From positions 2,170,001-2,234,000 of the forward strand of contig NZ_CP041203.1 of assembly GCF_008033115.1 (NCBI RefSeq): 64,000 nt of DNA, written 5' to 3'. A program made the position numbers and the translations under genes. Position 1 is the first letter of the stretch; the number at the start of each line of letters is the position of its first letter. Of this stretch, positions 1 to 64,000 are shown in pieces. A model generated the notes under the pieces. That model had not been told where the DNA came from, made no database searches, and saw only the letters and a list, made by a program, of their open reading frames with translations. This stretch comes from Cellulomonas sp. Y8. GTDB lineage: Bacteria > Actinomycetota > Actinomycetes > Actinomycetales > Cellulomonadaceae.

Positions 1-335
1 CGAGCACCGACCGGACCGATTGCCGACAGGTCCGGAGACGGAGCCCCGGACGATCCGGGCTGTGCACGACCCCCGAGGCCCGGAATCCTTCGCCCAGCGC
101 CGTCGTGCCGACGACCCCCGGCGTCGCGCCGCTCGACGCGGGCGCACGGGCGCCGCTCTCGTGCCGTCCTGGCGAACGTTCCGGGCCTCTCGCAGCCGTC
201 CACAACCCGTCCCGGCTTCGGTACCGGAGCCCTGGTCACTCGCGTAGTGTTCGGGGCGACCCCTGCCCTCCCACGGCCGGGGTCGTTCAGCACCGCACGG
301 GATCCCCGCGATCCCCCAGACCGAGAGGGTGGGGC
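1..335. other. Intergenic region upstream of dnaN (origin side)
   Basis: No convincing gene is seen here. In Actinobacteria the dnaA-dnaN interval usually carries oriC, so this should be its dnaN-proximal end. Only two weak DnaA-box-like 9-mers are visible: CTGTGCACG near 59-67 and CCGTCCACA near 197-205, each 7 of 9 to TTGTNCACA. A -10-like TAGTGT lies at 245-250. The densest part of the origin is therefore probably outside the window. Confidence 0.5.
245..250 (+). promoter_or_regulatory. Candidate -10 element for dnaN
   Basis: TAGTGT fits the actinobacterial TANNNT -10 pattern and lies 85 bases before the dnaN start. No good -35 hexamer is seen at 16-18 bp upstream, so this is tentative. 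Confidence 0.3.
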
Positions 336-1466
336 ATGAAGTTCCGCGTCGAACGTGACGTCCTCGCAGAAGCCGTCACGTGGATCGCTCGCAGCCTGCC
401 CACCCGCCCGCCGGTCCCGGTGCTCGCCGGCGTCCGCATCGAGGCAGAGGCCGACGGGACGCTCCGCCTGGCCTCCTTCGACTACGAGGTCTCGGCGCGC
501 TCGGAGATCCCCGCGGACGTGAGCGAGCCCGGCACGGTGCTGGTGTCGGGTCGCCTGCTCGCCGAGATCTCCCGCGCGCTGCCGAACAAGCCGGTCGACG
601 TGCAGCTCGACGGCACCAAGGTGTCCGTCACCTGCGGCGCGAGCCGGTTCACGCTGCTCACCATGCCGGTCGAGGACTACCCGCAGCTCCCGGCGATGCC
701 GGCGCTCACCGGCACGGTGAACGGCGACGAGATGACCCGCGCCGTCGCCCAGGTGACGGTCGCCGCCAGCCGCGACGACACCCTCCCCCTGCTGACCGGC
801 GTCCGCGTCGAGATCGAGGGCGAGAAGGTCACGCTGCTCGCGACCGACCGGTACCGCCTCGCGCTGCGGGAGCTCCGCTGGCACCCGTCCGACCCCGGGG
901 TCTCCGAGGTCGCGCTGGTCCGCGCCCGCACCCTGTCGGACGCCGCCAAGTCGCTCGGCGCCTCCGGCTCGGTCAACGTCGGCCTGGCGACCGGCCAGGG
1001 CGTCGACCTCATCGGCTTCGAGGCCGGCGGCCGGCACACCACGTCGCTGCTGGTCGACGGCGACTACCCGGCCGTGCGCCGGCTGTTCCCGGACGAGTCG
1101 CCGATCCACGCGGTCGTGAACACCCAGCTGCTGGCGGACGCCGCCAAGCGCGTCGCGCTCGTCGCGGAGCGGAACACCCCGATCCGCCTGACGTTCACCG
1201 ACGGCCAGGTGGTGCTCGACGCCGGCCAGGGCGACGACGCGCAGGCGTCCGAGGCGCTCGAGGCGACGCTCGTCGGCGAGGACATCGCGGTCGCGTTCAA
1301 CCCGCAGTTCCTGCTCGACGGCCTGGGCGCCCTGACGACGTCGTTCGTCCGGCTGTCGTTCACGCACCCCAACAAGCCGGTCGAGTTCACCGGCCAGGAG
1401 TCGCTCGAGGGCGAGGACCTCAAGGAGTACCGCTACCTGCTGGTCCCCATCCGCTTCGCGTCCTGA
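336..1466 (+). CDS. dnaN: DNA polymerase III beta sliding clamp
   Basis: The beta clamp is the ring that tethers DNA polymerase III to DNA and serves as a docking platform for replication and repair proteins. The 376-residue product has the usual length for three tandem clamp domains and begins MKFRVERD. Its C-terminus, ending in a YRYLLVPIRF-like segment, is characteristic of bacterial clamps. The ATG at 336 is preferred over upstream in-frame starts because it follows GAGAGGGTGGGGC and gives the canonical N-terminus; the upstream extension is Pro/Arg-rich and unlike clamp sequence. It is first in the conserved dnaN-gnd-recF-gyrB-gyrA order. Confidence 0.98.
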   Translation: MKFRVERDVLAEAVTWIARSLPTRPPVPVLAGVRIEAEADGTLRLASFDYEVSARSEIPADVSEPGTVLVSGRLLAEISRALPNKPVDVQLDGTKVSVTCGASRFTLLTMPVEDYPQLPAMPALTGTVNGDEMTRAVAQVTVAASRDDTLPLLTGVRVEIEGEKVTLLATDRYRLALRELRWHPSDPGVSEVALVRARTLSDAAKSLGASGSVNVGLATGQGVDLIGFEAGGRHTTSLLVDGDYPAVRRLFPDESPIHAVVNTQLLADAAKRVALVAERNTPIRLTFTDGQVVLDAGQGDDAQASEALEATLVGEDIAVAFNPQFLLDGLGALTTSFVRLSFTHPNKPVEFTGQESLEGEDLKEYRYLLVPIRFAS

Positions 1467-1630
1467 CGAGAGGGAGCGCCCGGCCGGGGCGGGGCGCTCA
1501 CCGGGTGTGACCTGCGAGACGAGCCCACCGGTCGTCAGCACCCTCGTCGCCGCAGGAGAATGGCGGGCGACAAGGACGCCGCGGGACGCGAAGCCGTCCC
1601 GGCGGCGGTCGGGCGAGGAGAGGTGGAGCG

Positions 1631-2563
1631 ATGCGGATCGGCCTGGTGGGTCTGGGCAGGATGGGCGCGAACATGCGCGACCGGATGCGGAACGCGGGGA
1701 TCGAGGTCACCGGCTACGACCGGAACCCCGAGGTCTCCGACGTCGCGTCGCTGGCCGAGCTCGTCGAGGCGCTGCCCGCCGGTGAGCGCGTCGTGTGGGT
1801 CATGGTGCCCGCGGGCGCCGTCACGCACTCCGTGATCGAGGAGCTCGGCGGCCTGCTGGCCGAGGGCGACCTGGTCATCGACGGCGGCAACTCGTACTTC
1901 GGCGACGACAAGGGCCACGCCGAGCAGCTGGGCGCGAAGGGCGTCCACTTCGTCGACGTCGGCGTCTCCGGCGGCGTCTGGGGCCTGGCCAACGGCTACG
2001 GCCTCATGGTCGGCGGCGACGCCGCGCAGGTCGAGCGGGTCATGCCGGTCTTCGACGCGCTGCGCCCCGAGGGCCCCCGCGAGGAGGGCTTCGTGCACGC
2101 GGGCGCCGTCGGTGCGGGGCACTACGCCAAGATGGTGCACAACGGCATCGAGTACGGCCTCATGCAGGCGTACGCCGAGGGCTACGAGCTGCTCGCCGCC
2201 AAGGACATCGTCACCGACGTCGCCGGCACCATGAAGGCCTGGCAGCGCGGCACCGTCGTCCGCTCCTGGCTGCTCGAGCTGCTGGTGAAGGCGCTCGAGG
2301 AGGACCAGCAGTTCGAGGCGATCGACGACTGGGTCGCCGACTCGGGCGAGGGCCGCTGGACCGTGGACGAGGCGATCGAGGCCGCCGTCCCGCTGCCCGT
2401 CATCACGGCCGCGCTGTTCGCCCGGTTCCAGTCCCGCCAGGAGCAGTCCCCCGCGATGAAGGCGGTCGCGGCGCTGCGCCAGCAGTTCGGCGGCCACGCG
2501 GTGAAGGCCGCGGGCGCCCCCATCTCCGGCGACGCCCCGTCCGGCGTGCGCTCGGAGGGCTGA
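1631..2563 (+). CDS. gnd: 6-phosphogluconate dehydrogenase, decarboxylating (short form)
   Basis: Oxidatively decarboxylates 6-phosphogluconate to ribulose 5-phosphate in the cytosolic pentose phosphate pathway. The N-terminal Rossmann nucleotide loop GLGRMG is at residues 7-12, the family signature VSGGVWGL is near 118, and the catalytic lysine region [10 protein letters not shown] is near 170. At 310 residues it belongs to the short GntZ/YqeC-like type, not the roughly 470-residue type; the short type often uses NAD, but the cofactor cannot be decided here. The ATG at 1631 is preceded by GAGGAGAGGTGGAG. A gnd gene between dnaN and recF is standard in Actinobacteria. Confidence 0.95.
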
Positions 2564-2573
2564 CGCCCCGCCG

Positions 2574-3836
2574 ATGTACGTCTCGCACCTGTCCCTGACG
2601 GACTTCCGGTCGTACCACCAGGTCGACCTCACCTTCGAGCCCGGGATCACCGCGCTCGTCGGGCCGAACGGGCAGGGCAAGACCAACCTCGTCGAGGCGA
2701 TCGGCTACGTCTCGACGTTCTCCAGCCACCGCGTGCCGACCGACGCCCCGCTCGTGCGAGCCGGGGCGTCGGCGGCCGTGGTGCGCTCGCGCATCGTGCG
2801 CGCGCAGGACGACGGCTCGGAGCGCGCGCTGGTCATCGAGGCGCAGCTCGGCTCCGGCCGGTCGAACCGCGTGAAGCTCAACGGCGCGCCGTCCCGCGCC
2901 CGCGACGTGGTGGGCGCGCTGCGCTCGGTGCTGTTCGCGCCCGAGGACCTGGCGCTCGTCAAGGGCGACCCGGACGGGCGCCGGCGGTTCGTCGACGAGC
3001 TGGCGGTGCAGGTGACGCCGCGGCTCGCGGGTGTGTTCTCCGAGTACGACCGGGTCGTGAAGCAGCGCACCGCCCTGCTCAAGTCCGCGGCCGGGTTCCG
3101 GGGGTCCCGGTCGAACCTCGACCTCAGCACACTCGACGTCTGGGACGCCAAGCTCGCGGAGCTCGGGGCGCACGTGATCGTCGCCCGGCAGGCCGTGGTC
3201 GCCGCGCTCGACCCCTACGTCGGGGACGCGTACGAGCGGGTCAGCGACGGGCAGGGCGCCGCGCAGGTCGGCTACCGGTCCTCCCTCGCCGCGGCGCTGG
3301 CCGGCGCGGACGCCGACCGCGACACGCTGCCGCCCGCCGCCGGCCCCGCCCAGCCCGGCGCGGACTCCGCCACGCCCGCCCGCGCCGTCGAGGCCCAGAT
3401 GCTCGAGGCGCTCGCCCGGGTCCGGCCCAAGGAGCTCGAGCGCGGGGTGTGCCTGGTCGGGCCGCACCGCGACGACCTGGTGCTCACGCTCGGGGACCTG
3501 CCCGCCAAGGGGTATGCGAGCCACGGCGAGTCCTGGTCCGTCGCCCTGGCCCTGCGGCTCGCGTCCTACGAGCTGCTGACGAACGGCCCGCGGGCCGGCA
3601 CCACCGAGGACGCCGCACAGCTGTGGGTCGCGGACTCCGGGCCGGACGGCGAGCCCGTGCTCATGCTGGACGACGTGTTCGCCGAGCTCGACGCGAAGCG
3701 GCGCGAGCGGCTGGCCGAGATGGTGGCCGGCGCGCGGCAGGTGTTCGTCACGGCGGCGGTCCCGGGCGACGTGCCCGAGCGGCTGGCCGGCTCGCGCTAC
3801 GACGTGCTGGCGTCGGAGGTCGCCCGTGTCGCCTGA
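2574..3836 (+). CDS. recF: DNA replication/repair protein RecF
   Basis: SMC-like ATPase that helps load RecA at gapped DNA with RecO and RecR. Walker A GPNGQGKT is at residues 30-37, an ABC signature-like SHGESWS segment is near 315, and Walker B LMLDD ends at Asp366-Asp367, followed by the expected FAELD. The 420-residue length is slightly above average, with an Ala/Pro-rich insertion near 255-270. It starts 10 bases after the gnd stop and overlaps the next gene by 11 bases, so it is probably co-transcribed with both. Confidence 0.96.
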
Positions 3837-4449
3837 GGACGTGACCTCCCCCGGGGGTGCGGAGGCCGCCGACCGCGGCCCCGCGACGGCCCCGGACGCG
3901 GACGACGCCCCGACGTTCGACCCCGCCGTCCCGGTCTCCGAGCAGCTCGAGGTCACGCCGGCCGCCCAGATGGCCCGGCTCTCGCTGGCCCGGTTCCGCT
4001 CGGTGGCCCGGTCGAAGGGCTACCGCCCGGGCCAGGCACCCCGCGCGCGGTCGCCGCTCTCCCCCGCGGAGCTCGGCGGCGCCGGCGTGCACCCGCGCGA
4101 CCCGCTGACCGTGTCCGCGACGATGGCTTCGCTGTTCCGGGACCGCGGCTGGGTGCAGGAGGTGTCGGTCGGCGGGGTCGTCGGCCGGTGGCGCGAGGTC
4201 GTCGGCGACCAGATCGCCGACCACTGCACGCCGGAGACCTTCACCGAGGGGGTGCTGGTGGTCCGGACCGACTCCTCGGCGTGGGCGCAGCAGCTCAAGA
4301 TGCTGGCGCCGCAGCTCGTCCGGCGGATGGCCGAGGACGTGGGCGAGGGCGTCGTGAAGGACGTGCGGGTGCTCGGCCCGCAGGGGCCGGGGTTCGGCAA
4401 GGGCCGTCGCTCCGTGAAGGGCCGCGGGCCCCGGGACACCTGGGGCTGA
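3826..4449 (+). CDS. dciA: DUF721 family protein, DciA-like helicase operator
   Basis: A 207-residue DUF721 protein. DUF721 defines DciA, which supports loading of the replicative helicase DnaB in bacteria lacking DnaC, including mycobacteria. The conserved part is C-terminal (about residues 95-190), with VGRWREVVG near 121 and an [15 protein letters not shown] segment near 150. The first ~90 residues are acidic and low complexity. The GTG at 3826 overlaps the end of recF, indicating translational coupling. Family assignment is firm; the DciA role is inferred from family and position between recF and gyrB. Confidence 0.85.
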
Positions 4450-4536
4450 CCGGACGGCGCTCTCCCCCGCGCCACGACGCGGCGGAGCGCGTCCACAGGC
4501 AGGGCGGTTCGCAGGGGTTTCCGGCGCGGGGCCGGG

Positions 4537-4542
4537 TACACT
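4537..4542 (+). promoter_or_regulatory. Candidate -10 element for gyrB
   Basis: TACACT lies in the 224-bp gap before gyrB and would give a leader of roughly 130 bases. No matching -35 hexamer is evident. Gyrase promoters are often supercoiling-sensitive, but that cannot be read from the sequence. Confidence 0.35.
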
Positions 4543-4673
4543 GGGAATCGACATCTCTGGCGCGTCTGCGCCGGTCCAGGACGCACGATCTCCGTCGTCG
4601 TGGAGTGATCCGCCCTCCCGCGCGGAGGACGGCCGCCTCCGCCGCGTGTGAGAACTGAGGAGCACCACCGCCC

Positions 4674-6728
4674 GTGGCTGACCAGAGCCCCTCCACCGGA
4701 CCTTCCTCCGCCGCACCCGGGGGGACGGTGAACGGGACTCCCGCCTACGACGCGTCCGCGATCACCGTCCTCGAGGGCCTCGAGGCCGTCCGCAAGCGTC
4801 CCGGCATGTACATCGGCTCCACCGGCGAGCGCGGCCTGCACCACCTCGTGTACGAGGTCGTCGACAACTCCGTCGACGAGGCCCTCGCCGGCTACTGCGA
4901 CCACATCGAGGTCACGCTGCTCGCCGACGGCGGCGTCCGCGTCGTCGACAACGGCCGCGGCATCCCCGTCGCGATCCACCCCACCGAGGGCCGGCCGACG
5001 GTCGAGGTCGTCATGACGATCCTGCACGCGGGCGGCAAGTTCGGCGGTGGCGGGTACGCCGTGTCGGGCGGCCTGCACGGCGTCGGCATCTCCGTGGTGA
5101 ACGCGCTCTCCACCAAGGTGCAGACCGTCGTCAAGCGCGACGGGTTCACCTGGGAGCAGGACTTCGCGGACGGCGGCAAGCCGAACGGCGAGCTCCGCCA
5201 GGGCGAGGCCACCGAGGAGACCGGCACCTCGCAGACCTTCTGGGCCGACCCCAGCATCTTCGAGACCGTCGAGTTCGACTTCGAGACGCTGCGCTCCCGG
5301 TTCCAGCAGATGGCGTTCCTCAACAAGGGCCTGCAGATCTCGCTGACCGACGAGCGCCCGCAGCACGGCGACACCGAGGACGAGGTCGCCGGCGACGACA
5401 CCTCCGCCACGGACGCCCCCGCGGCCCGCACCGTCACCTACAAGTACGACGGCGGCCTCGTCGACTACGTGAAGCACCTGAACTCGGCCAAGAAGGTCGA
5501 CCTCGTGCACCCCGAGGTCATCGACTTCGAGGCCGAGGACACCGAGCGCAAGATCTCGGTCGAGGTCGCGATGCAGTGGACCAGCGCCTACTCGGAGTCG
5601 GTGCACACCTACGCGAACACCATCTCCACCACCGAGGGCGGCACGCACGAGGAGGGCTTCCGTGCGGCGATGACCTCCCTGGTCAACCGCTACGCGCGCG
5701 ACAAGGGCATCCTCAAGGAGAAGGACGACAACCTCACCGGCGACGACATCCGCGAGGGCCTGACCGCGGTCGTGTCGATCAAGCTCGGCGAGCCGCAGTT
5801 CGAGGGCCAGACCAAGACCAAGCTGGGCAACACCGAGGCCAAGACCTTCGTGCAGCGCGTGGTCAACGAGCAGTTCGGCGACTGGCTCGACTCGCACCCG
5901 AACGAGGCCAAGGACGTCATCCGCAAGGCCATCCAGGCGTCCCAGGCGCGCCTCGCGGCCCGCAAGGCGCGGGAGGCCACCCGCCGCAAGGGCCTGCTCG
6001 AGTCCAACTCGATGCCCGGGAAGCTGAAGGACTGCCAGTCCAACAACCCCGCCGAGTGCGAGATCTTCATCGTCGAGGGCGACTCCGCCGGCGGTTCGGC
6101 CGTCCGCGGCCGCAACCCGCAGACCCAGGCGATCCTCCCGCTGCGCGGCAAGATCCTCAACGTCGAGCGGGCGCGCCTCGACCGTGCGCTCGGCAACGCC
6201 GAGGTCCAGGCGCTGATCACGGCGTTCGGCACCGGCATCGGCGAGGACTTCGACCTGTCCAAGCTGCGGTACCACAAGATCGTGCTCATGGCCGACGCCG
6301 ACGTCGACGGCCAGCACATCCGGACGCTGCTGCTCACGCTGCTCTACCGGTACATGCCGGAGCTGATCCTCAAGGGCCACGTCTACATGGCGCAGCCCCC
6401 GCTGTTCCGCATCAAGTGGTCGAACGCGCCGCACGACTACGTGTACTCGGACCGCGAGCGGGACGCCGTGCTCGCCGACGGCCAGGCCAACGGCAAGCGG
6501 ATCCCGAAGGACAACGGCATCCAGCGGTACAAGGGTCTGGGCGAGATGGACTACTCGGAGCTGTGGGAGACCACCATGGCGCCGGAGCACCGCACGCTGC
6601 TGCAGGTCACGCTCGACGAGGCGGCCGCGGCGGACGAGATCTTCTCGGTGCTCATGGGCGAGGACGTCGAGTCCCGCCGCTCGTTCATCCAGCGCAACGC
6701 GCGCGACGTCCGGTTCCTGGACATCTGA
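4674..6728 (+). CDS. gyrB: DNA gyrase subunit B
   Basis: ATPase subunit of gyrase, which introduces negative supercoils with GyrA. The N-terminal GHKL ATPase part carries [21 protein letters not shown] and GGLHGVG. The TOPRIM domain begins at EGDSAGGSA with catalytic Glu468 and includes the metal-binding DADVD at 541-545; [10 protein letters not shown] and QRYKGLGEM are also present. The 684-residue length is typical for an actinobacterial GyrB. An acidic Asp/Glu/Thr stretch near residues 235-245 sits in a loop that varies between species. The GTG at 4674 is the start that places the ATPase motifs at usual positions. Confidence 0.98.
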
Positions 6729-6800
6729 CCGCGCCCGACACTCCGCACGACCCCGGCGCACGCCGCGCGCCGGGTCCGTCCCACCGAAGGACCCTGACCT

Positions 6801-9412
<2,612 letters not shown>

Positions 9413-9416
<4 letters not shown>

Positions 9417-10159
9417 CCGACACGCCTCCGTCGATCCCGCCCCGCAAGGGCGACGCCGGCGACAAGCCGACCGGCCGCACCGCCACCGAGCAGGCCGAGC
9501 GCGCCACCGCGCCGGCCGCGAAGAAGGCGCCGACGGCGGCCTCCCCCGCCGCCAAGGGCCCGGCGACCAAGGCCACGCCGGCCGCCGCCCAGGGCGGCTC
9601 CGCGCGCCCGTCCGCCGCCGCGGCGACGACCACCACGCAGGAGCCGGTCCGGCCGGCCGCCGCGGGCGGGTCGTCGACCTCCGGTGCGGCGGCGGGTGCC
9701 GCGGGTGCCGCTGCGGGTGCCTCTGCGCCCAAGCCCGGGGCCGGCAAGGCCACTCCCACCGCGGCGCGGCCCTCCGGGACCTCCGCGCTCGGCGGCTCCG
9801 GCCCGCGCCGGGTGCGGCTCGCGGTCTCGCGCGTCGACCCGTGGTCGGTCATGAAGCTGTCGTTCCTCATGTCCGTCGCGATCGGCATCATGATCGTCGT
9901 CGCGACCGCCGTCGTGTGGATCACGCTCGACTCGCTGCACGTCTTCGCGACGATCAACGACCTCGTCACCGAGATCCTCGCCGACTCGAACATCGACCTC
10001 ATGCAGTACGTCGAGTTCGACCGCGTGCTCTCGATCGCCACGCTGGTCGCGGTCGTGGACATCTTCCTCATCACGGCGCTCGCCACCATCGGCGCGTTCC
10101 TGTACAACATCACCGCCGCGCTGGTCGGTGGCGTGCACGTCACCATGACGGACGAGTGA
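9413..10159 (+). CDS. DUF3566 family membrane protein
   Basis: A 248-residue protein with a long Ala/Pro/Thr-rich, probably disordered cytosolic N-terminus (about 1-125), then [20 protein letters not shown], a first membrane helix near 145-165 and a second near 208-235. This is the DUF3566 layout found immediately after gyrA throughout Actinobacteria. Its molecular function is unknown. The GTG start overlaps the gyrA stop by 4 bases, so it is translationally coupled to gyrA. The exact N-terminal boundary of the conserved domain is approximate. Confidence 0.9.
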
Positions 10160-10228
10160 CCCCCGGTTTGGGCGGGACGCCCCGGCTGGGGTAGTCTCGT
10201 CCGGCACGCCAGCACGCTGGTGTGCGGA

Positions 10229-10302
10229 GGGCCTATAGCTCAGACGGTTAGAGCGCTTCCCTGATAAGGAAGAGGTCAGAGGTTCAAGTCCTCTTAGGCC
10301 CA
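10229..10302 (+). tRNA. tRNA-Ile (anticodon GAT)
   Basis: The acceptor stem GGGCCTA pairs with TAGGCCC, the D-loop has AGCTCAGACGGTTAGAGC, the anticodon loop is CTGATAA giving GAT, and the T-arm has GGTTCAAGTCC. CCA is not encoded. Position after gyrA/DUF3566 is conserved in Actinobacteria. Confidence 0.97.
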
Positions 10303-10327
10303 CTCCCGAAGCCCCGTGGAGGAATCC

Positions 10328-10447
10328 ATGAAGAAGCTGCTGCTCCTCGCGGCGGTCGCTGCCGCGGGTTACGTCCTCTGGACGCGGTACGCCGCCGAGC
10401 GCGACGACCGCGACCTGTGGGCCGAGGTCACCGACTCGGTCGAGTAG
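10328..10447 (+). CDS. DLW-39 family micropeptide
   Basis: A 39-codon gene between tRNA-Ile and tRNA-Ala. It starts MKKLLLLAAVAAAGYVLW, a single hydrophobic helix, and continues into a charged tail containing the diagnostic D-L-W at residues 29-31. Exactly 39 residues with this motif and location defines the actinobacterial DLW-39 family. It probably sits in the membrane as a one-helix protein; its role is unknown. GTGGAGGAATCC upstream supplies a ribosome binding site. Confidence 0.9.
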   Translation: MKKLLLLAAVAAAGYVLWTRYAAERDDRDLWAEVTDSVE

Positions 10448-10512
10448 ACCTCCTCTCCGCCGCCTGCCGCGCGGCCGGAGCCCGGCCGTCCCGCCCGCGG
10501 GTGGGACCGCAC

Positions 10513-10588
10513 GGGGCCATGGCGCAATTGGTAGCGCACCTGCTTTGCAAGCAGGGGGTTAGGGGTTCGAGTCCCCTTGGCTCCACCA
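10513..10588 (+). tRNA. tRNA-Ala (anticodon TGC)
   Basis: The acceptor stem GGGGCCA pairs with TGGCTCC, the anticodon loop is TTTGCAA giving TGC, and the T-arm has GGTTCGAGTCC. The 3' CCA is encoded (10586-10588), unlike the nearby tRNA-Ile. Confidence 0.97.
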
Positions 10589-10644
10589 CAGCATCTCCCC
10601 CTTCTCGCGCGCGGAATCCCGCCCGCCGGACGTCGACCCGCCGC

Positions 10645-10650
10645 TAGCGT
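10645..10650 (+). promoter_or_regulatory. Candidate -10 element
   Basis: TAGCGT lies 56 bases upstream of the GTG of the following membrane-protein gene and just after tRNA-Ala. It matches the TANNNT form seen before several genes in this window. Confidence 0.3.
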
Positions 10651-10706
10651 GGGCGTCCCGCCGCCGAGGAGCAGCCCCGGCGGCCGACGCCGCGGGAGCC
10701 GTTCGC

Positions 10707-11264
10707 GTGACCGACCAGCCTGCTCCCCCCGCCCGCGGTCCCGTCGAGACGTCCGGCGCGGCCCGGACCTCGCCGCCGAGCGCGCCCGGCTCCGATCGCT
10801 GGTCCCTCGCCGCCGCCGACGCGTGGACCGTCGTCAGCCGCTGCCTGGCCATCCTCCTCGGGCTGCTCGCCGTCGCGGGAGCCGTCGGCCTGGTGTCGGA
10901 CGTCGCCGCCGGCGGGGGTGGCCAGGCGATCACGAGCATCGCCTGGATCGGCGGGCTCGCCTGGCTCGTGCACGCCCTGGCGACGCTCGTCGTGGGGTAC
11001 CCGGCCGGGCTGTTCGTGAGCCGGCTGCTGCCCGTCGGGGCGTCCCGGGCGGGCGCGGGGGTGGCGTACGCGCTCGCCGGCGCCGGGTGCGGCGCGGGCA
11101 CGATCGTGGTGCTGAGCGGGCTCGCGGACGCCGACTTCCCGGGGTGGCCCTGGGCAGTCCTCGGCGCGGTGGTCGCCGGCGGGGCCCGGATCTGGGCGCA
11201 CGGCACCATCCGCCGCCGCCACGCGGCCCCGGCGGGCGCGCCGGGCGTCTTCCGGGGCCGCTGA
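10707..11264 (+). CDS. Hypothetical four-helix membrane protein
   Basis: A 185-residue protein not assigned to a family. After a Pro-rich N-terminus (about 1-40) there are four hydrophobic stretches: near 45-70 (LAILLGLLAVAGAVGL), 75-105, 115-140 and 145-165. A short basic cytosolic tail follows, and Gly/Ala content is high. It begins with GTG and is separated from its convergent neighbour by a strong hairpin. Codon use matches the chromosome. No catalytic motif is visible. Confidence 0.7.
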   Translation: MTDQPAPPARGPVETSGAARTSPPSAPGSDRWSLAAADAWTVVSRCLAILLGLLAVAGAVGLVSDVAAGGGGQAITSIAWIGGLAWLVHALATLVVGYPAGLFVSRLLPVGASRAGAGVAYALAGAGCGAGTIVVLSGLADADFPGWPWAVLGAVVAGGARIWAHGTIRRRHAAPAGAPGVFRGR

Positions 11265-11265
11265 C

Positions 11266-11304
11266 GGGCGCCCACCCCGGGCGCCCACCCCGGGCGCCCG
11301 CCCC
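11266..11304. repeat. Three tandem 13-bp units
   Basis: GGGCGCCCACCCC occurs at 11266-11278 and 11279-11291, and GGGCGCCCGCCCC at 11292-11304, directly after the stop of the membrane-protein gene. This is a small slippage-type tandem repeat; no role is evident. Confidence 0.7.
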
Positions 11305-11324
11305 GGACGCTCCCCGGCCCACGC

Positions 11325-11366
11325 ACGACGGCGGCCCGGCACCCTCGCGGGTGGCCGGGCCGTCGT
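11325..11366. terminator. Hairpin between convergent genes
   Basis: An ACGACGG/GGCCCGGC arm pairs with GCCGGGCC/GTCGT across a loop that itself contains ACCC/GGGT pairing. It lies between the + strand membrane-protein gene and the minus-strand Ala-rich protein and can serve both. There is no clear T tract. Confidence 0.6.
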
Positions 11367-11385
11367 CGCGTCGTGCTCGCGGTGC

Positions 11386-12306
11386 TCAGGCGGGCGTGGA
11401 CCCCTCGTCCGTGCCCGACGTGCCCTCGGCGGCCGTGTCCGGCTTCTTCGGCGCGGCGCGGCGCGGGGTCGCCTTCTTGGCGGCCTCGGTGACCTTCTCG
11501 GTGGCGTCGGCGACGCGCTCCTCGGCGGCCTCGCGGACCTCCGCGACGCGCTCGGCGGCCTTGTGGGTCGCCTCGCGGCCGCGGGCGACGGCCTCGCCGG
11601 CGGCCTGGCCGACCGCGTCCGCGGCGTCGCCCGCGCGGGCGCGGAGCTGGTCGGCGGCGGGGGCCTCGGGCTCCCACGGCTCCGCCCACGGGTCGGTCGT
11701 CGTGCGCGAGCGGGTCCACGCGAACACCGCGGCGCCGGCGCCCAGGATCGTGGCGAGCAGGAAGAAGCGCTTGGCACCCTTGTGCTGCTTCTTCTCGGCA
11801 GCCTTCGCCGCGGCGGCGGCAGCGGCGGCCGCCTTCGCCGCCTGCTTCTTCGCCTTGCCCGAACCGGTCTCGACGACCTGCTCGACCGTGGCGCCGGCAC
11901 GCTCGGCCGCCTCGTTCACGGCCTGGACGAGCTTGGGCAGCAGGTCGTCGACGAGCTTGTCGTGCGCGGTGTCGATGACGGGGCTCGCCTTCTCGGCGGC
12001 CTTCTCCACGCGCGGCGCCGCGGCCTTGACGCTCTCCTTGTACAGGTGGTCGATGCGCGGGATCAGCCACTCGACGGCGGCCTCCACGCGGGGCTGCGTC
12101 CACTCGACGGCCTGGCCGGCGGCGCCCTTGGCGAGGACCGCGGCCTCACCGGCCTGGACCTTGGCGGTCGCCGCGAGCTTGCCGGCGCCCTCAGCGGCCT
12201 TGCTGCCCGCGTCTGCGAGGGCAGCGGCGGCCTGGCCCTTGAGGCGCTCGGACGTCAGGTGATCGGTGACGGCTTCGATCTTGCTCCGTCGGGTCAGGAA
12301 GGCCAT
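11386..12306 (-). CDS. Ala/Lys-rich amphipathic-helix protein with one membrane segment
   Basis: A 306-residue protein dominated by Ala/Lys/Glu helices that repeat with apolipoprotein-like or coiled-coil character: residues about 10-200 N-terminal and 225-290 C-terminal. They are separated by a basic KKQHKGAKR stretch and one hydrophobic segment, FFLLATILGAGAAVFAW, near 205-221. The ATG at 12306 is chosen because AGGAGAGTGTGG precedes it and MAFLTRRSK begins the helical region. Streptomyces carries DUF5324-type helical proteins beside ppiA, so this may be a functional equivalent, but similarity was not tested. It is divergent from the cyclophilin gene. Confidence 0.7.
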   Translation of the reverse strand: MAFLTRRSKIEAVTDHLTSERLKGQAAAALADAGSKAAEGAGKLAATAKVQAGEAAVLAKGAAGQAVEWTQPRVEAAVEWLIPRIDHLYKESVKAAAPRVEKAAEKASPVIDTAHDKLVDDLLPKLVQAVNEAAERAGATVEQVVETGSGKAKKQAAKAAAAAAAAAKAAEKKQHKGAKRFFLLATILGAGAAVFAWTRSRTTTDPWAEPWEPEAPAADQLRARAGDAADAVGQAAGEAVARGREATHKAAERVAEVREAAEERVADATEKVTEAAKKATPRRAAPKKPDTAAEGTSGTDEGSTPA

Positions 12307-12442
12307 GTCCACACTCTCCTGCTCGGGCTGGTCAGGTGGCTCCCCACTCTGCCACCGTCCGGCCTCCCGCGCAGGTGGCAGCGCTGTGTTCGTCCGGGGA
12401 GAACACCGGTTCCTCACCCGGCCGACCCACACGTCCGCGTGA

Positions 12443-12448
12443 CAGGAT
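12443..12448 (+). promoter_or_regulatory. Candidate -10 of the cyclophilin gene
   Basis: CAGGAT ends 7 bases before the ATG at 12456, a distance compatible with a leaderless transcript. Confidence 0.35.
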
Positions 12449-12455
12449 GGCGGGC

Positions 12456-12998
12456 ATGCACGCGACCCTGCACACGAACCGTGGCGACATCCGCCTGGAG
12501 CTCTTCGAGAACCACGCCCCGAAGACCGTGGAGAACTTCCGCGGCCTCGCGACCGGTGAGAAGGAGTGGACCGACCCGGCGACGGGCGAGCCGCGCACCG
12601 GCTCCCCGCTGTACGACGGCGTCATCTTCCACCGCGTCATCGACGGCTTCATGATCCAGGGCGGCGACCCGCTCGGGCGCGGGACCGGCGGCCCGGGGTA
12701 CACCTTCGACGACGAGATCCACCCCGAGCTGCGGTTCTCCGAGCCGTACCTGCTCGCGATGGCCAACGCCGGCCTCCGACGCGACCCGATCACGGGCCAG
12801 GTGGGCGGCACGAACGGCTCGCAGTTCTTCATCACCGTGACCGAGACGCCGCACCTCAACGGCAAGCACACGATCTTCGGCAAGGTCGTCGACGCGGAGA
12901 GCCGCGCCGTCGTGGACGCGATCGCCACCACCCGCACCCGCCCGGGCGACCGCCCGGTCGAGGACGTGGTGATCGAGTCGGTCTCGTTCGAGTCCTGA
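12456..12998 (+). CDS. Cyclophilin-type peptidyl-prolyl cis-trans isomerase
   Basis: Catalyses cis-trans isomerisation of X-Pro bonds in folding proteins. The 180-residue single-domain cyclophilin has NHAPKTVENF near 20, FHRVIDGFMIQGGD near 60-73 (catalytic Arg and Phe region), TNGSQFFIT near 120 and LNGKHTIFGKV near 135. There is no signal peptide, so it is cytosolic. The start at 12456 gives MHATLHTNRG, matching family N-termini; an ATG 9 bases upstream is possible but overlaps the likely -10. It corresponds in position to actinobacterial ppiA near gyrA. Confidence 0.93.
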   Translation: MHATLHTNRGDIRLELFENHAPKTVENFRGLATGEKEWTDPATGEPRTGSPLYDGVIFHRVIDGFMIQGGDPLGRGTGGPGYTFDDEIHPELRFSEPYLLAMANAGLRRDPITGQVGGTNGSQFFITVTETPHLNGKHTIFGKVVDAESRAVVDAIATTRTRPGDRPVEDVVIESVSFES

Positions 12999-13005
12999 CG
13001 CCTCG

Positions 13006-13857
13006 ATGACCCAACCGCAGCCGGGCCCTGCGCCCACACCCCCGCCCGTCTGCCCGCGGCACCCCGACCGCATCGCCTACGTGCGGTGCCAGCGGTGCGG
13101 CCGGCCGACCTGCCCGGAGTGCCAGCGCCCGGCTGCGGTGGGCATCCAGTGCGTCGACTGCGTGCGCGACGCCCAGCGCCAGCAGCGGCCGGCGCGGACC
13201 GCGTTCGGCGGTCGCATCACCGGGGGGCGCCCCGTCGTCACGCTCACGCTGATCGGGCTGTGCGTCGTGAGCTACGTGCTCCAGCTCACGAGCGACACCT
13301 GGACCCGGGACCTCGCGTTCGCGCCGTTCATCGGCGAGGCCGAGCCGTGGCGGTTCCTCACGGCCGCGTTCCTGCACTCGACCGGCAACATCGCGCACAT
13401 CGCGTTCAACATGATCGCGCTGTGGTCGGTCGGACCCTTCCTCGAGGCCTCGCTGGGCCGGTGGCGCTTCCTCGCGCTGTACCTGCTGAGCGCCGTCGGC
13501 GGCTCGGTGATGGTGCTGCTGCTGGCGTCGCCGGTCGAGCTGTCCTGGGTGACCGGCGTCGTCGGCGCCTCGGGAGCCGTGTTCGGCCTCTTCGGTGCGG
13601 TCCTGGTCGTCCTGCGCCGCGTGGGGCGCTCGGCGGGCGGCATCGTCGCCGTCATCGCCATCAACGCCGTCCTCGGCTTCGTCCTGCCGGGCGTGGCCTG
13701 GCAGGCGCACCTCGGCGGCCTGATCGTGGGCGCCGCGCTCGGCGCGGCCTTCGCCTACGCCCCGCGGGAGCGGCGGACGCTCGTCGCGGCCGGGTCGTGC
13801 GCGGCGGTCGCCGTCCTGCTGGTCGGCGCCGCCGTCGTGACCTACGCGGGGGTCTGA
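13006..13857 (+). CDS. Rhomboid family intramembrane serine protease with N-terminal zinc-ribbon
   Basis: Cleaves transmembrane substrates inside the bilayer. Residues about 15-60 hold a B-box-like zinc motif (CPRHPD, CQRCGRPTCPEC, CVDC). Six hydrophobic helices follow. The rhomboid signature is intact: HIAFNMIALWSVGP in the second helix region, the nucleophile Ser in GASGAVFGLFG near 190, and His in HLGGLIVGAALG near 238. The 283-residue length is typical of actinobacterial rhomboids with this zinc domain. It starts 7 bases after the cyclophilin stop, suggesting co-transcription. The substrate is unknown. Confidence 0.93.
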   Translation: MTQPQPGPAPTPPPVCPRHPDRIAYVRCQRCGRPTCPECQRPAAVGIQCVDCVRDAQRQQRPARTAFGGRITGGRPVVTLTLIGLCVVSYVLQLTSDTWTRDLAFAPFIGEAEPWRFLTAAFLHSTGNIAHIAFNMIALWSVGPFLEASLGRWRFLALYLLSAVGGSVMVLLLASPVELSWVTGVVGASGAVFGLFGAVLVVLRRVGRSAGGIVAVIAINAVLGFVLPGVAWQAHLGGLIVGAALGAAFAYAPRERRTLVAAGSCAAVAVLLVGAAVVTYAGV

Positions 13858-14115
13858 GGGCGATCCCCAGCGATGCTCACAGGTGTGGAATTACACCGGT
13901 GTAGTTATCCACAGGGTTGTGCACCGCTGGGGACAGGGCCGCCGATCGCGCTGATCTGCCGCGGTTTCACCGGGAACCGGCTGGGGACAACCGCGCCGGG
14001 CCTGGGGATACCGGCCGGAGACCGCGCCGCGCTGCGCAGCCGGCACGCGGCCGGCGGGAGCGTGACCGGGACCGGGCCGGGCGACGTCACCGTCCGCCCG
14101 GCCACGACGGCCCGG
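13858..14115. other. Intergenic region with a group of DnaA-box-like sites
   Basis: A 258-bp gap between the convergent rhomboid gene and crgA. Its left half is unusually AT-rich for this chromosome. It contains a perfect TTATCCACA at 13905-13913, TTGTGCACC at 13917-13925, and inverted TTGTCCCCA (13982-13990) and CTGTCCCCA (13928-13936). It also has a 12-bp perfect palindrome TACACCGGTGTA at 13892-13903. No gene is visible. Confidence 0.6.
13905..13913 (+). promoter_or_regulatory. DnaA box (perfect TTATCCACA)
   Basis: Identical to the strong DnaA box consensus and followed 3 bases later by TTGTGCACC (8 of 9 to TTGTNCACA). Whether DnaA binds here is inference from sequence only. Confidence 0.5.
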
Positions 14116-14364
14116 TCACTTCCAGCGGGTGGCCATCCCGAGGCCCACCAGCGCGAACGCGAAGCCGATCGCGAGGTTCCACGACCCGATCCCGGGGATC
14201 GGGAAGTCGAAGTTCGTCAGGTAGGTGACGACGATCCACGCCAGGCCGACGAGGAGCAGGCCGCCGAGCACGGGCACGAACCACGGCGGGTTGACCGTGG
14301 GACCGGACGAGCGCTCGGTGGGCGCGGTGTAGTGCGACTTCTGCCGCGTCCTGGACTTGGGCAC
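14116..14364 (-). CDS. crgA: Cell division protein CrgA
   Basis: Small septal membrane protein that coordinates divisome and peptidoglycan synthases in Actinobacteria, interacting with FtsZ, FtsQ and PBPs. At 82 residues it has the family layout: basic N-terminus MPKSRTRQK, a Pro-rich NPPWFVPV motif, a first membrane helix near 30-48, a short NFDFPIPGIGSWN extracytoplasmic loop, and a second helix near 60-78. The ATG at 14364 has GGAGCATCC upstream. Its position near the ppiA-rhomboid pair and the pknB cluster is conserved. Confidence 0.95.
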   Translation of the reverse strand: MPKSRTRQKSHYTAPTERSSGPTVNPPWFVPVLGGLLLVGLAWIVVTYLTNFDFPIPGIGSWNLAIGFAFALVGLGMATRWK

Positions 14365-14452
14365 GGGATGCTCCTGACCTCGACCGTCTAGCTCGGCGGA
14401 TCCGGCCCGCGCCGCGCTGCGGACGCGCGCACGGACCCGCGTGGACGTGGCC

Positions 14453-14458
14453 TAGCGT
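14453..14458 (+). promoter_or_regulatory. Candidate -10 of the DUF881-sortase operon
   Basis: TAGCGT lies 21 bases before the ATG at 14480, in the divergent gap with crgA. Confidence 0.4.
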
Positions 14459-14479
14459 AGTGGCGGAGAACCGAGGGGG

Positions 14480-15487
14480 ATGAGCGTGCCCGAGCAGCAC
14501 CCTGAGCGTCGGGCCCACGGGGTCCACGCGGCGCCGGCGGCGCCGGACGACACGGGCGCGCCCGGGAGGCCGTCCGCAGAGCCCGGAGGGGCCGCCGGAC
14601 CGTCGTCGCCCGCCCAGCCGTCGGCCCGGCTGCGCGCCGCGCGCGAGCACGCGCAGCACCGCATCCAGCGGCACCGCCGGGGTCGCGCGCTGCGCGGCAC
14701 GCTGTCGATCGGCCTGGTCATGGCCCTGGCGGGCGCGCTGTTCACCGCGAACGCCCGGCTCGCCAGCGGGACGGACACCCGGCAGCCGCAGGACCTCGCC
14801 GGGCTTCAGGCCAACGAGGACCTCCGCCGGGAGCGGCTGGCCGACCAGGTCGCCGCTCTGCGGTCCGAGGTCGACGCGCTCACGCAGACCCAGACCGACT
14901 CGGTGGGCCTCGAGTGGCAGTCGGCGGGGGAGGCGTTCGACATCGCCTCCGGCAAGGTGGCCGTGACGGGGACGGGCATCACCGTCAGCCTCGACGACGC
15001 ACCGCCCGACGGCCCGCGCGTCGCGGGCGCCGGCCCGGACGACCTCGTCGTGCACCAGCAGGACCTCCAGGCGGTCATCAACGCCCTGTGGGCCGGGGGA
15101 GCGGAGGCGATGGCCCTCATGGACCAGCGCGTCATCTCCACCAGCGCGTTCCAGTGCATCGGCAACGTGCTGTCGCTCCAGGGCCGGCGGTACTCCCCGC
15201 CGTACGTCGTCACCGCCGTGGGCGACCCCGAGGAGCTGCTCGACGCGCTCGCCGAGGACCCCGCCGTGCGCGCCTACCGGTCCTGGGTGGACGCCGTCGG
15301 GCTCGGGTACCAGGTCACCCGCCCCGAGCAGGGCGTGCAGGTGCCTGCCTACGATGGCTCGGTCGACATGCGGTACGCCAGCGTGCCGTCCGGCACCGAG
15401 GTCCTCCCGGGTCTCGTCGCCGACGGGAGCACCGCCACGAGCACCGGGGCGGGTCCCGCCGCGCGTCAGGAGGACACCGAGGGATGA
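14480..15487 (+). CDS. DUF881 family protein
   Basis: A 335-residue DUF881 (UPF0749) protein. It has a Pro/Ala-rich cytosolic N-terminus, a membrane helix near 75-95 (GLVMALAGALFTANARL), a short coiled coil near 115-145 that includes LADQVAALRSEVDAL, and a conserved extracytoplasmic domain with GTGITVSLDD near 165 and VHQQDLQAVINALWAGGAEAM near 190. Function is unknown; DUF881 genes recur beside divisome and sortase genes in Actinobacteria. It overlaps the sortase start by 4 bases. Confidence 0.9.
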   Translation: MSVPEQHPERRAHGVHAAPAAPDDTGAPGRPSAEPGGAAGPSSPAQPSARLRAAREHAQHRIQRHRRGRALRGTLSIGLVMALAGALFTANARLASGTDTRQPQDLAGLQANEDLRRERLADQVAALRSEVDALTQTQTDSVGLEWQSAGEAFDIASGKVAVTGTGITVSLDDAPPDGPRVAGAGPDDLVVHQQDLQAVINALWAGGAEAMALMDQRVISTSAFQCIGNVLSLQGRRYSPPYVVTAVGDPEELLDALAEDPAVRAYRSWVDAVGLGYQVTRPEQGVQVPAYDGSVDMRYASVPSGTEVLPGLVADGSTATSTGAGPAARQEDTEG

Positions 15488-16335
15488 GCGGGACCGAGAT
15501 CACCCGGCCCGACGCGGACGGCCGCGGCGCCGGTCCGGGCGGGTCCGGCGCGGCCGGCTCCGGCACGGGCGGAGGGCGGCGCGCGGGTCGGTCGCGCGAC
15601 CGGCAGCCGTCGCGCGGGGGCGGCGTCGTCCTCGGCGCCGTCGGGGTCCTGGGCGAGCTGCTCATCACCGCAGGCGTCCTGCTGCTGGCGTTCCTCGCCT
15701 GGCAGCTGTGGTGGACCGACGTCGAGTCGAACCGCGAGCAGGCCCAGCTCGTCCAGGAGCAGGGCTGGGACGAGCCCCTGGCACCGCTGGAGGCGTCCGA
15801 CGGCCCCGCGATCGTCACGCCGCGCTACGACGAGCCACCCGTCATGGCCGAGCCCGAGTACCTCACGACGTTCGCGTCCATGCGCGTACCGCGCTGGGAC
15901 GGCGAGCCGACCCGCACCATCACGCAGGGTACCGACCGGCCGAACGTGCTCAACCCGCTGGGCGTCGGGCACTACGAGGGCACCGCGATGCCCGGGGGCG
16001 TCGGGAACTTCTCGCTGGCCGCGCACCGCACGACGTACGGCAAGCCGTTCAACCGGATCGCGGAGCTCCAGGAGGGCGACCCGATCGTGGTGTGGACCGA
16101 GGACACCTGGTACGTCTACCGCGTGACGTCGTCGCAGATCGTCATGCCCGACGACGTGCAGGTGATCGCCCCGGTGCCCGACCAGCCCGGTGCCGAGCCG
16201 ACCGAGCGCTTCATCACCCTGACGACCTGCCACCCGATGTTCTCCGCGCGGGAGCGGTACATCGTGCACGGCGTCCTGGACTACTGGGCCCCCGTCTCCG
16301 AGGGCGTGCCCGCCGAGCTCGCGGAGGTCTCCTGA
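15484..16335 (+). CDS. srtE: Class E sortase
   Basis: Membrane transpeptidase that cleaves sorting signals and attaches proteins to the peptidoglycan stem peptide. The 283-residue product has a Gly-rich N-terminus, one membrane helix near 50-75 and the sortase barrel. Catalytic residues are visible: His181 in AAHRTT, Cys249 in TTCHPMFS, and Arg256/Arg258 in the following ARERY. Class E sortases of Actinobacteria prefer LAXTG, and two LAVTG proteins are encoded at 49.8-54.9 kb. It is translationally coupled to DUF881 and to the small gene that follows. Confidence 0.93.
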   Translation: MSGTEITRPDADGRGAGPGGSGAAGSGTGGGRRAGRSRDRQPSRGGGVVLGAVGVLGELLITAGVLLLAFLAWQLWWTDVESNREQAQLVQEQGWDEPLAPLEASDGPAIVTPRYDEPPVMAEPEYLTTFASMRVPRWDGEPTRTITQGTDRPNVLNPLGVGHYEGTAMPGGVGNFSLAAHRTTYGKPFNRIAELQEGDPIVVWTEDTWYVYRVTSSQIVMPDDVQVIAPVPDQPGAEPTERFITLTTCHPMFSARERYIVHGVLDYWAPVSEGVPAELAEVS

Positions 16336-16496
16336 TGTACGGGTGGCTGTGGCGGCACCTGCCCGGACCGGCCCTGGTGCGCGTCCTGATCCTGCTGGTC
16401 CTCGCCGTGGCCGTCCTGGCCGCGTGCTTCGTGTGGGTGTTCCCCTGGCTCGCCCCGTACATGCCGTTCAACGACACCACCGTGGGGGAGGGCTGA
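16335..16496 (+). CDS. 53-residue single-pass membrane peptide in the sortase operon
   Basis: A short gene whose ATG overlaps the last base of the sortase stop codon. It begins MYGWLWRHLPG, has one strongly hydrophobic helix (about residues 13-42, including LILLVLAVAVLAACFVWV), and ends with PYMPFNDTTVGEG. It stops 2 bases before the next ATG, so it is embedded in the operon. The Trp/Arg N-terminus and the tight coupling argue for a real gene. Function is unknown; a partner of the sortase or DUF881 protein is a guess from context. Confidence 0.75.
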   Translation: MYGWLWRHLPGPALVRVLILLVLAVAVLAACFVWVFPWLAPYMPFNDTTVGEG

Positions 16497-16498
16497 CG

Positions 16499-17122
16499 AT
16501 GAGCCGCATCCTGGTCGTCGACAACTACGACTCGTTCGTCTACACGATCGTCGGGTACCTGGACCAGCTCGGCGCCGAGACCGTCGTCGTGCGGAACGAC
16601 GCCGTGCCGCCGGTCTCCGAGCGCGGGGAGTTCGACGGGGTCCTCGTGTCGCCCGGCCCGGGCACGCCGTCCGAGGCCGGCGCGTCCATGCAGGTGATCC
16701 GCGACTGCGCCGAGTCCGGCACGCCCATGCTCGGGGTCTGCCTCGGGCACCAGGCGCTCGGCGAGGTGTTCGGCGGCACCGTCACCCACGCCCCGGAGCT
16801 CATGCACGGCAAGACCAGCCTGGTGTCCCACGAGGGCCACGGCGTCTTCGAGGGCCTGCCGACGCCGTTCACCGCGACCCGGTACCACTCGCTGGCGGTC
16901 GTGGACGACACGGTCTCGTCGGACCTGGAGGTCACCGCGCGGGCGAACGGCATCATCATGGGCCTGCAGCACCGCACCCTGCCGCTGCACGGCGTCCAGT
17001 TCCACCCGGAGAGCGTCCTGACGGAGGGCGGCCACCGCCTCCTGGCGAACTGGCTGACCCTGACGGGCGAGGCGGACGCGGTCGCCCGCTCCGCGGGCCT
17101 GCACCCCCTGGTCCGCCCGTAG
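16499..17122 (+). CDS. TrpG/PabA-type glutamine amidotransferase
   Basis: Class I amidotransferase subunit that supplies ammonia from glutamine for anthranilate or 4-amino-4-deoxychorismate synthesis. The 207-residue protein starts MSRILVVDNYDSFVYTI. The catalytic triad is visible: Cys81 in GVCLGHQ and His169 with Glu171 in HPES; the oxyanion loop SPGPGTP is near 52. No trpE or pabB is adjacent. This stand-alone copy near crgA and the pkn cluster is typical of Actinobacteria, where it often serves both pathways, so trpG versus pabA is not decided here. Confidence 0.92.
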   Translation: MSRILVVDNYDSFVYTIVGYLDQLGAETVVVRNDAVPPVSERGEFDGVLVSPGPGTPSEAGASMQVIRDCAESGTPMLGVCLGHQALGEVFGGTVTHAPELMHGKTSLVSHEGHGVFEGLPTPFTATRYHSLAVVDDTVSSDLEVTARANGIIMGLQHRTLPLHGVQFHPESVLTEGGHRLLANWLTLTGEADAVARSAGLHPLVRP

Positions 17123-17160
17123 CTCGAGCTGCTCGCCCTCCGCCGCGCGCTGGCTGAGCG

Positions 17161-17229
17161 CCGAGTTCGGTGTGTGCAGCCGAGTTCGGTGGCAGGAAGC
17201 ACCGAACTCGGCTGAAGTCACCGAACTCG
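17161..17229. repeat. Palindromic repeat cluster, left flank (two forward, two inverted arms)
   Basis: Four 12-bp arms at fixed spacing: CCGAGTTCGGTG at 17161 and 17180, then the inverted CACCGAACTCGG at 17200 and CACCGAACTCG at 17219. Start-to-start distances are 19, 20 and 19; spacers are 7, 8 and 7 bp. The cluster can fold as two nested stems or act as a symmetric protein target. A matching cluster lies on the other side of the next gene. Confidence 0.85.
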
Positions 17230-17351
17230 CGGGCGCCGCCGGTGGACGGTTGCGCCGACCGAGCCGTCCACAGGGGTGCGGGACGCGCGCGGGGGCTCCG
17301 ATCTGGGGACCGTGGGGAGGTCCCCGGCGGCCGGGCCGCCAGCCTGGGGGC

Positions 17352-18401
17352 ATGAGCCCCTCGAGCCCCGTCGTGAACCACCCGCCCTCGACCGCCGAGC
17401 GACGGGACCCCGTCGGAGCGACCACCCGCCCCGGGACCGCGCGGCGTCCTGATGACCGGCCGCCCGGTCGCGCGTGGACCGTTGTCGTGCGACCGGCGGT
17501 CCCGGAGGTCGTGCTCGCCGCGGACGTACCGGTGGAGGACCTGCAGCGACGGATCCGTCGCGGGACGCTCGTGCGCGTCGGGCGCGGGGCGTACGCCCCG
17601 TCGTGGGAGGGCCTCGACCCCCACGCCTCCGCGCAGCACCTGCTGCTGTGCCGCGCGGCCGCGGTGCACGCACGCCGGACCGGGGAGCACTGGTTCAGCC
17701 ACACCACCGCAGCCGTGCTCTGGGGGTGCTCCCTGATCACCGTGCCCCGGCACGTGGACGTCACCGGGCCCGTCCGCCGGCGCGCGGTCCCGAAGGATCG
17801 GTCCGACGGCGTGCGTGACCACTTCGCGGTGATGTCGACAGGTGACGTGAGCCGGTCGCTCGCCCTTCCGACCACCTCGCTGGAGCGCACCGTCGTCGAC
17901 TGCGCCGCGACGCTCCCGGGCGCGGAAGGACTCGCCGCCGCCGACTCGGGGCTGCGCGCGGGAGCCGACCCGGCCGAGCTCCGCCGGATCGTCGAGCGTC
18001 GGGCCGGGAGCCCCGGGATCCGGCGCGCGCGCCTCGTGCTCGGCATGGCCGACGCCCGGGCGGAGTCGGTCGGGGAGTCCCGGCTCCGGTGGATCCTCGC
18101 CGCGTCCGGGTCGCCGTGCCCCGATCTGCAGGTGCCCGTCCGGACCGTCGGCGGGTGGCGGTGGGTCGACGTGGGCTGGCCGGAGGAGCGGGTGGCGGTG
18201 GAGTTCGACGGCCGCGTGAAGTACGGCACGGACGGCTGTGCGGCAGCCGACGCGCTGTTCCAGGAGAAGCGACGGCAGCACGCGATCGAGGACGAGGGCT
18301 GGACGGTCCTCCGCGTCACCTGGCGTGACCTGGACCGACCAGCAGAGGTGGTGCAGCGCGTCCGCCGGGCTCTGCGATCCGCCCGCCGACGGCGCGGTTG
18401 A
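17352..18401 (+). CDS. AbiEi-like wHTH plus DUF559-type nuclease-fold protein
   Basis: A 349-residue protein. Residues about 45-80 resemble the AbiEi antitoxin-type winged helix (VPVEDLQRRIRRGTLVRVGRGAYAP), followed by the common HTTAAVLWG and LERTVVDCAA segments. The C-terminal ~90 residues resemble DUF559/Vsr-like restriction-endonuclease folds: VDVGW with Asp273, VEFDG with Glu284 and Asp286, then QEKRRQHAIEDEGWTVLRVTW. An acidic set of this type could be a metal-dependent nuclease site. No toxin gene is adjacent, so a classic type IV toxin-antitoxin role is not supported. It is flanked on both sides by matched repeat clusters. The ATG at 17352 begins the region that resembles relatives. 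Confidence 0.75.
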   Translation: MSPSSPVVNHPPSTAERRDPVGATTRPGTARRPDDRPPGRAWTVVVRPAVPEVVLAADVPVEDLQRRIRRGTLVRVGRGAYAPSWEGLDPHASAQHLLLCRAAAVHARRTGEHWFSHTTAAVLWGCSLITVPRHVDVTGPVRRRAVPKDRSDGVRDHFAVMSTGDVSRSLALPTTSLERTVVDCAATLPGAEGLAAADSGLRAGADPAELRRIVERRAGSPGIRRARLVLGMADARAESVGESRLRWILAASGSPCPDLQVPVRTVGGWRWVDVGWPEERVAVEFDGRVKYGTDGCAAADALFQEKRRQHAIEDEGWTVLRVTWRDLDRPAEVVQRVRRALRSARRRRG

Positions 18402-18423
18402 CCCGGCCCGCTCACGGGTCCTC

Positions 18424-18493
18424 GTCGGTTCGGTGGTTCTCGCCCGGTTCGGTGGTTGCAGGCACCGAACTCGGCTGGGGGTACCGAACTCGT
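18424..18493. repeat. Palindromic repeat cluster, right flank (two forward, two inverted arms)
   Basis: Arms at 18424 (GTCGGTTCGGTG), 18443 (CCCGGTTCGGTG), 18463 (CACCGAACTCGG) and 18482 (TACCGAACTCGT). Start-to-start spacing is 19, 20 and 19, exactly as in the left-flank cluster. It begins 22 bases after the stop of the AbiEi/DUF559-like gene. The inverted arms are better preserved than the forward ones. Confidence 0.85.
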
Positions 18494-18530
18494 CGGGGTA
18501 GCGGCGCAGGCAGGCGGACCGGGGAGACGA

Positions 18531-18569
18531 CGCGGGCCCCGATCCGCCCGGAGGGGATCGGGGCCCGCG
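18531..18569. terminator. Strong hairpin terminator after pknB
   Basis: A 15-bp perfect stem, CGCGGGCCCCGATCC with GGATCGGGGCCCGCG, and a 9-base loop, located 20 bp beyond the pknB stop codon. It lies between convergent genes and probably ends the long minus-strand pkn operon. Confidence 0.8.
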
Positions 18570-18588
18570 CGGAGCCGGGTGTCGGTGC

Positions 18589-20577
18589 TCAGCCGCTGTT
18601 GCCGCCGTTGCCCTGGTTGCCGCCCGTCGGGTTCGGGCCCGAGGACAGGGTCAGGGTGACCGTGCTGTTGAGCGGGACCGTCGAGCCCGCGCGCGGGTCG
18701 GACGACAGGACCGTCCCGGCCGGCTGGTTGGACGGGTCGTCGGAGGACACGGCGTCGACCTGGAGGCCGAGGCCCTGGAGCTGCGCGGTGGCGTCCGCCT
18801 CGGACTTGCCGACGATGTCGTTCGGGATCGTGACGGTCGTCGGGGCGGTGGCGATCACGAGGTTCACCGTCGTGCCCTGCGGCACGAGGCCCGCGGCCCG
18901 GTCCTGCCGGATCACGGTGCCGGGGGCGACGTCCGCGCTCTCCTCGGACGAGGTGTTGGCCGTCAGCTTGAGGCCGTTCAGCGTCTGCTTCGCGGCGTCC
19001 TCGGTCTGACCGGCGAGGTCCGGGAGCTGGACGAGTCCCGAGGAGATCACGAGCGTCACCGACGACCCCTCGGCGACCGACTGCGTCGCGGCGGGCTCGG
19101 TGCCCAGCGCCCGTCCCTCGGGCTGCGCGGGGTTGTCGTCCTCGCGGACGGTGCCTACGACCAGCCCCGCGTCGGTGAGCTGCTGGCGCGCCTGGTCCTG
19201 GGTCAGCCCGGAGACGTCCGGCACCGTGACGGCGTTCGGCCCGGTCGAGACCCACATCGTGACCGAGGAGCCGTCCTCGGCCTCCGTGCCGCCGGCCGGG
19301 TCGGTGCGGGTGACCGAGCCCTCGGGCACGTCGGCGCTGGTCTCGGCCTGCCGGTCCACCTCGAAGCCCGCGCCGGTCAGCGCCGTGGTCGCGTCCGCCT
19401 CGGCCTGACCGGTGACGGTCGGCACGGGGACCATGACGACGTCCGGCTCCCGGTCCTGCGTCAGCAGCCAGATGAGGCCGCCCACGGCGAGGACCGCGAT
19501 CACGCTGAGCGTGATCCACAGCCACCGCTTGGACTTCTTCTCCTCGTCCGGCTCCTCGTCGGTCTGCGCGGGCAGCACCGACGTGCCGGGGCCGGTGGGC
19601 GCCCACGCGGGGGCGTCGCCGGGCATCACCTGGGTCGCGGCCGCGTCGGGCGCGAGCACCTGCGTCGCGGCACCGGCGCCCAGCGCCGCGGCGGCCACGG
19701 CGGGCGCGGACACGGCACCGCCGCGGGCGGCGGCCTCGAGGTCGGCGCGGAACTCGGCGGCGGACGAGTAGCGGGCGTCCCGCTCCTTGGCCAGCGCCTT
19801 CGCCGTGATCCGGTCGAGCACCTCGGGCACGTCGGAGGCGACCGAGGACGGGGCGGGGGCGATCTCACGGACGTGCTGGTAGGCGACGGCCACGGGGGAG
19901 TCGCCGATGAACGGCGGTCGGCCGGTCAGCAGCTCGAACAGCAGGCAGCCGGCCGAGTACAGGTCGGAGCGGGCGTCGACGGTCTCGCCGCGGGCCTGCT
20001 CGGGCGACAGGTACTGCGCGGTGCCGATGACGGCCTGCGTCTGCGTCATGGTGGCCGCGGAGTCGGCGACGGCGCGCGCGATGCCGAAGTCCATCACCTT
20101 GACGGCACCGGTCGGCGTCAGCATGACGTTCGCCGGCTTGATGTCGCGGTGCACGATGCCCGCGTGGTGGGAGTACTCGAGCGCCGACAGCACGCCGGCG
20201 GTGATCTCGATGGCCTCCTCGATCGGCACGGCCTGGCCGTCGCGGAGGATGTCGCGGACCGTGTGGCCCTCGACGTACTCCATGACGATGAACGGCACGT
20301 GCGCGGTCGCGCCCGTCGGCTCGGTGTACACGTCCTCGCCGGTGTCGTACACGGCGACGATGGACGGGTGGTTGAGGCCTGCCGCGGCCTGCGCCTCGCG
20401 GCGGAACCGCGCCTGGAACGACGGGTCGCGCGCGAGGTCGGAGCGCAGGATCTTGATCGCCACGGTGCGCCCGAGGCGCGCGTCGTGCCCGATGTGCACC
20501 TCGGCCATGCCACCACGGCCGATGAGCTCACCGACCTCGTACCGTCCGGCGAGGATCCGGGATCCGTCGTCCACCAC
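18589..20577 (-). CDS. pknB: Serine/threonine protein kinase PknB with PASTA repeats
   Basis: Membrane receptor kinase that senses muropeptides or lipid II and controls cell-wall synthesis and division. The kinase domain spans about residues 12-275, with Lys42 in VAIK, the catalytic loop HRDIKPAN (Asp145) and a DFG motif. A Pro/Ala-rich juxtamembrane region follows, then one helix near 350-372 (WLWITLSVIAVLAVGGLIWLL), and four extracytoplasmic PASTA repeats to the end. The 662-residue length is typical. The GTG start overlaps the pknA stop by one base, and pknB is last in the operon. Confidence 0.97.
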   Translation of the reverse strand: MVDDGSRILAGRYEVGELIGRGGMAEVHIGHDARLGRTVAIKILRSDLARDPSFQARFRREAQAAAGLNHPSIVAVYDTGEDVYTEPTGATAHVPFIVMEYVEGHTVRDILRDGQAVPIEEAIEITAGVLSALEYSHHAGIVHRDIKPANVMLTPTGAVKVMDFGIARAVADSAATMTQTQAVIGTAQYLSPEQARGETVDARSDLYSAGCLLFELLTGRPPFIGDSPVAVAYQHVREIAPAPSSVASDVPEVLDRITAKALAKERDARYSSAAEFRADLEAAARGGAVSAPAVAAAALGAGAATQVLAPDAAATQVMPGDAPAWAPTGPGTSVLPAQTDEEPDEEKKSKRWLWITLSVIAVLAVGGLIWLLTQDREPDVVMVPVPTVTGQAEADATTALTGAGFEVDRQAETSADVPEGSVTRTDPAGGTEAEDGSSVTMWVSTGPNAVTVPDVSGLTQDQARQQLTDAGLVVGTVREDDNPAQPEGRALGTEPAATQSVAEGSSVTLVISSGLVQLPDLAGQTEDAAKQTLNGLKLTANTSSEESADVAPGTVIRQDRAAGLVPQGTTVNLVIATAPTTVTIPNDIVGKSEADATAQLQGLGLQVDAVSSDDPSNQPAGTVLSSDPRAGSTVPLNSTVTLTLSSGPNPTGGNQGNGGNSG

Positions 20578-21959
20578 TAGGCGTCCTTCGCTGTCGTCGT
20601 CTGCGCGTCCGGCGCGGTTGCGCCGGGCAGTGCTCGCCAGATCATCCCACCCTCGGTGGTTGCCCGGGTGTACTCGCTGGTACCCACGGGGGCGAGCGAC
20701 CCCGTGTCACCCGTCAGGCGGTCGGCCAGCGCGGCGCCGAGGAGCGCCACGACGAGCACGGCGAGCACCAGGAGCGGCCAGCGGACGTGGAACCGCCCGC
20801 CGCCGGCGCCCCGCTGCACGCGGGCGTGCGCGCGGGTCGTCGGGTTGCTGTGCGCGCCGCCGCGGCCACCGGTCGCGCGGTAGGTCGGCGCCGGCGCGGC
20901 CGTGCGGGCGCCCGTGGTGGGCCGTCCCGTCCGCGGGTCGAACGACGGCGGGGTGTCCGTCGCGGTCGCCGCCGGGGAGGAGGCCGACCCGCGCACCCGC
21001 ATCGCACCGGCCTCGCTGGGCCGCGAGCCGGTCGCGCGCGACTCGCCGGCCGTCTCGCGCGCGCCCGACCGGGCGCCCGCGCCGGCGCCGGAGGCAGAAC
21101 GCCCCGGCACGATCGACACCGGCGGGCTGCCGCCGGCGGGCGTGTGCGGGACGAGCGCGTCGAACAGGTCCGCGAGCTCGTCGGCGGTCCGGGGCCGGTC
21201 GGCCGGGTCCTTGGCGAGCAGCCGCATGACCAGCCGGGCGATCTGCCGGTCCACCGAGGGCGGCAGGGGCGGGACGGGGGTGTTCACGTGCGCGACCGCG
21301 ATGTCGACGGCGGTCGGCCCGGTGAACGGCCGGTGCCCGACCAGCGCCTCGTAGGCGACGATCCCGAGCGCGTACATGTCGGACGCCGCCGTGGCGGGGC
21401 CGCCGACGGCCTGCTCGGGCGACAGGTACTGCGCGGTGCCCATCACCATGCCGGTGGCGGTCATCGGGACCTGGTTGCTGGACAGCGAGACGCCGAAGTC
21501 GGTGATCTTCACCTTGCCCGTGGGCGTGATGAGGATGTTCCCGGGCTTCACGTCGCGGTGCACGACGCCGGCCTCGTGCGCGGCGTGCAGCGCCCGCGCG
21601 GTCTGCGCCAGGATCGGCAGCAGCCGGCGCGGCGGCAGCACGGGCTCGCGCTCGAGCAGGTCGCTCATGGGCTCGCCGACGATGAGCTCCATCGCCAGGA
21701 AGGCGGACCCGTCCTGCTCGCCGTAGTCGAACAGCGCCGCGATGCCGGCGTGCGACAGGCTGCCGGCGTTGCGGGCCTCGGTGCGGAACCGCTCGAGGAA
21801 CCCGGTGTCGCCGGCGTACTCCTCGCGCAGCACCTTGATGGCGATGTCGCGCGCCAGGGACTCGTCGTGCGCGGCCCAGACCTCGCCCATGCCGCCGACG
21901 GCGATCTGCCGGGTCAGGCGGTAGCGCCCGCCCAGCACGACGCCCGGTGCCGGCCTCAC
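20577..21959 (-). CDS. pknA: Serine/threonine protein kinase PknA
   Basis: Second essential-type actinobacterial kinase, acting with PknB on growth and septation proteins. The kinase domain spans about residues 12-270, with GGMGEVW, Lys42 in AIKVL, HRDVKPGN and DFGVS. A long Pro/Arg/Ala-rich linker leads to one membrane helix near 400-420 (WPLLVLAVLVVALLGAAL) and a short extracytoplasmic tail without PASTA repeats. Kinase plus tail without PASTA, and position between pbpA and pknB, support PknA. The GTG start overlaps the pbpA stop by 4 bases. Confidence 0.95.
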   Translation of the reverse strand: MRPAPGVVLGGRYRLTRQIAVGGMGEVWAAHDESLARDIAIKVLREEYAGDTGFLERFRTEARNAGSLSHAGIAALFDYGEQDGSAFLAMELIVGEPMSDLLEREPVLPPRRLLPILAQTARALHAAHEAGVVHRDVKPGNILITPTGKVKITDFGVSLSSNQVPMTATGMVMGTAQYLSPEQAVGGPATAASDMYALGIVAYEALVGHRPFTGPTAVDIAVAHVNTPVPPLPPSVDRQIARLVMRLLAKDPADRPRTADELADLFDALVPHTPAGGSPPVSIVPGRSASGAGAGARSGARETAGESRATGSRPSEAGAMRVRGSASSPAATATDTPPSFDPRTGRPTTGARTAAPAPTYRATGGRGGAHSNPTTRAHARVQRGAGGGRFHVRWPLLVLAVLVVALLGAALADRLTGDTGSLAPVGTSEYTRATTEGGMIWRALPGATAPDAQTTTAKDA

Positions 21960-23413
21960 GGGTTGACCACCGCCTGCATGACGGCCTTAGCGATCGGCGC
22001 GGCGACGCGGCCGCCGGTGGCTTCGGAGCCGACGGAGCCGCCGTGCTCGACGATCACCGCGACGGCGACCTGGGGGTCGTCCGCGGGCGCGAAGCCGGTG
22101 AACCAGGCGTGCGGGGCGTCGCCCTCGACGCCCGTCTGCGCGGTGCCGGTCTTGCCGGCCACCGCCACGCCGGGGATCTGCGCGGACGTGCCGGACCCGG
22201 ACTGCACGACGCCGATCATCATGTCGGTCAGCTGCTGCGCGGTCGCGGGGGAGACCGCCTGCGACAGCTCGGTCGGGTCCGCCTCGCTGACGACGTCGAG
22301 GTTGGCGGTGCGCACGGTCTGGACGAGGTACGGCGTCATCAGCGTGCCGCCGTTCGCGATCGCCGAGGCGACCATCGCCATCTGGGTCGGGGTCGCCCGG
22401 ACGGACTCCTGGCCGATCGCGGACAGCGCGGTCTGGGCGTCGTTCAGGTCCTCCGGGTACCGCGACGCGGCGACCCGCATCGGCACGGTGAGGTCGGTCT
22501 GGTCGAAGCCGAACTTCTCGGCCTGCTCGCGGATGGCGTCGTCCCCGAGGTCCACGCCCAGCGACGCGAACGCGGTGTTGCAGGAGATCCGCAGCGCGTC
22601 CGCGAGCGTCGTCTGCTGGTTCGCCCCGCAGGACGACCCACCGAAGTTGGGCAGGGTGGTCCGGGTGCCGGGCAGCGTGTAGACGTCGGGCGCGGACAGC
22701 ACCGAGTCGGGCGTGTAGGCGCCGGACTCCAGGGCCGCCGCGGCGGTGACCAGCTTGAACGTCGACCCGGGCGGGTAGTTCTCGCTGGTGGTCTTGTTGA
22801 TCAGGGGGTCGCCCTCGGCCGCGAGGAGCTGCTGGTACGCCGCGTTCGCCGCCGTGGTGTCGTGCGTGGCCAGGGCGTTCGGGTCGAAGCCCGGCGTCGA
22901 GACCATCGCGAGGATCCGGCCGGTCGACGGCTCCACCGCCACGACCGCGCCCTGCTGGCCGCCGAGCGCGTCGACCGCCGCCTGCTGGGCCGCTGGGTCG
23001 ATGGTGAGCTCGATGGACGAGCCCTGCGGCTGCGCGCCCGTGATCAGGTCCTGGATGCGCGTCCAGAACAGCGAGTCGGCCTGGCCGGTGAGGACGTCGT
23101 TCATCGACCGCTCGAGCTGGGAGCCGCCGTTCACGACCGAGTAGAAGCCGGTGACGGTCGAGTAGAGCTCGGGCTGGCTGTAGGAGCGCTGGAACCCGAA
23201 CGGGTCGTCGACCGCCGTCGACTGCGCCACGGGCTGGCCGGCCACGATGATCGGGCCGCGCGGCTTGCCGTACTCCCGGTACAGCGTGCGTACGTTGCGC
23301 GAGTCGTTGTTCAGCGCGGACGCCTGGCCGAACTGCACCCACGTGGTGCCGGCGAGCAGGGCCAGGAACATGACGACGACGACCGTCGCCAGGCGGCGGA
23401 GGGCGGTGTTCAC
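21956..23413 (-). CDS. pbpA: Penicillin-binding protein PbpA (class B transpeptidase)
   Basis: Peptidoglycan cross-linking transpeptidase, partner of the RodA/FtsW-type glycosyltransferase encoded upstream. The 485-residue product has an N-terminal anchor helix (about 8-27, VVVVMFLALLAGTTWV), a dimerisation domain and a transpeptidase domain with the three motifs: STFK (nucleophile Ser), SCN in RISCNTAF, and KTGTAQ. The GTG at 23413 (rodA overlap GTGA) is the start that gives a correct membrane anchor. An open frame continues far upstream in the same phase but is antisense-like and out of frame with rodA. Confidence 0.96.
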   Translation of the reverse strand: MNTALRRLATVVVVMFLALLAGTTWVQFGQASALNNDSRNVRTLYREYGKPRGPIIVAGQPVAQSTAVDDPFGFQRSYSQPELYSTVTGFYSVVNGGSQLERSMNDVLTGQADSLFWTRIQDLITGAQPQGSSIELTIDPAAQQAAVDALGGQQGAVVAVEPSTGRILAMVSTPGFDPNALATHDTTAANAAYQQLLAAEGDPLINKTTSENYPPGSTFKLVTAAAALESGAYTPDSVLSAPDVYTLPGTRTTLPNFGGSSCGANQQTTLADALRISCNTAFASLGVDLGDDAIREQAEKFGFDQTDLTVPMRVAASRYPEDLNDAQTALSAIGQESVRATPTQMAMVASAIANGGTLMTPYLVQTVRTANLDVVSEADPTELSQAVSPATAQQLTDMMIGVVQSGSGTSAQIPGVAVAGKTGTAQTGVEGDAPHAWFTGFAPADDPQVAVAVIVEHGGSVGSEATGGRVAAPIAKAVMQAVVNP

Positions 23414-24885
23414 GCGCGACCACCCCCGGACGTGCGGCGCAGCTGCTCGGTGGGCTGGTCGTCGCCGGCGACGGCGACGGGGTTGCGGGCGTCCTCGTCG
23501 AGCGGGAGTCCGCCCGCCGGGGTCGACAGGAGCTCGCCGCCGGGCTCGGGCGCGGGGCGGCGGGCGTCGTCGGAGATGCGCAGCAGCAGCGCCGCGACGA
23601 TCCAGTTGGCCAGGAGCGACGAGCCGCCGTACGCGAGGAACGGCGTCGTCAGGCCGGTCAGCGGGATGATCCGGGTGATCCCGCCGACGACGACGAAGCA
23701 CTGGAACGCGATGACGAACGCCAGGCCGGCGGCGAGCAGCTTGCCGAAGCCGTCCCGGACGCCGATCGCGGTGCGCAGCCCGCGCTGGCACAGCACCAGG
23801 TAGATCGTGAGGATCGCCATGAGCCCGGTCAGGCCGAGCTCCTCGCCGAGCGACGCGATGATGAAGTCCGACTCGGCGAACGGCACCAGGTCGGGCCGGC
23901 CCTGGCCCCAGCCGGTGCCGAACAGCCCGCCGCTGGCCAGCCCGAACAGGCCGCGCACCAGCTGGCCGGAGCCACCCGGGGACCGCTCGAACACGTCCTG
24001 GTCGAGCGCGTGCAGCCAGATGTGGAACCGGGCCGCGACGTGCCCGAACGCGGTGGTCGCGAAGGCGACGCCGCCGGCGAACATCACCATGCCGATGACG
24101 ATCCAGGACAGCCGCTCGGTCGCGACGTAGAGCATCGCGACGAACAGGCCGAACAGCAGGAGCGAGGTGCCGAGGTCGCTCTGCAGCACCAGGACGGCGA
24201 TCGAGGCGGCCCAGACGACGATGATCGGGCCGAGGTCGCGCAGGCGGGGGAGCTGGAGGCCGAGCACCTTCGGACCCGCGAGGGCGAGCGTGTCGCGGTG
24301 CGTGACCAGGTAGCCGGCGAAGAACACGGCCAGCGCGATCTTGGCCAGCTCGGCCGGCTGCAGGGAGAACCCGAGCGCGCGGACCCAGATCCGCGCACCG
24401 TTGATCGTGACGCCGAGCCCCGGGACCAGCGGCAGCACGATGAGCGCGAGGCCGACGACCATCGCGGTGTACGTGTACCGGCGCAGGGTGCGGTGGTCGC
24501 GCAGCACCACGAGGACCACGCACGCGAGCACGACCGAGATCGCCGACCACGCGAGCTGCTTCCCGGCGAACATCTCGGTGCCGCCGCGGGCCTCGCGGGC
24601 CAGGTCGATCCGGTAGATCATCGCCAGGCCGATGCCGTTGAGCGCGATCACCGCCGGGAGGATCACCGGGTCCGCGTAGGGCGCGCGCCAGCGCAGCACG
24701 AGGTGCACGACCAGGGCCAGCCCGGCCAGACCGGCGCCGTACCCGAGCACGTCGGCGGGGAGCTCGTCGGTCGCGCCCAGGCCGACCAGCGCGTACGCGG
24801 CGATCGCGATCGCCAGCGCCAGGACCAGCAGGGCCAGCTCGGTGCCGCGGCCGGCGCGCACGCGGTGCGCTTCCACCGTGGCCAT
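23410..24885 (-). CDS. rodA: FtsW/RodA/SpoVE family glycosyltransferase (RodA-like)
   Basis: SEDS-family peptidoglycan polymerase in the cytoplasmic membrane. The 491-residue product has about 12 hydrophobic helices, with family features such as ATERLSWIVIGMVMFAGG, GSGQLVRGLFGLASGGLFGTGWGQG near 315-340 and AYGGSSLLANWI near 415. A Pro/Glu-rich cytosolic tail ends the protein. The ATG at 24885 overlaps the upstream stop (TGATG). Its place in the pkn operon next to pbpA indicates the elongation-type RodA; the division-type FtsW usually sits in the dcw cluster. Confidence 0.95.
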   Translation of the reverse strand: MATVEAHRVRAGRGTELALLVLALAIAIAAYALVGLGATDELPADVLGYGAGLAGLALVVHLVLRWRAPYADPVILPAVIALNGIGLAMIYRIDLAREARGGTEMFAGKQLAWSAISVVLACVVLVVLRDHRTLRRYTYTAMVVGLALIVLPLVPGLGVTINGARIWVRALGFSLQPAELAKIALAVFFAGYLVTHRDTLALAGPKVLGLQLPRLRDLGPIIVVWAASIAVLVLQSDLGTSLLLFGLFVAMLYVATERLSWIVIGMVMFAGGVAFATTAFGHVAARFHIWLHALDQDVFERSPGGSGQLVRGLFGLASGGLFGTGWGQGRPDLVPFAESDFIIASLGEELGLTGLMAILTIYLVLCQRGLRTAIGVRDGFGKLLAAGLAFVIAFQCFVVVGGITRIIPLTGLTTPFLAYGGSSLLANWIVAALLLRISDDARRPAPEPGGELLSTPAGGLPLDEDARNPVAVAGDDQPTEQLRRTSGGGRA

Positions 24886-26221
24886 CAGGGTCCCGCCGGC
24901 GGGGCGGTGGCTGCCGGGTCCACCGGGGCTGCGGGGGTGGTCGGGGCGGGCGTGGGGCTCGGCTCCGGCTCCGGCTCCGCGTCCGCGGCGAGCGACTCGA
25001 CGCGCTCGCGGGCGTCGGCCAGCGTCGCGGTGTGGATCGTCTGCTCGAGGCGCTCGCGCACGAACGCGCGGGCAGGTCGTCGACGACGACGTCGCTGGTC
25101 TCGACGACCTCCGACAGGGACAGCGGTCCGACCGACTGCGGGATGCCGCGGTAGATCGCGACCACCTCGCCGTCGACCCCGACGTAGTACTGGGTCTGCG
25201 TCCACCGGTAGAAGCCGAACGCGGCCCCGGCCAGGACCACGACGGCGAGCAGGCTCAGCACGACGCGGCGCGCCCGCCGCCGCCGGCGCGTGCGGCGCTC
25301 GTCGGGGTCGTCCTCCGCGTCGTCGGCGTCGTCCACGACGGCCACGCCCCCGCCGGGGGTGCTGGCCTGCCGGGACAGCTCGGCGGCGCGCGCGGCGGGC
25401 CCGTCCTGCGCGGCGGTCGGGCGGTTGCGCGAGACGGCCGCCGACCCGACGACCACCGCGTTCGTGGTCGGGCCGGCGCCGTCGCGGACCTCGTTGAGCT
25501 CCAGCACGTCGGCGACCACCACGGTCACGTTGTCGCCGCCGCCCGCGCGCAGCGCGAGCTGGACCAGCCGCTCGGCGCACGTGTCGACGTCCGGCAGCTC
25601 GTACAGCGTCCGGGCGATCGTCTCCCCGCTCACGAAGCCCGACAGCCCGTCGGAGCACAGGAGCCAGCGGTCGCCCGCGCGCGCCTCGCGGACGGACAGG
25701 TCCGGGGCGATGTCGACGTCGAAGTCGCCGAGGACGCGCATGACGACGGAGCGCTGCGGGTGGGTCTCGGCCTCCTCGGGCGTGATCTTGCCCGTGTTGA
25801 CCAGGTGCTGGACGAAGGTGTGGTCGGTCGTGACCTGGGTGAGCACGCCGTCGCGCAGCAGGTAGCCGCGGGAGTCGCCGAGGTGCACCATCGCGAGCTT
25901 GTTGCCGGCTCGCAGGATCGCGGTGACCGTGGTGCCCATCCCGGCGAGCTCGGGGTTCGACTCCGAGCGGCTGATGATCTCCTCGCGGGCCTCCTCGAGC
26001 GCCCGCTCGAGCTCGTCCAGCGCGTCGTCCGGGCCGTGCGACTCGCCGTCCAGCGGGGCGAGGGCGGCGATCGCCACGGACGACGCGACGTCGCCCCCGG
26101 CGTGCCCGCCCATGCCGTCCGCGACGACCAGGAGGTGCGGACCGGCGTAGGCGGAGTCCTGGTTGTTCGACCGGACCAGCCCCACGTCGGACCGGGCGGC
26201 GTACCGCAGCGCGATGCCCAC
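24885..26221 (-). CDS. stp: PP2C-family Ser/Thr phosphatase Stp/PstP (frameshifted in this sequence)
   Basis: Phosphatase that reverses PknA and PknB phosphorylation. The catalytic domain (about residues 1-240) is intact: SDVGLVRSNNQD, VVADGMGGHAGGD, LGDSRGYLLRDG and the late metal site GGGDNVTVVV. A basic linker and a membrane helix (VVLSLLAVVVLAGAAFGFY) follow. After VVVDDLPA the frame changes at about 25061-25075. The expected continuation (AFVRERLEQTIH, then an acidic Pro/Thr tail) is in the -1 frame and ends at the proper stop overlapping rodA. Restoring one base gives about 445 residues. An indel in the GCGCG run is likely, either a sequencing error or a real mutation. The start is GTG at 26221. 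Confidence 0.9.
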
Positions 26222-26229
26222 GATCCCCG

Positions 26230-26730
26230 CTACCCCTGCAGCTCGAGGACGCTCTGGCCGATGCGGATCTGCGCACCGGGGCGGACCGGCACCGCGTCCG
26301 TGACCTTCTGGTCGTCCAGGAAGGTGCCGTTGGTCGACCCCATGTCCTCGACCAGCCACTGACCGCCCTCGGGGTACACCCGCGCGTGCCGGGAGGACGA
26401 GTAGTCGTCGTCGAGCACCAGCGTGCAGGACGGGGCGCGGCCGATCAGCACGGCCGACGACCCGAGCGGGAGCGTCGTCCCGCGCAGCGGGCCCTCGGTG
26501 ACGACGAGGCGGGTCGGACCGCTCTTGCGGCCGCGGCCGCGCTCGGGCGCCGGGGCCGCGGCAGGGGCCGTGGCGGGGCCCGCGGCCGGTGCCGCGGCGC
26601 GCGGCTTGCGGCGGCTCGTGATGCGGGTCCCGTACAGGTCCCGGCGCAGCACCCCGATCGCGGACAGCACGAAGGCCCACAGGAGCACGAGGTAGCCCAG
26701 GCGGAGCAGGGTGACCGTCAGCTCACTCAT
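26230..26730 (-). CDS. fhaB: FHA domain protein FhaB (FipA-like)
   Basis: Phosphothreonine-binding protein that links PknA/PknB signalling to the division machinery. The 166-residue product has an N-terminal membrane helix (about 9-27, LRLGYLVLLWAFVLSAIGVL), an Ala/Pro-rich linker and a C-terminal FHA domain from about 75 to the end. The phosphopeptide-binding residues are visible: IGRAPS, SSRHARV and DMGSTNGTFLD. It lies 8 bases before the stp start, downstream of fhaA, as in mycobacteria. Confidence 0.95.
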   Translation of the reverse strand: MSELTVTLLRLGYLVLLWAFVLSAIGVLRRDLYGTRITSRRKPRAAAPAAGPATAPAAAPAPERGRGRKSGPTRLVVTEGPLRGTTLPLGSSAVLIGRAPSCTLVLDDDYSSSRHARVYPEGGQWLVEDMGSTNGTFLDDQKVTDAVPVRPGAQIRIGQSVLELQG

Positions 26731-26751
26731 GCGTGCCTTGCGTGCCGTGGC

Positions 26752-27465
26752 TCACTCGTCCTGGTCCTGTCCGTCGCCGTCGCCCGTCCAGAACATGATG
26801 CGGGTCCGGCCGATGGTGAGCGTGTTCCCGTCCAGGAGTGTCGCGGCGGGGACCTGGTGGCCCTCGACGAACAACCCGTTGGTGGACCCGAGGTCCGAGG
26901 CGACGACGCCCTGCGACGAGACGCGGATCTCGAGGTGCCGGCGGGACACGCCCGGGTCGTCCACCACGATGTCGGCCTCCGAGCCGCGGCCGATGACCGT
27001 GACCGGGCCGGTCAGCAGGTAGCGCTGGCCGTCGATGTCGATGAGGGGGTGCCGCGGGCTCGGGGCGGCGGTCGTCGCCGGGGCGGCCGCGCCGCGCACC
27101 GTCGCCGACTTCACCCGGAACCGGCCGGTCTCGAGGTCCTCGTACTCGTGGAACGCCACCGTCACGGGGCCGACGAACGCGTACCGCTGGCCCGTCGCGT
27201 GCTCGGTGACGTTCGCGGCCAGCTCGTCGGCCAGCGCCTCGGCGCCCCAGGCCTCGACCTGGTCGTAGTCCGACGGCGACAGCTCCAGCGTGAACTCGTT
27301 CGGCACGACCGTCCGGTCGCGGCCGACGACGGCGGCCCGGTCGTCGACCTCGCGGCGCAGCGCGCTCGCCAGCTCGACGGGCTTCACCTCGCTGCGGAAG
27401 GCCTTGGCGAACGCGGTGTTCACCACGCGCTCCACACCGTGCTCGAACCGGTCCAGGATGCCCAC
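26752..27465 (-). CDS. fhaA: FHA domain protein FhaA (DUF3662-FHA)
   Basis: Cytosolic phosphothreonine reader acting in peptidoglycan synthesis control, known to bind phosphorylated MviN-type partners in mycobacteria. The 237-residue product starts at GTG 27465 (MGILDRFEHGVERVV), with a strong GAGGAGG site about 8 bases upstream; an ATG 57 bases farther up lacks such a site. DUF3662 covers about 1-115, then an Ala/Thr linker and an FHA domain near 145-225 with IGRGSEADI, VSRRHLEI and DLGSTNGLFV. It is first in the operon. Confidence 0.94.
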   Translation of the reverse strand: MGILDRFEHGVERVVNTAFAKAFRSEVKPVELASALRREVDDRAAVVGRDRTVVPNEFTLELSPSDYDQVEAWGAEALADELAANVTEHATGQRYAFVGPVTVAFHEYEDLETGRFRVKSATVRGAAAPATTAAPSPRHPLIDIDGQRYLLTGPVTVIGRGSEADIVVDDPGVSRRHLEIRVSSQGVVASDLGSTNGLFVEGHQVPAATLLDGNTLTIGRTRIMFWTGDGDGQDQDE

Positions 27466-27531
27466 GCCCACCACCTCCTCACCGCACGCGCGAACGGTCG
27501 GGCGCGAACCTGCACCCGACACACTGCGTCG

Positions 27532-27537
27532 ATGGTA
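27532..27537 (-). promoter_or_regulatory. Candidate -10 of the fhaA-pknB operon
   Basis: On the minus strand TACCAT lies 66 bases before the fhaA start. No clear -35 is present. The assignment rests on position and the TANNNT form. Confidence 0.3.
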
Positions 27538-27700
27538 GCCGCGGACCAGGTCCGGAGGCTCTCCCTGGGGACGACGGGTGTGGCGCGTCCCTGGTGAAGG
27601 GCTCGCGGCGGGGTGTGCGCGGGGCGTGCAGGCAGGGCCCCGGGGCGCCGCCGAGGGGGTGGTCAGGAGGGCCCCCGGAATCGTGTTAATCTTCTGCGGC

Positions 27701-27783
27701 GCGCGAGTGGCGGAACGGCAGACGCGCTGGCTTCAGGTGCCAGTGTCCGAAAGGGCGTGGGGGTTCAAATCCCCCCTCGCGCA
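27701..27783 (+). tRNA. tRNA-Leu (anticodon CAG)
   Basis: The acceptor stem GCGCGAG pairs with CTCGCGC, the anticodon loop is TTCAGGT giving CAG, a class II long variable arm (TGTCCGAAAGGGCG) is present, and the T-arm has GGTTCAAATCC. CCA is not encoded. A tRNA-Leu beside fhaA is also seen in mycobacteria. Confidence 0.97.
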
Positions 27784-27794
27784 CACATGACGGG

Positions 27795-27830
27795 GAACCC
27801 CCGGTCGGAGAGATCCGGCCGGGGGTTCTT
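27795..27830 (+). terminator. Intrinsic terminator of tRNA-Leu
   Basis: GAACCCCCGG at 27795-27804 pairs with CCGGGGGTTC at 27819-27828, followed by TT. It lies 12 bases after the tRNA. Confidence 0.85.
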
Positions 27831-27881
27831 CGCGTCCGGCGTCGAGCGTGCGGTCGCCAGGATCGCGCCGGAGCGACCGGC

Positions 27882-28072
27882 TCACGGATCGCGGCGACCG
27901 CGACGGACGTCGACCGCCCACGAGATCCACGCGATCGCCAGCACAGTGGACGTCGTCACCGTCTGGAGGACGGGAGGTCGCGGGTGGCGACGGCCACCAC
28001 GAGCAGGGCGACCCAGCACGCCGACGCGACGCTCAGCAGCACGAGCAGTCCGCGTCGCCTCTCGCGGCTCAT
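27882..28072 (-). pseudogene. Small two-helix membrane protein, frameshifted
   Basis: On the minus strand an ATG at 28072 begins MSRERRRGLLVLLSV, a basic N-terminus and a first helix through LLVVAVATRDLP. The frame then stops early. One missing base in the CCC run at about 27972-27974 would restore VLQTVTTSTVLAIAWISWAV, a second helix, and a basic end GRRDP at the stop 27882-27884. The restored protein would have about 63 residues. It starts 15 bases after the stop of the acyltransferase, so the two were probably co-transcribed. Function is unknown. Confidence 0.55.
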
Positions 28073-28087
28073 CCGGCCGGGGCACGA

Positions 28088-29231
28088 TCACACCGGCGTC
28101 GGCTCGGGGAGGTCGTCGCGCCGGTCGTCCCGCGTGGCGGCCGGCGTGCGCGGCGGCAGCGCGACGGTGACCGGGAAGCGTCGACGCCCGGCGTGGTGGC
28201 TGGGCAGCTCGACCCCGCGGTACATCAGATCCGCGAGCAGAGCCGTGACGCCGAACGCCGCGAGCCCGCCGATGACGAGCTGGACCGGCGTCCCGCCGGG
28301 CAGCAGCGCCACGACCGGGGCGCCGACGAGCAGGACCGGCTGGTGCAGCAGGTAGGTAGAAGCTGAACGACCGCGCGCCGAACCGGTCCAGGACCGTGCC
28401 CCCGAGCGCCCGGCCGAGCGGCCCGGCGAGCAGCAGCACCGCGCTCGACCCAGCGGCGGCCCATGCCACGCCGGTGAACACCCCGAGGTCGAGGGTCGAG
28501 GTGCCGAGCGCGGCCAGGGTGGCGATCGCGAACACGACCAGGCCGCGGCGAACCGACCAGGTGAAGCCGGCGCGGATCGCCACGGCGCACGCCATGCCGG
28601 CGACGAACTGGTCGAGCCGGGCCGGGACGACGAGGTCGGAGCCGAGGGGCGCGGGGCCGCCGAGCGCGCCCGACCCGCGCCAGGCCAGGTCGAGCGCGAC
28701 CGCCCCGATGAGCACGGGGACGATGCCCCAGCGGCGCCACGCGAGGACCAGGAGCGGGAACAGCAGGTAGAGCTGCACCTCGAGCGCGACGGACCACAGG
28801 GACCCGTTGATGGTGCCGACCTCGCCGGGCACCCACGCCTGCCCGGTGACGAGGTGCAGCAGGACGTCCCCGAGGGACGCCTGCCGGGCGACGGTCAGGT
28901 GCCAGGTCGCCGGGAGCAGCGCGAGCACGGCGGCGATCGCGAGGGCGACGTAGTACGGCGGCAGGATCCGCCACGCGCGGCGGCCGTAGAACTGCGGGAC
29001 CCGCAGCGGCCGCCGATGCCCGGCGAGCGGGAGGGCGAGGCAGAACCCGGAGATGACGATGAACACGTCGACGCCGTGCGCTCCGGCCGCGACGAGCTGC
29101 GGGAGCTTGCCCGGCAGGTCGAGGAAGCCCCAGTAGCCGCCGATGTGGCAGATGAACACGGCGATCGCGGCCAGTCCGCGCAGGGCGTCGACCCCCTCGA
29201 CGCGCGCACTCGTGGTGGTCTCGATCGTCAC
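28088..29231 (-). pseudogene. Acyltransferase family 3 (OafA-like), frameshifted
   Basis: Membrane O-acyltransferase type that modifies surface glycans or small molecules. It begins near GTG 29231 (AGGGGGCGAC upstream), followed by the family motif EGVDALRGLAAIAVFICHI. SGFCLALPL and FYGRRAWRILPPYY follow, then about eight more hydrophobic helices. After DRFGARSFSFYL the frame is lost. The expected ending (LHQPVLL, LVIGGLAAFGVTALLADLMYR and a basic tail) continues in another frame to the stop at 28088. The break coincides with a 4-bp tandem duplication (ACCT ACCT in sense) near 28350-28360; removing one copy restores about 379 residues. Confidence 0.75.
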
Positions 29232-29424
29232 GTCGCCCCCTGGCGTCCCGCCCTGCCCGTGCCTCGCTGCTGGTGAGGGCACCCTGTCACAAAGCGGACA
29301 TATCAGGCGTAGCCGCGGGTGCGGTTCACCTGAACGGACCTGTCGCGGTCCTTCCCCTGGTCGCCGTGGGTGCGCGGATCACCGACGTCCCGCCCGCCCG
29401 CCCGTCCGGCATCGAGGCCGGTGG

Positions 29425-30678
29425 TCACGCGTCCGGGAAGAACCAGCCGGCCATCTGCCGGACGGTCTCCGCGCCCCCCGTCGGGGAGCTCGCAGGCAGC
29501 GGCTCCGCCGCCGACGGGGCCGGGACTTCCCGGGCGATCCGGCGGGCGCGCGGCAACTTCTCCAGCGAGTGCACCCGGAACGTCGCGCGCCCGTCCCGCC
29601 GCGGCTGCACGGCCGTCCCGACGGCGTCCGGCGACGGGAACGCGGCGTGCACGCCGGCGAGGTACTCCACCAGGACGCACCGCCGGGGCTCCGTCAGCGC
29701 CTCGCCGTGCACGTACGCGGTGACCCACCGGTCGTCCGCGAGGCGGATCGCGTACACGTCGCCGGCCTCGGCCTGCCCGGTCCCCACGTGCGGCGGCAGC
29801 GCGGCCCCCGTCCGCGGCGTACGCAGGAGCGCAGGGATCGCGACGGTGGCGGTCGCGGCCCGCTCGGGCACGGGCGTCGGCCCGGGGGCGTCCAGGTCCA
29901 CGGCCGAGGTCCCGAGGTGGCCGAACACCCGCTCCACCACGTCCTCCCGCAGCCCGTGGTCCGAGTCCCACCAGGCCAGCGGCGCCTGCACCTCCACCCG
30001 CACGCTCGGCCGCTGGTCGCGCTCGGCGAAGGTCGTCCACCGCTCGACCATGCCGGGGCGCCCGGCCGTCGCGACGACCCCGACCAGCGCCAGCTCCTCG
30101 AGCACCGACTGGTACGCCCACACCGACGCCGTCGGCAGCACCCCGGTCCGCTTCAGCGCGTCCCGCGCCTTCGACGGGCGGGTGCGGGGCGGCAGGGTGC
30201 GCAGGGTGGTGAGGAGCGCGCGCAGCGCCCAGACGTCGTAGTCGGTCGGCTCGGGGCCGGCGTGACCGGCGACGTCGTCGAGCGCGAGGACGTGCTCGGC
30301 GACGGCGCCGTCGATCGGCGCGCCCTGGGTGTGGCGCTGCCAGCGCTCCTCGGCGACGTCGAGCCCGTGGCCCTCCCGGTGCCCGCACACCCGGCACACG
30401 TCGGAGGTGGCGGAGTACGGCTCCGCCGGGTGCACCGGGAGGACGCTGCCGACTGCGACGCCGGTCAGCGCGCTGCGCCAGCCGAACGGCGCGGACCACA
30501 ACCCCGCCGCCCAGGCGGACGCGGCGTCCTGGAGCGACCACCGCGCCGCGTGCGCGCGGAGCGCCGCGACCGCGTCGTCGTGCGCGGGGCCGGGCTGCCC
30601 CGGCACCCGGCTCCCCGCCTCGGCGGGGCGCAGGTCGGCGATGAGGGCGGCGTGCGTGGGTGCGGTCACCCGCCGCAT
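29425..30678 (-). CDS. Hypothetical protein with a Cys/His pair motif
   Basis: A 417-residue soluble-looking protein not recognised as a known family. A VCRVCGHREGH motif near residue 95 could be part of a metal site or a treble-clef-like knuckle, but no second Cys pair is clear. No signal peptide or membrane helix is visible. A central part with several Trp residues and a basic, Pro-rich C-terminus ending in MAGWFFPDA are the other features. It lies 76 bases downstream of the ROK regulator on the same strand and may be co-transcribed. The start may be ATG 30678 or the GTG at 30669. Confidence 0.65.
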   Translation of the reverse strand: MRRVTAPTHAALIADLRPAEAGSRVPGQPGPAHDDAVAALRAHAARWSLQDAASAWAAGLWSAPFGWRSALTGVAVGSVLPVHPAEPYSATSDVCRVCGHREGHGLDVAEERWQRHTQGAPIDGAVAEHVLALDDVAGHAGPEPTDYDVWALRALLTTLRTLPPRTRPSKARDALKRTGVLPTASVWAYQSVLEELALVGVVATAGRPGMVERWTTFAERDQRPSVRVEVQAPLAWWDSDHGLREDVVERVFGHLGTSAVDLDAPGPTPVPERAATATVAIPALLRTPRTGAALPPHVGTGQAEAGDVYAIRLADDRWVTAYVHGEALTEPRRCVLVEYLAGVHAAFPSPDAVGTAVQPRRDGRATFRVHSLEKLPRARRIAREVPAPSAAEPLPASSPTGGAETVRQMAGWFFPDA

Positions 30679-30754
30679 CCTCGCTGGTCGGGCGGACCGA
30701 GGCCAGCCTCCTCGGAGGAGTGGTCGCCGCGTGCGCCGCCGCTCCCGCGGGGCG

Positions 30755-31978
30755 CTATCCCGGGCCGACGACGGCGGCCTCGCGCGACGCCAAGACGTCG
30801 AGCGCGTGCGCCCGGGCGGCGGAGCGCGCCTCGGCGATCGCCCCGGTCACCACCACGTCCGCCCCGAGCGGCGAGATCTCGAGCGCCGGCGCGGGCAGGT
30901 GCAGCCCCGGCGGCAGCGCCGCGCGGGCGGCCTCGACCACCTGCTGCACCCCCGCGGACACGGCGCCCGACACGACGATGCGCTCCGGGTCGAACATGCT
31001 GCCCAGCACGCTGACGACGCGCGCGAGCATCGCGCCGACCCGCTGCACGACCTGCAGGGCGTCCGGGTCGCCGTCGGCGGCGAGCTCCAGCACCCGGCGC
31101 CCGTCGAGGTCCTCGGCGGCGACCTCCGCGAGCGGGCCGCCGGCGACGACCTCGCCGCGCGCGACGGCGTCGGCCGCCCACTCGGCCGCCCGGGCCCCGA
31201 GCCCGTACGCCGCGCCGACGCCCTCGACCAGGTCGAAGGCCACCATCTCGCCGACGCCGCCGTGCGCGCCGTGCAGCACCCGGCCGTCGACGACGACCCC
31301 CGCACCCAGGCGCTCGCCCGCGAGCAGCGCCACGTAGTTCCGGCTGCCGACCGCTGCACCGCGCGTGCCCTCGGCGACCGCGGCCAGCGAGGCGTCGTTC
31401 TCGACGCGGACCAGCGGCGCCCAGGCGAACGCGTCGCGCAGCCCGGGGTTCATCCGGTCCCAGAAGCCGTCCGGGTGCGGGGGCGAGTCGCCGTGGGTGT
31501 TGACGGGGGCGGGCACGCCGGCGCACAGGGCGAGCACGTCCACGCGCGTCCGCCCCGCGGCGGCGAGCGCCTCGTCGACCGCGGCGAGGACCGCGGTCCT
31601 CCGCACCGCGGGGTCGTCGTGCAGCGGGCCCAGCACCGCCCGGGCGGTGCCGAGCGGCGCGCCGCGCAGGTCGGCGACGGTGGCAGTGACGTGCACCTGC
31701 CCGCTGTCGACCCCGACGAGCACGGCGGCGTCGGCGACGAGCCCGAACCGCCGCGCCGGGCGGCCCTTGCGGTACGCCCCGGCGGCACGGGCGTTCGGCA
31801 GCTCGCGGAGCAGCCCGGTGGCGGTGAGGGCGTCGAGGGCCTCGATCGCGGTGGACCGGGTCAGCCCGGTCGCCGCGATGACCTCGCTGGCGGTGAGCTC
31901 GGCGGCGTCCCACGCGCAGGACAGCACGGCGTCCAGGCTCGCGGGTCGCGGCGCCGCGCGGTGGTGCTGGGTCGTCAC
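30755..31978 (-). CDS. ROK family transcriptional repressor
   Basis: Sugar-responsive regulator, 407 residues. The N-terminal winged helix (about 15-75) contains LTASEVIAATGLTRSTAIEALDALTATGLL. The ROK sugar-kinase-like domain follows with VLVGVDSGQVHV near 98, RVENDASLAAVAEG near 195 and a GAGVVVDGRVLHGAHGGVGEM segment. The usual CXCGXXGC zinc motif of ROK proteins is absent, which some actinobacterial members also lack. It is divergent from a sugar ABC transporter that it probably represses. The GTG at 31978 gives a normal N-terminus. Confidence 0.9.
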   Translation of the reverse strand: MTTQHHRAAPRPASLDAVLSCAWDAAELTASEVIAATGLTRSTAIEALDALTATGLLRELPNARAAGAYRKGRPARRFGLVADAAVLVGVDSGQVHVTATVADLRGAPLGTARAVLGPLHDDPAVRRTAVLAAVDEALAAAGRTRVDVLALCAGVPAPVNTHGDSPPHPDGFWDRMNPGLRDAFAWAPLVRVENDASLAAVAEGTRGAAVGSRNYVALLAGERLGAGVVVDGRVLHGAHGGVGEMVAFDLVEGVGAAYGLGARAAEWAADAVARGEVVAGGPLAEVAAEDLDGRRVLELAADGDPDALQVVQRVGAMLARVVSVLGSMFDPERIVVSGAVSAGVQQVVEAARAALPPGLHLPAPALEISPLGADVVVTGAIAEARSAARAHALDVLASREAAVVGPG

Positions 31979-32095
31979 AGGTCTTGACCGCCCTTCCTCG
32001 GCGCTGACACACTGCCCGAGGCGAGTTGATTTGCCAAGTAGATCTAGTGGGCGACGATGACGTTCGCCCGACCGGTGTCCGCGACGGAGGGGACG
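31979..32095. promoter_or_regulatory. Divergent control region, ROK gene and sugar transporter
   Basis: This short gap must hold promoters for both directions and a likely ROK operator. Visible elements are the palindrome TAGATCTA at 32039-32046, an AT-richer stretch around 32025-32046, and a CCTCGG/CCGAGG inverted repeat at 31996-32021. Which of these is the operator is not decided by sequence alone. Confidence 0.4.
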
Positions 32096-33427
32096 ATGGT
32101 GCAGGGGATCTCTCGACCCGCGGGGCGGACGGGGCGGGTGCGGCGCGTACGCCGGGCCGTCGCGTCCGCGCTCGTGGTCCTGACGAGCGGGGTGCTGCTC
32201 GCTGCGTGCGCCGGCGACGGCCGCGACGAGGTGCGGTTCGCGTTCAGCAAGCGCGAGGCGATCGGCTTCATGACGGAGCTGGTCGACGAGTACAACGCCG
32301 CGCAGACCGACGTGCGGGTGGTGCTCGACACCTCCGGCGTGGACGTGGTGTCGGCGAGCTTCGTCCGGGGCAACCCGCCGGACATCGCGCTCGCGAACTA
32401 CAACATGGAGTCGGCGCGGTTCGTGCAGCGCGGGGCGCTGAGCGACCTGTCGGACACGGAGGCGGCCACCCGGATCCGCCCGGACCTGCAGCCGCTGATG
32501 GACCAGTACGGGTCGTACCCGGGCCGGACGAGCGCGCTGCCGTACTCCGTCATGGCGGCGTCGGTCATCTACAACGAGCAGATCTTCGCGGAGCAGGGGA
32601 TCGAGGTCCCGCAGACCTGGGACGAGCTGATCGCCGCCTGCGAGACGCTGCAGGCCGCCGGGATCACGCCGATCTACGCCACGTTCAAGGACGACTGGAC
32701 GGTCGCGCAGGGCTGGTTCGACTACGCGGTCGGCGGGCAGGTCGACGTGCTCGACTTCTTCGACCGGCTCGCCGAGCAGGGCACCGACGTCGGCCCGGGC
32801 AGCGCGGTGTCGTTCGAGCAGGACTTCACCGGCCCGCTGGAGCAGGCGACCGAGCTCGCGCAGTACGTCAACCCGGACGCCGCCAGCCGCGGCTACGGCG
32901 ACGGCAACCTCGCCTTCGCGCAGGGCGAGGCGGCGATGTACCTCCAGGGGCCGTGGGCGTTCAGCGAGATCGCGAAGACGTCGCCGGACCTCCCGCTCGG
33001 CACCTTCCCGCTGCCGATGACCGACGACCCGGACGACCTGGCGGTCCGGGTGAACGTCGACCTCGCGGCCTGGATCCCGGTGGAGGCGAAGCACCCGGAG
33101 GCGGCGCGGGACTTCCTCGAGTACCTGTACCGCCCGGAGGTCATCGAGGCCTACAACGCCTCGCAGCTCGGCTTCACGCCGACCACCGACGCCGCGCCGG
33201 TCGACGACCCGCGGGTGGCGGGGATGGCGTCGTACTACGAGGACAACCGGGTGTACCAGGGGCCGTCGGTCCTCATCCCCAAGACCATCCCGGTCAACAA
33301 CTACGCGCAGGCGGTCCTGCTCGGCGGCGACCCCGCCGGGATGCTCCGCACGCTGGACGCGGACTGGGCGCGGCTCGCCTTCCGGCAGCCGGCCCCGGTC
33401 ACGGAGACGAAGGAGTCGACGCGATGA
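32096..33427 (+). CDS. Sugar ABC transporter substrate-binding lipoprotein
   Basis: Family 1 extracellular solute-binding protein that delivers a sugar or oligosaccharide to the permeases encoded next. The 443-residue product has a basic N-terminus, a hydrophobic signal and a lipobox LAAC at about residues 35-38, so it is lipid-anchored outside the membrane. The body contains FAFSKREAIGFMTELVDEYN, SVIYNEQIFAEQGIEVPQTW and EAAMYLQGPWAF, typical of family 1. The ATG at 32096 with GGAGGGGACG is preferred over an ATG 39 bases earlier. The ligand is probably an alpha-glucoside, judging from the GH13 gene downstream. Confidence 0.93.
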   Translation: MVQGISRPAGRTGRVRRVRRAVASALVVLTSGVLLAACAGDGRDEVRFAFSKREAIGFMTELVDEYNAAQTDVRVVLDTSGVDVVSASFVRGNPPDIALANYNMESARFVQRGALSDLSDTEAATRIRPDLQPLMDQYGSYPGRTSALPYSVMAASVIYNEQIFAEQGIEVPQTWDELIAACETLQAAGITPIYATFKDDWTVAQGWFDYAVGGQVDVLDFFDRLAEQGTDVGPGSAVSFEQDFTGPLEQATELAQYVNPDAASRGYGDGNLAFAQGEAAMYLQGPWAFSEIAKTSPDLPLGTFPLPMTDDPDDLAVRVNVDLAAWIPVEAKHPEAARDFLEYLYRPEVIEAYNASQLGFTPTTDAAPVDDPRVAGMASYYEDNRVYQGPSVLIPKTIPVNNYAQAVLLGGDPAGMLRTLDADWARLAFRQPAPVTETKESTR

Positions 33428-34350
33428 CCAGCACCGTGACCACCGGGACGGCCGCCCGCGCGGCGGCCACCGCCCCACCACCCCGGCGCGCCCGCCGCCG
33501 GGTCGAGCCGATCTACTACCTGCTCCTGCTGCCCACCGTCGTCCTGTTCACCCTGGCGATCACGGTGCCGGGGATCATCGGCATCTTCTTCAGCTTCACC
33601 GACTCGATCGGCATCGGGGACTGGAGCTTCGTCGGGCTGACCAACTACGTCGCGATGTTCAGCGACCCGGCGATCCTGCAGAGCTACCTGTTCACCTTCG
33701 GCTTCGCCGTCGCCACGGTGGTCGTCGTCAACCTGGTGGCGTTCCTGCTCGCGGTGGGGCTGACCTCGCGGATCCGGATGAAGACGGCGCTGCGGACCGT
33801 GTTCGTGGTCCCCATGGTGATCAGCGGCATCATCATCGCGTACGTCTTCAACTTCCTGTTCTCGAACTCGCTGCCCGCCGCGGGCGCCGCCACCGGGATC
33901 GGGTGGCTGGAGACGAGCCTGCTGGCCAACCCGGACCTGGCCTGGGTCGCGATCGTCCTCGTCACCGCGTGGCAGTCGATCCCCGGGACGATGCTCATCT
34001 ACATCGCGGGTCTGCTGTCCGTGCCCGGCGACGTGTACGAGGCGGCCGACCTGGACGGCGCGAGCAAGGTCCAGCAGCTGCTCCGGATCACCGTGCCGCT
34101 GGTGGCCGGCTACGTCGTCATCAACGTGATCCTCGGGTTCAAGGGGTACCTGAACGCCTACGACATCATCGTCGGCCTCACCAACGGCGGCCCCGGCACC
34201 GAGACCCGCAGCGTCGCGATGACGATCATCGCCGGCTTCAACGGCGGCGACTACGCCTACCAGATGGCGAACGCGACGATCTTCTTCGTCGTCGCCGTCC
34301 TGATCTCCCTCCTGCAGCTCTCCCTGACGCGCACCCGGAAGGCCTCGTGA
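33424..34350 (+). CDS. Sugar ABC transporter permease (MalF/UgpA type)
   Basis: A 308-residue inner-membrane subunit with about six helices. The cytosolic EAA loop that docks the ATPase reads EAADLDGASKVQQLLRITVP near residue 220. It overlaps the lipoprotein gene by 4 bases. No ATPase is encoded in the cluster, so a shared MsiK-type ATPase elsewhere is expected, as is usual for actinobacterial sugar transporters. Confidence 0.94.
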   Translation: MTSTVTTGTAARAAATAPPPRRARRRVEPIYYLLLLPTVVLFTLAITVPGIIGIFFSFTDSIGIGDWSFVGLTNYVAMFSDPAILQSYLFTFGFAVATVVVVNLVAFLLAVGLTSRIRMKTALRTVFVVPMVISGIIIAYVFNFLFSNSLPAAGAATGIGWLETSLLANPDLAWVAIVLVTAWQSIPGTMLIYIAGLLSVPGDVYEAADLDGASKVQQLLRITVPLVAGYVVINVILGFKGYLNAYDIIVGLTNGGPGTETRSVAMTIIAGFNGGDYAYQMANATIFFVVAVLISLLQLSLTRTRKAS

Positions 34351-35240
34351 TGGCGACGCAGACGACGACGGCGGTCGAGGCCGCCCGCGGCACCGGCCGC
34401 ACCACCGGCCACGTCCGGTCCGAGCGCACGAACTGGTCCGGGACGGTCGTCCTGGTGCTGTGCGCGGTCACCGTCCTGCTGCCGCTCTACGTGACGGTGT
34501 CGATGGCGTTCAAGACCCAGGGGCAGGCGGTCGACGGCCAGGCGTTCTCGCTGCCCGCGCCGTTCAGCATCGACGGGTTCGTCGAGGCGTGGAACCTCAC
34601 GAAGTTCCCGGTCGGCGCGGGGATCTCGCTGCTCGTCACGGCCGGGACGGTCGTGGCGACGATCCTGCTCGCCGCGTTCGCGTCGTACGCGATCATGCGG
34701 AACTGGGACCACCGCCTGTTCCGGTACTCCTTCTACTACCTGCTCGCGGCGATGTTCATCCCGTTCCCGGTCGTCGCCCTGCCGCAGATCCAGCTCACCG
34801 GCCGCGTCGGCCTGGACAACCCGTTCGGCGTGATCCTGCTGGCGACGATGTTCCAGCTCAGCTTCAGCGTGCTGCTGTTCACGGCGTTCCTGCGGTCGAT
34901 CCCCGAGGAGCTCGAGGAGAGCGCGCGGCTCGACGGCGCCACGACGTGGCAGACGTTCTGGCGGCTGATCTTCCCGCTGCTGGCGCCGATGAGCGCGACC
35001 GTCGGGATCTTCGCGTTCCTGTACGCCTGGAACGACTTCATGATGCCGTCGCTGATCATCTCCGACCCGGCGCTCCAGACCCTTCCGGTGCGGCAGAACC
35101 TGTTCCAGAACCAGTTCAGCAACAACTACCACGTGGCGTTCGCCTCGTACCTGATGGCCATGGCGCCCGCGATCGTCGCCTACCTGTTCACGCAGCGCTG
35201 GGTGATGGCGGGCGTCACCCAGGGCGCCGTCAAGGGCTGA
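34350..35240 (+). CDS. Sugar ABC transporter permease (MalG/UgpE type)
   Basis: A 296-residue second permease with about six helices and an EAA motif ESARLDGATTWQTFWRLIFP near residue 195. FLYAWNDFMMPSLII near 230 is a hallmark of MalG-like subunits. Its ATG overlaps the stop of the first permease by one base, so the two are coupled. Confidence 0.94.
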   Translation: MATQTTTAVEAARGTGRTTGHVRSERTNWSGTVVLVLCAVTVLLPLYVTVSMAFKTQGQAVDGQAFSLPAPFSIDGFVEAWNLTKFPVGAGISLLVTAGTVVATILLAAFASYAIMRNWDHRLFRYSFYYLLAAMFIPFPVVALPQIQLTGRVGLDNPFGVILLATMFQLSFSVLLFTAFLRSIPEELEESARLDGATTWQTFWRLIFPLLAPMSATVGIFAFLYAWNDFMMPSLIISDPALQTLPVRQNLFQNQFSNNYHVAFASYLMAMAPAIVAYLFTQRWVMAGVTQGAVKG

Positions 35241-35299
35241 CCCGGCCCCGCCGACCCGCACCCCGTCGAGCACCCCGACCCGCAGGAGGACGCACCCGC

Positions 35300-37000
35300 A
35301 TGACCGCACAGCAGACCACCGCCCCGGCCCCGGCCGCGAGCACCCCGCCCGGGGACGTCCCCGCCTGGTGGCGGCAGGCCGTCGTCTACCAGGTCTACCC
35401 GCGCAGCTTCGCCGACGCCGACGGGGACGGCCTCGGGGACCTGGCCGGGGTCACCCGGCGGGCCGGCTACCTCGCCGAGCTCGGGGTGGACGCCGTCTGG
35501 CTCAGCCCGTTCTACCCGTCGGCGCTCGCCGACGGCGGCTACGACGTCGCCGACTACCGCGACGTCGACCCGCGGCTCGGCACGCTCGACGACTTCGACG
35601 CGATGGTCGAGGCGCTGCACGCCCGCGGGATCCGGGTCGTCGTCGACATCGTGCCCAACCACACGTCCGACCAGCACACCTGGTTCCGCGCGGCGCTGGC
35701 GGCGGGGCCGGGGTCGCCCGAGCGCGCGCGGTACATCTTCCGGGACGGGGCGGGACCCGACGGGTCGGAGCCGCCGACCGACTGGGAGTCGACGTTCGGC
35801 GGGCCGGCCTGGGAGCGGGTCCCGGACGGGCAGTGGTACCTGCACAGCTTCGCGACCGAGCAGCCCGACCTCGCCTGGGACCACCCGGATGTCCGCGCGG
35901 ACTTCGTCCGGACCCTGCGGTTCTGGTCGGACCGCGGGGTCGACGGCTTCCGGATCGACGTCGCGCACATGCTGACCAAGGACCTGACCGAGCCGCTGCC
36001 CTCGGCCGCGGAGATCGAGGCGCTGCCGCGGGACGGGAACCACCCGCTGTACGACCGGGACGACGTGCACGAGGTGTACGCCGAGTGGCGGACCGTCCTC
36101 GACGACTACGACCCGCCGCGCGCCGCCGTCGCCGAGGCCTGGGTCGACTCCGAGCGGGTGCCGCTGTACGCCCGGCCGGAGAGCCTCGGGCAGTCGTTCA
36201 ACTTCGACCTGCTGCTCGCGGAGCCGGACGCCGGCGAGTTCCGGCAGATCATCACCGACAACCTCGAGCTGGCCGCGCGCTCCGGGTCGTCGAGCACCTG
36301 GGTGCTGTCGAACCACGACGTCGTGCGGCACGCGACCCGCTACGGCATCGCGCCGCGCGGCGACGGTCTCGCCCCGCGGGAGCGGGCCGCGCGCTGGCTG
36401 CTGGAGGGCGGTCCGGAGTCCGGGCTGGACCGGGAGCACGGGCTGCGGGTCGCCCGTGCCGCGACGCTGCTGGTGCTCGGCCTGCCGGGGTCGACCTACC
36501 TCTACCAGGGCGAGGAGCTCGGCCTGCACGAGGTGGCGGACATCCCCGCGGAGCAGCGGCAGGACCCGACCTTCTTCCGCACCGGCGGGACCCAGGTCGG
36601 CCGCGACGGCTGCCGGGTGCCGATCCCGTGGACCGCCGACGGCGGCTCGTTCGGCTTCGGCGCCGGGGACGCGCACCTGCCGCAGCCGGCGTGGTTCGCC
36701 GAGCACGCGGTCGCGGCCCAGGAGGCGGACCCCGGCTCGACGCTCGGGCTCTACCGTCGGGCGCTCGCCGCCCGGCGGCGGCTCCAGGGCGCCGAGGAGC
36801 TGGTCTGGGTCGAGACCGGGCGGGACGACGTCCTGCACTACGTCCGCCCCGGCGGGTGGCACGTCGTCACCACCTTCGGGGCCGAGCCGTACCGGGTCGA
36901 CGCCGGTCGCACCGTGCTGACGAGTGCGGGGCCCGGCGCCGGGACGGACGGCGTCGTGCCCGGGTGGACGACGGCCTGGCTCCTGGCCGACGAGGCCTGA
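35300..37000 (+). CDS. GH13 alpha-glucosidase/oligo-glucosidase
   Basis: Cytosolic glycoside hydrolase that would release glucose from imported alpha-glucosides. The 566-residue product has no signal peptide. It has the GH13 opening VVYQVYPRSFADADGDGLGDL near 28. Conserved regions and catalytic residues are present: VVDIVPNHTSDQH, nucleophile Asp220 in DGFRIDVAH, acid/base Glu279 in VAEAW and Asp340 in LSNHDV. The layout matches alpha-1,4/alpha-1,6-glucosidases (GH13 subfamilies such as 30), not amylases. Substrate preference among maltose, isomaltose, sucrose and trehalose is not resolved. AGGAGGACGC precedes the ATG. Confidence 0.93.
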   Translation: MTAQQTTAPAPAASTPPGDVPAWWRQAVVYQVYPRSFADADGDGLGDLAGVTRRAGYLAELGVDAVWLSPFYPSALADGGYDVADYRDVDPRLGTLDDFDAMVEALHARGIRVVVDIVPNHTSDQHTWFRAALAAGPGSPERARYIFRDGAGPDGSEPPTDWESTFGGPAWERVPDGQWYLHSFATEQPDLAWDHPDVRADFVRTLRFWSDRGVDGFRIDVAHMLTKDLTEPLPSAAEIEALPRDGNHPLYDRDDVHEVYAEWRTVLDDYDPPRAAVAEAWVDSERVPLYARPESLGQSFNFDLLLAEPDAGEFRQIITDNLELAARSGSSSTWVLSNHDVVRHATRYGIAPRGDGLAPRERAARWLLEGGPESGLDREHGLRVARAATLLVLGLPGSTYLYQGEELGLHEVADIPAEQRQDPTFFRTGGTQVGRDGCRVPIPWTADGGSFGFGAGDAHLPQPAWFAEHAVAAQEADPGSTLGLYRRALAARRRLQGAEELVWVETGRDDVLHYVRPGGWHVVTTFGAEPYRVDAGRTVLTSAGPGAGTDGVVPGWTTAWLLADEA

Positions 37001-37010
37001 CGCACCGCGT

Positions 37011-37037
37011 CCCCGGTCGGGCGGGTCCCGACCGGGG
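37011..37037. terminator. Bidirectional hairpin after the GH13 gene
   Basis: CCCCGGTCGGG at 37011-37021 pairs perfectly with CCCGACCGGGG at 37027-37037 across a 5-base loop. It sits between the convergent GH13 and SRPBCC genes. Confidence 0.8.
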
Positions 37038-37048
37038 GCGCCGGCGCG

Positions 37049-37819
37049 TCAGATCTGCGCGGCCGGATCCGTCCCGTCGTCGGCCACCGGCGCGGTCCGC
37101 GTCGGCGGCACGTCGACCACGGGCGCGGTCTCGCCGGCGACCGGCTCGGCCGGCGGCAGCGGCTCCGCGGTCGCGGGCGCCACCGGGTCGACCTCCGCCG
37201 CGTCCGCGTCCCTGCCGGCCTTCGCGGCGCCGACGACGGCCGCGGCCGCCCCCGCAGCGGCGGCACCGAGTCCCGCCGCCACGGCCTTGCCGGAGAACCC
37301 GGCCTTCCCCCGGTCGCCCTCGGACGCGGCGGCGGCCTCGACCCCCGGCGTGCCGACCCCGGCCCCGGCGTTCACCTCCCCGCGCCACGCGCCCGTGGCG
37401 TACCCCTCGTCCTCGATGAAGGCCTTGAACCGCTCGAGGTCCTTCTTGGCGCGGCCCTCGACGACGCCCAGCGCGTCCCCGACCTTCTCGACCAGGCCCT
37501 CCGGCGCGTACTCCAGCGAGAGGTGCACGGAGGTCTGCCCGCCGCCCAGGTCCTCGAACGTGACGGCGCCCGCGTTGGTCGCGCCCTCGGTGGCCGCCCA
37601 GGCGACCTTCGCGTCGCGGACCTGCTCGAGGATCCGCGCCTCCCACTCCCGCTTCACACCGGCGATCTCCGCGACCCACCGCAGGCGGTCGTCGCCGAGC
37701 TGGGTGACCGACTGCACGCCCCCCATGAACCGGGGGAAGTCCTCGAACTGGGTCCACTGGTTGTACGCGACGCTCACCGGCACGTTCACCAGGACCGACT
37801 CCTCGACCTTCGTCGTCAT
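37049..37819 (-). CDS. SRPBCC (polyketide cyclase/dehydrase-like) protein with Ala-rich tail
   Basis: A 256-residue protein. The first ~150 residues form a START/SRPBCC-type fold: VEESVLVNVPVSVAYNQWTQFEDFPRFM is the classic opening, and VTFEDLGGGQTSVHLSLEY and FKAFIEDEGYATGAW are also typical. The C-terminal ~100 residues are an Ala/Pro/Glu-rich extension with an Ala-rich hydrophobic stretch near 175-195. Proteins like this are common in Actinobacteria, with unknown ligands. The ATG at 37819 is preceded by GAGGAGACGTC. Confidence 0.85.
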   Translation of the reverse strand: MTTKVEESVLVNVPVSVAYNQWTQFEDFPRFMGGVQSVTQLGDDRLRWVAEIAGVKREWEARILEQVRDAKVAWAATEGATNAGAVTFEDLGGGQTSVHLSLEYAPEGLVEKVGDALGVVEGRAKKDLERFKAFIEDEGYATGAWRGEVNAGAGVGTPGVEAAAASEGDRGKAGFSGKAVAAGLGAAAAGAAAAVVGAAKAGRDADAAEVDPVAPATAEPLPPAEPVAGETAPVVDVPPTRTAPVADDGTDPAAQI

Positions 37820-37906
37820 GACGTCTCCTCGTCCGACTGCGCGACGGGCGGCGGCGCTGCACCCGGCCGGTCCAGCATGCGCGCCGCGGCCGGGGAGCGC
37901 CCGCGG

Positions 37907-38404
37907 TCAGCCCGCGAAGGCGATGACCCCCGTGATGACCAGGCTGATCGCGATCGTCCACAGCGTGATCGCGATCGCCTGCCAGGTGAGGATGCGCCCG
38001 CGGGAGATGCCCGAGGCGGCCAGCGCCGCCGCGGTGAAGTGGGTCGGGATGAGCAGCGGGCCGAGCAGGCTCACGCCGGCGACCCCGTACCGGGCGAACG
38101 CGCGGTCGAACTTCTGCCGGCTCGCGCTCGGCGCCGACGGGGTCCGGCCGCCGCGCGTGACCACGGCCTGCCGGGTGCGGGCGCCTACCGCGACGACCAG
38201 CAGCACGGCGAGGAAGTTGCCCGCGATCGCCGCGGCTGCGGCCGCCACGGGGTTGATCCCGCCGACCACGCCGATCGCGGCGGCGCCCTCGCCCTCGACG
38301 AACGGGACGGCGCCGGCGAGCGCGACGCCCGCGGGCTGGAGCCAGTCGGGGAGCTGGGCGACGAACTCCTGGAACTGGGGGACGACGTCGGGCAGACCAG
38401 CCAT
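37907..38404 (-). CDS. Small multidrug-export family membrane protein
   Basis: A 165-residue protein with four to five hydrophobic helices and the PVAFVEGEG-like motif AVPFVEGEGAAAIGVVGGIN near 33-52. SLLGPLLIPTHFTAAALAASGIS near 108-130 is also characteristic of the Sm_multidrug_ex family (PF06695 type). The annotated transport role is not well established for the family. Translation starts at ATG 38404 with GGAGGTCACC upstream. It is divergent from the sensor kinase. Confidence 0.75.
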   Translation of the reverse strand: MAGLPDVVPQFQEFVAQLPDWLQPAGVALAGAVPFVEGEGAAAIGVVGGINPVAAAAAAIAGNFLAVLLVVAVGARTRQAVVTRGGRTPSAPSASRQKFDRAFARYGVAGVSLLGPLLIPTHFTAAALAASGISRGRILTWQAIAITLWTIAISLVITGVIAFAG

Positions 38405-38543
38405 GGTGACCTCCGGGGTGCGGTGCGGACGGGTGTTTCTCCGTGCCTCCATCCCACGTCCGGGGCCCGGCGAGCGGCAGTGGCGCGGTGTCATCGGCGT
38501 CCGTGAGGTCCCGGGGGTCGCCCCGTGACGGATGTCATGGCCG

Positions 38544-38549
38544 TACGGT
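38544..38549 (+). promoter_or_regulatory. Candidate -10 of the two-component operon
   Basis: TACGGT ends 7 bases before the ATG at 38557, compatible with a leaderless mRNA. Confidence 0.4.
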
Positions 38550-38556
38550 CGGGTCC

Positions 38557-39798
38557 ATGGCGGAGCGGAGGCGGGCGACGTGGGCGGGAGCAGCCGGCCC
38601 GTACGCCGGCGGCGTGCGCGCGACCTGGTGGTACACCGTCGCCGGCCTGGTGTTCCTCGACCTGGTCGTGCTGATGAACTGGTGGCTCTGGCTGGGCGAG
38701 CTGCCCGAGCACGTCGTGCTGCCGGGCGGTGCCGCGCTCGCGGCGCTGGGTGCGGTGCTCCAGCTCGCGGCCGCCACGGTGCTGGTCTGCGACTACCCGG
38801 TGGGCGCGCCCGGGACCACCGAGGACGAGGACGGCGGTCCGGACCGCAGCCGCCGCGGCCGGCGCGCGGTCGCGCTGGTGGTCGGGGTCGCCGGGGCGGT
38901 CCTGCTCGGCGTGACGACCGGGTCCTGGATGCTCGGGTCCGGCGTGCTCGCGTTCCTCCTGAGCCTGCTGCCGTGGCCGAAGGGCGTCCGCTGGCGGCTG
39001 ATCGCCGTCCTGACCCTGGTGCTCGCGGCGCTCTGGGTGGTCGACGCGCCGCGGCTCGGCATCGACACCGACGACGCCGACCTCTCGACCCTGCCGCCGA
39101 CGCTGATCCTGCTGCTGCCCGCGCTGTCCGCGTTCTCGCTGTGGTGGTGGGACCTGGTCCGGGAGCTCGACCGCGCGCGGGAGGCGGCGGGCGCCGTGTC
39201 GGCGATGCGCGAGCGGCTCCGGCTGGCGGGCGAGGTGCACGACCTCCAGGGCCACCACCTGCAGGTCGTCGCGCTGCAGCTCGAGCTCGCGGAGCGGCTG
39301 ATCGAGCGCGACCCGGCCGCCGCCGCCGAGCAGATCCGGACCGCGCGGGCGTCGGTCGACGAGGCACGGGCCGGCACGCGGGACCTCGCGACCCGGTTCC
39401 GCGGCGTCCCGCTGCCCGACGAGCTGGCCAACGCCGCCGACCTGCTCCGCGCCGCCGGCCACGAGGTGCACGTGCAGGTCGGCCCGGGCGCCGAGCACGC
39501 CCCGGTGGACGTCCTCGGCCCGCTCGTCCGCGAGAGCGTGACGAACGTGCTCAAGCACGGCGGCGGGACCCGGGCGCGGATCAGCCTGCGGCGCGACGGC
39601 GACCGGTGGCGGTACGCCATCGTCAACGACCGCGACCCGGGGTCGGGCCGGGACGCCCCGGCGCCCGACGGGACCGGCATCGCCGCGATCCGGGACCGGA
39701 TCGGGGCGCTGGGCGGCGAGGTGCGCGTGCGCCGCGACGAGGAGTTCGAGCTGACGGTCGCGGTGCCCGTCGGCGCGGGAGAGGAGGCCGGCGCGTGA
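38557..39798 (+). CDS. Membrane sensor histidine kinase (HisKA_3/DesK type)
   Basis: A 413-residue kinase with about six membrane helices in the first ~200 residues. The dimerisation segment LRLAGEVHDLQGHHLQVVAL has phosphoacceptor His228. The HATPase domain has VRESVTNVLKHGGG (N box) and GTGIAAIRDRIGALGGEV (G box). No extracytoplasmic sensor domain is visible, so the membrane helices probably sense, as in DesK-like proteins. It overlaps the response regulator by 4 bases. Confidence 0.93.
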   Translation: MAERRRATWAGAAGPYAGGVRATWWYTVAGLVFLDLVVLMNWWLWLGELPEHVVLPGGAALAALGAVLQLAAATVLVCDYPVGAPGTTEDEDGGPDRSRRGRRAVALVVGVAGAVLLGVTTGSWMLGSGVLAFLLSLLPWPKGVRWRLIAVLTLVLAALWVVDAPRLGIDTDDADLSTLPPTLILLLPALSAFSLWWWDLVRELDRAREAAGAVSAMRERLRLAGEVHDLQGHHLQVVALQLELAERLIERDPAAAAEQIRTARASVDEARAGTRDLATRFRGVPLPDELANAADLLRAAGHEVHVQVGPGAEHAPVDVLGPLVRESVTNVLKHGGGTRARISLRRDGDRWRYAIVNDRDPGSGRDAPAPDGTGIAAIRDRIGALGGEVRVRRDEEFELTVAVPVGAGEEAGA

Positions 39799-40397
39799 TC
39801 CGGGTGCTCATCGCCGACGACGAGGACATGATCCGCACGGCGCTCGCGGCGCTGCTGCGGCTGGAGCCGGACCTCGACGTGGTGGCGGAGTGCGCGTCGG
39901 GCGCGGAGGCGCTCACGGTGGCGGAGCGCGCCCGGCCCGACGTGTGCCTGCTGGACCTGGAGATGCCCGGGATCGACGGCATCGACACCGCCGCGCGGCT
40001 CGCCCGCACGGTGCCGACCCGGTGCCTCGTGGTGACCCGGCACGCGCGCCCCGGCGTGCTGCGCCGCGCGCTGCAGGCGGGCGTCGACGGGTTCCTGCCG
40101 AAGTCCCGCCCGGCGCAGGACGTGGCCGAGGTGATCCGGCTGGTCGCGTCCGGGAGGCGCTACGTCGACCCCGAGGTCGCGGCGGACGCCCTCGCCGACG
40201 AGCGCAGCCCGCTGACCGACCGCGAGCTCGACGTGCTGCGGGCCGGGCGCCGCGGGGAGACGATCGCGCAGATCGCGGCCGCCGTGCACCTGTCGCCTGG
40301 GACGGTGCGGAACCACGTGTCGTCGATCCTCGGGAAGGTCGGCGTGGCGACCCGGCAGCAGGCGGTGCTCGCCGCGGAGGAGCGGGGCTGGATCTGA
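39795..40397 (+). CDS. NarL/LuxR-family response regulator
   Basis: A 200-residue regulator partnered with the upstream kinase (GTGA overlap). The receiver has Asp8/Asp9, phosphoacceptor Asp54 in LLDLEMPG and a conserved Lys in FLPKS. The C-terminal LuxR helix-turn-helix reads LTDRELDVLRAG and TVRNHVSSILGKVGV. The close DesR-like pairing suggests control of membrane properties, but a 7-2-7 inverted repeat downstream points to the next gene as a possible target. Confidence 0.94.
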   Translation: MIRVLIADDEDMIRTALAALLRLEPDLDVVAECASGAEALTVAERARPDVCLLDLEMPGIDGIDTAARLARTVPTRCLVVTRHARPGVLRRALQAGVDGFLPKSRPAQDVAEVIRLVASGRRYVDPEVAADALADERSPLTDRELDVLRAGRRGETIAQIAAAVHLSPGTVRNHVSSILGKVGVATRQQAVLAAEERGWI

Positions 40398-40468
40398 GCC
40401 CGGCGGGTCGCGCGTCGGCCCGCCCGGCGCCCGGACGCGCCGCCGGGACCGGGTAGCCGGACGTCGCG

Positions 40469-40484
40469 TGCGTGGTTCCACGCA
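40469..40484. promoter_or_regulatory. 7-2-7 inverted repeat upstream of the alarmone synthetase
   Basis: TGCGTGG TT CCACGCA is a perfect 7-2-7 palindrome in the gap between the response-regulator gene and the synthetase gene. NarL-type regulators commonly bind 7-2-7 arrangements, so this is a candidate operator. It could instead be a weak terminator hairpin. Confidence 0.45.
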
Positions 40485-40519
40485 GAGCGTGGCCGGCGGT
40501 GCCGCGCCCTCGCGTGAGA

Positions 40520-40540
40520 TCGGGGAGTCATCGTCCCCGA
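40520..40540. promoter_or_regulatory. Second inverted repeat before the alarmone synthetase
   Basis: TCGGGGA and TCCCCGA are separated by 7 bases and end 19 bases before the GTG at 40560. It may be an operator or an mRNA hairpin just 5' of the start region. Confidence 0.4.
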
Positions 40541-40559
40541 CGACCACCGAGGAACAGCC

Positions 40560-41288
40560 GTGCACGCCACCCTGACCGTCCCGACCGCCGTCGCCCCGAC
40601 CGCGCTCGGCAGCCTCTCGACCACCGCAGTGCGGGTCCCGGCCCCCGTCCCTCCCGCCGCCCCTGCCGTCGACACCGACCGCCTCCTGCGCGACCACCGC
40701 CACGCGCTCGCGCAGCTCCTGCTCGGCATCGCCGGGCTGCGCGACCAGGTGCGGGACGGGCGGGAGCACGACCCGGTCGAGCACATGACGTGGCGGCTGA
40801 AGTCCGCCGCGTCCATCGAGGCCAAGGCCCGGCGCAAGGGCATCCCGCTCGACGACGACGCACTCCGCGGCGGGCTGCAGGACCTGGCCGGGCTCCGGGT
40901 CGTGTGCGCGTTCCTCTCGGACGTGCGCGACGTGCGGGACGCGGTGCTCGCCCTGCCCGGCCTGGTCCTGCTGGAGGAGCGCGACTACGCGACCCGGCCG
41001 AAGGCCAGCGGCTACCGCAGCCTGCACCTCGTCGTCGGCGTGCCCGTCCGGGGCGCCGGCCACGTCACGGTCGAGATCCAGCTCCGCACCGTCGCCATGG
41101 ACTTCTGGGCGTGCCTGGAGCACCGCCTCGCCTACCGGCACCACGCGCCGGCCCCCGTCACGGTCTCGGCCACGCTGCGGCGCGCGGCCGCCGTCACGAA
41201 CGCGCTCGACCTCGCCCTGGACCGGCTGTGGTCCCGCACCGCGGGCGCGGCCGCCGCGCCCGCGCTCGGGTCGTCTCGCGCGGCCTGA
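40560..41288 (+). CDS. Small alarmone synthetase (RelQ/SAS type)
   Basis: Single-domain synthetase that transfers pyrophosphate from ATP to GTP or GDP to make (p)ppGpp. Of the 242 residues, the first ~40 are Pro/Ala-rich. The RelA-SpoT synthetase domain includes RLKSAASIEAKARRKG near 80, DLAGLRVVCAF near 107, GYRSLHLVV near 155 and VEIQLRTVAMDFWACLEH near 175. There is no hydrolase, TGS or ACT domain. The start is GTG at 40560. It is followed by two micropeptide genes and a universal stress protein. Confidence 0.9.
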   Translation: MHATLTVPTAVAPTALGSLSTTAVRVPAPVPPAAPAVDTDRLLRDHRHALAQLLLGIAGLRDQVRDGREHDPVEHMTWRLKSAASIEAKARRKGIPLDDDALRGGLQDLAGLRVVCAFLSDVRDVRDAVLALPGLVLLEERDYATRPKASGYRSLHLVVGVPVRGAGHVTVEIQLRTVAMDFWACLEHRLAYRHHAPAPVTVSATLRRAAAVTNALDLALDRLWSRTAGAAAAPALGSSRAA

Positions 41289-41322
41289 CCCCTGCCCACC
41301 CACCCCACCCGAGGAGGTCCCG

Positions 41323-41481
41323 ATGTCCCTCACCCTGTCCACCACCGCCTTCACCGTGGCGCTCGGCGCGGTCGTCGCCGGGTTCGTCGGCGCCGCCGTC
41401 GCGCTGCACCACGCCGGCGCCTCGGCGGCGCCCGCCACGGAGCCCGTCCCCGTCGTCCTCCAGGAGGTGACCCCGTGCTGA
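41323..41481 (+). CDS. 52-residue putative membrane micropeptide
   Basis: An ATG with GAGGAGGTCCCG upstream (strong site) starts MSLTLSTTAFTVALGAVV. A single Ala/Val/Gly-rich hydrophobic stretch (about 8-30) is followed by a short Pro/Val tail. It overlaps the next small ORF by 7 bases. The ribosome site and tight coupling support reality; the sequence is not recognised. Confidence 0.6.
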   Translation: MSLTLSTTAFTVALGAVVAGFVGAAVALHHAGASAAPATEPVPVVLQEVTPC

Positions 41482-41621
41482 CCGACCTGGCCGTCCTCGG
41501 CGGTCTGCTCTCCCTGCTCGCCGTGGCCCACCGCGTGCGGACCACCCTGATGCGCGACCCCCAGCACACGCTGCGCGGTGCCTCGGTCGCCCCCGCGCCC
41601 CGAGGGGGGTGGCGGCCGTGA
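41475..41621 (+). CDS. 48-residue putative micropeptide coupled to the stress protein gene
   Basis: GTG at 41475 (AGGAGGTGACCCC just upstream) starts MLTDLAVLGGLLSLLAVAHRVRTT, one short hydrophobic helix, then a basic Pro-rich end. Its stop overlaps the GTG of the universal stress protein by 4 bases. Function is unknown. It could act mainly as a translational coupler, but the hydrophobic helix suggests a membrane peptide. Confidence 0.5.
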   Translation: MLTDLAVLGGLLSLLAVAHRVRTTLMRDPQHTLRGASVAPAPRGGWRP

Positions 41622-42574
41622 CCCGGCAGGACACCGTGCTCGTCGGCTTCGACGGCACGTCGCCGAGCCTGCAGGCGCTCGACTGGGCGGCTGCGTACGG
41701 GCGGCGGACCGGCCGCGCGCTGCACCTCGTGTGCAGCTACCAGCTGCCCGACACGCACGTCCGCGGCGACTGGCCGTACGCGCACCCGCTGATCGAGGAC
41801 TGCGCGGTCCGTCGCCGCGTCGAGCGGGTGCTGGAGGAGGGCCGGGAGCGCGCCGAGCGCGCCGGGGTCCCCGTGTCGACCGAGCTCGCCGACGGGGAGC
41901 CGACGCGCGTCCTCGTGGACCGCTCGGCCGAGCACGCGCTCGTGGTCGTCGGCGCGCGCGGCCCGGGTCGCGTCGCGGAGCGGCTGCTGGGCACGGTCTC
42001 CGTGACCCTGCCGGCGCACGCGCACTGCCCGACCGTCGTGGTGCCGGCCCGGCACCACCCCGTGCGGCGGGGGTCCCCCGCCTCCCGGACGGAGCCCGCC
42101 CGGCACGGGCGGGTCGTCGTGGGCGTCGACGGGTCGCCGGGCTCCCAGGCCGCGCTGCACCACGCCGTGCAGCAGGCGCGGGCCTGGCGGTCGACCCTGC
42201 TCGTGGTGCGGGCGCTCCCGACCGGGACGTGGCGGCGGGCACCGTGGCAGCGCTCCGGCGTCCGCGACGAGCTCGTCGCGGCGGCCCGGGCCGAGCTGAC
42301 GCGGGTGACCGACCGGCTGCGCGCCGAGCACCCGGACGTCCCGGTCGACGGCACCGTCGTCGAGGCGGCCGCACCGGGTGCGCTGCTCGAGCGCATGTCG
42401 TCGGCGGACCTCCTGGTCGTCGGCTCGCGAGGGATCGGCGGGTTCCGCGGCCTGCTCCTGGGGTCCACCTGCCAGCAGGTGCTGCACCGGGCGCACTGCC
42501 CCGTGCTGGTCGCGCGGCCGCACCCCGGGCACCTCCCCGCGGAGCACCTGCCCGTGGAGCTCACGACCGCGTGA
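41618..42574 (+). CDS. Tandem-domain universal stress protein
   Basis: A 318-residue protein with two USP domains (about 1-145 and 160-305). Each has an ATP-binding G-x2-G-x9-G-(S/T) pattern: GARGPGRVAERLLGT in the first and GSRGIGGFRGLLLGST in the second, so ATP-binding type is likely. The GTG at 41618 overlaps the previous micropeptide stop (GTGA); a GTG 9 bases earlier is possible. Tandem USPs are frequent in actinobacterial dormancy and hypoxia responses. No DosR-type box is seen here. Confidence 0.92.
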   Translation: MTRQDTVLVGFDGTSPSLQALDWAAAYGRRTGRALHLVCSYQLPDTHVRGDWPYAHPLIEDCAVRRRVERVLEEGRERAERAGVPVSTELADGEPTRVLVDRSAEHALVVVGARGPGRVAERLLGTVSVTLPAHAHCPTVVVPARHHPVRRGSPASRTEPARHGRVVVGVDGSPGSQAALHHAVQQARAWRSTLLVVRALPTGTWRRAPWQRSGVRDELVAAARAELTRVTDRLRAEHPDVPVDGTVVEAAAPGALLERMSSADLLVVGSRGIGGFRGLLLGSTCQQVLHRAHCPVLVARPHPGHLPAEHLPVELTTA

Positions 42575-42610
42575 GCCACGAGCGGGGCGTCGGTCGGGGA
42601 TGCTGGGCGC

Positions 42611-43189
42611 ATGACCGACCCCGTCCCGGCCGAGGCCGACGCCCCGCTCGTCGTCGGCGACGCCGCCGCGTGGCGCGCGTGGCTCGACGCCCACGAGCAC
42701 GAGACGCACGGCGTGTGGCTGGTGCTGGCGAAGAAGGGCACGGTCGAGCCGACCTCGCTGACCTACGCGGAGGCCCTGGACGAGGCGCTGTGCAGCGGCT
42801 GGATCGACGGGCAGAAGCGCAGCCGCGACGACGCGACGTTCCTGCAGCGGTTCACGCCGCGGCGGGCGCGGTCGATCTGGTCGCAGCGGAACGTCGAGCA
42901 CGTCGCCCGGCTCGTCGCGGACGGCCGGATGCGGCCGCGCGGGCACGCCGAGGTGGACCTCGCGCGCGCCGACGGGCGGTGGGACCGCGCGTACGCCGGC
43001 TCGGCGACCGCCGAGGTCCCGGCCGACCTGCTCGCGGCCCTCGACGCGGTCCCCGCCGCCCGAGCGGCGTTCGACGCGCTGGACCGGCAGGCGCGGTACT
43101 CCGTGCTGCACCCGCTCATGGTCGCGCCGACGCCGGAGGTGCGGGCGCAGCGGGTCGCGCGGGCGGTGGCGCGGCTGGCGGGGGAGTAG
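42611..43189 (+). CDS. YdeI/OmpD-associated family protein
   Basis: A 192-residue protein with the family features WRAWLDAHEHETHGVWLVLAKKG near 22, YAEALDEALCSGWIDGQKR near 60-78 and FTPRRARSIWSQRNVEHVARL near 85. The family has been linked to bacteriocin and peptide resistance in enterobacteria, but its biochemical activity is unclear. It is cytosolic with no membrane helix. The ATG at 42611 lies 36 bases after the stress protein. Confidence 0.88.
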   Translation: MTDPVPAEADAPLVVGDAAAWRAWLDAHEHETHGVWLVLAKKGTVEPTSLTYAEALDEALCSGWIDGQKRSRDDATFLQRFTPRRARSIWSQRNVEHVARLVADGRMRPRGHAEVDLARADGRWDRAYAGSATAEVPADLLAALDAVPAARAAFDALDRQARYSVLHPLMVAPTPEVRAQRVARAVARLAGE

Positions 43190-43192
43190 GGC

Positions 43193-43630
43193 CTACCGAG
43201 CGGCCCCGGGTCGACGCGCCCCGGGACCCAGCCGGACCGGGACCGCCCGCCGGGTCTGCGCGAGGCGGTCGCGCAGCCGCGCGTTCTCCGCCTCCAGCTG
43301 CGCGACGCGGCCCCCCAGGGAGGCCGCGCGGTGCTGCGCGTCCGCGAGCCGGCGGCGCAGCGCGGCGTCCTGCCGGTCGGCGGGCTCGGGCGGGACCGTG
43401 GCCTGGAGCGCCCGGATCCGCGCCGCGAACTCCCGGTGCTGGCGCAGGTAGGTCACCGAGCAGTGCGCGGCGATCGCGATGGACAGGAAGTCGAACGGGC
43501 CGCCGTCGCGCTCGGCCAGGTCGATGGCGTGCTCGACGTGGTCGCGCACCACCTCGGCGCGGTGCCGCGCCTGCTCGATCACGCCGTCCTGCCCTGGGAG
43601 GTCCCGCTGCACCCACTCGTCCGACTGCAC
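43193..43630 (-). CDS. Putative HTH plus coiled-coil protein (DUF6262/TnpC-like)
   Basis: A 145-residue protein. Residues about 35-70 (DGGPFDFLSIAIAAHCSVTYLRQHREFAARI) look like a helix-turn-helix. Residues 85-130 form a Leu-zipper-like coiled coil (GRVAQLEAENARLRDRL). This layout resembles TnpC/DUF6262 accessory proteins of Tn554-type elements, but no integrase or transposase neighbours exist, so it is an orphan. The GTG at 43630 is the best start. Identity is tentative. Confidence 0.55.
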   Translation of the reverse strand: MQSDEWVQRDLPGQDGVIEQARHRAEVVRDHVEHAIDLAERDGGPFDFLSIAIAAHCSVTYLRQHREFAARIRALQATVPPEPADRQDAALRRRLADAQHRAASLGGRVAQLEAENARLRDRLAQTRRAVPVRLGPGARRPGAAR

Positions 43631-43837
43631 GGGCCCACCCTGCTCCTCGGGCGGGGGCGGGGGTCAACCCGGGAAGCGCTGTCGTCCCGAGGGGCGGCCT
43701 CTCGGCGGTGGGCGTAGCCCCGTCGCCGGCCGCGGGATGCGACCATCGGCCCAGGTGGCGTGTGACGCGCGCCTCGGACACCGGAGCCGGGACCCGCTCG
43801 CCGCGCGCCGGCGCGGACCCGATGCCACGCTCGCCTC

Positions 43838-44608
43838 ATGACCGGAGACGTCCAGCACGCAGCCGCCCGCGCCGGTGACCACCCGCTCCTGGAGAAGGGC
43901 GCCCGCCTCGGCTACGCCGCCAGCGGGGTCCTGCACCTGCTCCTCGCCTGGGTGACCGTCCAGCTCGCCTGGACGTCGGGCGGCGAGCAGGCCGACCAGC
44001 AGGGCGCGCTCCAGCAGGTCGCCGGGAACGGCTTCGGCCAGGTGCTGCTGTGGGTGCTGCTGGTCGGGTTCGTGCTGCTGGCGCTGTGGCAGGCGACCGA
44101 GGCGATCGCCTGGGGCGAGACCGCCGACCGGCTCAAGGCCGCGGCGAAGGCCGTGACCTACGCGGTGCTGGCGTTCACCACGGTGTCGGTGCTGACGGAC
44201 CAGTCGTCGGGCGGGTCGGGCGGAGCGACGTCCGGGCTGCTGTCCTCCGGGTTCGGGCGGGTGCTCGTCGGGCTCGTCGGGCTGGGCGTCGTCGTCGTGG
44301 CGGGCTACCACGTCGTGAAGGGCTGGAAGGAGAAGTTCCTGGAGGACCTCGAGTCCAGACCCGCGCCGTGGGTGCGGAAGGCCGGGAAGGTCGGGTACAT
44401 CGGCAAGGGCGCGGCGCTCGCGGTCGTCGGGGTGCTGCTCGTGGTCGCCGCCGTGCAGGCCGACCCGGAGAAGGCCGAGGGCCTGGACGCGGCGCTGCAC
44501 ACGCTCGCGGACCTGCCGTTCGGCGCGGTGCTGCTGACGCTCGTCGCGCTCGGCTTCGCCGCGTACGGGGTGTACGCGTTCGGCCGGGCGCGGCACGCGA
44601 AGGTCTGA
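43838..44608 (+). CDS. DUF1206 family membrane protein
   Basis: A 256-residue integral membrane protein with six helices arranged as three two-helix repeats. Each repeat contains a variant of RLGYAASGVLHLLLAW (near 27), FGRVLVGLVGLGVVVVAGYHV (near 130) or KVGYIGKGAALAVVGVLLV (near 185). This three-fold pattern is DUF1206. Function is unknown. It starts at ATG 43838. Confidence 0.9.
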   Translation: MTGDVQHAAARAGDHPLLEKGARLGYAASGVLHLLLAWVTVQLAWTSGGEQADQQGALQQVAGNGFGQVLLWVLLVGFVLLALWQATEAIAWGETADRLKAAAKAVTYAVLAFTTVSVLTDQSSGGSGGATSGLLSSGFGRVLVGLVGLGVVVVAGYHVVKGWKEKFLEDLESRPAPWVRKAGKVGYIGKGAALAVVGVLLVVAAVQADPEKAEGLDAALHTLADLPFGAVLLTLVALGFAAYGVYAFGRARHAKV

Positions 44609-44616
44609 GGGCTCCC

Positions 44617-44647
44617 GGGACGTCGGGTTTCACCCGCCGCACGTCCC
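44617..44647 (+). terminator. Hairpin after the DUF1206 gene
   Basis: GGGACGT at 44617-44623 pairs with ACGTCCC at 44641-44647, with inner CGGG/CCCG pairing, 8 bases after the stop codon. The T tract is weak. Confidence 0.5.
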
Positions 44648-44809
44648 CTTGGTCCCACGCCCGGGCCCGTGACCTGCGCTGGTGGTCCGCGCACCCGGGT
44701 GATGTCGCGGGCCCGGAGGCACCGTGCGCTCACAGCCGCGCTGCGACGCGCGATCCCTCCAGAGCCGCCGGGCGCCCGCCCCGCGGCTCTGGAGAACATG
44801 GAGAGCCCG

Positions 44810-46432
44810 ATGAGCACCACCGGCACGACCGGACGGACCGCCCGCCGTCCGCACCCGCGCGACTGGTCGATCCGCACGAAGATCCTCGCGGTGGTGGGGC
44901 TGCTCGGGGCCGTCGCCGTCGGCACGGGGCTCATCGCCGTCTCGTCGCTGCGCTCGCTGGCGGAGACGACGGCTCACCTCGCCGACATCCAGTCCGGGCC
45001 CGTCTACATCCGCAGCCAGATCCACATCAAGCAGCAGGGTGCCCGGATGACGCTCGCGAACCTGGCCGCGGTGCAGTCGCCGGAGGCGAAGGACGAGTGG
45101 CTCCAGAAGCAGGTCGACAACGACGCCACCCAGCAGGAGAAGATCGACGAGTTCAACGCGACCGAGGCCGCGGACCTGCCCTCCTGGCAGGCGTTCCAGC
45201 GGGACTACGCGGCCTGGCTCGAGGCGCGGGACGAGCAGCTCACGCCCGCGGCGCTGGCCAGCCCGGCGAGCGACGCGTACGAGACGCTGCTCGCCGAGGT
45301 GTCGGTCCCGATGGCGAGCGCGTTCGCCGCCGACCTGGACGACCTGGACGCCGACCTCATCGCCCTGTCGGGCGACCTGGCTGCCCGCGCCGCCTCGCAG
45401 TCCCGGTCCGCGACCGTCCTGCTCGTCGTGACGCTGGCGGTCGCGCTGGCGGCCGCCCTCGGGCTCGCGCTCGTCGTGGCGGGCTCGATGCGGCGCAGCG
45501 TGAGCATGGTGCGCCGCGCGCTCGCGGCGATGGCGCGCGGCGACCTCACGGTCGCGGCGCCGGTGCGCAGCCGTGACGAGATCGGGCTGATGGCCGCTGA
45601 CCTGGGCGCGGCACAGGGGGCGTTGCGGAGCACGATGGCCGGCGTCGTCGGCAAGGCCGAGACGCTCGCCGCCGCGGCGGACCAGATGTCCACGGCGAAC
45701 ACCCAGGTCGCCTCCGGCGCGCACCAGACCGGCGACCAGGCCGGTGTCGTCGCCGCCGCCGCCGAGCAGGTCTCCCGGAACGTCCAGGCGGTCGCGGCCG
45801 GCGCCGAGGAGATGGGCGCGAGCATCCAGGAGATCGCGCGGAACTCGACGGAGGCGGCCCGGGTGGCGGAGCGGGCGACCGCGGCCGCGGCGACGACCGA
45901 CGAGCGGGTCGCCCGGCTCGGGGAGTCGAGCCAGGAGATCGGCAACGTGGTGAAGGTGATCACGAGCATCGCCGAGCAGACGAACCTGCTGGCGCTCAAC
46001 GCCACCATCGAGGCGGCCCGGGCCGGCGAGGCGGGCAAGGGATTCGCGGTGGTGGCCGGCGAGGTGAAGGAGCTCGCCCAGGAGACGGCGAAGGCGACGG
46101 ACGACATCGCGCGCCGGGTCGACGCGATCCAGGCGGACACCGTCGCCGCGGTGACCGCCATCGCGGAGATCTCCCAGATCATCGCGAGCATCAACGACTA
46201 CCAGCTGACGATCGCGAGCGCTGTCGAGGAGCAGACGGCGACCACGGACGAGATGGCCCGCGGGGTGCAGGAGGCCGCGACCGGGTCCGGCCAGATCGCG
46301 TCCGGCATCACCGCGGTGGCGACGACCGCGACGGACGCGGCGGCCGTGATCACGCAGATGGGGCAGTCGGTGGACGAGCTGGCCGGTCTCGCCGGAGCGC
46401 TCCGCGGCGACGTGGCGGTGTTCACCTTCTGA
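44810..46432 (+). CDS. Methyl-accepting chemotaxis protein
   Basis: A 540-residue chemoreceptor. It has a first membrane helix near 27-50, a periplasmic-side four-helix-bundle-like sensor (about 50-195), a second helix near 200-220, a HAMP segment and the cytosolic signalling coiled coil. The conserved hairpin tip is intact ([24 protein letters not shown] split across 390-415, with [14 protein letters not shown]). The ATG at 44810 is chosen because GGAG lies 6 bases upstream; an ATG 12 bases earlier has a poor spacing. No other chemotaxis or flagellar genes are in the window. Confidence 0.93.
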
Positions 46433-46437
46433 CGGCG

Positions 46438-46467
46438 GGGTGCCCGGGCCGCGGCCCGGGCACCCTT
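46438..46467 (+). terminator. Hairpin terminator of the chemoreceptor gene
   Basis: GGGTGCCCGGGC at 46438-46449 pairs perfectly with GCCCGGGCACCC at 46454-46465 around a CGCG tetraloop, followed by TT. It is 6 bases after the stop codon. Confidence 0.85.
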
Positions 46468-46489
46468 CACCGCGGGGCCCGAGGCGGTC

Positions 46490-46495
46490 TACCGT
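46490..46495 (+). promoter_or_regulatory. Candidate -10 of the first RibD/DHFR-like gene
   Basis: TACCGT ends 7 bases before the ATG at 46503, immediately after the chemoreceptor terminator. This is consistent with a leaderless transcript. Confidence 0.4.
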
Positions 46496-46502
46496 CGGCT
46501 CC

Positions 46503-47099
46503 ATGGGCCAGGTCATCGCCTCGGCGACCACGTCGCTCGACGGCTTCATCGCGCGGCAGGACCACGGGATCGACGAGCTGTTCGGCTGGTACGACGCCGG
46601 CGACGTCGTCGTGGAGAACCACGGCGACCTGCCGCCGTTCCGGCTGACGGAGGAGAGCGCCGCCTACTGGCTGGCGTGGCGCGAGCAGCTCGGCGCGCTG
46701 GTCGTGGGGCGCGAGCTGTTCGACCTCACCGACGGCTGGGGCGGCAGGCACCCGCTGGGCGTCCCGTTCGTGCTGCTCACGCACCGGCCGGTCCGGGAGT
46801 CGGCGGCGCTGGGGTCGCCCGACCTGGTGGTCATGCACGAGGGCGTCCTGGAGGCGGTCGCCGCGGCGCAGGAGCTCGCGGGGGACAGGGTCGTCGGCGT
46901 CGCGGCCGGGACGATCGCGTCCCAGGTGCACGCGGCCGGGCTGCTCGACGCGGTGAACGTCGACCTGGTGCCGGTGTTCCTCGGGTCGGGGCGGCCGTAC
47001 TTCACGGCGCAGGCCGGCGGGCCGGTGGCGCTCGGCGACCCCACGGCGGTGGTGCCGTCGCGCGGGGTCACGCACCTGAGCTTCCCCGTCCGGCGCTGA
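46503..47099 (+). CDS. Dihydrofolate reductase-family protein (RibD C-domain-like), copy 1
   Basis: A 198-residue NAD(P)H-dependent reductase fold of the RibD-C/DHFR-like type. It starts MGQVIASATTSLDGFIAR, with GALVVGRELFDLTDGW near 60 and a C-terminal VDLVPVFLGSGRPYF segment, as in the family. The natural substrate is unknown; most such stand-alone genes are not true folate reductases. It is convergent with a second, divergent-sequence member of the same family. Confidence 0.88.
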   Translation: MGQVIASATTSLDGFIARQDHGIDELFGWYDAGDVVVENHGDLPPFRLTEESAAYWLAWREQLGALVVGRELFDLTDGWGGRHPLGVPFVLLTHRPVRESAALGSPDLVVMHEGVLEAVAAAQELAGDRVVGVAAGTIASQVHAAGLLDAVNVDLVPVFLGSGRPYFTAQAGGPVALGDPTAVVPSRGVTHLSFPVRR

Positions 47100-47112
47100 G
47101 GTCGGCGGAAGA

Positions 47113-47148
47113 CGGCGAGGTCGTCACGAACGTCCGACGGCCTCGCCG
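47113..47148. terminator. Hairpin between convergent reductase genes
   Basis: CGGCGAGG at 47113-47120 pairs with CCTCGCCG at 47141-47148, with partial inner pairing. It sits between the two converging RibD/DHFR-like genes. Confidence 0.6.
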
Positions 47149-47161
47149 CGGCGCCGCGGGG

Positions 47162-47725
47162 TCAGTGGACCTCGTGCACCCGGTGGTGCAGGTGCGCCAC
47201 CCCGTTCGCGAACCGCTCCAGGTCCAGCAGCTCCAGGTCGACGCGCACGTCCCGCGGCAGCGCCCGGGTCCCGCCGCCGACCAGGACCGGCGACACGAAC
47301 AGGTGCACCTCGTCCACCAGGCCGGCGCGCAGCGCCAGACCGGCGAGGTGCGCGCCGCCGATCAGCACGTCGTGCGGCGAGCTGTGCAGCAGCCGGCGCA
47401 CCGCCTCCGGGTCGAACGTGGCCTCGACCTGGGTGCGCGCGCTGCGCGGGGTGGTGAGGGTGGTCGAGTAGACGACCTTGTGCGCGGCGCGCCAGAGCTG
47501 GGCGTACTCCTGGACGGCCGGCGGCTCGTCGGCGGTCTCCATCGTCTCCCACGCGACCATCACGTCGTAGAGCCGGCGCCCGTAGAGGTACGTCCCGACG
47601 CCGCGGTGCAGCTCGTTGACCCGCTGGTGCACCGCCTCGTCCGGCATGCTCCAGTCGAACCGGCCGTCACGGTCGGCGACGAACCCGTCGAGGGACGTGA
47701 TCGCGGAGTAGACGAGCCTGGCCAT
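47162..47725 (-). CDS. Dihydrofolate reductase-family protein (RibD C-domain-like), copy 2
   Basis: A 187-residue protein starting MARLVYSAITSLDGFVADRDGRFDWSMPD. TYLYGRRLYDVMVAWETME near 45, DVLIGGAHLAGLALRAGLVDEV near 118 and HLFVSPVLVGGG near 140 place it in the same superfamily as the convergent gene, but low sequence identity suggests separate acquisition and not a recent duplication. The ATG is at 47725. Confidence 0.88.
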   Translation of the reverse strand: MARLVYSAITSLDGFVADRDGRFDWSMPDEAVHQRVNELHRGVGTYLYGRRLYDVMVAWETMETADEPPAVQEYAQLWRAAHKVVYSTTLTTPRSARTQVEATFDPEAVRRLLHSSPHDVLIGGAHLAGLALRAGLVDEVHLFVSPVLVGGGTRALPRDVRVDLELLDLERFANGVAHLHHRVHEVH

Positions 47726-47806
47726 GGCCGACCTCCCGGCGTGGGCGGGTCCCGCGACGTCGCGGGTCAGGGCACCAGGACAGCACACCGGGATGCGCCC
47801 CGCCCG

Positions 47807-47812
47807 TAGGGT
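47807..47812 (+). promoter_or_regulatory. Candidate -10 of the LLM flavoprotein gene
   Basis: TAGGGT ends 6 bases before ATG 47819, the same sequence and spacing as before the methionine aminopeptidase gene. It suggests a leaderless mRNA. Confidence 0.45.
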
Positions 47813-47818
47813 CGGGGC

Positions 47819-48766
47819 ATGAGCCTCGACGTCGGCGTCCTGCTGCCCCGTGACCTGCCCGCCCACCAGGTGCTGCCGTACGCGCGGCGCGCCGACGCCC
47901 TCGGGTTCGCCGAGCTGTGGGTGGTCGAGGACCTCGGCTTCCGCGGCGGGATGGCCCAGGCCGCGGCGGCGCTCGCGGTGACGGAGCGGATCCGCGTGGG
48001 AGTCGGCATCCTGCCGGTCGGCGCGCGCAACGTGGCGTTCGCGGCGATGGAGGCGGCGACCGTCGCGGAGCTGTTCCCGGGTCGGCTGCACCTCGGCATC
48101 GGCCACGGCATGCCGGACTGGATGCGCCAGGTCGGCGCGTGGCCCTCGAGCCCGCTGACCGCGTTCGAGGAGTACGTCACTGCGCTGCGCGCGCTGCTGC
48201 GGGGCGAGGAGGTGACCGTCGACGGCCGGTACGTCCGGCTGGACGGCGTTCGGCTGGAGAACCCGCCGGCCGAGGTCCCGCCCGTGCTGGCCGGGGTCCG
48301 CGGGCCGAGGTCGCTCGCCGCGGCCGGCCGGTGCGCCGACGGGACGGTGCTCGCCGAGCCCGTGGGCCCCGAGTACCTCGCCGCGGCGATCGCGCAGATC
48401 GGCCACGCCCCCGACCACCGCGTGGTCGCCTACGACGTCGCGGCCGTGGACGCCGACGCGGCCGCCGCGCGGGACCGGGTACGCCCCGCGCTGGCCTGGA
48501 TCGGCGACCCGGGCTGGGCGCCGCACATCGACCCGATGGACTTCGCGGCGGAGTTCCGCGACCTGCGCGACCGGACCCCGGACCGGGCGGAGTTCGCGGC
48601 CGCGCTGCCGGACGCCTGGGTCGACCGGCTCGCGGTCGTCGGGACGCCGGAGCAGGCGCGGGCACGGCTGGACGGGCTCGCGCTGGCCGGTGCCGACGCG
48701 GTGGTGCTCGCGCCGACCGGCCCCGACCCGCTCGCGGCCCTCGAGGGGCTCGCGGCGGTGCTGTGA
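47819..48766 (+). CDS. LLM-class flavin-dependent oxidoreductase
   Basis: A 315-residue luciferase-like monooxygenase-family enzyme that would use FMN or F420. Family segments include DVGVLLPRDLPAHQVLPYARRADALGFAELWVVED, GVGILPVGARNVAFAAMEAAT near 60, FPGRLHLGIGHGMPDWM near 82 and PVLAGVRGPRSLAAAGRCADGTVLAEP near 155. The GHG(M/V) motif near 92 is typical of F420-dependent members, so F420 is a reasonable cofactor guess. It overlaps the next gene by 4 bases. Confidence 0.9.
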   Translation: MSLDVGVLLPRDLPAHQVLPYARRADALGFAELWVVEDLGFRGGMAQAAAALAVTERIRVGVGILPVGARNVAFAAMEAATVAELFPGRLHLGIGHGMPDWMRQVGAWPSSPLTAFEEYVTALRALLRGEEVTVDGRYVRLDGVRLENPPAEVPPVLAGVRGPRSLAAAGRCADGTVLAEPVGPEYLAAAIAQIGHAPDHRVVAYDVAAVDADAAAARDRVRPALAWIGDPGWAPHIDPMDFAAEFRDLRDRTPDRAEFAAALPDAWVDRLAVVGTPEQARARLDGLALAGADAVVLAPTGPDPLAALEGLAAVL

Positions 48767-49671
48767 GCGTGCTCGCCCGGCTGGTCCGTGCGGCACCGGC
48801 CGGGGCGCTGGCGCTCGCGCTGGTCGCGGGCTGTGCGGCGGGCGACGGCGCGGACGACGGCGCGCGTGGTGCGGACGTGGCCGCCGGCGGGTCCGGCTCT
48901 GCGGGTGCGGACGCGGGTGACCCGAGCCGGGCCGCCGACCCGCCCCACCCCGGCGGTCCCCCGGCGGGCGTCGTCGTCGACTACCAGCTCGCGGGCGGCT
49001 ACCCGGCCCCGGACGGGGTCGGCGGCGTGGTCCGCGACGTCACCGACGAGCCCGAGCCCGGCCTGTGGTCGGCCTGCTACGTCAACGGCTTCCAGACCCA
49101 GCCCGGCGACCGCGACGTGTGGCTGACCGACCACCCCGACCTGGTGCTGCGCGACGACGCGGGGGAGCCCGTCGTCGACGAGGGCTGGCCGGACGAGCTG
49201 CTGCTCGACACGAGCACCGCGGCCGACCGGGCGGCGCTCGCGGAGCTCGTCGGGGCGCAGGTCCGCGCGTGCGCCGAGCGCGGGTTCGCCGCGGTCGAGC
49301 TCGACAACCTCGACTCCTGGACCCGGTCCGGCGGCCGGCTCGACGAGGACGGGGCGGTCGACCTGGCGGCCCGGCTGGTTTCCGTCGCGCACGACGCGGG
49401 GCTCGCGGCGGGGCAGAAGAACACCCCGCAGCTCGGGACCCGCGGGCGGGACGAGGCGGGGTTCGACTTCGCGGTGGCGGAGGAGTGCGCGCAGTACGAC
49501 GAGTGCGCGGCGTACACGGACGTCTACGGCGACGCGGTGCTGGACATCGAGTACACCGACGACGGCTTCGCCGCGGCCTGCGCCGACCCGGACCAGCCGC
49601 CGTCGACGATCCGCCGCGACCGCGACCTGGGCACGCCGGACGACCCGGCGTACGTCTTCGGCGCCTGCTGA
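48763..49671 (+). CDS. GH114-like endo-alpha-1,4-polygalactosaminidase lipoprotein
   Basis: A 302-residue secreted lipoprotein with signal VRAAPAGALALALVAGC and lipobox LVAGC near 19-23. A Gly/Ala/Asp-rich linker follows, then a GH114 (TM1410-like) barrel with VVVDYQLAGGYPAPDGV near 68, GLWSACYVNGFQTQPGD near 95, LLLDTSTAADRAALAELV near 145, the family signature AVELDNLDSW near 180 and the FDFAVAEECAQYDEC motif near 235. GH114 enzymes act on galactosaminogalactan-type polymers or related exopolysaccharides. The start codon GTG overlaps the LLM stop. Confidence 0.85.
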   Translation: MSVLARLVRAAPAGALALALVAGCAAGDGADDGARGADVAAGGSGSAGADAGDPSRAADPPHPGGPPAGVVVDYQLAGGYPAPDGVGGVVRDVTDEPEPGLWSACYVNGFQTQPGDRDVWLTDHPDLVLRDDAGEPVVDEGWPDELLLDTSTAADRAALAELVGAQVRACAERGFAAVELDNLDSWTRSGGRLDEDGAVDLAARLVSVAHDAGLAAGQKNTPQLGTRGRDEAGFDFAVAEECAQYDECAAYTDVYGDAVLDIEYTDDGFAAACADPDQPPSTIRRDRDLGTPDDPAYVFGAC

Positions 49672-49783
49672 CGGGGCCACGCCCGGACGGCGGCCGGGGT
49701 GATCCCCACCCGGTTCTCGCGCCGCACCCTGATCGATCGGGCGACCGTGCGAGAAAGGGCTGGGGACCAGGGCGCCCTGCATG

Positions 49784-49826
49784 ACGACGGCCCCCCGACC
49801 CGATCCGCGGGTCGAGGGGCCGTCGT
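49784..49826. terminator. Hairpin terminator of surface protein 1
   Basis: ACGACGGCCCC at 49784-49794 pairs with GGGGCCGTCGT at 49816-49826, just beyond the minus-strand stop. Nearly the same sequence recurs at 52255-52292 after the paralogous gene. Confidence 0.8.
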
Positions 49827-49837
49827 GCGGCAGGGCG

Positions 49838-52117
49838 TCAGCGCTGCGCGCGCACCCGGCGGGCGACGAGCACGAGCGCGCCGCCGGTCAGGAGCATCAG
49901 CCACGCCCCGGCCATCACGAGCCCGGACTGCGCGCCGGTGACGGCCAGCTCCGGGCCCGCGACGGCGGGCGTCGCCGCCGGCACCGCGAGCTCGACCGGG
50001 AGCGTCGCCCACCGGCCGGAGGTCCCGCCGGTGGCGATCACGGTGTGCGCGCCGGACGGCACGTCGGCCGGGATGTCGGCGAGCAGCCGCGCGACGCCGT
50101 CGGCGCCCGCGACCGCCGTGCCCAGGAACACCGGGTCGGAGTGCAGGTAGAACGCCACGGTCTCCCCGGGCTCGAAGCCCTCGGCGACCAGCTGCATCTG
50201 CTGCCCCGGGGCCGTGGCGGCCTTCGGGGTGTCCAGCGTGGCGCCGGGCAGGGCGCCGACGCGGCCGGGCTCGCCCGCGACCGTCACCGTGATGGTGCGG
50301 GTCGCGGCCGCGGCGGCCGAGGTCTCCGGCAGCTCCAGGACCAGGGTGTGCGTGCCCGGGGCCAGGACGGGGAGCGTGACCCGGACGCGGCCGTCGGCCG
50401 GGACGTCGCCGCGGACGAGGACGGTGTCGCCCTCGCGGACCAGCCACGTGGTCGGCCGCGGCGAGCCGCTGACGGTGACCTCGAAGGTGCCCGGCGTGGC
50501 GACCGGGACGTCGAGCCGCTCGGGCGCGGTCACGGTGGCCGCCGGCTTGGTGACGGTCACGGTGCCGGTGCCGGTGGCGGCGCGGTACGGGCCCGACGAG
50601 CCGGACGCGGCCCGCGCGTAGCTGTGCTGGTCGCTCGCAGGGGTGTAGGTCGCGGTGGCGATCCAGCGGCCGACGCCCAGGCCCGGGACCACGACCGAGG
50701 CGGTGCCCTTCGCGCCGAGCTCGACCTCGTCGAGGACGACCGGCGCGCCGCCGCCCTGCGGGGTCAGGGTGACCTGCACGCCGCCGGCGGGGACGGGACC
50801 GCCCTTCGGGCCGGCGACCGTCACGGGCACGGTGGCGTCCCGGCCGACGACGATCGTCGAGGACCCGACGGTGACGGTCGGGGTGGCCTGGGCGACGGAG
50901 GCCCAGGCGGTGCCGATCTCCTGGCCGTAGCCCGGCGCGGTCACGCGGACCTCGAGCCAGATCTCCTGGCCCAGGTCGCGGGTGCCGGGGGTGAAGGTGG
51001 CCTGCTCGGAGCGGAGCTCGCCGTCGACGTACCACTGGTGCGCGAAGGAGGCGCCGGCGGGCCAGCCGGACGGCACCGAGGTGAGCGTGGTGCCGGCGGT
51101 GGCGACACCGTCCGTGGTGCCGGTGATGGCGACCGCGCCGGACATGGTGCCCGGCAGCACGACGGGGGCGTTGGTGCTGGCCGTGCGCGGCGCCAGCGGG
51201 GCGCGCGTGCCGGTGACCTCGGCGTGGATCGCCTTGCCCAGGTCGGCAGCCGCGGGCGTGTACGTCGGGCCGGTGCCGAGGACGGTGCCGTCGGCGTCCT
51301 TCCACGCGTAGGTGAGCGTGAGCCCGTCCGCCTCGGACGGCGCCCAGCCGTGGGTGCCGACCGTCACCGGCGCGCCGACCGTCGGCGTGCTGGTCAGGCC
51401 GACGACGCCCGGGGTGATGGCCGTGACCGGGTCGATGCCGACGTAGCCGGAGGCGGAGGGCGCGTACCCGGAGGTGCCGGTGTAGGCCGCGACCACGCTG
51501 GTGGGGCCGGTGATCGTGCGCGTCATCGTGGCGGTGCCGCCGGACAGCGCGACCGGCACGTTCTCGGTGCCGCCGATGGTGAAGACGACGTCACCCGCGG
51601 GGGCGCCGGGGACCGTGGCCGTGAAGGTGACCTGGTCGCCGGTCACGACGCCGGTCGTGCGGGACGCGGTGAGGGTCGTGGTGGTGGCCTGCGATCCCGC
51701 GGTGAGCTCCACCTGGTGCCAGCGGGGGTAGGTGAAGCCGCCGCTCATGGTGCAGTCGGCGTACACCGTGTAGTGGCCCGCGGGGATGTCGGAGTAGTCG
51801 ACGGTGAAGATGCCCGTGCGGCGGGAGGCCGTGTTCTCGGTGAGCTGGGTGACGGTGCCCCCCTTGACCATCGCGGAGCCGGGGAACGTCTGCAGACGCC
51901 AGGTCGCGCCGAGCGGACCGCCGTCCGGGTCGTCGAGCGTGCACTCGAACGCGTAGTCGACCGCGGTGCCGGCGACCTCGGGCTCGAGCGGCGTGACCGA
52001 GCCGCTGTGCGCAGCGGCGGGAAGTGCGGGCACGAGGACGGCGGCGAGCGCGAGCACGGCCGCGACGGCGGCGGACCGCGTGGCACGAGGCCGTCGTCCG
52101 GTCAGGGGTGTGGACAA
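49838..52117 (-). CDS. Sortase-anchored Ig-like surface protein 1 (LAVTG)
   Basis: A secreted wall-anchored protein of about 759 residues from TTG 52117, which follows GGGAG at a 5-base distance and yields MSTPLTGRRPRATRSAAVAA, a good signal peptide ending at ALPAAAHS. The body consists of beta-rich Ig-like modules of the kind found in cell-wall and adhesin proteins (TTTLTASRTTGVVTGDQVTFTATV, STPTVGAPVTVGTHGW, VPVTVAGPKGGPVPAG). The C-terminus has an LAVTG sorting signal at 724-728, a hydrophobic helix and a basic tail (ARRVRAQR). Upstream ATG or GTG starts would pass through a 9-base C tract and give no signal peptide. It is a likely SrtE substrate. Confidence 0.85.
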   Translation of the reverse strand: MSTPLTGRRPRATRSAAVAAVLALAAVLVPALPAAAHSGSVTPLEPEVAGTAVDYAFECTLDDPDGGPLGATWRLQTFPGSAMVKGGTVTQLTENTASRRTGIFTVDYSDIPAGHYTVYADCTMSGGFTYPRWHQVELTAGSQATTTTLTASRTTGVVTGDQVTFTATVPGAPAGDVVFTIGGTENVPVALSGGTATMTRTITGPTSVVAAYTGTSGYAPSASGYVGIDPVTAITPGVVGLTSTPTVGAPVTVGTHGWAPSEADGLTLTYAWKDADGTVLGTGPTYTPAAADLGKAIHAEVTGTRAPLAPRTASTNAPVVLPGTMSGAVAITGTTDGVATAGTTLTSVPSGWPAGASFAHQWYVDGELRSEQATFTPGTRDLGQEIWLEVRVTAPGYGQEIGTAWASVAQATPTVTVGSSTIVVGRDATVPVTVAGPKGGPVPAGGVQVTLTPQGGGAPVVLDEVELGAKGTASVVVPGLGVGRWIATATYTPASDQHSYARAASGSSGPYRAATGTGTVTVTKPAATVTAPERLDVPVATPGTFEVTVSGSPRPTTWLVREGDTVLVRGDVPADGRVRVTLPVLAPGTHTLVLELPETSAAAAATRTITVTVAGEPGRVGALPGATLDTPKAATAPGQQMQLVAEGFEPGETVAFYLHSDPVFLGTAVAGADGVARLLADIPADVPSGAHTVIATGGTSGRWATLPVELAVPAATPAVAGPELAVTGAQSGLVMAGAWLMLLTGGALVLVARRVRAQR

Positions 52118-52128
52118 GGTGGCTCCCA

Positions 52129-52137
52129 GGGGGGGGG
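52129..52137 (-). repeat. Homopolymer tract of nine G (nine C in the gene sense)
   Basis: Nine consecutive G at 52129-52137, in the 5' leader just before the GGGAG ribosome site of surface protein 1. Such tracts vary by slippage and can tune promoter or leader spacing. It is also a place where sequencing may miscount. Confidence 0.6.
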
Positions 52138-52254
52138 CGGGGACCGCGGTCCCGCGACGATCCGGTCGACCCCCTGATCGGCACCGGCCGCGGCCCGGCG
52201 CGGGAATCGGCACGGGACCTTCGGCCCAGGAGGTGCTAGCACCCAGGCCGCACG

Positions 52255-52292
52255 ACGACGGCCCCCCGACCCGCGGGTCGAGGGGCCGTCGT
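52255..52292. terminator. Hairpin terminator of surface protein 2
   Basis: ACGACGGCCCC at 52255-52265 pairs with GGGGCCGTCGT at 52282-52292, enclosing a perfect inner palindrome CGACCCGCGGGTCG. It lies 12 bases beyond the minus-strand stop codon and closely matches the hairpin at 49784-49826. Confidence 0.85.
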
Positions 52293-52303
52293 GCGGCAGG
52301 GCG

Positions 52304-54853
52304 TCAGCGCAGCGCGCGCACCCGGCGGGTGACGAGCACCAGGGCACCGCCGACCGCGACGAGGAACGCCGCGGCCAGGCCGAGGGCACCGCCCTCGGAG
52401 CCGGTCACCGCGAGCTCGCCGGTCGCCGCCGGCGTGACGGCCGCCGGGGCCGCCGCGACCGGGGCGGACACCGGGGTGACCGTGGCCGGGACCGGGACCG
52501 CGAGCTGGACCGCGAGGGTGGCCCAGCGGCCGGTGGTGCCGCCGGTGGCGTACACGGTGTGCGCGCCCGTGGGCACGTCGCCGGGCACGGTCGCCATCAG
52601 GCGGGCGACGCCGTTCGCGTCCGCGACCGCGGTGCCGAGGAACACCGGGTCGGAGTGCAGGTAGAACGCGACGGTCTCACCGGGCTGGAAGCCCTCGGCG
52701 ACGAGCTCCATCTGCTGGCCCGGGGCCGTGGCGGCCTGGGGCGTGTCGAGCGCGGCGGACGGTGTGGTGCCGGTCCGGACGGGCTCGCCGACGACGGTGA
52801 CCGTGATGGTCGCGGAGCCCGCGGCCGACAGCTCCGTGGCGGGGACCTCGAGCACCAGGGTGTGGGTGCCCGCGGCGAGCACCGGGACCGTGACGGCGAA
52901 CCGGCCGTCGTGGGTCGCGCCGTGGCTCAGGACCGTCGTGCCCTCGCGGAGGGTCCACGAGGAGGGGAGCACGGAGCCGGGCACGGAGACCTTCGCGTCG
53001 AACGTCGAGCGCATCGCGACCGGGACCGTGAGCGTGGCCGGGGCGCTGACCGTGGCGGCGGCGGGCAGGACCTTCAGGGTGCCCTCGCCCTGCGCGAACG
53101 TGTAGCCGCCGAACGACGCGCTCAGGATCGAGAAGGAGCGGGCCCACATCTGGTCACCCGTGTAGGACGCGGTCAGCTGGTAGGAGCCGGCCGGGAGGTT
53201 CGGGACGCTGTAGGTCGCGACGCCGTTCTGGAGCGACCGGCCGGTGAGCGGCTGGCTGTACCCGTTGCCGTGCACGTACAGGTCGACCGGGCCGGTGACC
53301 TGGGGACCCTTCGCCGGGCCCTTGACCGAGATGGTCACGGTCGCGGTCGCGCCGGCCGTGATCGTCGGGGCGGACACGGTGACCGTGGGCTGCGCCTGGA
53401 CCCAGCCGGCGGAGCGCACGGACTTGTACGTCTCGTAGCCCTCGGCGCGCACCTCGAACTCGAGGTCGACGAACTGGCCGATCTGTCCGGCGGCCGGGGT
53501 GAAGGTGCGGCCCGAGCCGACCTGCACGCCGTCGACGGTCCAGCGGACGGTGTACTCGGCGCCCGGCGCGAAGCCGGTCGGCGTGGCGGTGTACTCCTTG
53601 CCGTAGGCCAGCTCGTAGCCGTTCGCGGCGTCGATCTGGAACCAGCCCTCGGGCATCGGCTTCAGGCCCGCGTCGTCGTCGGAGTCGGAGTCGTCCGAGT
53701 CGTCGGAGTCACCCGGGACGGTGGGGGCGATCGTGTTCCAGGCGACGATCGTGCCGGCGCCCAGGGTGCTGTCGTCCACCGGGGTCGGGTCGGCGACGAG
53801 GTAGATCGACCGGTTGAGGTCCGTCGGGACGTAGGTCGTGCCCTCCCCGACGACCGGGCCGTCGAAGTCGTCCAGGCGCCACTCGTACGTGAAGGTCGTG
53901 CCGGCCGCCCAGTTGGTGGTCGGGCGCACGGTGATCGGCGTGCCGACGACGGCGATCGGGAAGTCGTCCTCGTCGGTGGTCGTGCCGGAGAACACGAAGT
54001 CGGTCCACTCGTCCGGCGCCTCGACGCGGTCGTCCGCCTGGGGGCCACCGTCGACCGGGGTGTTCTCGACCGGCGTTGTCGGCTGCGTCGTGACCGGGCC
54101 GGAGGCGGGCGCCTCGGCGAGGACGATGCCGAGGTTCTCGGTGAGGACGGGGTACCACCCGCCGTCGGTGTACGCGATCACCGTGAGCACGAGCTGCTTG
54201 TTGATGTCGTCCGACGTCGGGGTGAACTGGGCGGAGGCCCCGCGCCAGCCGGCGTTCGTGCGCCAGTCCCAGGAGTACTCGGTGCCCTCGGGCGTCGGCT
54301 CGGTGCGCTCGAGCGTGAGCGTCTGGCCGGCGACGGCGACGCGGTTGCCGTGCTGGTCGAGCGAGTAGCCGGAGACGCGGAAGCCGCCGGCGGAGAACGA
54401 CGGACCGGTCTCGCCGGAGTCCTGGTCGGTGTCCGGGGTGCCCTGCTCGGGCGTGGTGCTGCCGCTCGACGGCTGCTCGGTGGTCGGCGTGCTGTCGGAC
54501 GGCACGTCGGTGTCGGACGGCACGTCGGTGTCGGACGAGTCGCCCTGCGTCGGGGTGTCCGGCGTCGGCGAGGTGTCCTCCTCGGATCCGGATCCGGTCG
54601 TGACCGGGGTCGACTCGACCGGCGTGGTCGAGCCCTGCTCCGGGGAGTCGGGCTGCGGGTCCGGCTGCGGCTGCGGGTCGGCGGTCTGCTCCGGGTCCGC
54701 GACGGGCTGCGTCTCGACGACGGCGCTCGGGTCGGTCTCGCCCTCGTCGGCGACCGCGGCCCCGGCCGGGATCAGCATCGCCGCGACGACCGCGGCGGTC
54801 GCGAGGGCGACGGGACGCCGCATGCGCCCCGATCGCGTGCGCGAAGTGTGCAC
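52304..54853 (-). CDS. Sortase-anchored Ig-like surface protein 2 (LAVTG)
   Basis: An 849-residue secreted protein from GTG 54853, with GGGGGAGAA at a 6-base spacing. The signal peptide ends near AGAAVADEGE. A long acidic Thr/Ser/Pro/Asp-rich low-complexity stalk (about 42-150) includes short exact repeats of SDTDVPSDT. Ig-like modules follow, then a C-terminal part clearly homologous to surface protein 1 (APGQQMELVAEGFQPGETVAF, then GAHTVYATGGTTGRWATL). LAVTG at 814-818, a helix and RRVRALR complete the sorting signal. The two genes look like a tandem duplication. Confidence 0.88.
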   Translation of the reverse strand: MHTSRTRSGRMRRPVALATAAVVAAMLIPAGAAVADEGETDPSAVVETQPVADPEQTADPQPQPDPQPDSPEQGSTTPVESTPVTTGSGSEEDTSPTPDTPTQGDSSDTDVPSDTDVPSDSTPTTEQPSSGSTTPEQGTPDTDQDSGETGPSFSAGGFRVSGYSLDQHGNRVAVAGQTLTLERTEPTPEGTEYSWDWRTNAGWRGASAQFTPTSDDINKQLVLTVIAYTDGGWYPVLTENLGIVLAEAPASGPVTTQPTTPVENTPVDGGPQADDRVEAPDEWTDFVFSGTTTDEDDFPIAVVGTPITVRPTTNWAAGTTFTYEWRLDDFDGPVVGEGTTYVPTDLNRSIYLVADPTPVDDSTLGAGTIVAWNTIAPTVPGDSDDSDDSDSDDDAGLKPMPEGWFQIDAANGYELAYGKEYTATPTGFAPGAEYTVRWTVDGVQVGSGRTFTPAAGQIGQFVDLEFEVRAEGYETYKSVRSAGWVQAQPTVTVSAPTITAGATATVTISVKGPAKGPQVTGPVDLYVHGNGYSQPLTGRSLQNGVATYSVPNLPAGSYQLTASYTGDQMWARSFSILSASFGGYTFAQGEGTLKVLPAAATVSAPATLTVPVAMRSTFDAKVSVPGSVLPSSWTLREGTTVLSHGATHDGRFAVTVPVLAAGTHTLVLEVPATELSAAGSATITVTVVGEPVRTGTTPSAALDTPQAATAPGQQMELVAEGFQPGETVAFYLHSDPVFLGTAVADANGVARLMATVPGDVPTGAHTVYATGGTTGRWATLAVQLAVPVPATVTPVSAPVAAAPAAVTPAATGELAVTGSEGGALGLAAAFLVAVGGALVLVTRRVRALR

Positions 54854-54965
54854 TGGGTTCTCCCCCTGTCGGACGGGGAGCGATCCCCGTGCTCGTTGAA
54901 CGGGGGCCTCATCGACGCGAGGGGGCGACGCGTCAGGGATTCTGAGGTTCGGTTCCGGGGGCGTG

Positions 54966-54977
54966 GGTGGTACCACC
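54966..54977. promoter_or_regulatory. Perfect 12-bp palindrome in divergent gap
   Basis: GGTGGTACCACC lies 113 bases upstream of surface protein 2 (minus strand) and 85 bases upstream of the winged-helix regulator (plus strand). It is a candidate operator for that regulator. Confidence 0.4.
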
Positions 54978-55061
54978 TCGACCCCGGCGCAGGGCGGGGC
55001 GCCGACCGGTGGGGACGCGGCACCGCGCGACGGCGCGACGTCCCCGACGTACCGTGAACCG

Positions 55062-55457
55062 ATGGCGATCGGAGACGACTCCGGCCTCGACGACGGCCGG
55101 GTGCTGGTGCGCGGGGACCTCGTGGTCGAGGTGCCCGCGCGGTGCGTGCGCGTCGCGGACCGCCCGGTCCCGCTGACCCGCAGCGAGTTCGAGATCCTCG
55201 TGGCGCTCGCGGAGCGCGCGGGTCAGCCGGTGTCGAAGGACGAGCTCGCGGTGGCGGTCGCGGTGCACGGGCCGCACGCGGTGCCGACGCCGACGGACGC
55301 GGACCGGCGCAGCATCGAGGTGCACATGGCGAACCTGCGCCGGAAGCTCGCGGAGGGGTCGGGCGACCGGACCGCGATCAGCACCGTCCGGGGCCTGGGC
55401 TACCGGCTGACGCCCGAGGTGCGGGTCCCGGAGCAGCGCGACGGCACCGCGGGCTGA
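55062..55457 (+). CDS. Orphan OmpR/PhoB-type winged-helix DNA-binding protein
   Basis: A 131-residue protein consisting of a short N-terminus and a Trans_reg_C winged helix: PLTRSEFEILVALAERAGQPVSKDELA near 35-62, DRRSIEVHMANLRRKLAEG near 85 and STVRGLGYRLTPEV near 110. There is no receiver domain, so it is not a standard response regulator and must be controlled by other means. The ATG at 55062 gives a compact protein; an in-frame ATG at 54963 would add 33 low-complexity residues. It is divergent from surface protein 2, a plausible target. Confidence 0.85.
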   Translation: MAIGDDSGLDDGRVLVRGDLVVEVPARCVRVADRPVPLTRSEFEILVALAERAGQPVSKDELAVAVAVHGPHAVPTPTDADRRSIEVHMANLRRKLAEGSGDRTAISTVRGLGYRLTPEVRVPEQRDGTAG

Positions 55458-55500
55458 GCCGCGCCGCCGCCGCGCCGGACCGGGCGCCGCGGAGGTCGGG

Positions 55501-56136
55501 TCAGCGGGTCGCCGCGGCGAGCGCGGCGCGCAGCCCCTCGGCGTCGAGCTCGGCGCCGTACGCGGGGGTGTCCCGCTGGAACCGCCAGCCCTCGGACAGC
55601 GTGCCCGCGTCCACGACGTCGAAGCCCCACCGGTCGATGAGCGCGGTCACCTCGGCCTTGGCGTCCGCGTCGTCGCCGGCGATCGCGAGCGCGCGGCGGC
55701 CGGGGGTCCCGGCGGGCGTGCCCTTCGACCCGAGGTCGGCGGCGGTGATGTGGTTGAACGCCTTGACGACCCGGGCGCCGCCCAGGTGGTCGGCCAGCAG
55801 CTCGGCGCTGGTGGTGGAGCCGTCGTCGAGCGCGGCCACGTGGCCGTCGCGCTCCCAGTAGTAGTTGTTGGTGTCGATGACGACCTTGCCGGCCAGGGGC
55901 GCGGCGGGGACCTGCGCGTAGGCGTGGAACGGCACGGTGACGACGACGACGTCGCCGTCCGTCGCGGCCTCCTCGGCGGTGCCGGCGCGCGCGCCGTCGC
56001 CGAGCTCGGACACCAGGTCCACGAGCGTGTGCGGACCGCGCGAGTTGCTGAGGACGGGCGTCTGCCCGTGCTGGACGGCCAGGCGGGCGAGCGCGCCGCC
56101 GATGTGGCCGGCGCCGATGAATCCGATCGTGGTCAT
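55501..56136 (-). CDS. NADPH-dependent F420 reductase-like / NAD(P)-binding oxidoreductase
   Basis: A 211-residue Rossmann protein starting MTTIGFIGAGHIGGALARLAVQHG (GxGxxG near 8-13). It continues with VLSNSRGPHTLVDLV near 33, VVVVTVPFHAYAQVPAAPLAGKVVIDTNNYYW near 75-105 and VVKAFNHITAADL near 140. These match the F420-reductase/NADP oxidoreductase family (F420_oxidored), which transfers hydride between NADPH and F420 or related cofactors. Together with the LLM enzyme it fits F420 use. The ATG is at 56136. Confidence 0.88.
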   Translation of the reverse strand: MTTIGFIGAGHIGGALARLAVQHGQTPVLSNSRGPHTLVDLVSELGDGARAGTAEEAATDGDVVVVTVPFHAYAQVPAAPLAGKVVIDTNNYYWERDGHVAALDDGSTTSAELLADHLGGARVVKAFNHITAADLGSKGTPAGTPGRRALAIAGDDADAKAEVTALIDRWGFDVVDAGTLSEGWRFQRDTPAYGAELDAEGLRAALAAATR

Positions 56137-56269
56137 GCCGGGCCAACGCCGAGGAGGGCACCCGTTGTTCCTGGTCAACCGACCTGGTTCCGCCGTGGGG
56201 AAAATCTGTTGGTGCGCGCCGCGGGGCGGACGTACGGTCGAGGCACACGGGAAGGAGGCGGTCCGAGAC

Positions 56270-56308
56270 ATGAAGTCTTCTTGGACGCGTGAGGTGACTG
56301 CCCGCTAG
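56270..56308 (+). CDS. Putative 12-residue leader peptide
   Basis: The ORF MKSSWTREVTAR ends in TAG and is preceded by AAGGAGG at an 11-base distance. Its last codons lie in the 5' strand of a long-range stem, and the stop codon abuts the GTCGCGG arm, so translation would change the RNA fold. It is small enough to occur by chance; the overlap with the structure is the reason to list it. Confidence 0.45.
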   Translation: MKSSWTREVTAR

Positions 56309-56475
56309 TCGCGGACAGCAGTGTTCGGACGGATTGCGATCCGTTCGCCGCGCCGCCGGTCCGACCGGCGACCGCGACGGGCGAATCCCTGCAGTCACCG
56401 CAGCCCGTGGGAGCCGCGAGCTCGTCCTTCGCGGCAGGGCCCTCCAGCAGGAGGCCCGGCCCACGGGCTGTTCCC

Positions 56476-56499
56476 TGCCCGGGCGCGGACGCCCGGGCA
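56476..56499. terminator. Perfect 10-bp hairpin with CGGA loop
   Basis: TGCCCGGGCG at 56476-56485 pairs with CGCCCGGGCA at 56490-56499. It can end the + strand leader RNA and, in the other direction, the GNAT transcript, whose stop codon begins 14 bases away. There is no T tract on either side. Confidence 0.75.
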
Positions 56500-56512
56500 C
56501 GCGGGACGGGGC

Positions 56513-57106
56513 TCAGGCGACGCCGAGCCGCGCCCGCAGCCCCGCGCGCACCGCCGGCCACTCGTCCGGCAGGATCGAGAAGTACGCGGTGTCGCCGCGC
56601 GAGCCGTCCGGCGCGAGCCGGTGGTTCCGCAGCACGCCCTCGGGGACGGCGCCGAGCCGGGTGATCGCCGCGACGGAGCGGGTGTTCCGGGTGTCGGCCC
56701 GCAGCGCGACCCGCGCGCAGCCCCAGACGTCGAAGGCGTGCTCCAGCATGAGCAGCTTGCAGGCCGGGTTGTTCGACGTGCCCCACCACTGCGGGGCGAA
56801 GAAGGTGTGCCCGATCTCGACGCGGGGCACCCGGAGGTCCCGGTCGTAGAACGACGTGCTGCCCCGGACCTCGCCGGTCTCGGCGTCGAGCGCCGCGAAC
56901 GCCAGCCGGCCGGGCGCCGCGCGGGCTCCGTCGATCTCGGCGCGCCAGGCGTCGACGCCGACGGGCAGCGCGGACGACATCCCGGCCCACACCCGCGCGT
57001 CGACGAACGCGGCGAGCGCCTCCGCGTGGGGGAGGTCGAGCGGGACGAGCCGGGCGCCGTGGCCCTCGAGGATGACGTCGTGCAGCACCCGGTGAGCATG
57101 CCGCAC
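56513..57106 (-). CDS. GNAT family N-acetyltransferase (RimJ/RimL-like)
   Basis: A 197-residue acetyl-CoA-dependent transferase. LEGHGARLVPLDLPHAEALAAFV is the RimJ/RimL-type opening. YDRDLRVPRVEIGHTFFAPQWWGTSNNPACKLLMLEHAFD is the conserved acceptor and CoA region near 88-125, and RVALRADTRNTRSVAAITRLGAVPEGVLR near 130-160 is the classic motif A/B segment. The substrate could be a protein N-terminus, an amino acid or an antibiotic. The GTG at 57106 with AAGGGGG upstream is chosen; a GTG at 57088 is an alternative. Confidence 0.88.
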   Translation of the reverse strand: MRHAHRVLHDVILEGHGARLVPLDLPHAEALAAFVDARVWAGMSSALPVGVDAWRAEIDGARAAPGRLAFAALDAETGEVRGSTSFYDRDLRVPRVEIGHTFFAPQWWGTSNNPACKLLMLEHAFDVWGCARVALRADTRNTRSVAAITRLGAVPEGVLRNHRLAPDGSRGDTAYFSILPDEWPAVRAGLRARLGVA

Positions 57107-57127
57107 CCGACCCCCTTGCGGTCGAAA

Positions 57128-57142
57128 GCTAATGGCATTAGC
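57128..57142. promoter_or_regulatory. Operator palindrome upstream of the hydrolase-TetR pair
   Basis: GCTAATG G CATTAGC is a perfect 7-1-7 inverted repeat ending 9 bases before the hydrolase ATG, in an AT-rich stretch that also provides a -10-like sequence. CTAATG/CATTAG half-sites are typical of TetR-family operators in this context, so autoregulation by the downstream TetR gene is likely. Confidence 0.7.
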
Positions 57143-57151
57143 CTACGGGCT

Positions 57152-58027
57152 ATGGACAACAAAGACGTACGACGCACGCTGCACCTGCCGCGGCCCGAGG
57201 GGAGGGTCGCCTACGACGACGCCGGCACCGGGCCGCTCGTCGTCATGGTCCCCGGGATGGGCGACCTGCGGTCCACCTACGACGAGCTCCGGGCCGCCCT
57301 GCTCGGTGCCGGCTACCGGGTCGTCACCACCGACCTGCGCGGCCACGGCGACTCCGACGCCGGGTTCACGACGCACGGCGACGAGGCGACGGCGGGCGAC
57401 GTCGTCGCGCTGGTCGAGCACCTGGCCGCGGGGCCCGCGGTGCTCGTCGGCAACTCGATGGGCTCCTCGGCGGCGGCCGTGGTCGCGGCCGACCGGCCGG
57501 ACCTGGTCCGCGGGCTGGTCCTGCTGGCGCCGTTCCTGCGCGACCCGCAGCTCCCCGGTGCGGTGCGCGCGGTGATGCCGCTGGTCTACCGGGCGATGCT
57601 CGCCGCCCCGTGGGGCGCCGCCGCCTGGGCCGGCTACTACCGGTCGCTCAACAAGGGCGCCCGGTCGCCGCGGCTGGCCGCGCACACGGCGGCGATCCGC
57701 GCGAGCCTGCGCCGCCCCGGCTACCTGGGCCAGTTCCGCGACCTGACGCTGGCGCTCACGCACGCCCCCGTGGAGGCCCGCGTGCCACGCATCCAGGCGC
57801 CCGCGCTCGCGGTGGTCGGAGCGCTCGACCCCGACTGGAAGGACCCCGCCGCCGAGCTCGCGTGGATCCGGGACGCGATCGGCGCCCGGGCGGTCCTGGT
57901 CGAGGACGCCGGGCACTACCCGCAGCACCAGACGCCGGAGGTCGTGGCCGAGGCGGTGCTCGGGCTGCTCGGGGAGGTCGCGCCGGTGGCCCCCGCCGCA
58001 CCGGCCGACGGGGTCGCCGGTGCCTAG
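57152..58027 (+). CDS. Alpha/beta hydrolase
   Basis: A 291-residue cytosolic alpha/beta-hydrolase. MVPGMGDLRSTYDEL near 30 supplies the oxyanion region, TTDLRGHGDSD near 66 is the family DxRGxGxS motif, and the nucleophile elbow is GNSMGSS (Ser) near 97. The acid is likely in ALDPDWKDP near 228 and the catalytic His in DAGHYPQHQTPE near 255. The substrate is unknown; such genes paired with TetR regulators often handle esters or lactones. The short leader after the operator suggests tight repression. Confidence 0.92.
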   Translation: MDNKDVRRTLHLPRPEGRVAYDDAGTGPLVVMVPGMGDLRSTYDELRAALLGAGYRVVTTDLRGHGDSDAGFTTHGDEATAGDVVALVEHLAAGPAVLVGNSMGSSAAAVVAADRPDLVRGLVLLAPFLRDPQLPGAVRAVMPLVYRAMLAAPWGAAAWAGYYRSLNKGARSPRLAAHTAAIRASLRRPGYLGQFRDLTLALTHAPVEARVPRIQAPALAVVGALDPDWKDPAAELAWIRDAIGARAVLVEDAGHYPQHQTPEVVAEAVLGLLGEVAPVAPAAPADGVAGA

Positions 58028-58625
58028 GGCCGGCCTGTCCCGCGAGGCGGTCGCCCGGATCGCGCTCGACCTGGTGGACGACGGCGGACCCACCGGCTTC
58101 GCCGACCTCACGCTCGCCAAGGTCGCCGCCGAGGCCGGCGTCGCGACGCCGAGCCTCTACAAGCACGTGGGCTCGCTGGCCGCGCTGCGCCGGGAGGTCG
58201 CCGTCCTCACGGTGCAGGACCTCGGCGCGCGGCTCGTCGACGCGACCGTCGGCCGCTCCGGCCCCGACGCGCTCCGGGCGCTGGCGGGTGCGATGCGCGG
58301 CTACGCCCACGCCCACCCGGGCCGGTACGCCGCCGTCCAGGTCGCGCCGGACCCGGCCGACCCCGACTCGGCCGCGCTGGCCGCCGCTGCGGCGCGCACC
58401 GTCGAGGTGATCGCGGCCGCGCTGCGCGGGTTCGACCTGCCCGAGGAGCGGTCGGTCGACGCCGTGCGGGCGGTCCGGGCGGGCGTGCACGGGTTCGTGG
58501 CCCTTGAGCTCGGCGGCGGCTTCCGGATGCCGCAGGACCGGGACCGCAGCTTCGACGTGCTGGTCGGGATGCTGGTGGCGGGCGTCGCGGCGCTCGCGGC
58601 CGACGGCAGCGCCGCCACGGGCTGA
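58020..58625 (+). CDS. TetR family transcriptional regulator
   Basis: A 201-residue repressor. The N-terminal helix-turn-helix covers about 8-52 (LTLAKVAAEAGVATPSLYKHVGSLAALRREV). The ligand domain has the WHG-type signature VRAVRAGVHGFVALELGGGF near 155-175. The GTG start overlaps the hydrolase stop by 8 bases, so the two form an operon, most likely controlled at the GCTAATG palindrome. Confidence 0.93.
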   Translation: MPRAGLSREAVARIALDLVDDGGPTGFADLTLAKVAAEAGVATPSLYKHVGSLAALRREVAVLTVQDLGARLVDATVGRSGPDALRALAGAMRGYAHAHPGRYAAVQVAPDPADPDSAALAAAAARTVEVIAAALRGFDLPEERSVDAVRAVRAGVHGFVALELGGGFRMPQDRDRSFDVLVGMLVAGVAALAADGSAATG

Positions 58626-58645
58626 GCCGAGCGCCCCGGCGCGTC

Positions 58646-58651
58646 TAGGGT
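58646..58651 (+). promoter_or_regulatory. Candidate -10 of map
   Basis: TAGGGT ends 6 bases before GTG 58658, consistent with a leaderless mRNA. Confidence 0.45.
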
Positions 58652-58657
58652 GGGCGC

Positions 58658-59428
58658 GTGGCCGAGCTGAAGACACCCCGCGAGATCGAGGCGATGCGGG
58701 CGGCGGGTGCCTTCGTGGCCCGCGTGCTGAGCAGCCTGCAGGACGTCGCCCGGGTGGGCATGACGCTGAAGGAGCTCGACGCGCACGCCCACCGCCTGAT
58801 CGACGACGCCGGCGCCCACTCCGTCTACCTGGGCTACCACCCGTCGTTCGGTGCGATGCCGTACCCGGGCGTGCTCTGCACCAGCGTGAACGACGCCGCG
58901 CTGCACGGCCTGCCGTCGGAGCAGGTGCTCGCGGACGGCGACGTGCTGAGCATCGACTTCGCGGCGCAGGTGAACGGCTGGGTCGCCGACTCGGCGCTCA
59001 CCTTCCAGCTCGGTACGCCCGACCCGGAGTCCCAGCGGCTGATCCGGGTCACCGAGGAGGCGCTCGCGGCGGGCATCGCGCAGGCGCGCGCGGGCAACCG
59101 GATGGGGGACATCTCCGCGGCGATCGGCGAGGTCGGCCGCGCTGCGGGTCTCGGGATCAACGCCGACTTCGGCGGCCACGGCGTCGGGCGGACGATGCAC
59201 GAGGAGCCGCACGTGCCGAACCTCGGCCGCCGCGGGACCGGTCTGAAGCTCAAGGCCGGACTCGTCATCGCGATCGAGCCGTGGTTCATGTCCGGGAGCG
59301 ACGGCTACGTGATCGACCCGGACGGCTGGACGATCCGGACCGCCGACGGCTCGCGCGCCGCGCACGCCGAGCACACCGTCGCGATCACGGCCGACGGCCC
59401 GCTGGTGCTCACCGCCCGCAAGGGCTGA
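58658..59428 (+). CDS. map: Type I methionine aminopeptidase
   Basis: Removes N-terminal Met from nascent proteins. The 256-residue product has the pita-bread fold residues: SIDFAAQVNGWVADSALTF supplies the two metal Asp ligands, GHGVGRTMHEEP supplies the His ligand, and the Glu ligands lie in IAIEPWF and HAEHTVAI. The YLGYHPSFGAMPYPGVLCTSVND segment near 50-75 is standard. It lacks the N-terminal SH3-binding extension of MapB-type enzymes. Actinobacteria usually carry a second copy near secY, so this may be the accessory one. The start is GTG. Confidence 0.95.
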   Translation: MAELKTPREIEAMRAAGAFVARVLSSLQDVARVGMTLKELDAHAHRLIDDAGAHSVYLGYHPSFGAMPYPGVLCTSVNDAALHGLPSEQVLADGDVLSIDFAAQVNGWVADSALTFQLGTPDPESQRLIRVTEEALAAGIAQARAGNRMGDISAAIGEVGRAAGLGINADFGGHGVGRTMHEEPHVPNLGRRGTGLKLKAGLVIAIEPWFMSGSDGYVIDPDGWTIRTADGSRAAHAEHTVAITADGPLVLTARKG

Positions 59429-59598
59429 CCCCTGTCGGGGCGCGCCCGCCGGCGCGCGGTCGCGCCGCCGAGCCGGTCGCGCCGCGGAGCCGACGCGCGA
59501 CCGACGCCCCGCGTTCACCCCGCCGACGCCCCCCGGCCAGCGCGGTCGGCGACCGTGACGTGGACGCCCGTCGCGGTCGCGCGGACGCCTGGACGGGC

Positions 59599-59638
59599 GG
59601 GGGCGGCGCGCGCTCGGGGGAGGTCGGGCGCCGCCCCC
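59599..59638. terminator. Hairpin between convergent map and SDR-like genes
   Basis: GGGGGCGGCGC at 59599-59609 pairs with GCGCCGCCCCC at 59628-59638 (11 bp, 18-base loop). It lies 28 bases beyond the SDR-like gene stop. Confidence 0.65.
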
Positions 59639-59666
59639 GTCGCGTCGTGGCCGCGGGGCCCGCGGG

Positions 59667-60551
59667 TCAGGCGCGCAGGTGCGCCCACTCCTGCGGATTG
59701 ACCGTCAGCCACTCGGCGAGGGACTGCGCCGGGCGGCCCGACAGGCGCCGCACGATCGGCGACGGGGTCGCGAGCTCGCCCGCGGCGATGGCCGTGTACG
59801 AGGACACCCAGCCGTCGACCTCCCACGGCTCGGCGGCGTACACGGCACGGGACGCGTAGGCCTCCTCGACCGTCTCCGGGTGGTAGGTGATCTCCCGACC
59901 GGTCGCGGAGGACAGGACCTGCGCCGCCTCGGCGAGGGTGTACCCGCTGGGGCCGGTGACGTCGTAGGTGGTCCCGTCGTGCGCGTGCGCCCGCTCGTCG
60001 AGCAGCACCGCGGTGGCCACGTCCGCGACGTCGTCGTGCGCGACCGCGGCGACCAGGCCGTCGCCCGCCGGCCCGCGGATCACGCCGTCCTCGCCCACGA
60101 AGTGCACGATCGCGTCGTGGTACAGGCAGTCCCGCAGGAACGTGAACCGCAGGCCGGACGCGCGGATGTGCTCCTCGGTGACCCAGTGGTCGCGGGCGAA
60201 CGTGAACGTCGCGTCGGGCGCCGCGCCCATGAACGACAGGTAGACCAGCCGCTCGACCCCGGCGTCGACGGCCGCGTCCACGGCGGCCCGGTGCTCGGCG
60301 ACCCGGTCCGCGGACTCGCGCCCGGACACGAGGAACACGGTCCGCGCGCCCGCGAACGCCGCCCGCATCGACGCCACGTCGCGGTACCCGGGGCTGAGGG
60401 CGACCTCGGTCTCGGTGCCCGGGATCGACGGGGCGCGGTCGGGGGAGCGGACCACCAGGCGCTGGTGCGCCCCCTCCGCGGCGAGCCGGACGGCGAGCCG
60501 TCGGCCCACCCGGCCCGAGGCGCCCGTCACCACGATCAGGTCGTCGTCCAT
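59667..60551 (-). CDS. NmrA/SDR-like NAD(P)-binding protein
   Basis: A 294-residue atypical short-chain dehydrogenase of the NmrA/NAD(P)H-binding type. TGASGRVGRRLAVRL near 9 holds the TGxxGxxG nucleotide loop. It is followed by VFLVSGRESADRVAEHRAAVDAA near 72, LVYLSFMGAAPDATF near 103, FTFLRDCLYHDAIV near 137 and YDVTGPSGYTLAEAAQVLS near 200. It has no catalytic YxxxK pair in the classical place, so it may be a sensor or a quinone-oxidoreductase-like enzyme. The ATG is at 60551. Confidence 0.88.
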   Translation of the reverse strand: MDDDLIVVTGASGRVGRRLAVRLAAEGAHQRLVVRSPDRAPSIPGTETEVALSPGYRDVASMRAAFAGARTVFLVSGRESADRVAEHRAAVDAAVDAGVERLVYLSFMGAAPDATFTFARDHWVTEEHIRASGLRFTFLRDCLYHDAIVHFVGEDGVIRGPAGDGLVAAVAHDDVADVATAVLLDERAHAHDGTTYDVTGPSGYTLAEAAQVLSSATGREITYHPETVEEAYASRAVYAAEPWEVDGWVSSYTAIAAGELATPSPIVRRLSGRPAQSLAEWLTVNPQEWAHLRA

Positions 60552-60663
60552 GCGTCTCCTCCGCACCGGTCGGCGGGGCGCGTGCCCCGGCTGGCAGCGA
60601 CGGTAGCGGTGCGGGGGCTCGTCGGCGACGGGGGTGCGGGGCAACCCTGACGCCGCGTGAGAG

Positions 60664-60669
60664 TACGAT
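60664..60669 (+). promoter_or_regulatory. Candidate -10 of the SulP gene
   Basis: TACGAT, 36 bases upstream of GTG 60706, in the divergent gap with the SDR-like gene. Confidence 0.4.
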
Positions 60670-60705
60670 CCCGTCGGCCCCCACCCGACCTCGAACGGAT
60701 CCCGC

Positions 60706-62253
60706 GTGCCCGCGACCCCCCAGCCCGCCCCCGCGCCGCCCGACGGTGCGCACCCCGCCGTCCCCGAGGCCGACGCTTCGTGGTCGGTGCGCACGGCGCT
60801 GCGCTCGCCGGCCCGGCTGCGCACCGAGGTGCTCGGCGGCCTGGTGGTGGCCCTCGCGCTGATCCCGGAGGCGATCTCCTTCTCCATCGTCGCCGGCGTC
60901 GACCCGCGCGTCGGGCTGTTCTCGTCGTTCGTGATGGCGGTCTCGCTCGCGTTCCTCGGCGGCCGGCCGGCGATGATCTCCGCCGCGACCGGCGCCGTGG
61001 CGCTGGTGGTGGCCCCGGTCGTGCGGGACCACGGGGTGCAGTACCTGCTGGCGACCGTCGTCCTGGGCGGCGTGATCCAGGTGGCGCTGGGGCTGCTCGG
61101 GGTGGCGCGGCTCATGCGGTTCATCCCGCGGTCGGTCATGGTCGGGTTCGTCAACGCCCTGGCGATCCTGGTGCTCGTCGCGCAGCTGCCGCACCTGGTC
61201 GACGTGCCGTGGGTGGTCTACCCGCTGGTGACGGCGGGGATCGCGATCATCGCGCTGCTGCCGCGGCTCACGACGGTGGTGCCGGCGCCGCTGGTGGCGA
61301 TCGTGCTGCTGACCGTCGTGACCGTCGTGGCGGGGCTGGCCGTCCCGCGGGTGCGCGACCAGGGCGAGCTGCCGGACAGCCTGCCCGCGTTCGTGCTGCC
61401 CGACGTCCCGCTGAACCTGGAGACGCTGCGGATCATCGCGCCGTACGCCGTCGGGCTCGCGCTGGTCGGGCTGCTCGAGTCGCTGATGACCGCGAAGCTC
61501 GTCGACGACGTCACCGACACCCACTCGGACAAGACCCGCGAGGCCTGGGGACAGGGCGCCGCGAACGTGCTCTCCGGCCTGTTCGGCGGCATGGGCGGCT
61601 GCGCGATGATCGGCCAGACGATGATCAACGTGAAGGTCTCGGGTGCCCGCACCCGGATCTCGACGTTCCTGGCCGGGGCGTTCCTGCTGGTCCTGGTCGT
61701 GGTGCTCGGCGACGTCGTCGGGGCGATCCCGATGGCCGCGCTGGTGGCCGTCATGGTGATGGTCTGCGTCGCGACGTTCGACTGGCACTCGGTGCGGCCG
61801 TCGACGCTGCGCCGGATGCCGCTGAGCGAGACCGCGGTGATGCTCGTGACGGTCGCGGTCACCGTCGCCACGCACAACCTCGCGTACGGCGTCGTGTCGG
61901 GCGTCCTGGTGGCGACGGTCCTGTTCGCCCGCCGCGTGGCGCACCTGACGACCGTCACCCGGCTCGACGCGGGGGAGGACCCCGGCGTGCGGCGGTACGC
62001 GGTGTCCGGGGCGCTGTTCTTCGCGTCGTCGAACGACCTCGTCTACCAGTTCGACTACGACGGCGACCCCGCGCGGGTGGTCATCGACCTGGCGGACGCG
62101 CACGTCTGGGACGCGTCGACGGCGGCCACGCTGGACGCGATCGTCACCAAGTACGCCGCCAAGGGGAAGACGGCGGAGGTGGTCGGGCTGAACGCGGACA
62201 GCGCGCGGCGGCTCGGGCGGTTGGCGGAGGCTCTCGGCGGCGGCGGGCACTGA
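60706..62253 (+). CDS. SulP family anion transporter with STAS domain
   Basis: A 515-residue membrane transporter of the SLC26/SulP family. LRTEVLGGLVVALALIPEAISFSIVAGVDPRVGLFSSF near 38-75 is the signature first region; about 11-12 helices follow to residue ~410. LFGGMGGCAMIGQTMINVKVSGARTRIST near 290-318 is conserved. The C-terminal ~90 residues form a STAS domain (FASSNDLVYQFDYDGDPARVVIDLADAHVWDAS). The ion is unknown; sulfate, bicarbonate or dicarboxylate are possible. The start is GTG 60706. Confidence 0.93.
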   Translation: MPATPQPAPAPPDGAHPAVPEADASWSVRTALRSPARLRTEVLGGLVVALALIPEAISFSIVAGVDPRVGLFSSFVMAVSLAFLGGRPAMISAATGAVALVVAPVVRDHGVQYLLATVVLGGVIQVALGLLGVARLMRFIPRSVMVGFVNALAILVLVAQLPHLVDVPWVVYPLVTAGIAIIALLPRLTTVVPAPLVAIVLLTVVTVVAGLAVPRVRDQGELPDSLPAFVLPDVPLNLETLRIIAPYAVGLALVGLLESLMTAKLVDDVTDTHSDKTREAWGQGAANVLSGLFGGMGGCAMIGQTMINVKVSGARTRISTFLAGAFLLVLVVVLGDVVGAIPMAALVAVMVMVCVATFDWHSVRPSTLRRMPLSETAVMLVTVAVTVATHNLAYGVVSGVLVATVLFARRVAHLTTVTRLDAGEDPGVRRYAVSGALFFASSNDLVYQFDYDGDPARVVIDLADAHVWDASTAATLDAIVTKYAAKGKTAEVVGLNADSARRLGRLAEALGGGGH

Positions 62254-62335
62254 GCGGGCCGGTCGCCCGGGCCGGGGTCCCGGTCCGGGTGCCAGGATGG
62301 ACGCCGGACCCGACGACCCCCTGGGAGGACCCGGC

Positions 62336-62872
62336 GTGACGGACGACCGCTACCGCGTGATGACGGTGTGCACCGGCAACATCTGCCGGTCCCCGATGGC
62401 CGAGGTGGTGCTGCGCGCCCGCCTGGAGGACGCCGGGCTCGGCGACCGGGTGGTGGTCGACTCGACCGGGGTCAGCGACGAGGAGCACGGCAACCCGATC
62501 GATCGCCGGGCCCGCGCGGCGCTGGCCTCGCGCGGCTACGACGTGCCCCGGCGGGAGGCTCGCCAGGTGCGGGCGGGCGACCTGGCCCACCGCGACCTGG
62601 TGCTGGCGATGACCGCGTCGCACGCCCGGGCGCTGCGGCGGATCGCCGACGACGACGAGGCGGCCGGGCGGGTGGTGATGTTCCGGACGTTCGACCCGGC
62701 GGCGCCGCGGGTGGCGGACCGCGCGGACGAGCACCTGCTCGACGTCGACGACCCGTGGTACGGCGGGCCGGAGAACTTCGAGCACTGCCTGGACGAGATC
62801 GAGGCGGCGGCGGACGGCGTCGTCGACGCGGTCCGCGCGGCGCTGTCGGACCGGGACGCGGCGCGCGCCTGA
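62336..62872 (+). CDS. Low-molecular-weight protein tyrosine phosphatase
   Basis: A 178-residue LMW-PTP. The P-loop CTGNICRSP is near the N-terminus, with nucleophile Cys12 and Arg18, and the general-acid loop DVDDPWYGG is near 135. It dephosphorylates protein tyrosines; in Actinobacteria some are secreted signalling enzymes. GTG 62336 with GGGAGGAC upstream is chosen; an ATG at 62297 coincides with a CAGGAT -10-like sequence and would add 13 residues before the phosphatase core. Confidence 0.92.
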   Translation: MTDDRYRVMTVCTGNICRSPMAEVVLRARLEDAGLGDRVVVDSTGVSDEEHGNPIDRRARAALASRGYDVPRREARQVRAGDLAHRDLVLAMTASHARALRRIADDDEAAGRVVMFRTFDPAAPRVADRADEHLLDVDDPWYGGPENFEHCLDEIEAAADGVVDAVRAALSDRDAARA

Positions 62873-62999
62873 CCGCGGCGGCGGGCGCGGCCCACGGCGG
62901 GTGCTGCGGGCGCGGCGCGGCGGCGGGTGCGGCCTACGCCTTCCGGCACCGCTCGTGCGGATCGGGGGTGTCCGCGCAGGAAACCGCAGGCGGCTCGCT

Positions 63000-63088
63000 G
63001 CGAGCGCGGCAGCGCGCGGCGAGCGCGGTGGCTGGAGGTGCCGCGCTCGGTTGGAGGTGCCGCGCTCGGCGCGAGGTGCCGCGCTCGG
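63000..63088. repeat. Palindromic repeat cluster, third copy with GC-changed arms
   Basis: Five arms: forward GCGAGCGCGGCA at 63000 and GCGAGCGCGGTG at 63019, then inverted TGCCGCGCTCGG at 63039, 63058 and 63077. Start-to-start distances are 19, 20, 19 and 19, matching the clusters at 17.2 and 18.4 kb, with spacers of 7, 8, 7 and 7. The variable arm core is GC/GC where the other clusters have TT/AA, so pairing is conserved. No nuclease-like gene is adjacent; the 284-bp gap holds no gene. Confidence 0.8.
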
Positions 63089-63143
63089 CGCGCGCCCGGG
63101 CGCCCCGGCGCCGCGGGGCGGGCGCGCTGGGCGCGGGCCGGGG

Positions 63144-63149
63144 CAGGAT
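63144..63149 (+). promoter_or_regulatory. Candidate -10 of the aminotransferase gene
   Basis: CAGGAT ends 7 bases before GTG 63157. An ATG inside this element (63148) is the alternative start. Confidence 0.35.
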
Positions 63150-63156
63150 GGGGCGG

Positions 63157-64000
63157 GTGAAGGTCTCCGCGCGCTCCCAGGTGCCCCCGTTCGCCGTGAT
63201 GGACATCGTCGCGGCTGCCAACGCCCGCCGCGCCGCCGGCCAGTCGGTGCTCAACCTGTGCGTCGGCGAGCCGTCGACCGGCGCCTCCGACGTGGTGCGC
63301 GAGCGCGCCGTGCAGCTGCTCTCGGGCGGCGACCTCGGGTACACCGAGGCGCTCGGCAGCCCGGCGCTGCGTGCGGCCATCGCCGGCCACTACCGGTCCT
63401 GGTACGGCGTCGACGTCGACCCGGCGCGGGTGGCCGTCACCACCGGGTCGTCGGGCGGGTTCATGCTCACGTTCCTGGCGGCCTTCGACGTCGGCGACCG
63501 GGTGGCGCTGGCCCGGCCCGGGTACCCCGCGTACAAGAACATCCTCGCCTCGCTCGGGTGCGAGGTCGTCGAGCTGCCGTGCGGTCCGGAGACCCGGTAC
63601 CAGCCGACGGTCGAGCAGCTGGAGGCGCTGGACCGCCCTGTGGACGGGCTCGTCGTCGCCGGCCCCGCGAACCCGACCGGGACGCTGATCGACCGGGCGT
63701 CGCTCGACGGGCTCGCCGGGTGGTGCGCGGAGCACGGCGTCCGGCTGGTGTCGGACGAGATCTACCACGGCATCACCTACGCCGACGCGGTCGCCGCCGA
63801 GCCCGGCCCGGCCGGTGCGCCCACCGCCGCGACGTCGCTCGGCACCGGCACCGTCGTGGTCAACTCGTTCTCGAAGTTCTGGGCGATGACCGGCTGGCGG
63901 CTCGGCTGGCTGCTGCTGCCCGAGGACCTGGCGGCACCGGTCGACGCGCTCGCCGGGAACGTGGCGCTGTGCCCGCCGGCGCTCGCCCAGCACGCGGGCG
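63157..64000 (+). CDS. Pyridoxal phosphate aminotransferase, class I/II (truncated at window end)
   Basis: The N-terminal 281 residues of a fold type I aminotransferase. GEPSTGASDVVRERAVQLL near 35, GYTEALGSPALRAAIAGHY near 60, the PLP-contacting TTGSSGGFMLTFLAAFDVGDRVALARPGYPAYKN near 92-125, GPANPTGTLID near 168, SDEIYHGITY near 200 and the Schiff-base Lys in NSFSKFWAMTGWRLGW near 230 are visible. The substrate is undetermined; it resembles AspC/AlaA-like enzymes. The gene continues beyond 64000. Confidence 0.93.
   Translation, partial: MKVSARSQVPPFAVMDIVAAANARRAAGQSVLNLCVGEPSTGASDVVRERAVQLLSGGDLGYTEALGSPALRAAIAGHYRSWYGVDVDPARVAVTTGSSGGFMLTFLAAFDVGDRVALARPGYPAYKNILASLGCEVVELPCGPETRYQPTVEQLEALDRPVDGLVVAGPANPTGTLIDRASLDGLAGWCAEHGVRLVSDEIYHGITYADAVAAEPGPAGAPTAATSLGTGTVVVNSFSKFWAMTGWRLGWLLLPEDLAAPVDALAGNVALCPPALAQHAG

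Follow-up and report, generated by a model that had tools for sequence, protein, structure and literature searches.

A 1.3-kb unit consisting of a gene between two four-arm repeat clusters was analysed in the genome of Cellulomonas sp. Y8; the window is the whole 64,000-nucleotide stretch of DNA that was studied. Comparison with homologous loci revealed that each gene of this family has its own repeat flavour, common to both sides of the gene, and this pairing of gene and repeat is well supported. Many soil actinobacteria have a small gene of this kind, framed by two copies of a four-arm repeat that recurs elsewhere in the genome. It is fairly likely that cluster, gene and cluster together form a small genetic element and that its protein recognises the dispersed repeat cognate to it, making the element an analogue of the REPtrons in which a metal-dependent nuclease replaces the HuH transposase. 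The features of the unit and its surroundings are summarized in Table 1.

Table 1. Coordinates of the features at the analysed site (positions in the window)
Feature	Position	Strand	Details
Left four-arm cluster	17161..17230	.	Arms 17161, 17180 (forward), 17200, 17219 (inverted); geometry score 69/72, top-scoring place of the 64-kb window; ssDNA fold z -9.7
AbiEi-like DNA-binding protein fused to Vsr/DUF559/MTES_1575-like nuclease domain (predicted)	17352..18401	+	ORF list, Pfam, PADLOC, AlphaFold2, PDB comparison
AbiEi-like part	17502..18053	+	Residues 18-201 of the 316-residue piece
Nuclease part	18066..18389	+	Residues 206-313 of the 316-residue piece
Right four-arm cluster	18424..18493	.	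Arms 18424, 18443 (forward), 18463, 18482 (inverted); more decayed; geometry score 53, third in the 64-kb window; ssDNA fold z -5.0
Terminator-like hairpin	18531..18569	.	Between the unit and pknB; 15-bp perfect inverted repeat; resembles the hairpins of relatives' empty pabA-pknB sites

The clusters were evaluated with a sequence-independent geometry score, in which six pairwise arm matches are summed to a maximum of 72 and for which the 99.99% quantile of the 64-kb window is 44. Both of the clusters that the first-pass annotation had placed on either side of the gene were found, with arm starts 19, 20 and 19 apart. The mismatches of the right cluster to CCGAGTTCGGTG numbered 4, 2, 0 and 2 for the arms at 18424, 18443, 18463 and 18482, respectively. 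The proposal that the arms lie on the same face of the helix holds approximately, as 19-20 bp equal about 1.8-1.9 turns. The second-best score of the window (62) was given by a cluster at 63000 with other arms; the stretch 63000-63090 carries this further four-arm cluster plus an extra arm, in the flavour GAGCGCGG of the paralogue L013 (gene G000:C1:1186458-1187318).

The gene start (ATG 17352) was inferred, with homology being clear from about position 17490. The protein is predicted to combine an AbiEi-type DNA binder with a Vsr/I-Bth0305I-type nuclease having conserved catalytic residues. Its AlphaFold2 model showed a pLDDT of 93.2; the DNA-binding and middle parts matched AbiEi both by profile and by fold, and comparison of the predicted structure with the PDB gave the homing endonuclease I-Bth0305I as the closest fold for the C-terminal domain. 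A sequence search of solved structures with the protein returned nothing useful. The catalytic domain of the nuclease part is of the Vsr/EDxHD type. The residues Asp273, Glu284 and Asp286 highlighted by the first-pass annotation are consistent with the ATG 17352 start and correspond to D240, E251 and D253 in the 316-residue numbering; these three were invariant across 76 homologues, as was K257 in the nuclease part, and E209 was nearly so. The identity of a HuH Y1 transposase was ruled out by the profiles and the fold, which are those of AbiEi plus a Vsr-like nuclease. There was no adjacent DUF1814 (AbiEii) toxin gene, the neighbours being convergent pknB downstream and pabA upstream. Plasmid or phage cargo was also rejected, since the matches were distant ones of 31-34% identity, found in 3 of 72,556 plasmid records and, again at 31-34%, in 1 of 50,697 phage records.

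The surroundings of homologous genes were examined in a sample of 200 family genomes, 155 of which had a protein match at E 1e-20. The named loci are the best 80 of at least 486 confirmed candidates and come from Cellulomonas, Cellulosimicrobium, Oerskovia, Sanguibacter, Isoptericola, Arthrobacter, Actinotalea and others; some of the loci with G handles are the same places as named ones (e.g. L059 = L090, L050 = L079). The scan used geometry alone and allowed steps of 17-23 bp. The threshold was 53, 54 (near/far density count) or 56 (geometry comparison, asymmetric steps) depending on the scan, and some single cluster calls near threshold may be chance. The flanking clusters of homologous genes in other Micrococcales shared the same design, two forward and two inverted arms at a 19- or 20-bp step, and differed in sequence, the flavours including GATAGGAC, GGTCGTCT, TCGCCGGAA, GATCGACG, TAGAAC and more. 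When 117 symmetric geometries were compared, the counts near the gene peaked at 19-even-19 (up to 40), followed by 20-odd-20 (up to 14), against a median of 0.

The clusters were concentrated at the gene. Among the best 80 of at least 486 loci, 89 clusters lay within 600 bp of the gene (94 kb) versus 20 beyond 1 kb (446 kb), so the clusters do sit beside this gene family more often than beside other genes. The difference persisted in intergenic DNA only, with 2.04 clusters per kb near the gene versus 0.40 far from it. For neighbour genes more than 620 bp from the locus end, far clusters on both sides were seen in 1 of 319 genes and, counting any cluster, in 7 of 319. The symmetric-type scan at threshold 54 gave 33 both-sided, 21 one-sided and 26 cluster-free loci out of these 80. 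Allowing asymmetric steps added L090 and L091 as both-sided, so that 35 of the 80 carried clusters on both sides and 56 on at least one; these totals are the threshold-54 results (33 and 54) plus the two added loci, and the asymmetric scan alone (threshold 56) gave 29 and 51. No cluster was found in 24 of the best 80 loci at the thresholds used. Homologues consistently devoid of flanking repeats would have spoken against the link, and the 56 flanked loci show that this is not the pattern of the family. Grouped by chromosomal position, the 80 loci represent 31 sites; clusters occurred at 26 of these, and 17 included a both-sided locus.

Where two full clusters were lacking, the flanks of many loci still had longer words in common than unrelated flanks had (mean 15.7 vs 10.1). 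One such locus from Luteimicrobium (L117) showed no standard cluster around 4001-4891, yet a 39-nt word was common to both flanks, and another repeat arrangement may exist. A separate observation concerns one conserved chromosomal site in several genera (L100, L106, L107, L109, L111, L119, L130, L131, L135 and L146), at which the steps are 19, 20 or 21 bp and the arms differ, providing a natural series for the study of specificity change.

The repeat flavours were compared over units of 17 nt read from the dyad centre. The identity between left and right units was 85% (0.854) within a locus and 50% between loci, while 20,000 permutations reached 0.608 at most. For 28 of 33 left clusters, the best match was the right cluster of the same locus. 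When pairs at one syntenic site were compared, 23 of 27 showed a greater likeness between left and right than between orthologous positions in relatives, and it follows that the two ends of a locus change together. Unit similarity stayed at the background of 0.46-0.48 below 60% protein identity and was 0.69-0.87 above it. The rank correlations between protein identity and unit similarity were weak (0.11-0.23) with no clear domain signal, hence the specificity residues cannot be named.

Abundance of a flavour in a genome also largely followed the gene. Only four of the 200 family genomes had 15 or more TCGGTG cores (36, 22, 17 and 16 in G000, G151, G168 and G183), and in each of them a homologue carries the TCGGTG flavour in both flanks, in G183 as the near variant GATCGGyG. 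G151 belongs to another genus and has a 45% identical protein with nearly the same arm (GAGTTCGGTG); its gene flanks (L165) and six solo copies (L215-L220) share the same unusual asymmetric 19/20 step. The genomes G192, G187, G190, G194 and G020 had 10-14 TCGGTG cores each and, among the flanks examined, no gene flanked by that flavour. Cross-flavour patterns were searched in the 46 genomes behind the named loci. TAGAAC cores occurred in four of the 46: ten in G225 (two being the flanks of its gene), three in G217, two in G231 and one in G254. The genes of G225, G217 and G231 carry the TAGAAC flavour on at least one side; G229 has this flavour at its gene, yet no exact core. Six Arthrobacter genomes had 3-8 TCGCCGG cores each, compared with no more than 2 in any of the 40 remaining genomes. 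In five of these six the gene carries the TCGCCGG flavour, no cluster was found at the gene of the sixth (G243), and G246 combines TCGCCGG flanks with a single core. The link between protein and repeat drawn in the first-pass annotation is thus strongly supported by the cognate clusters at homologues and by the flavour-matched copies, for three flavours and with some exceptions.

A chance arrangement, in which the solo clusters were scattered by some other mechanism and the pair beside the gene is coincidental, fits the fact that the 28 solo clusters of the Y8 genome adjoin unrelated genes. It is contradicted at the family level by the enrichment near the gene, by the cognate flavours and by clusters at 26 of the 31 chromosomal sites, and it is considered exceedingly improbable.

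The dispersal of the repeat in the Y8 genome was then described from the core TCGGTG-N8-CACCGA, which occurred 36 times in the 4.48-Mb single-contig genome, while the reversed control gave 0 (spacers N7-N9 were allowed and all were N8). These 36 cores comprise 28 solo clusters, the two flanks of the window gene and six in-gene matches without outer arms; the latter (L018, L021, L028, L037, L042 and L046) were dropped from the 34 cluster-centred loci for having no flanking arms. Exactly two plus two arms were present in 23 of the 30 clusters, and the consensus of 123 arms was CCGAGnTCGGTG, where n is A, G or T. The first-pass annotation had held that clusters scattered through the genome with no link to the gene family would refute its reading; the scatter was seen, the absence of a link was not.

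Five homologues are present in the Y8 genome. The window gene, L013 and L014 each have their own flavour on both sides and L012 has it on one side, whereas no cluster was found at the flanks of the paralogue L015. The L013 flavour (GAGCGCGG-N12-CCGCGCTC) occurred nine times in the genome, once at window position 63021, and it was counted, as a repeat irrespective of the genes, in 20 of 60 same-genus genomes with controls of 0. As a side observation, single arms of a further flavour, GAGATAGGaC, lie to the right of the central cluster in L036 and L044, and the same flavour borders the Cellulosimicrobium cellulans DE0111 orthologue (L082).

The position of the solo clusters relative to genes was obtained with a home-made codon-usage predictor, which also underlies the comparison of gene and solo sites and the neighbour-gene and intergenic densities. 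Twenty of the 28 solo clusters lay between convergent genes, six between codirectional and one between divergent genes, and one was inside a predicted gene. The background was 33 convergent gaps out of 159 of at least 60 bp in the same sequence, a set in which some loci overlap and the cluster gaps are counted too. Gene and solo clusters share the same kind of 3'-3' site.

This placement bears on the explanation by autoregulation only, in which the clusters are AbiEi-type operators of the own gene, perhaps with a regulon, and nothing is mobile. As described in PMC7319586, the promoters of AbiEi and Rv2827c contain 23-bp inverted repeats to which the respective protein binds, four of them in the case of Rv2827c. 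The left cluster is likewise upstream of the gene, and the behaviour of the units is closer to that of duplex sequence than to that of paired stems. Against these points, 35 of the best 80 of at least 486 loci have another cognate cluster beyond the stop codon, the sites between convergent genes are a poor place for operators, and solo clusters are gained and lost between relatives. Autoregulation alone is accordingly judged to be unlikely, although it is the strongest of the competing explanations, and an operator serving the window gene alone was rejected. Autoregulation probably coexists with the putative spreading of the repeat.

The history of the unit was traced at its chromosomal site between the convergent genes pabA and pknB. 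A kinase match was present in 58 of 60 same-genus genomes, and the pabA-pknB loci were fetched from 30 of the 58. Six of the 30 sites carry the unit; in the other 24, pabA is nearby and both the gene and the cluster (searched by the symmetric geometry) are missing, so the empty sites looked for in related strains do exist. Eleven of them were inspected and had a gap of about 30-208 bp with a terminator-like hairpin in most; the junction in the window keeps a hairpin of this kind (Table 1). Since 24 of 30 sites have neither gene nor cluster, the unit is most simply a lineage-specific insertion, loss elsewhere being the alternative. Within each site, the gene has been inherited in place. Solo clusters were present in one relative and absent from another in three comparisons (L109 vs L146, L102 vs L108 and L132 vs L121). 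No target duplication was visible at the insertion and solo sites inspected, where the flanks have diverged. Inheritance in place, the missing target duplication and the cluster-free empty sites count against the proposed element, as do the loci with no cluster and the genomes whose cores and flanks disagree. The flanks were mirror images wherever both were asymmetric (L165, L090 (= L059), L091, L056 and L057), which makes five distinct loci of probably two lineages; symmetric clusters cannot reveal this orientation. Mirror-image flanks resemble what terminal inverted repeats would give. The first-pass suggestion of a mobile unit stands as far as past insertion and the presence or absence of solo clusters between relatives carry it, these two being the whole of its support.

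A homing gene would account for some of these features: the nuclease would cut solo clusters, which are then vacant homing sites, and repair would copy the gene in. The fold of the C-terminal domain and the common 3'-3' setting of gene and solo clusters agree with it. However, the cluster was found in 0 of the 24 empty pabA-pknB sites (symmetric geometry), and homing into a solo cluster therefore does not explain the unit at this junction; the gene is enclosed by two complete clusters instead of interrupting one, and a single full unit of the window flavour stands against 28 solo clusters in the genome. Homing is consequently regarded as improbable.

The folding of the clusters was analysed with respect to termination, as they could be bidirectional terminators or mRNA 3'-end structures that flank the gene by coincidence. 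Between convergent genes, solo clusters lie shortly past the stop codons, and the single-strand hairpins were strong in six clusters tested (ssDNA folding, z -5.0 to -14.6). The outer arms of the named loci showed slightly more nested agreement (0.55 vs 0.41-0.43 otherwise, 305 columns), and the inner arms of the Y8 genome also somewhat more. The linkers, in contrast, had no covariation in the Y8 genome (p 0.59) and barely any elsewhere (0.75 vs 0.69, p 0.058), and base pairing as the main constraint was rejected on this ground. Rfam gave nothing above the gathering score for window positions 16800-18900, where seven sub-threshold matches of the microRNA hairpin type appeared, and a known RNA family was rejected as the identity of the clusters. 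Moreover, a separate hairpin is kept at the pabA-pknB junction of the window, and termination leaves the gene-specific flavours on both sides and the fixed 19/20-bp step unexplained. The terminator explanation is thus very improbable. Recognition of the cluster as a duplex is likelier, and a role for the hairpin may exist as well.

The mechanism suggested for the cognate element is as follows. By analogy with the promoter binding of AbiEi and Rv2827c, the AbiEi part should read the units of about 19 bp as double-stranded half-sites, with several protomers per cluster. The upstream cluster would also repress the own gene, as AbiEi does. Less certainly, the nuclease part may cut at or near the clusters, and repair or copying after the cut might spread, correct or retain them, so that all copies would track the specificity of the protein. 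Taken further, the system could be a new class of repeat-spreading system, in which an AbiEi-type repressor with a Vsr/homing-type nuclease recognises a four-arm dyad of 19- or 20-bp step and disseminates it to 3'-3' junctions, the repeat having been re-specified many times to give many orthogonal pairs across Micrococcales; the chances of this broader reading are about even.

If the proposed recognition is true, the interspersed palindromes found in high-GC actinobacteria are served by a protein of their own that is not related to REP transposases, and the family labelled AbiEi, MTES_1575 or DUF559 in profile libraries gains a concrete DNA substrate. The gene-specific flavours offer ready sets of protein and DNA target with which to trace a change in specificity that is matched at every site of the genome. 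They also open a direct approach to the question of how repeats could be spread by a nuclease when no classical transposase is involved.

Several known systems resemble the window system in part. The insertion sequences and their short non-autonomous derivatives share the mirror-image flanks of the asymmetric loci and the short non-coding copies; the window system differs in that no transposase was recognised, no target duplication was seen and one full unit of the window flavour is present in its genome. The AbiE type IV toxin-antitoxin systems (AbiEi / Rv2827c) have the AbiEi-type fold and inverted repeats upstream of their own gene. The window gene, however, has no adjacent toxin gene and is therefore not part of an AbiE pair; it has an extra nuclease domain, and its clusters are also downstream and dispersed. 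The Vsr-type nucleases and I-Bth0305I share the C-terminal fold and the conserved acidic residues, although the window nuclease is fused to an AbiEi-type binder. Homing of the I-Bth0305I type differs further, as the window gene lies between repeats and not in an intron or intein, and the lack of the target at the empty pabA-pknB sites means that it is not a classical homing gene.

The closest likeness is to the REPtrons. In these, as outlined in PMC8266576, a gene is flanked by cognate palindromic repeats with more intergenic copies, the repeat abundance is linked to the gene, gene and repeat co-vary, and the gene is mostly inherited in place. The window system also has cognate flanking repeats, dispersed intergenic copies, a repeat abundance linked to the gene, gene-repeat co-variation and a gene mostly inherited in place. 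It differs in its protein, where AbiEi and a Vsr-like nuclease take the place of the HuH enzyme, and in its repeat, whose four arms form a dyad of 19- or 20-bp step and which is present in tens of copies and not hundreds. A GTAG-type tetranucleotide before the repeat was absent from the arms of the Y8 clusters inspected. Without the HuH protein and the GTAG motif, the window system is not a REPtron, and the analogy with REP sequences and RAYT transposases drawn in the first-pass annotation applies to the layout (flanking cognate palindromes, scattered intergenic copies, co-variation) and fails for the protein. Searches of the open-access literature brought up no paper describing the system in its title or abstract. 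We rate the repeat-protein system as categorically new with a familiar logic; on a stricter view, it could be seen as a further variation on the REP theme.
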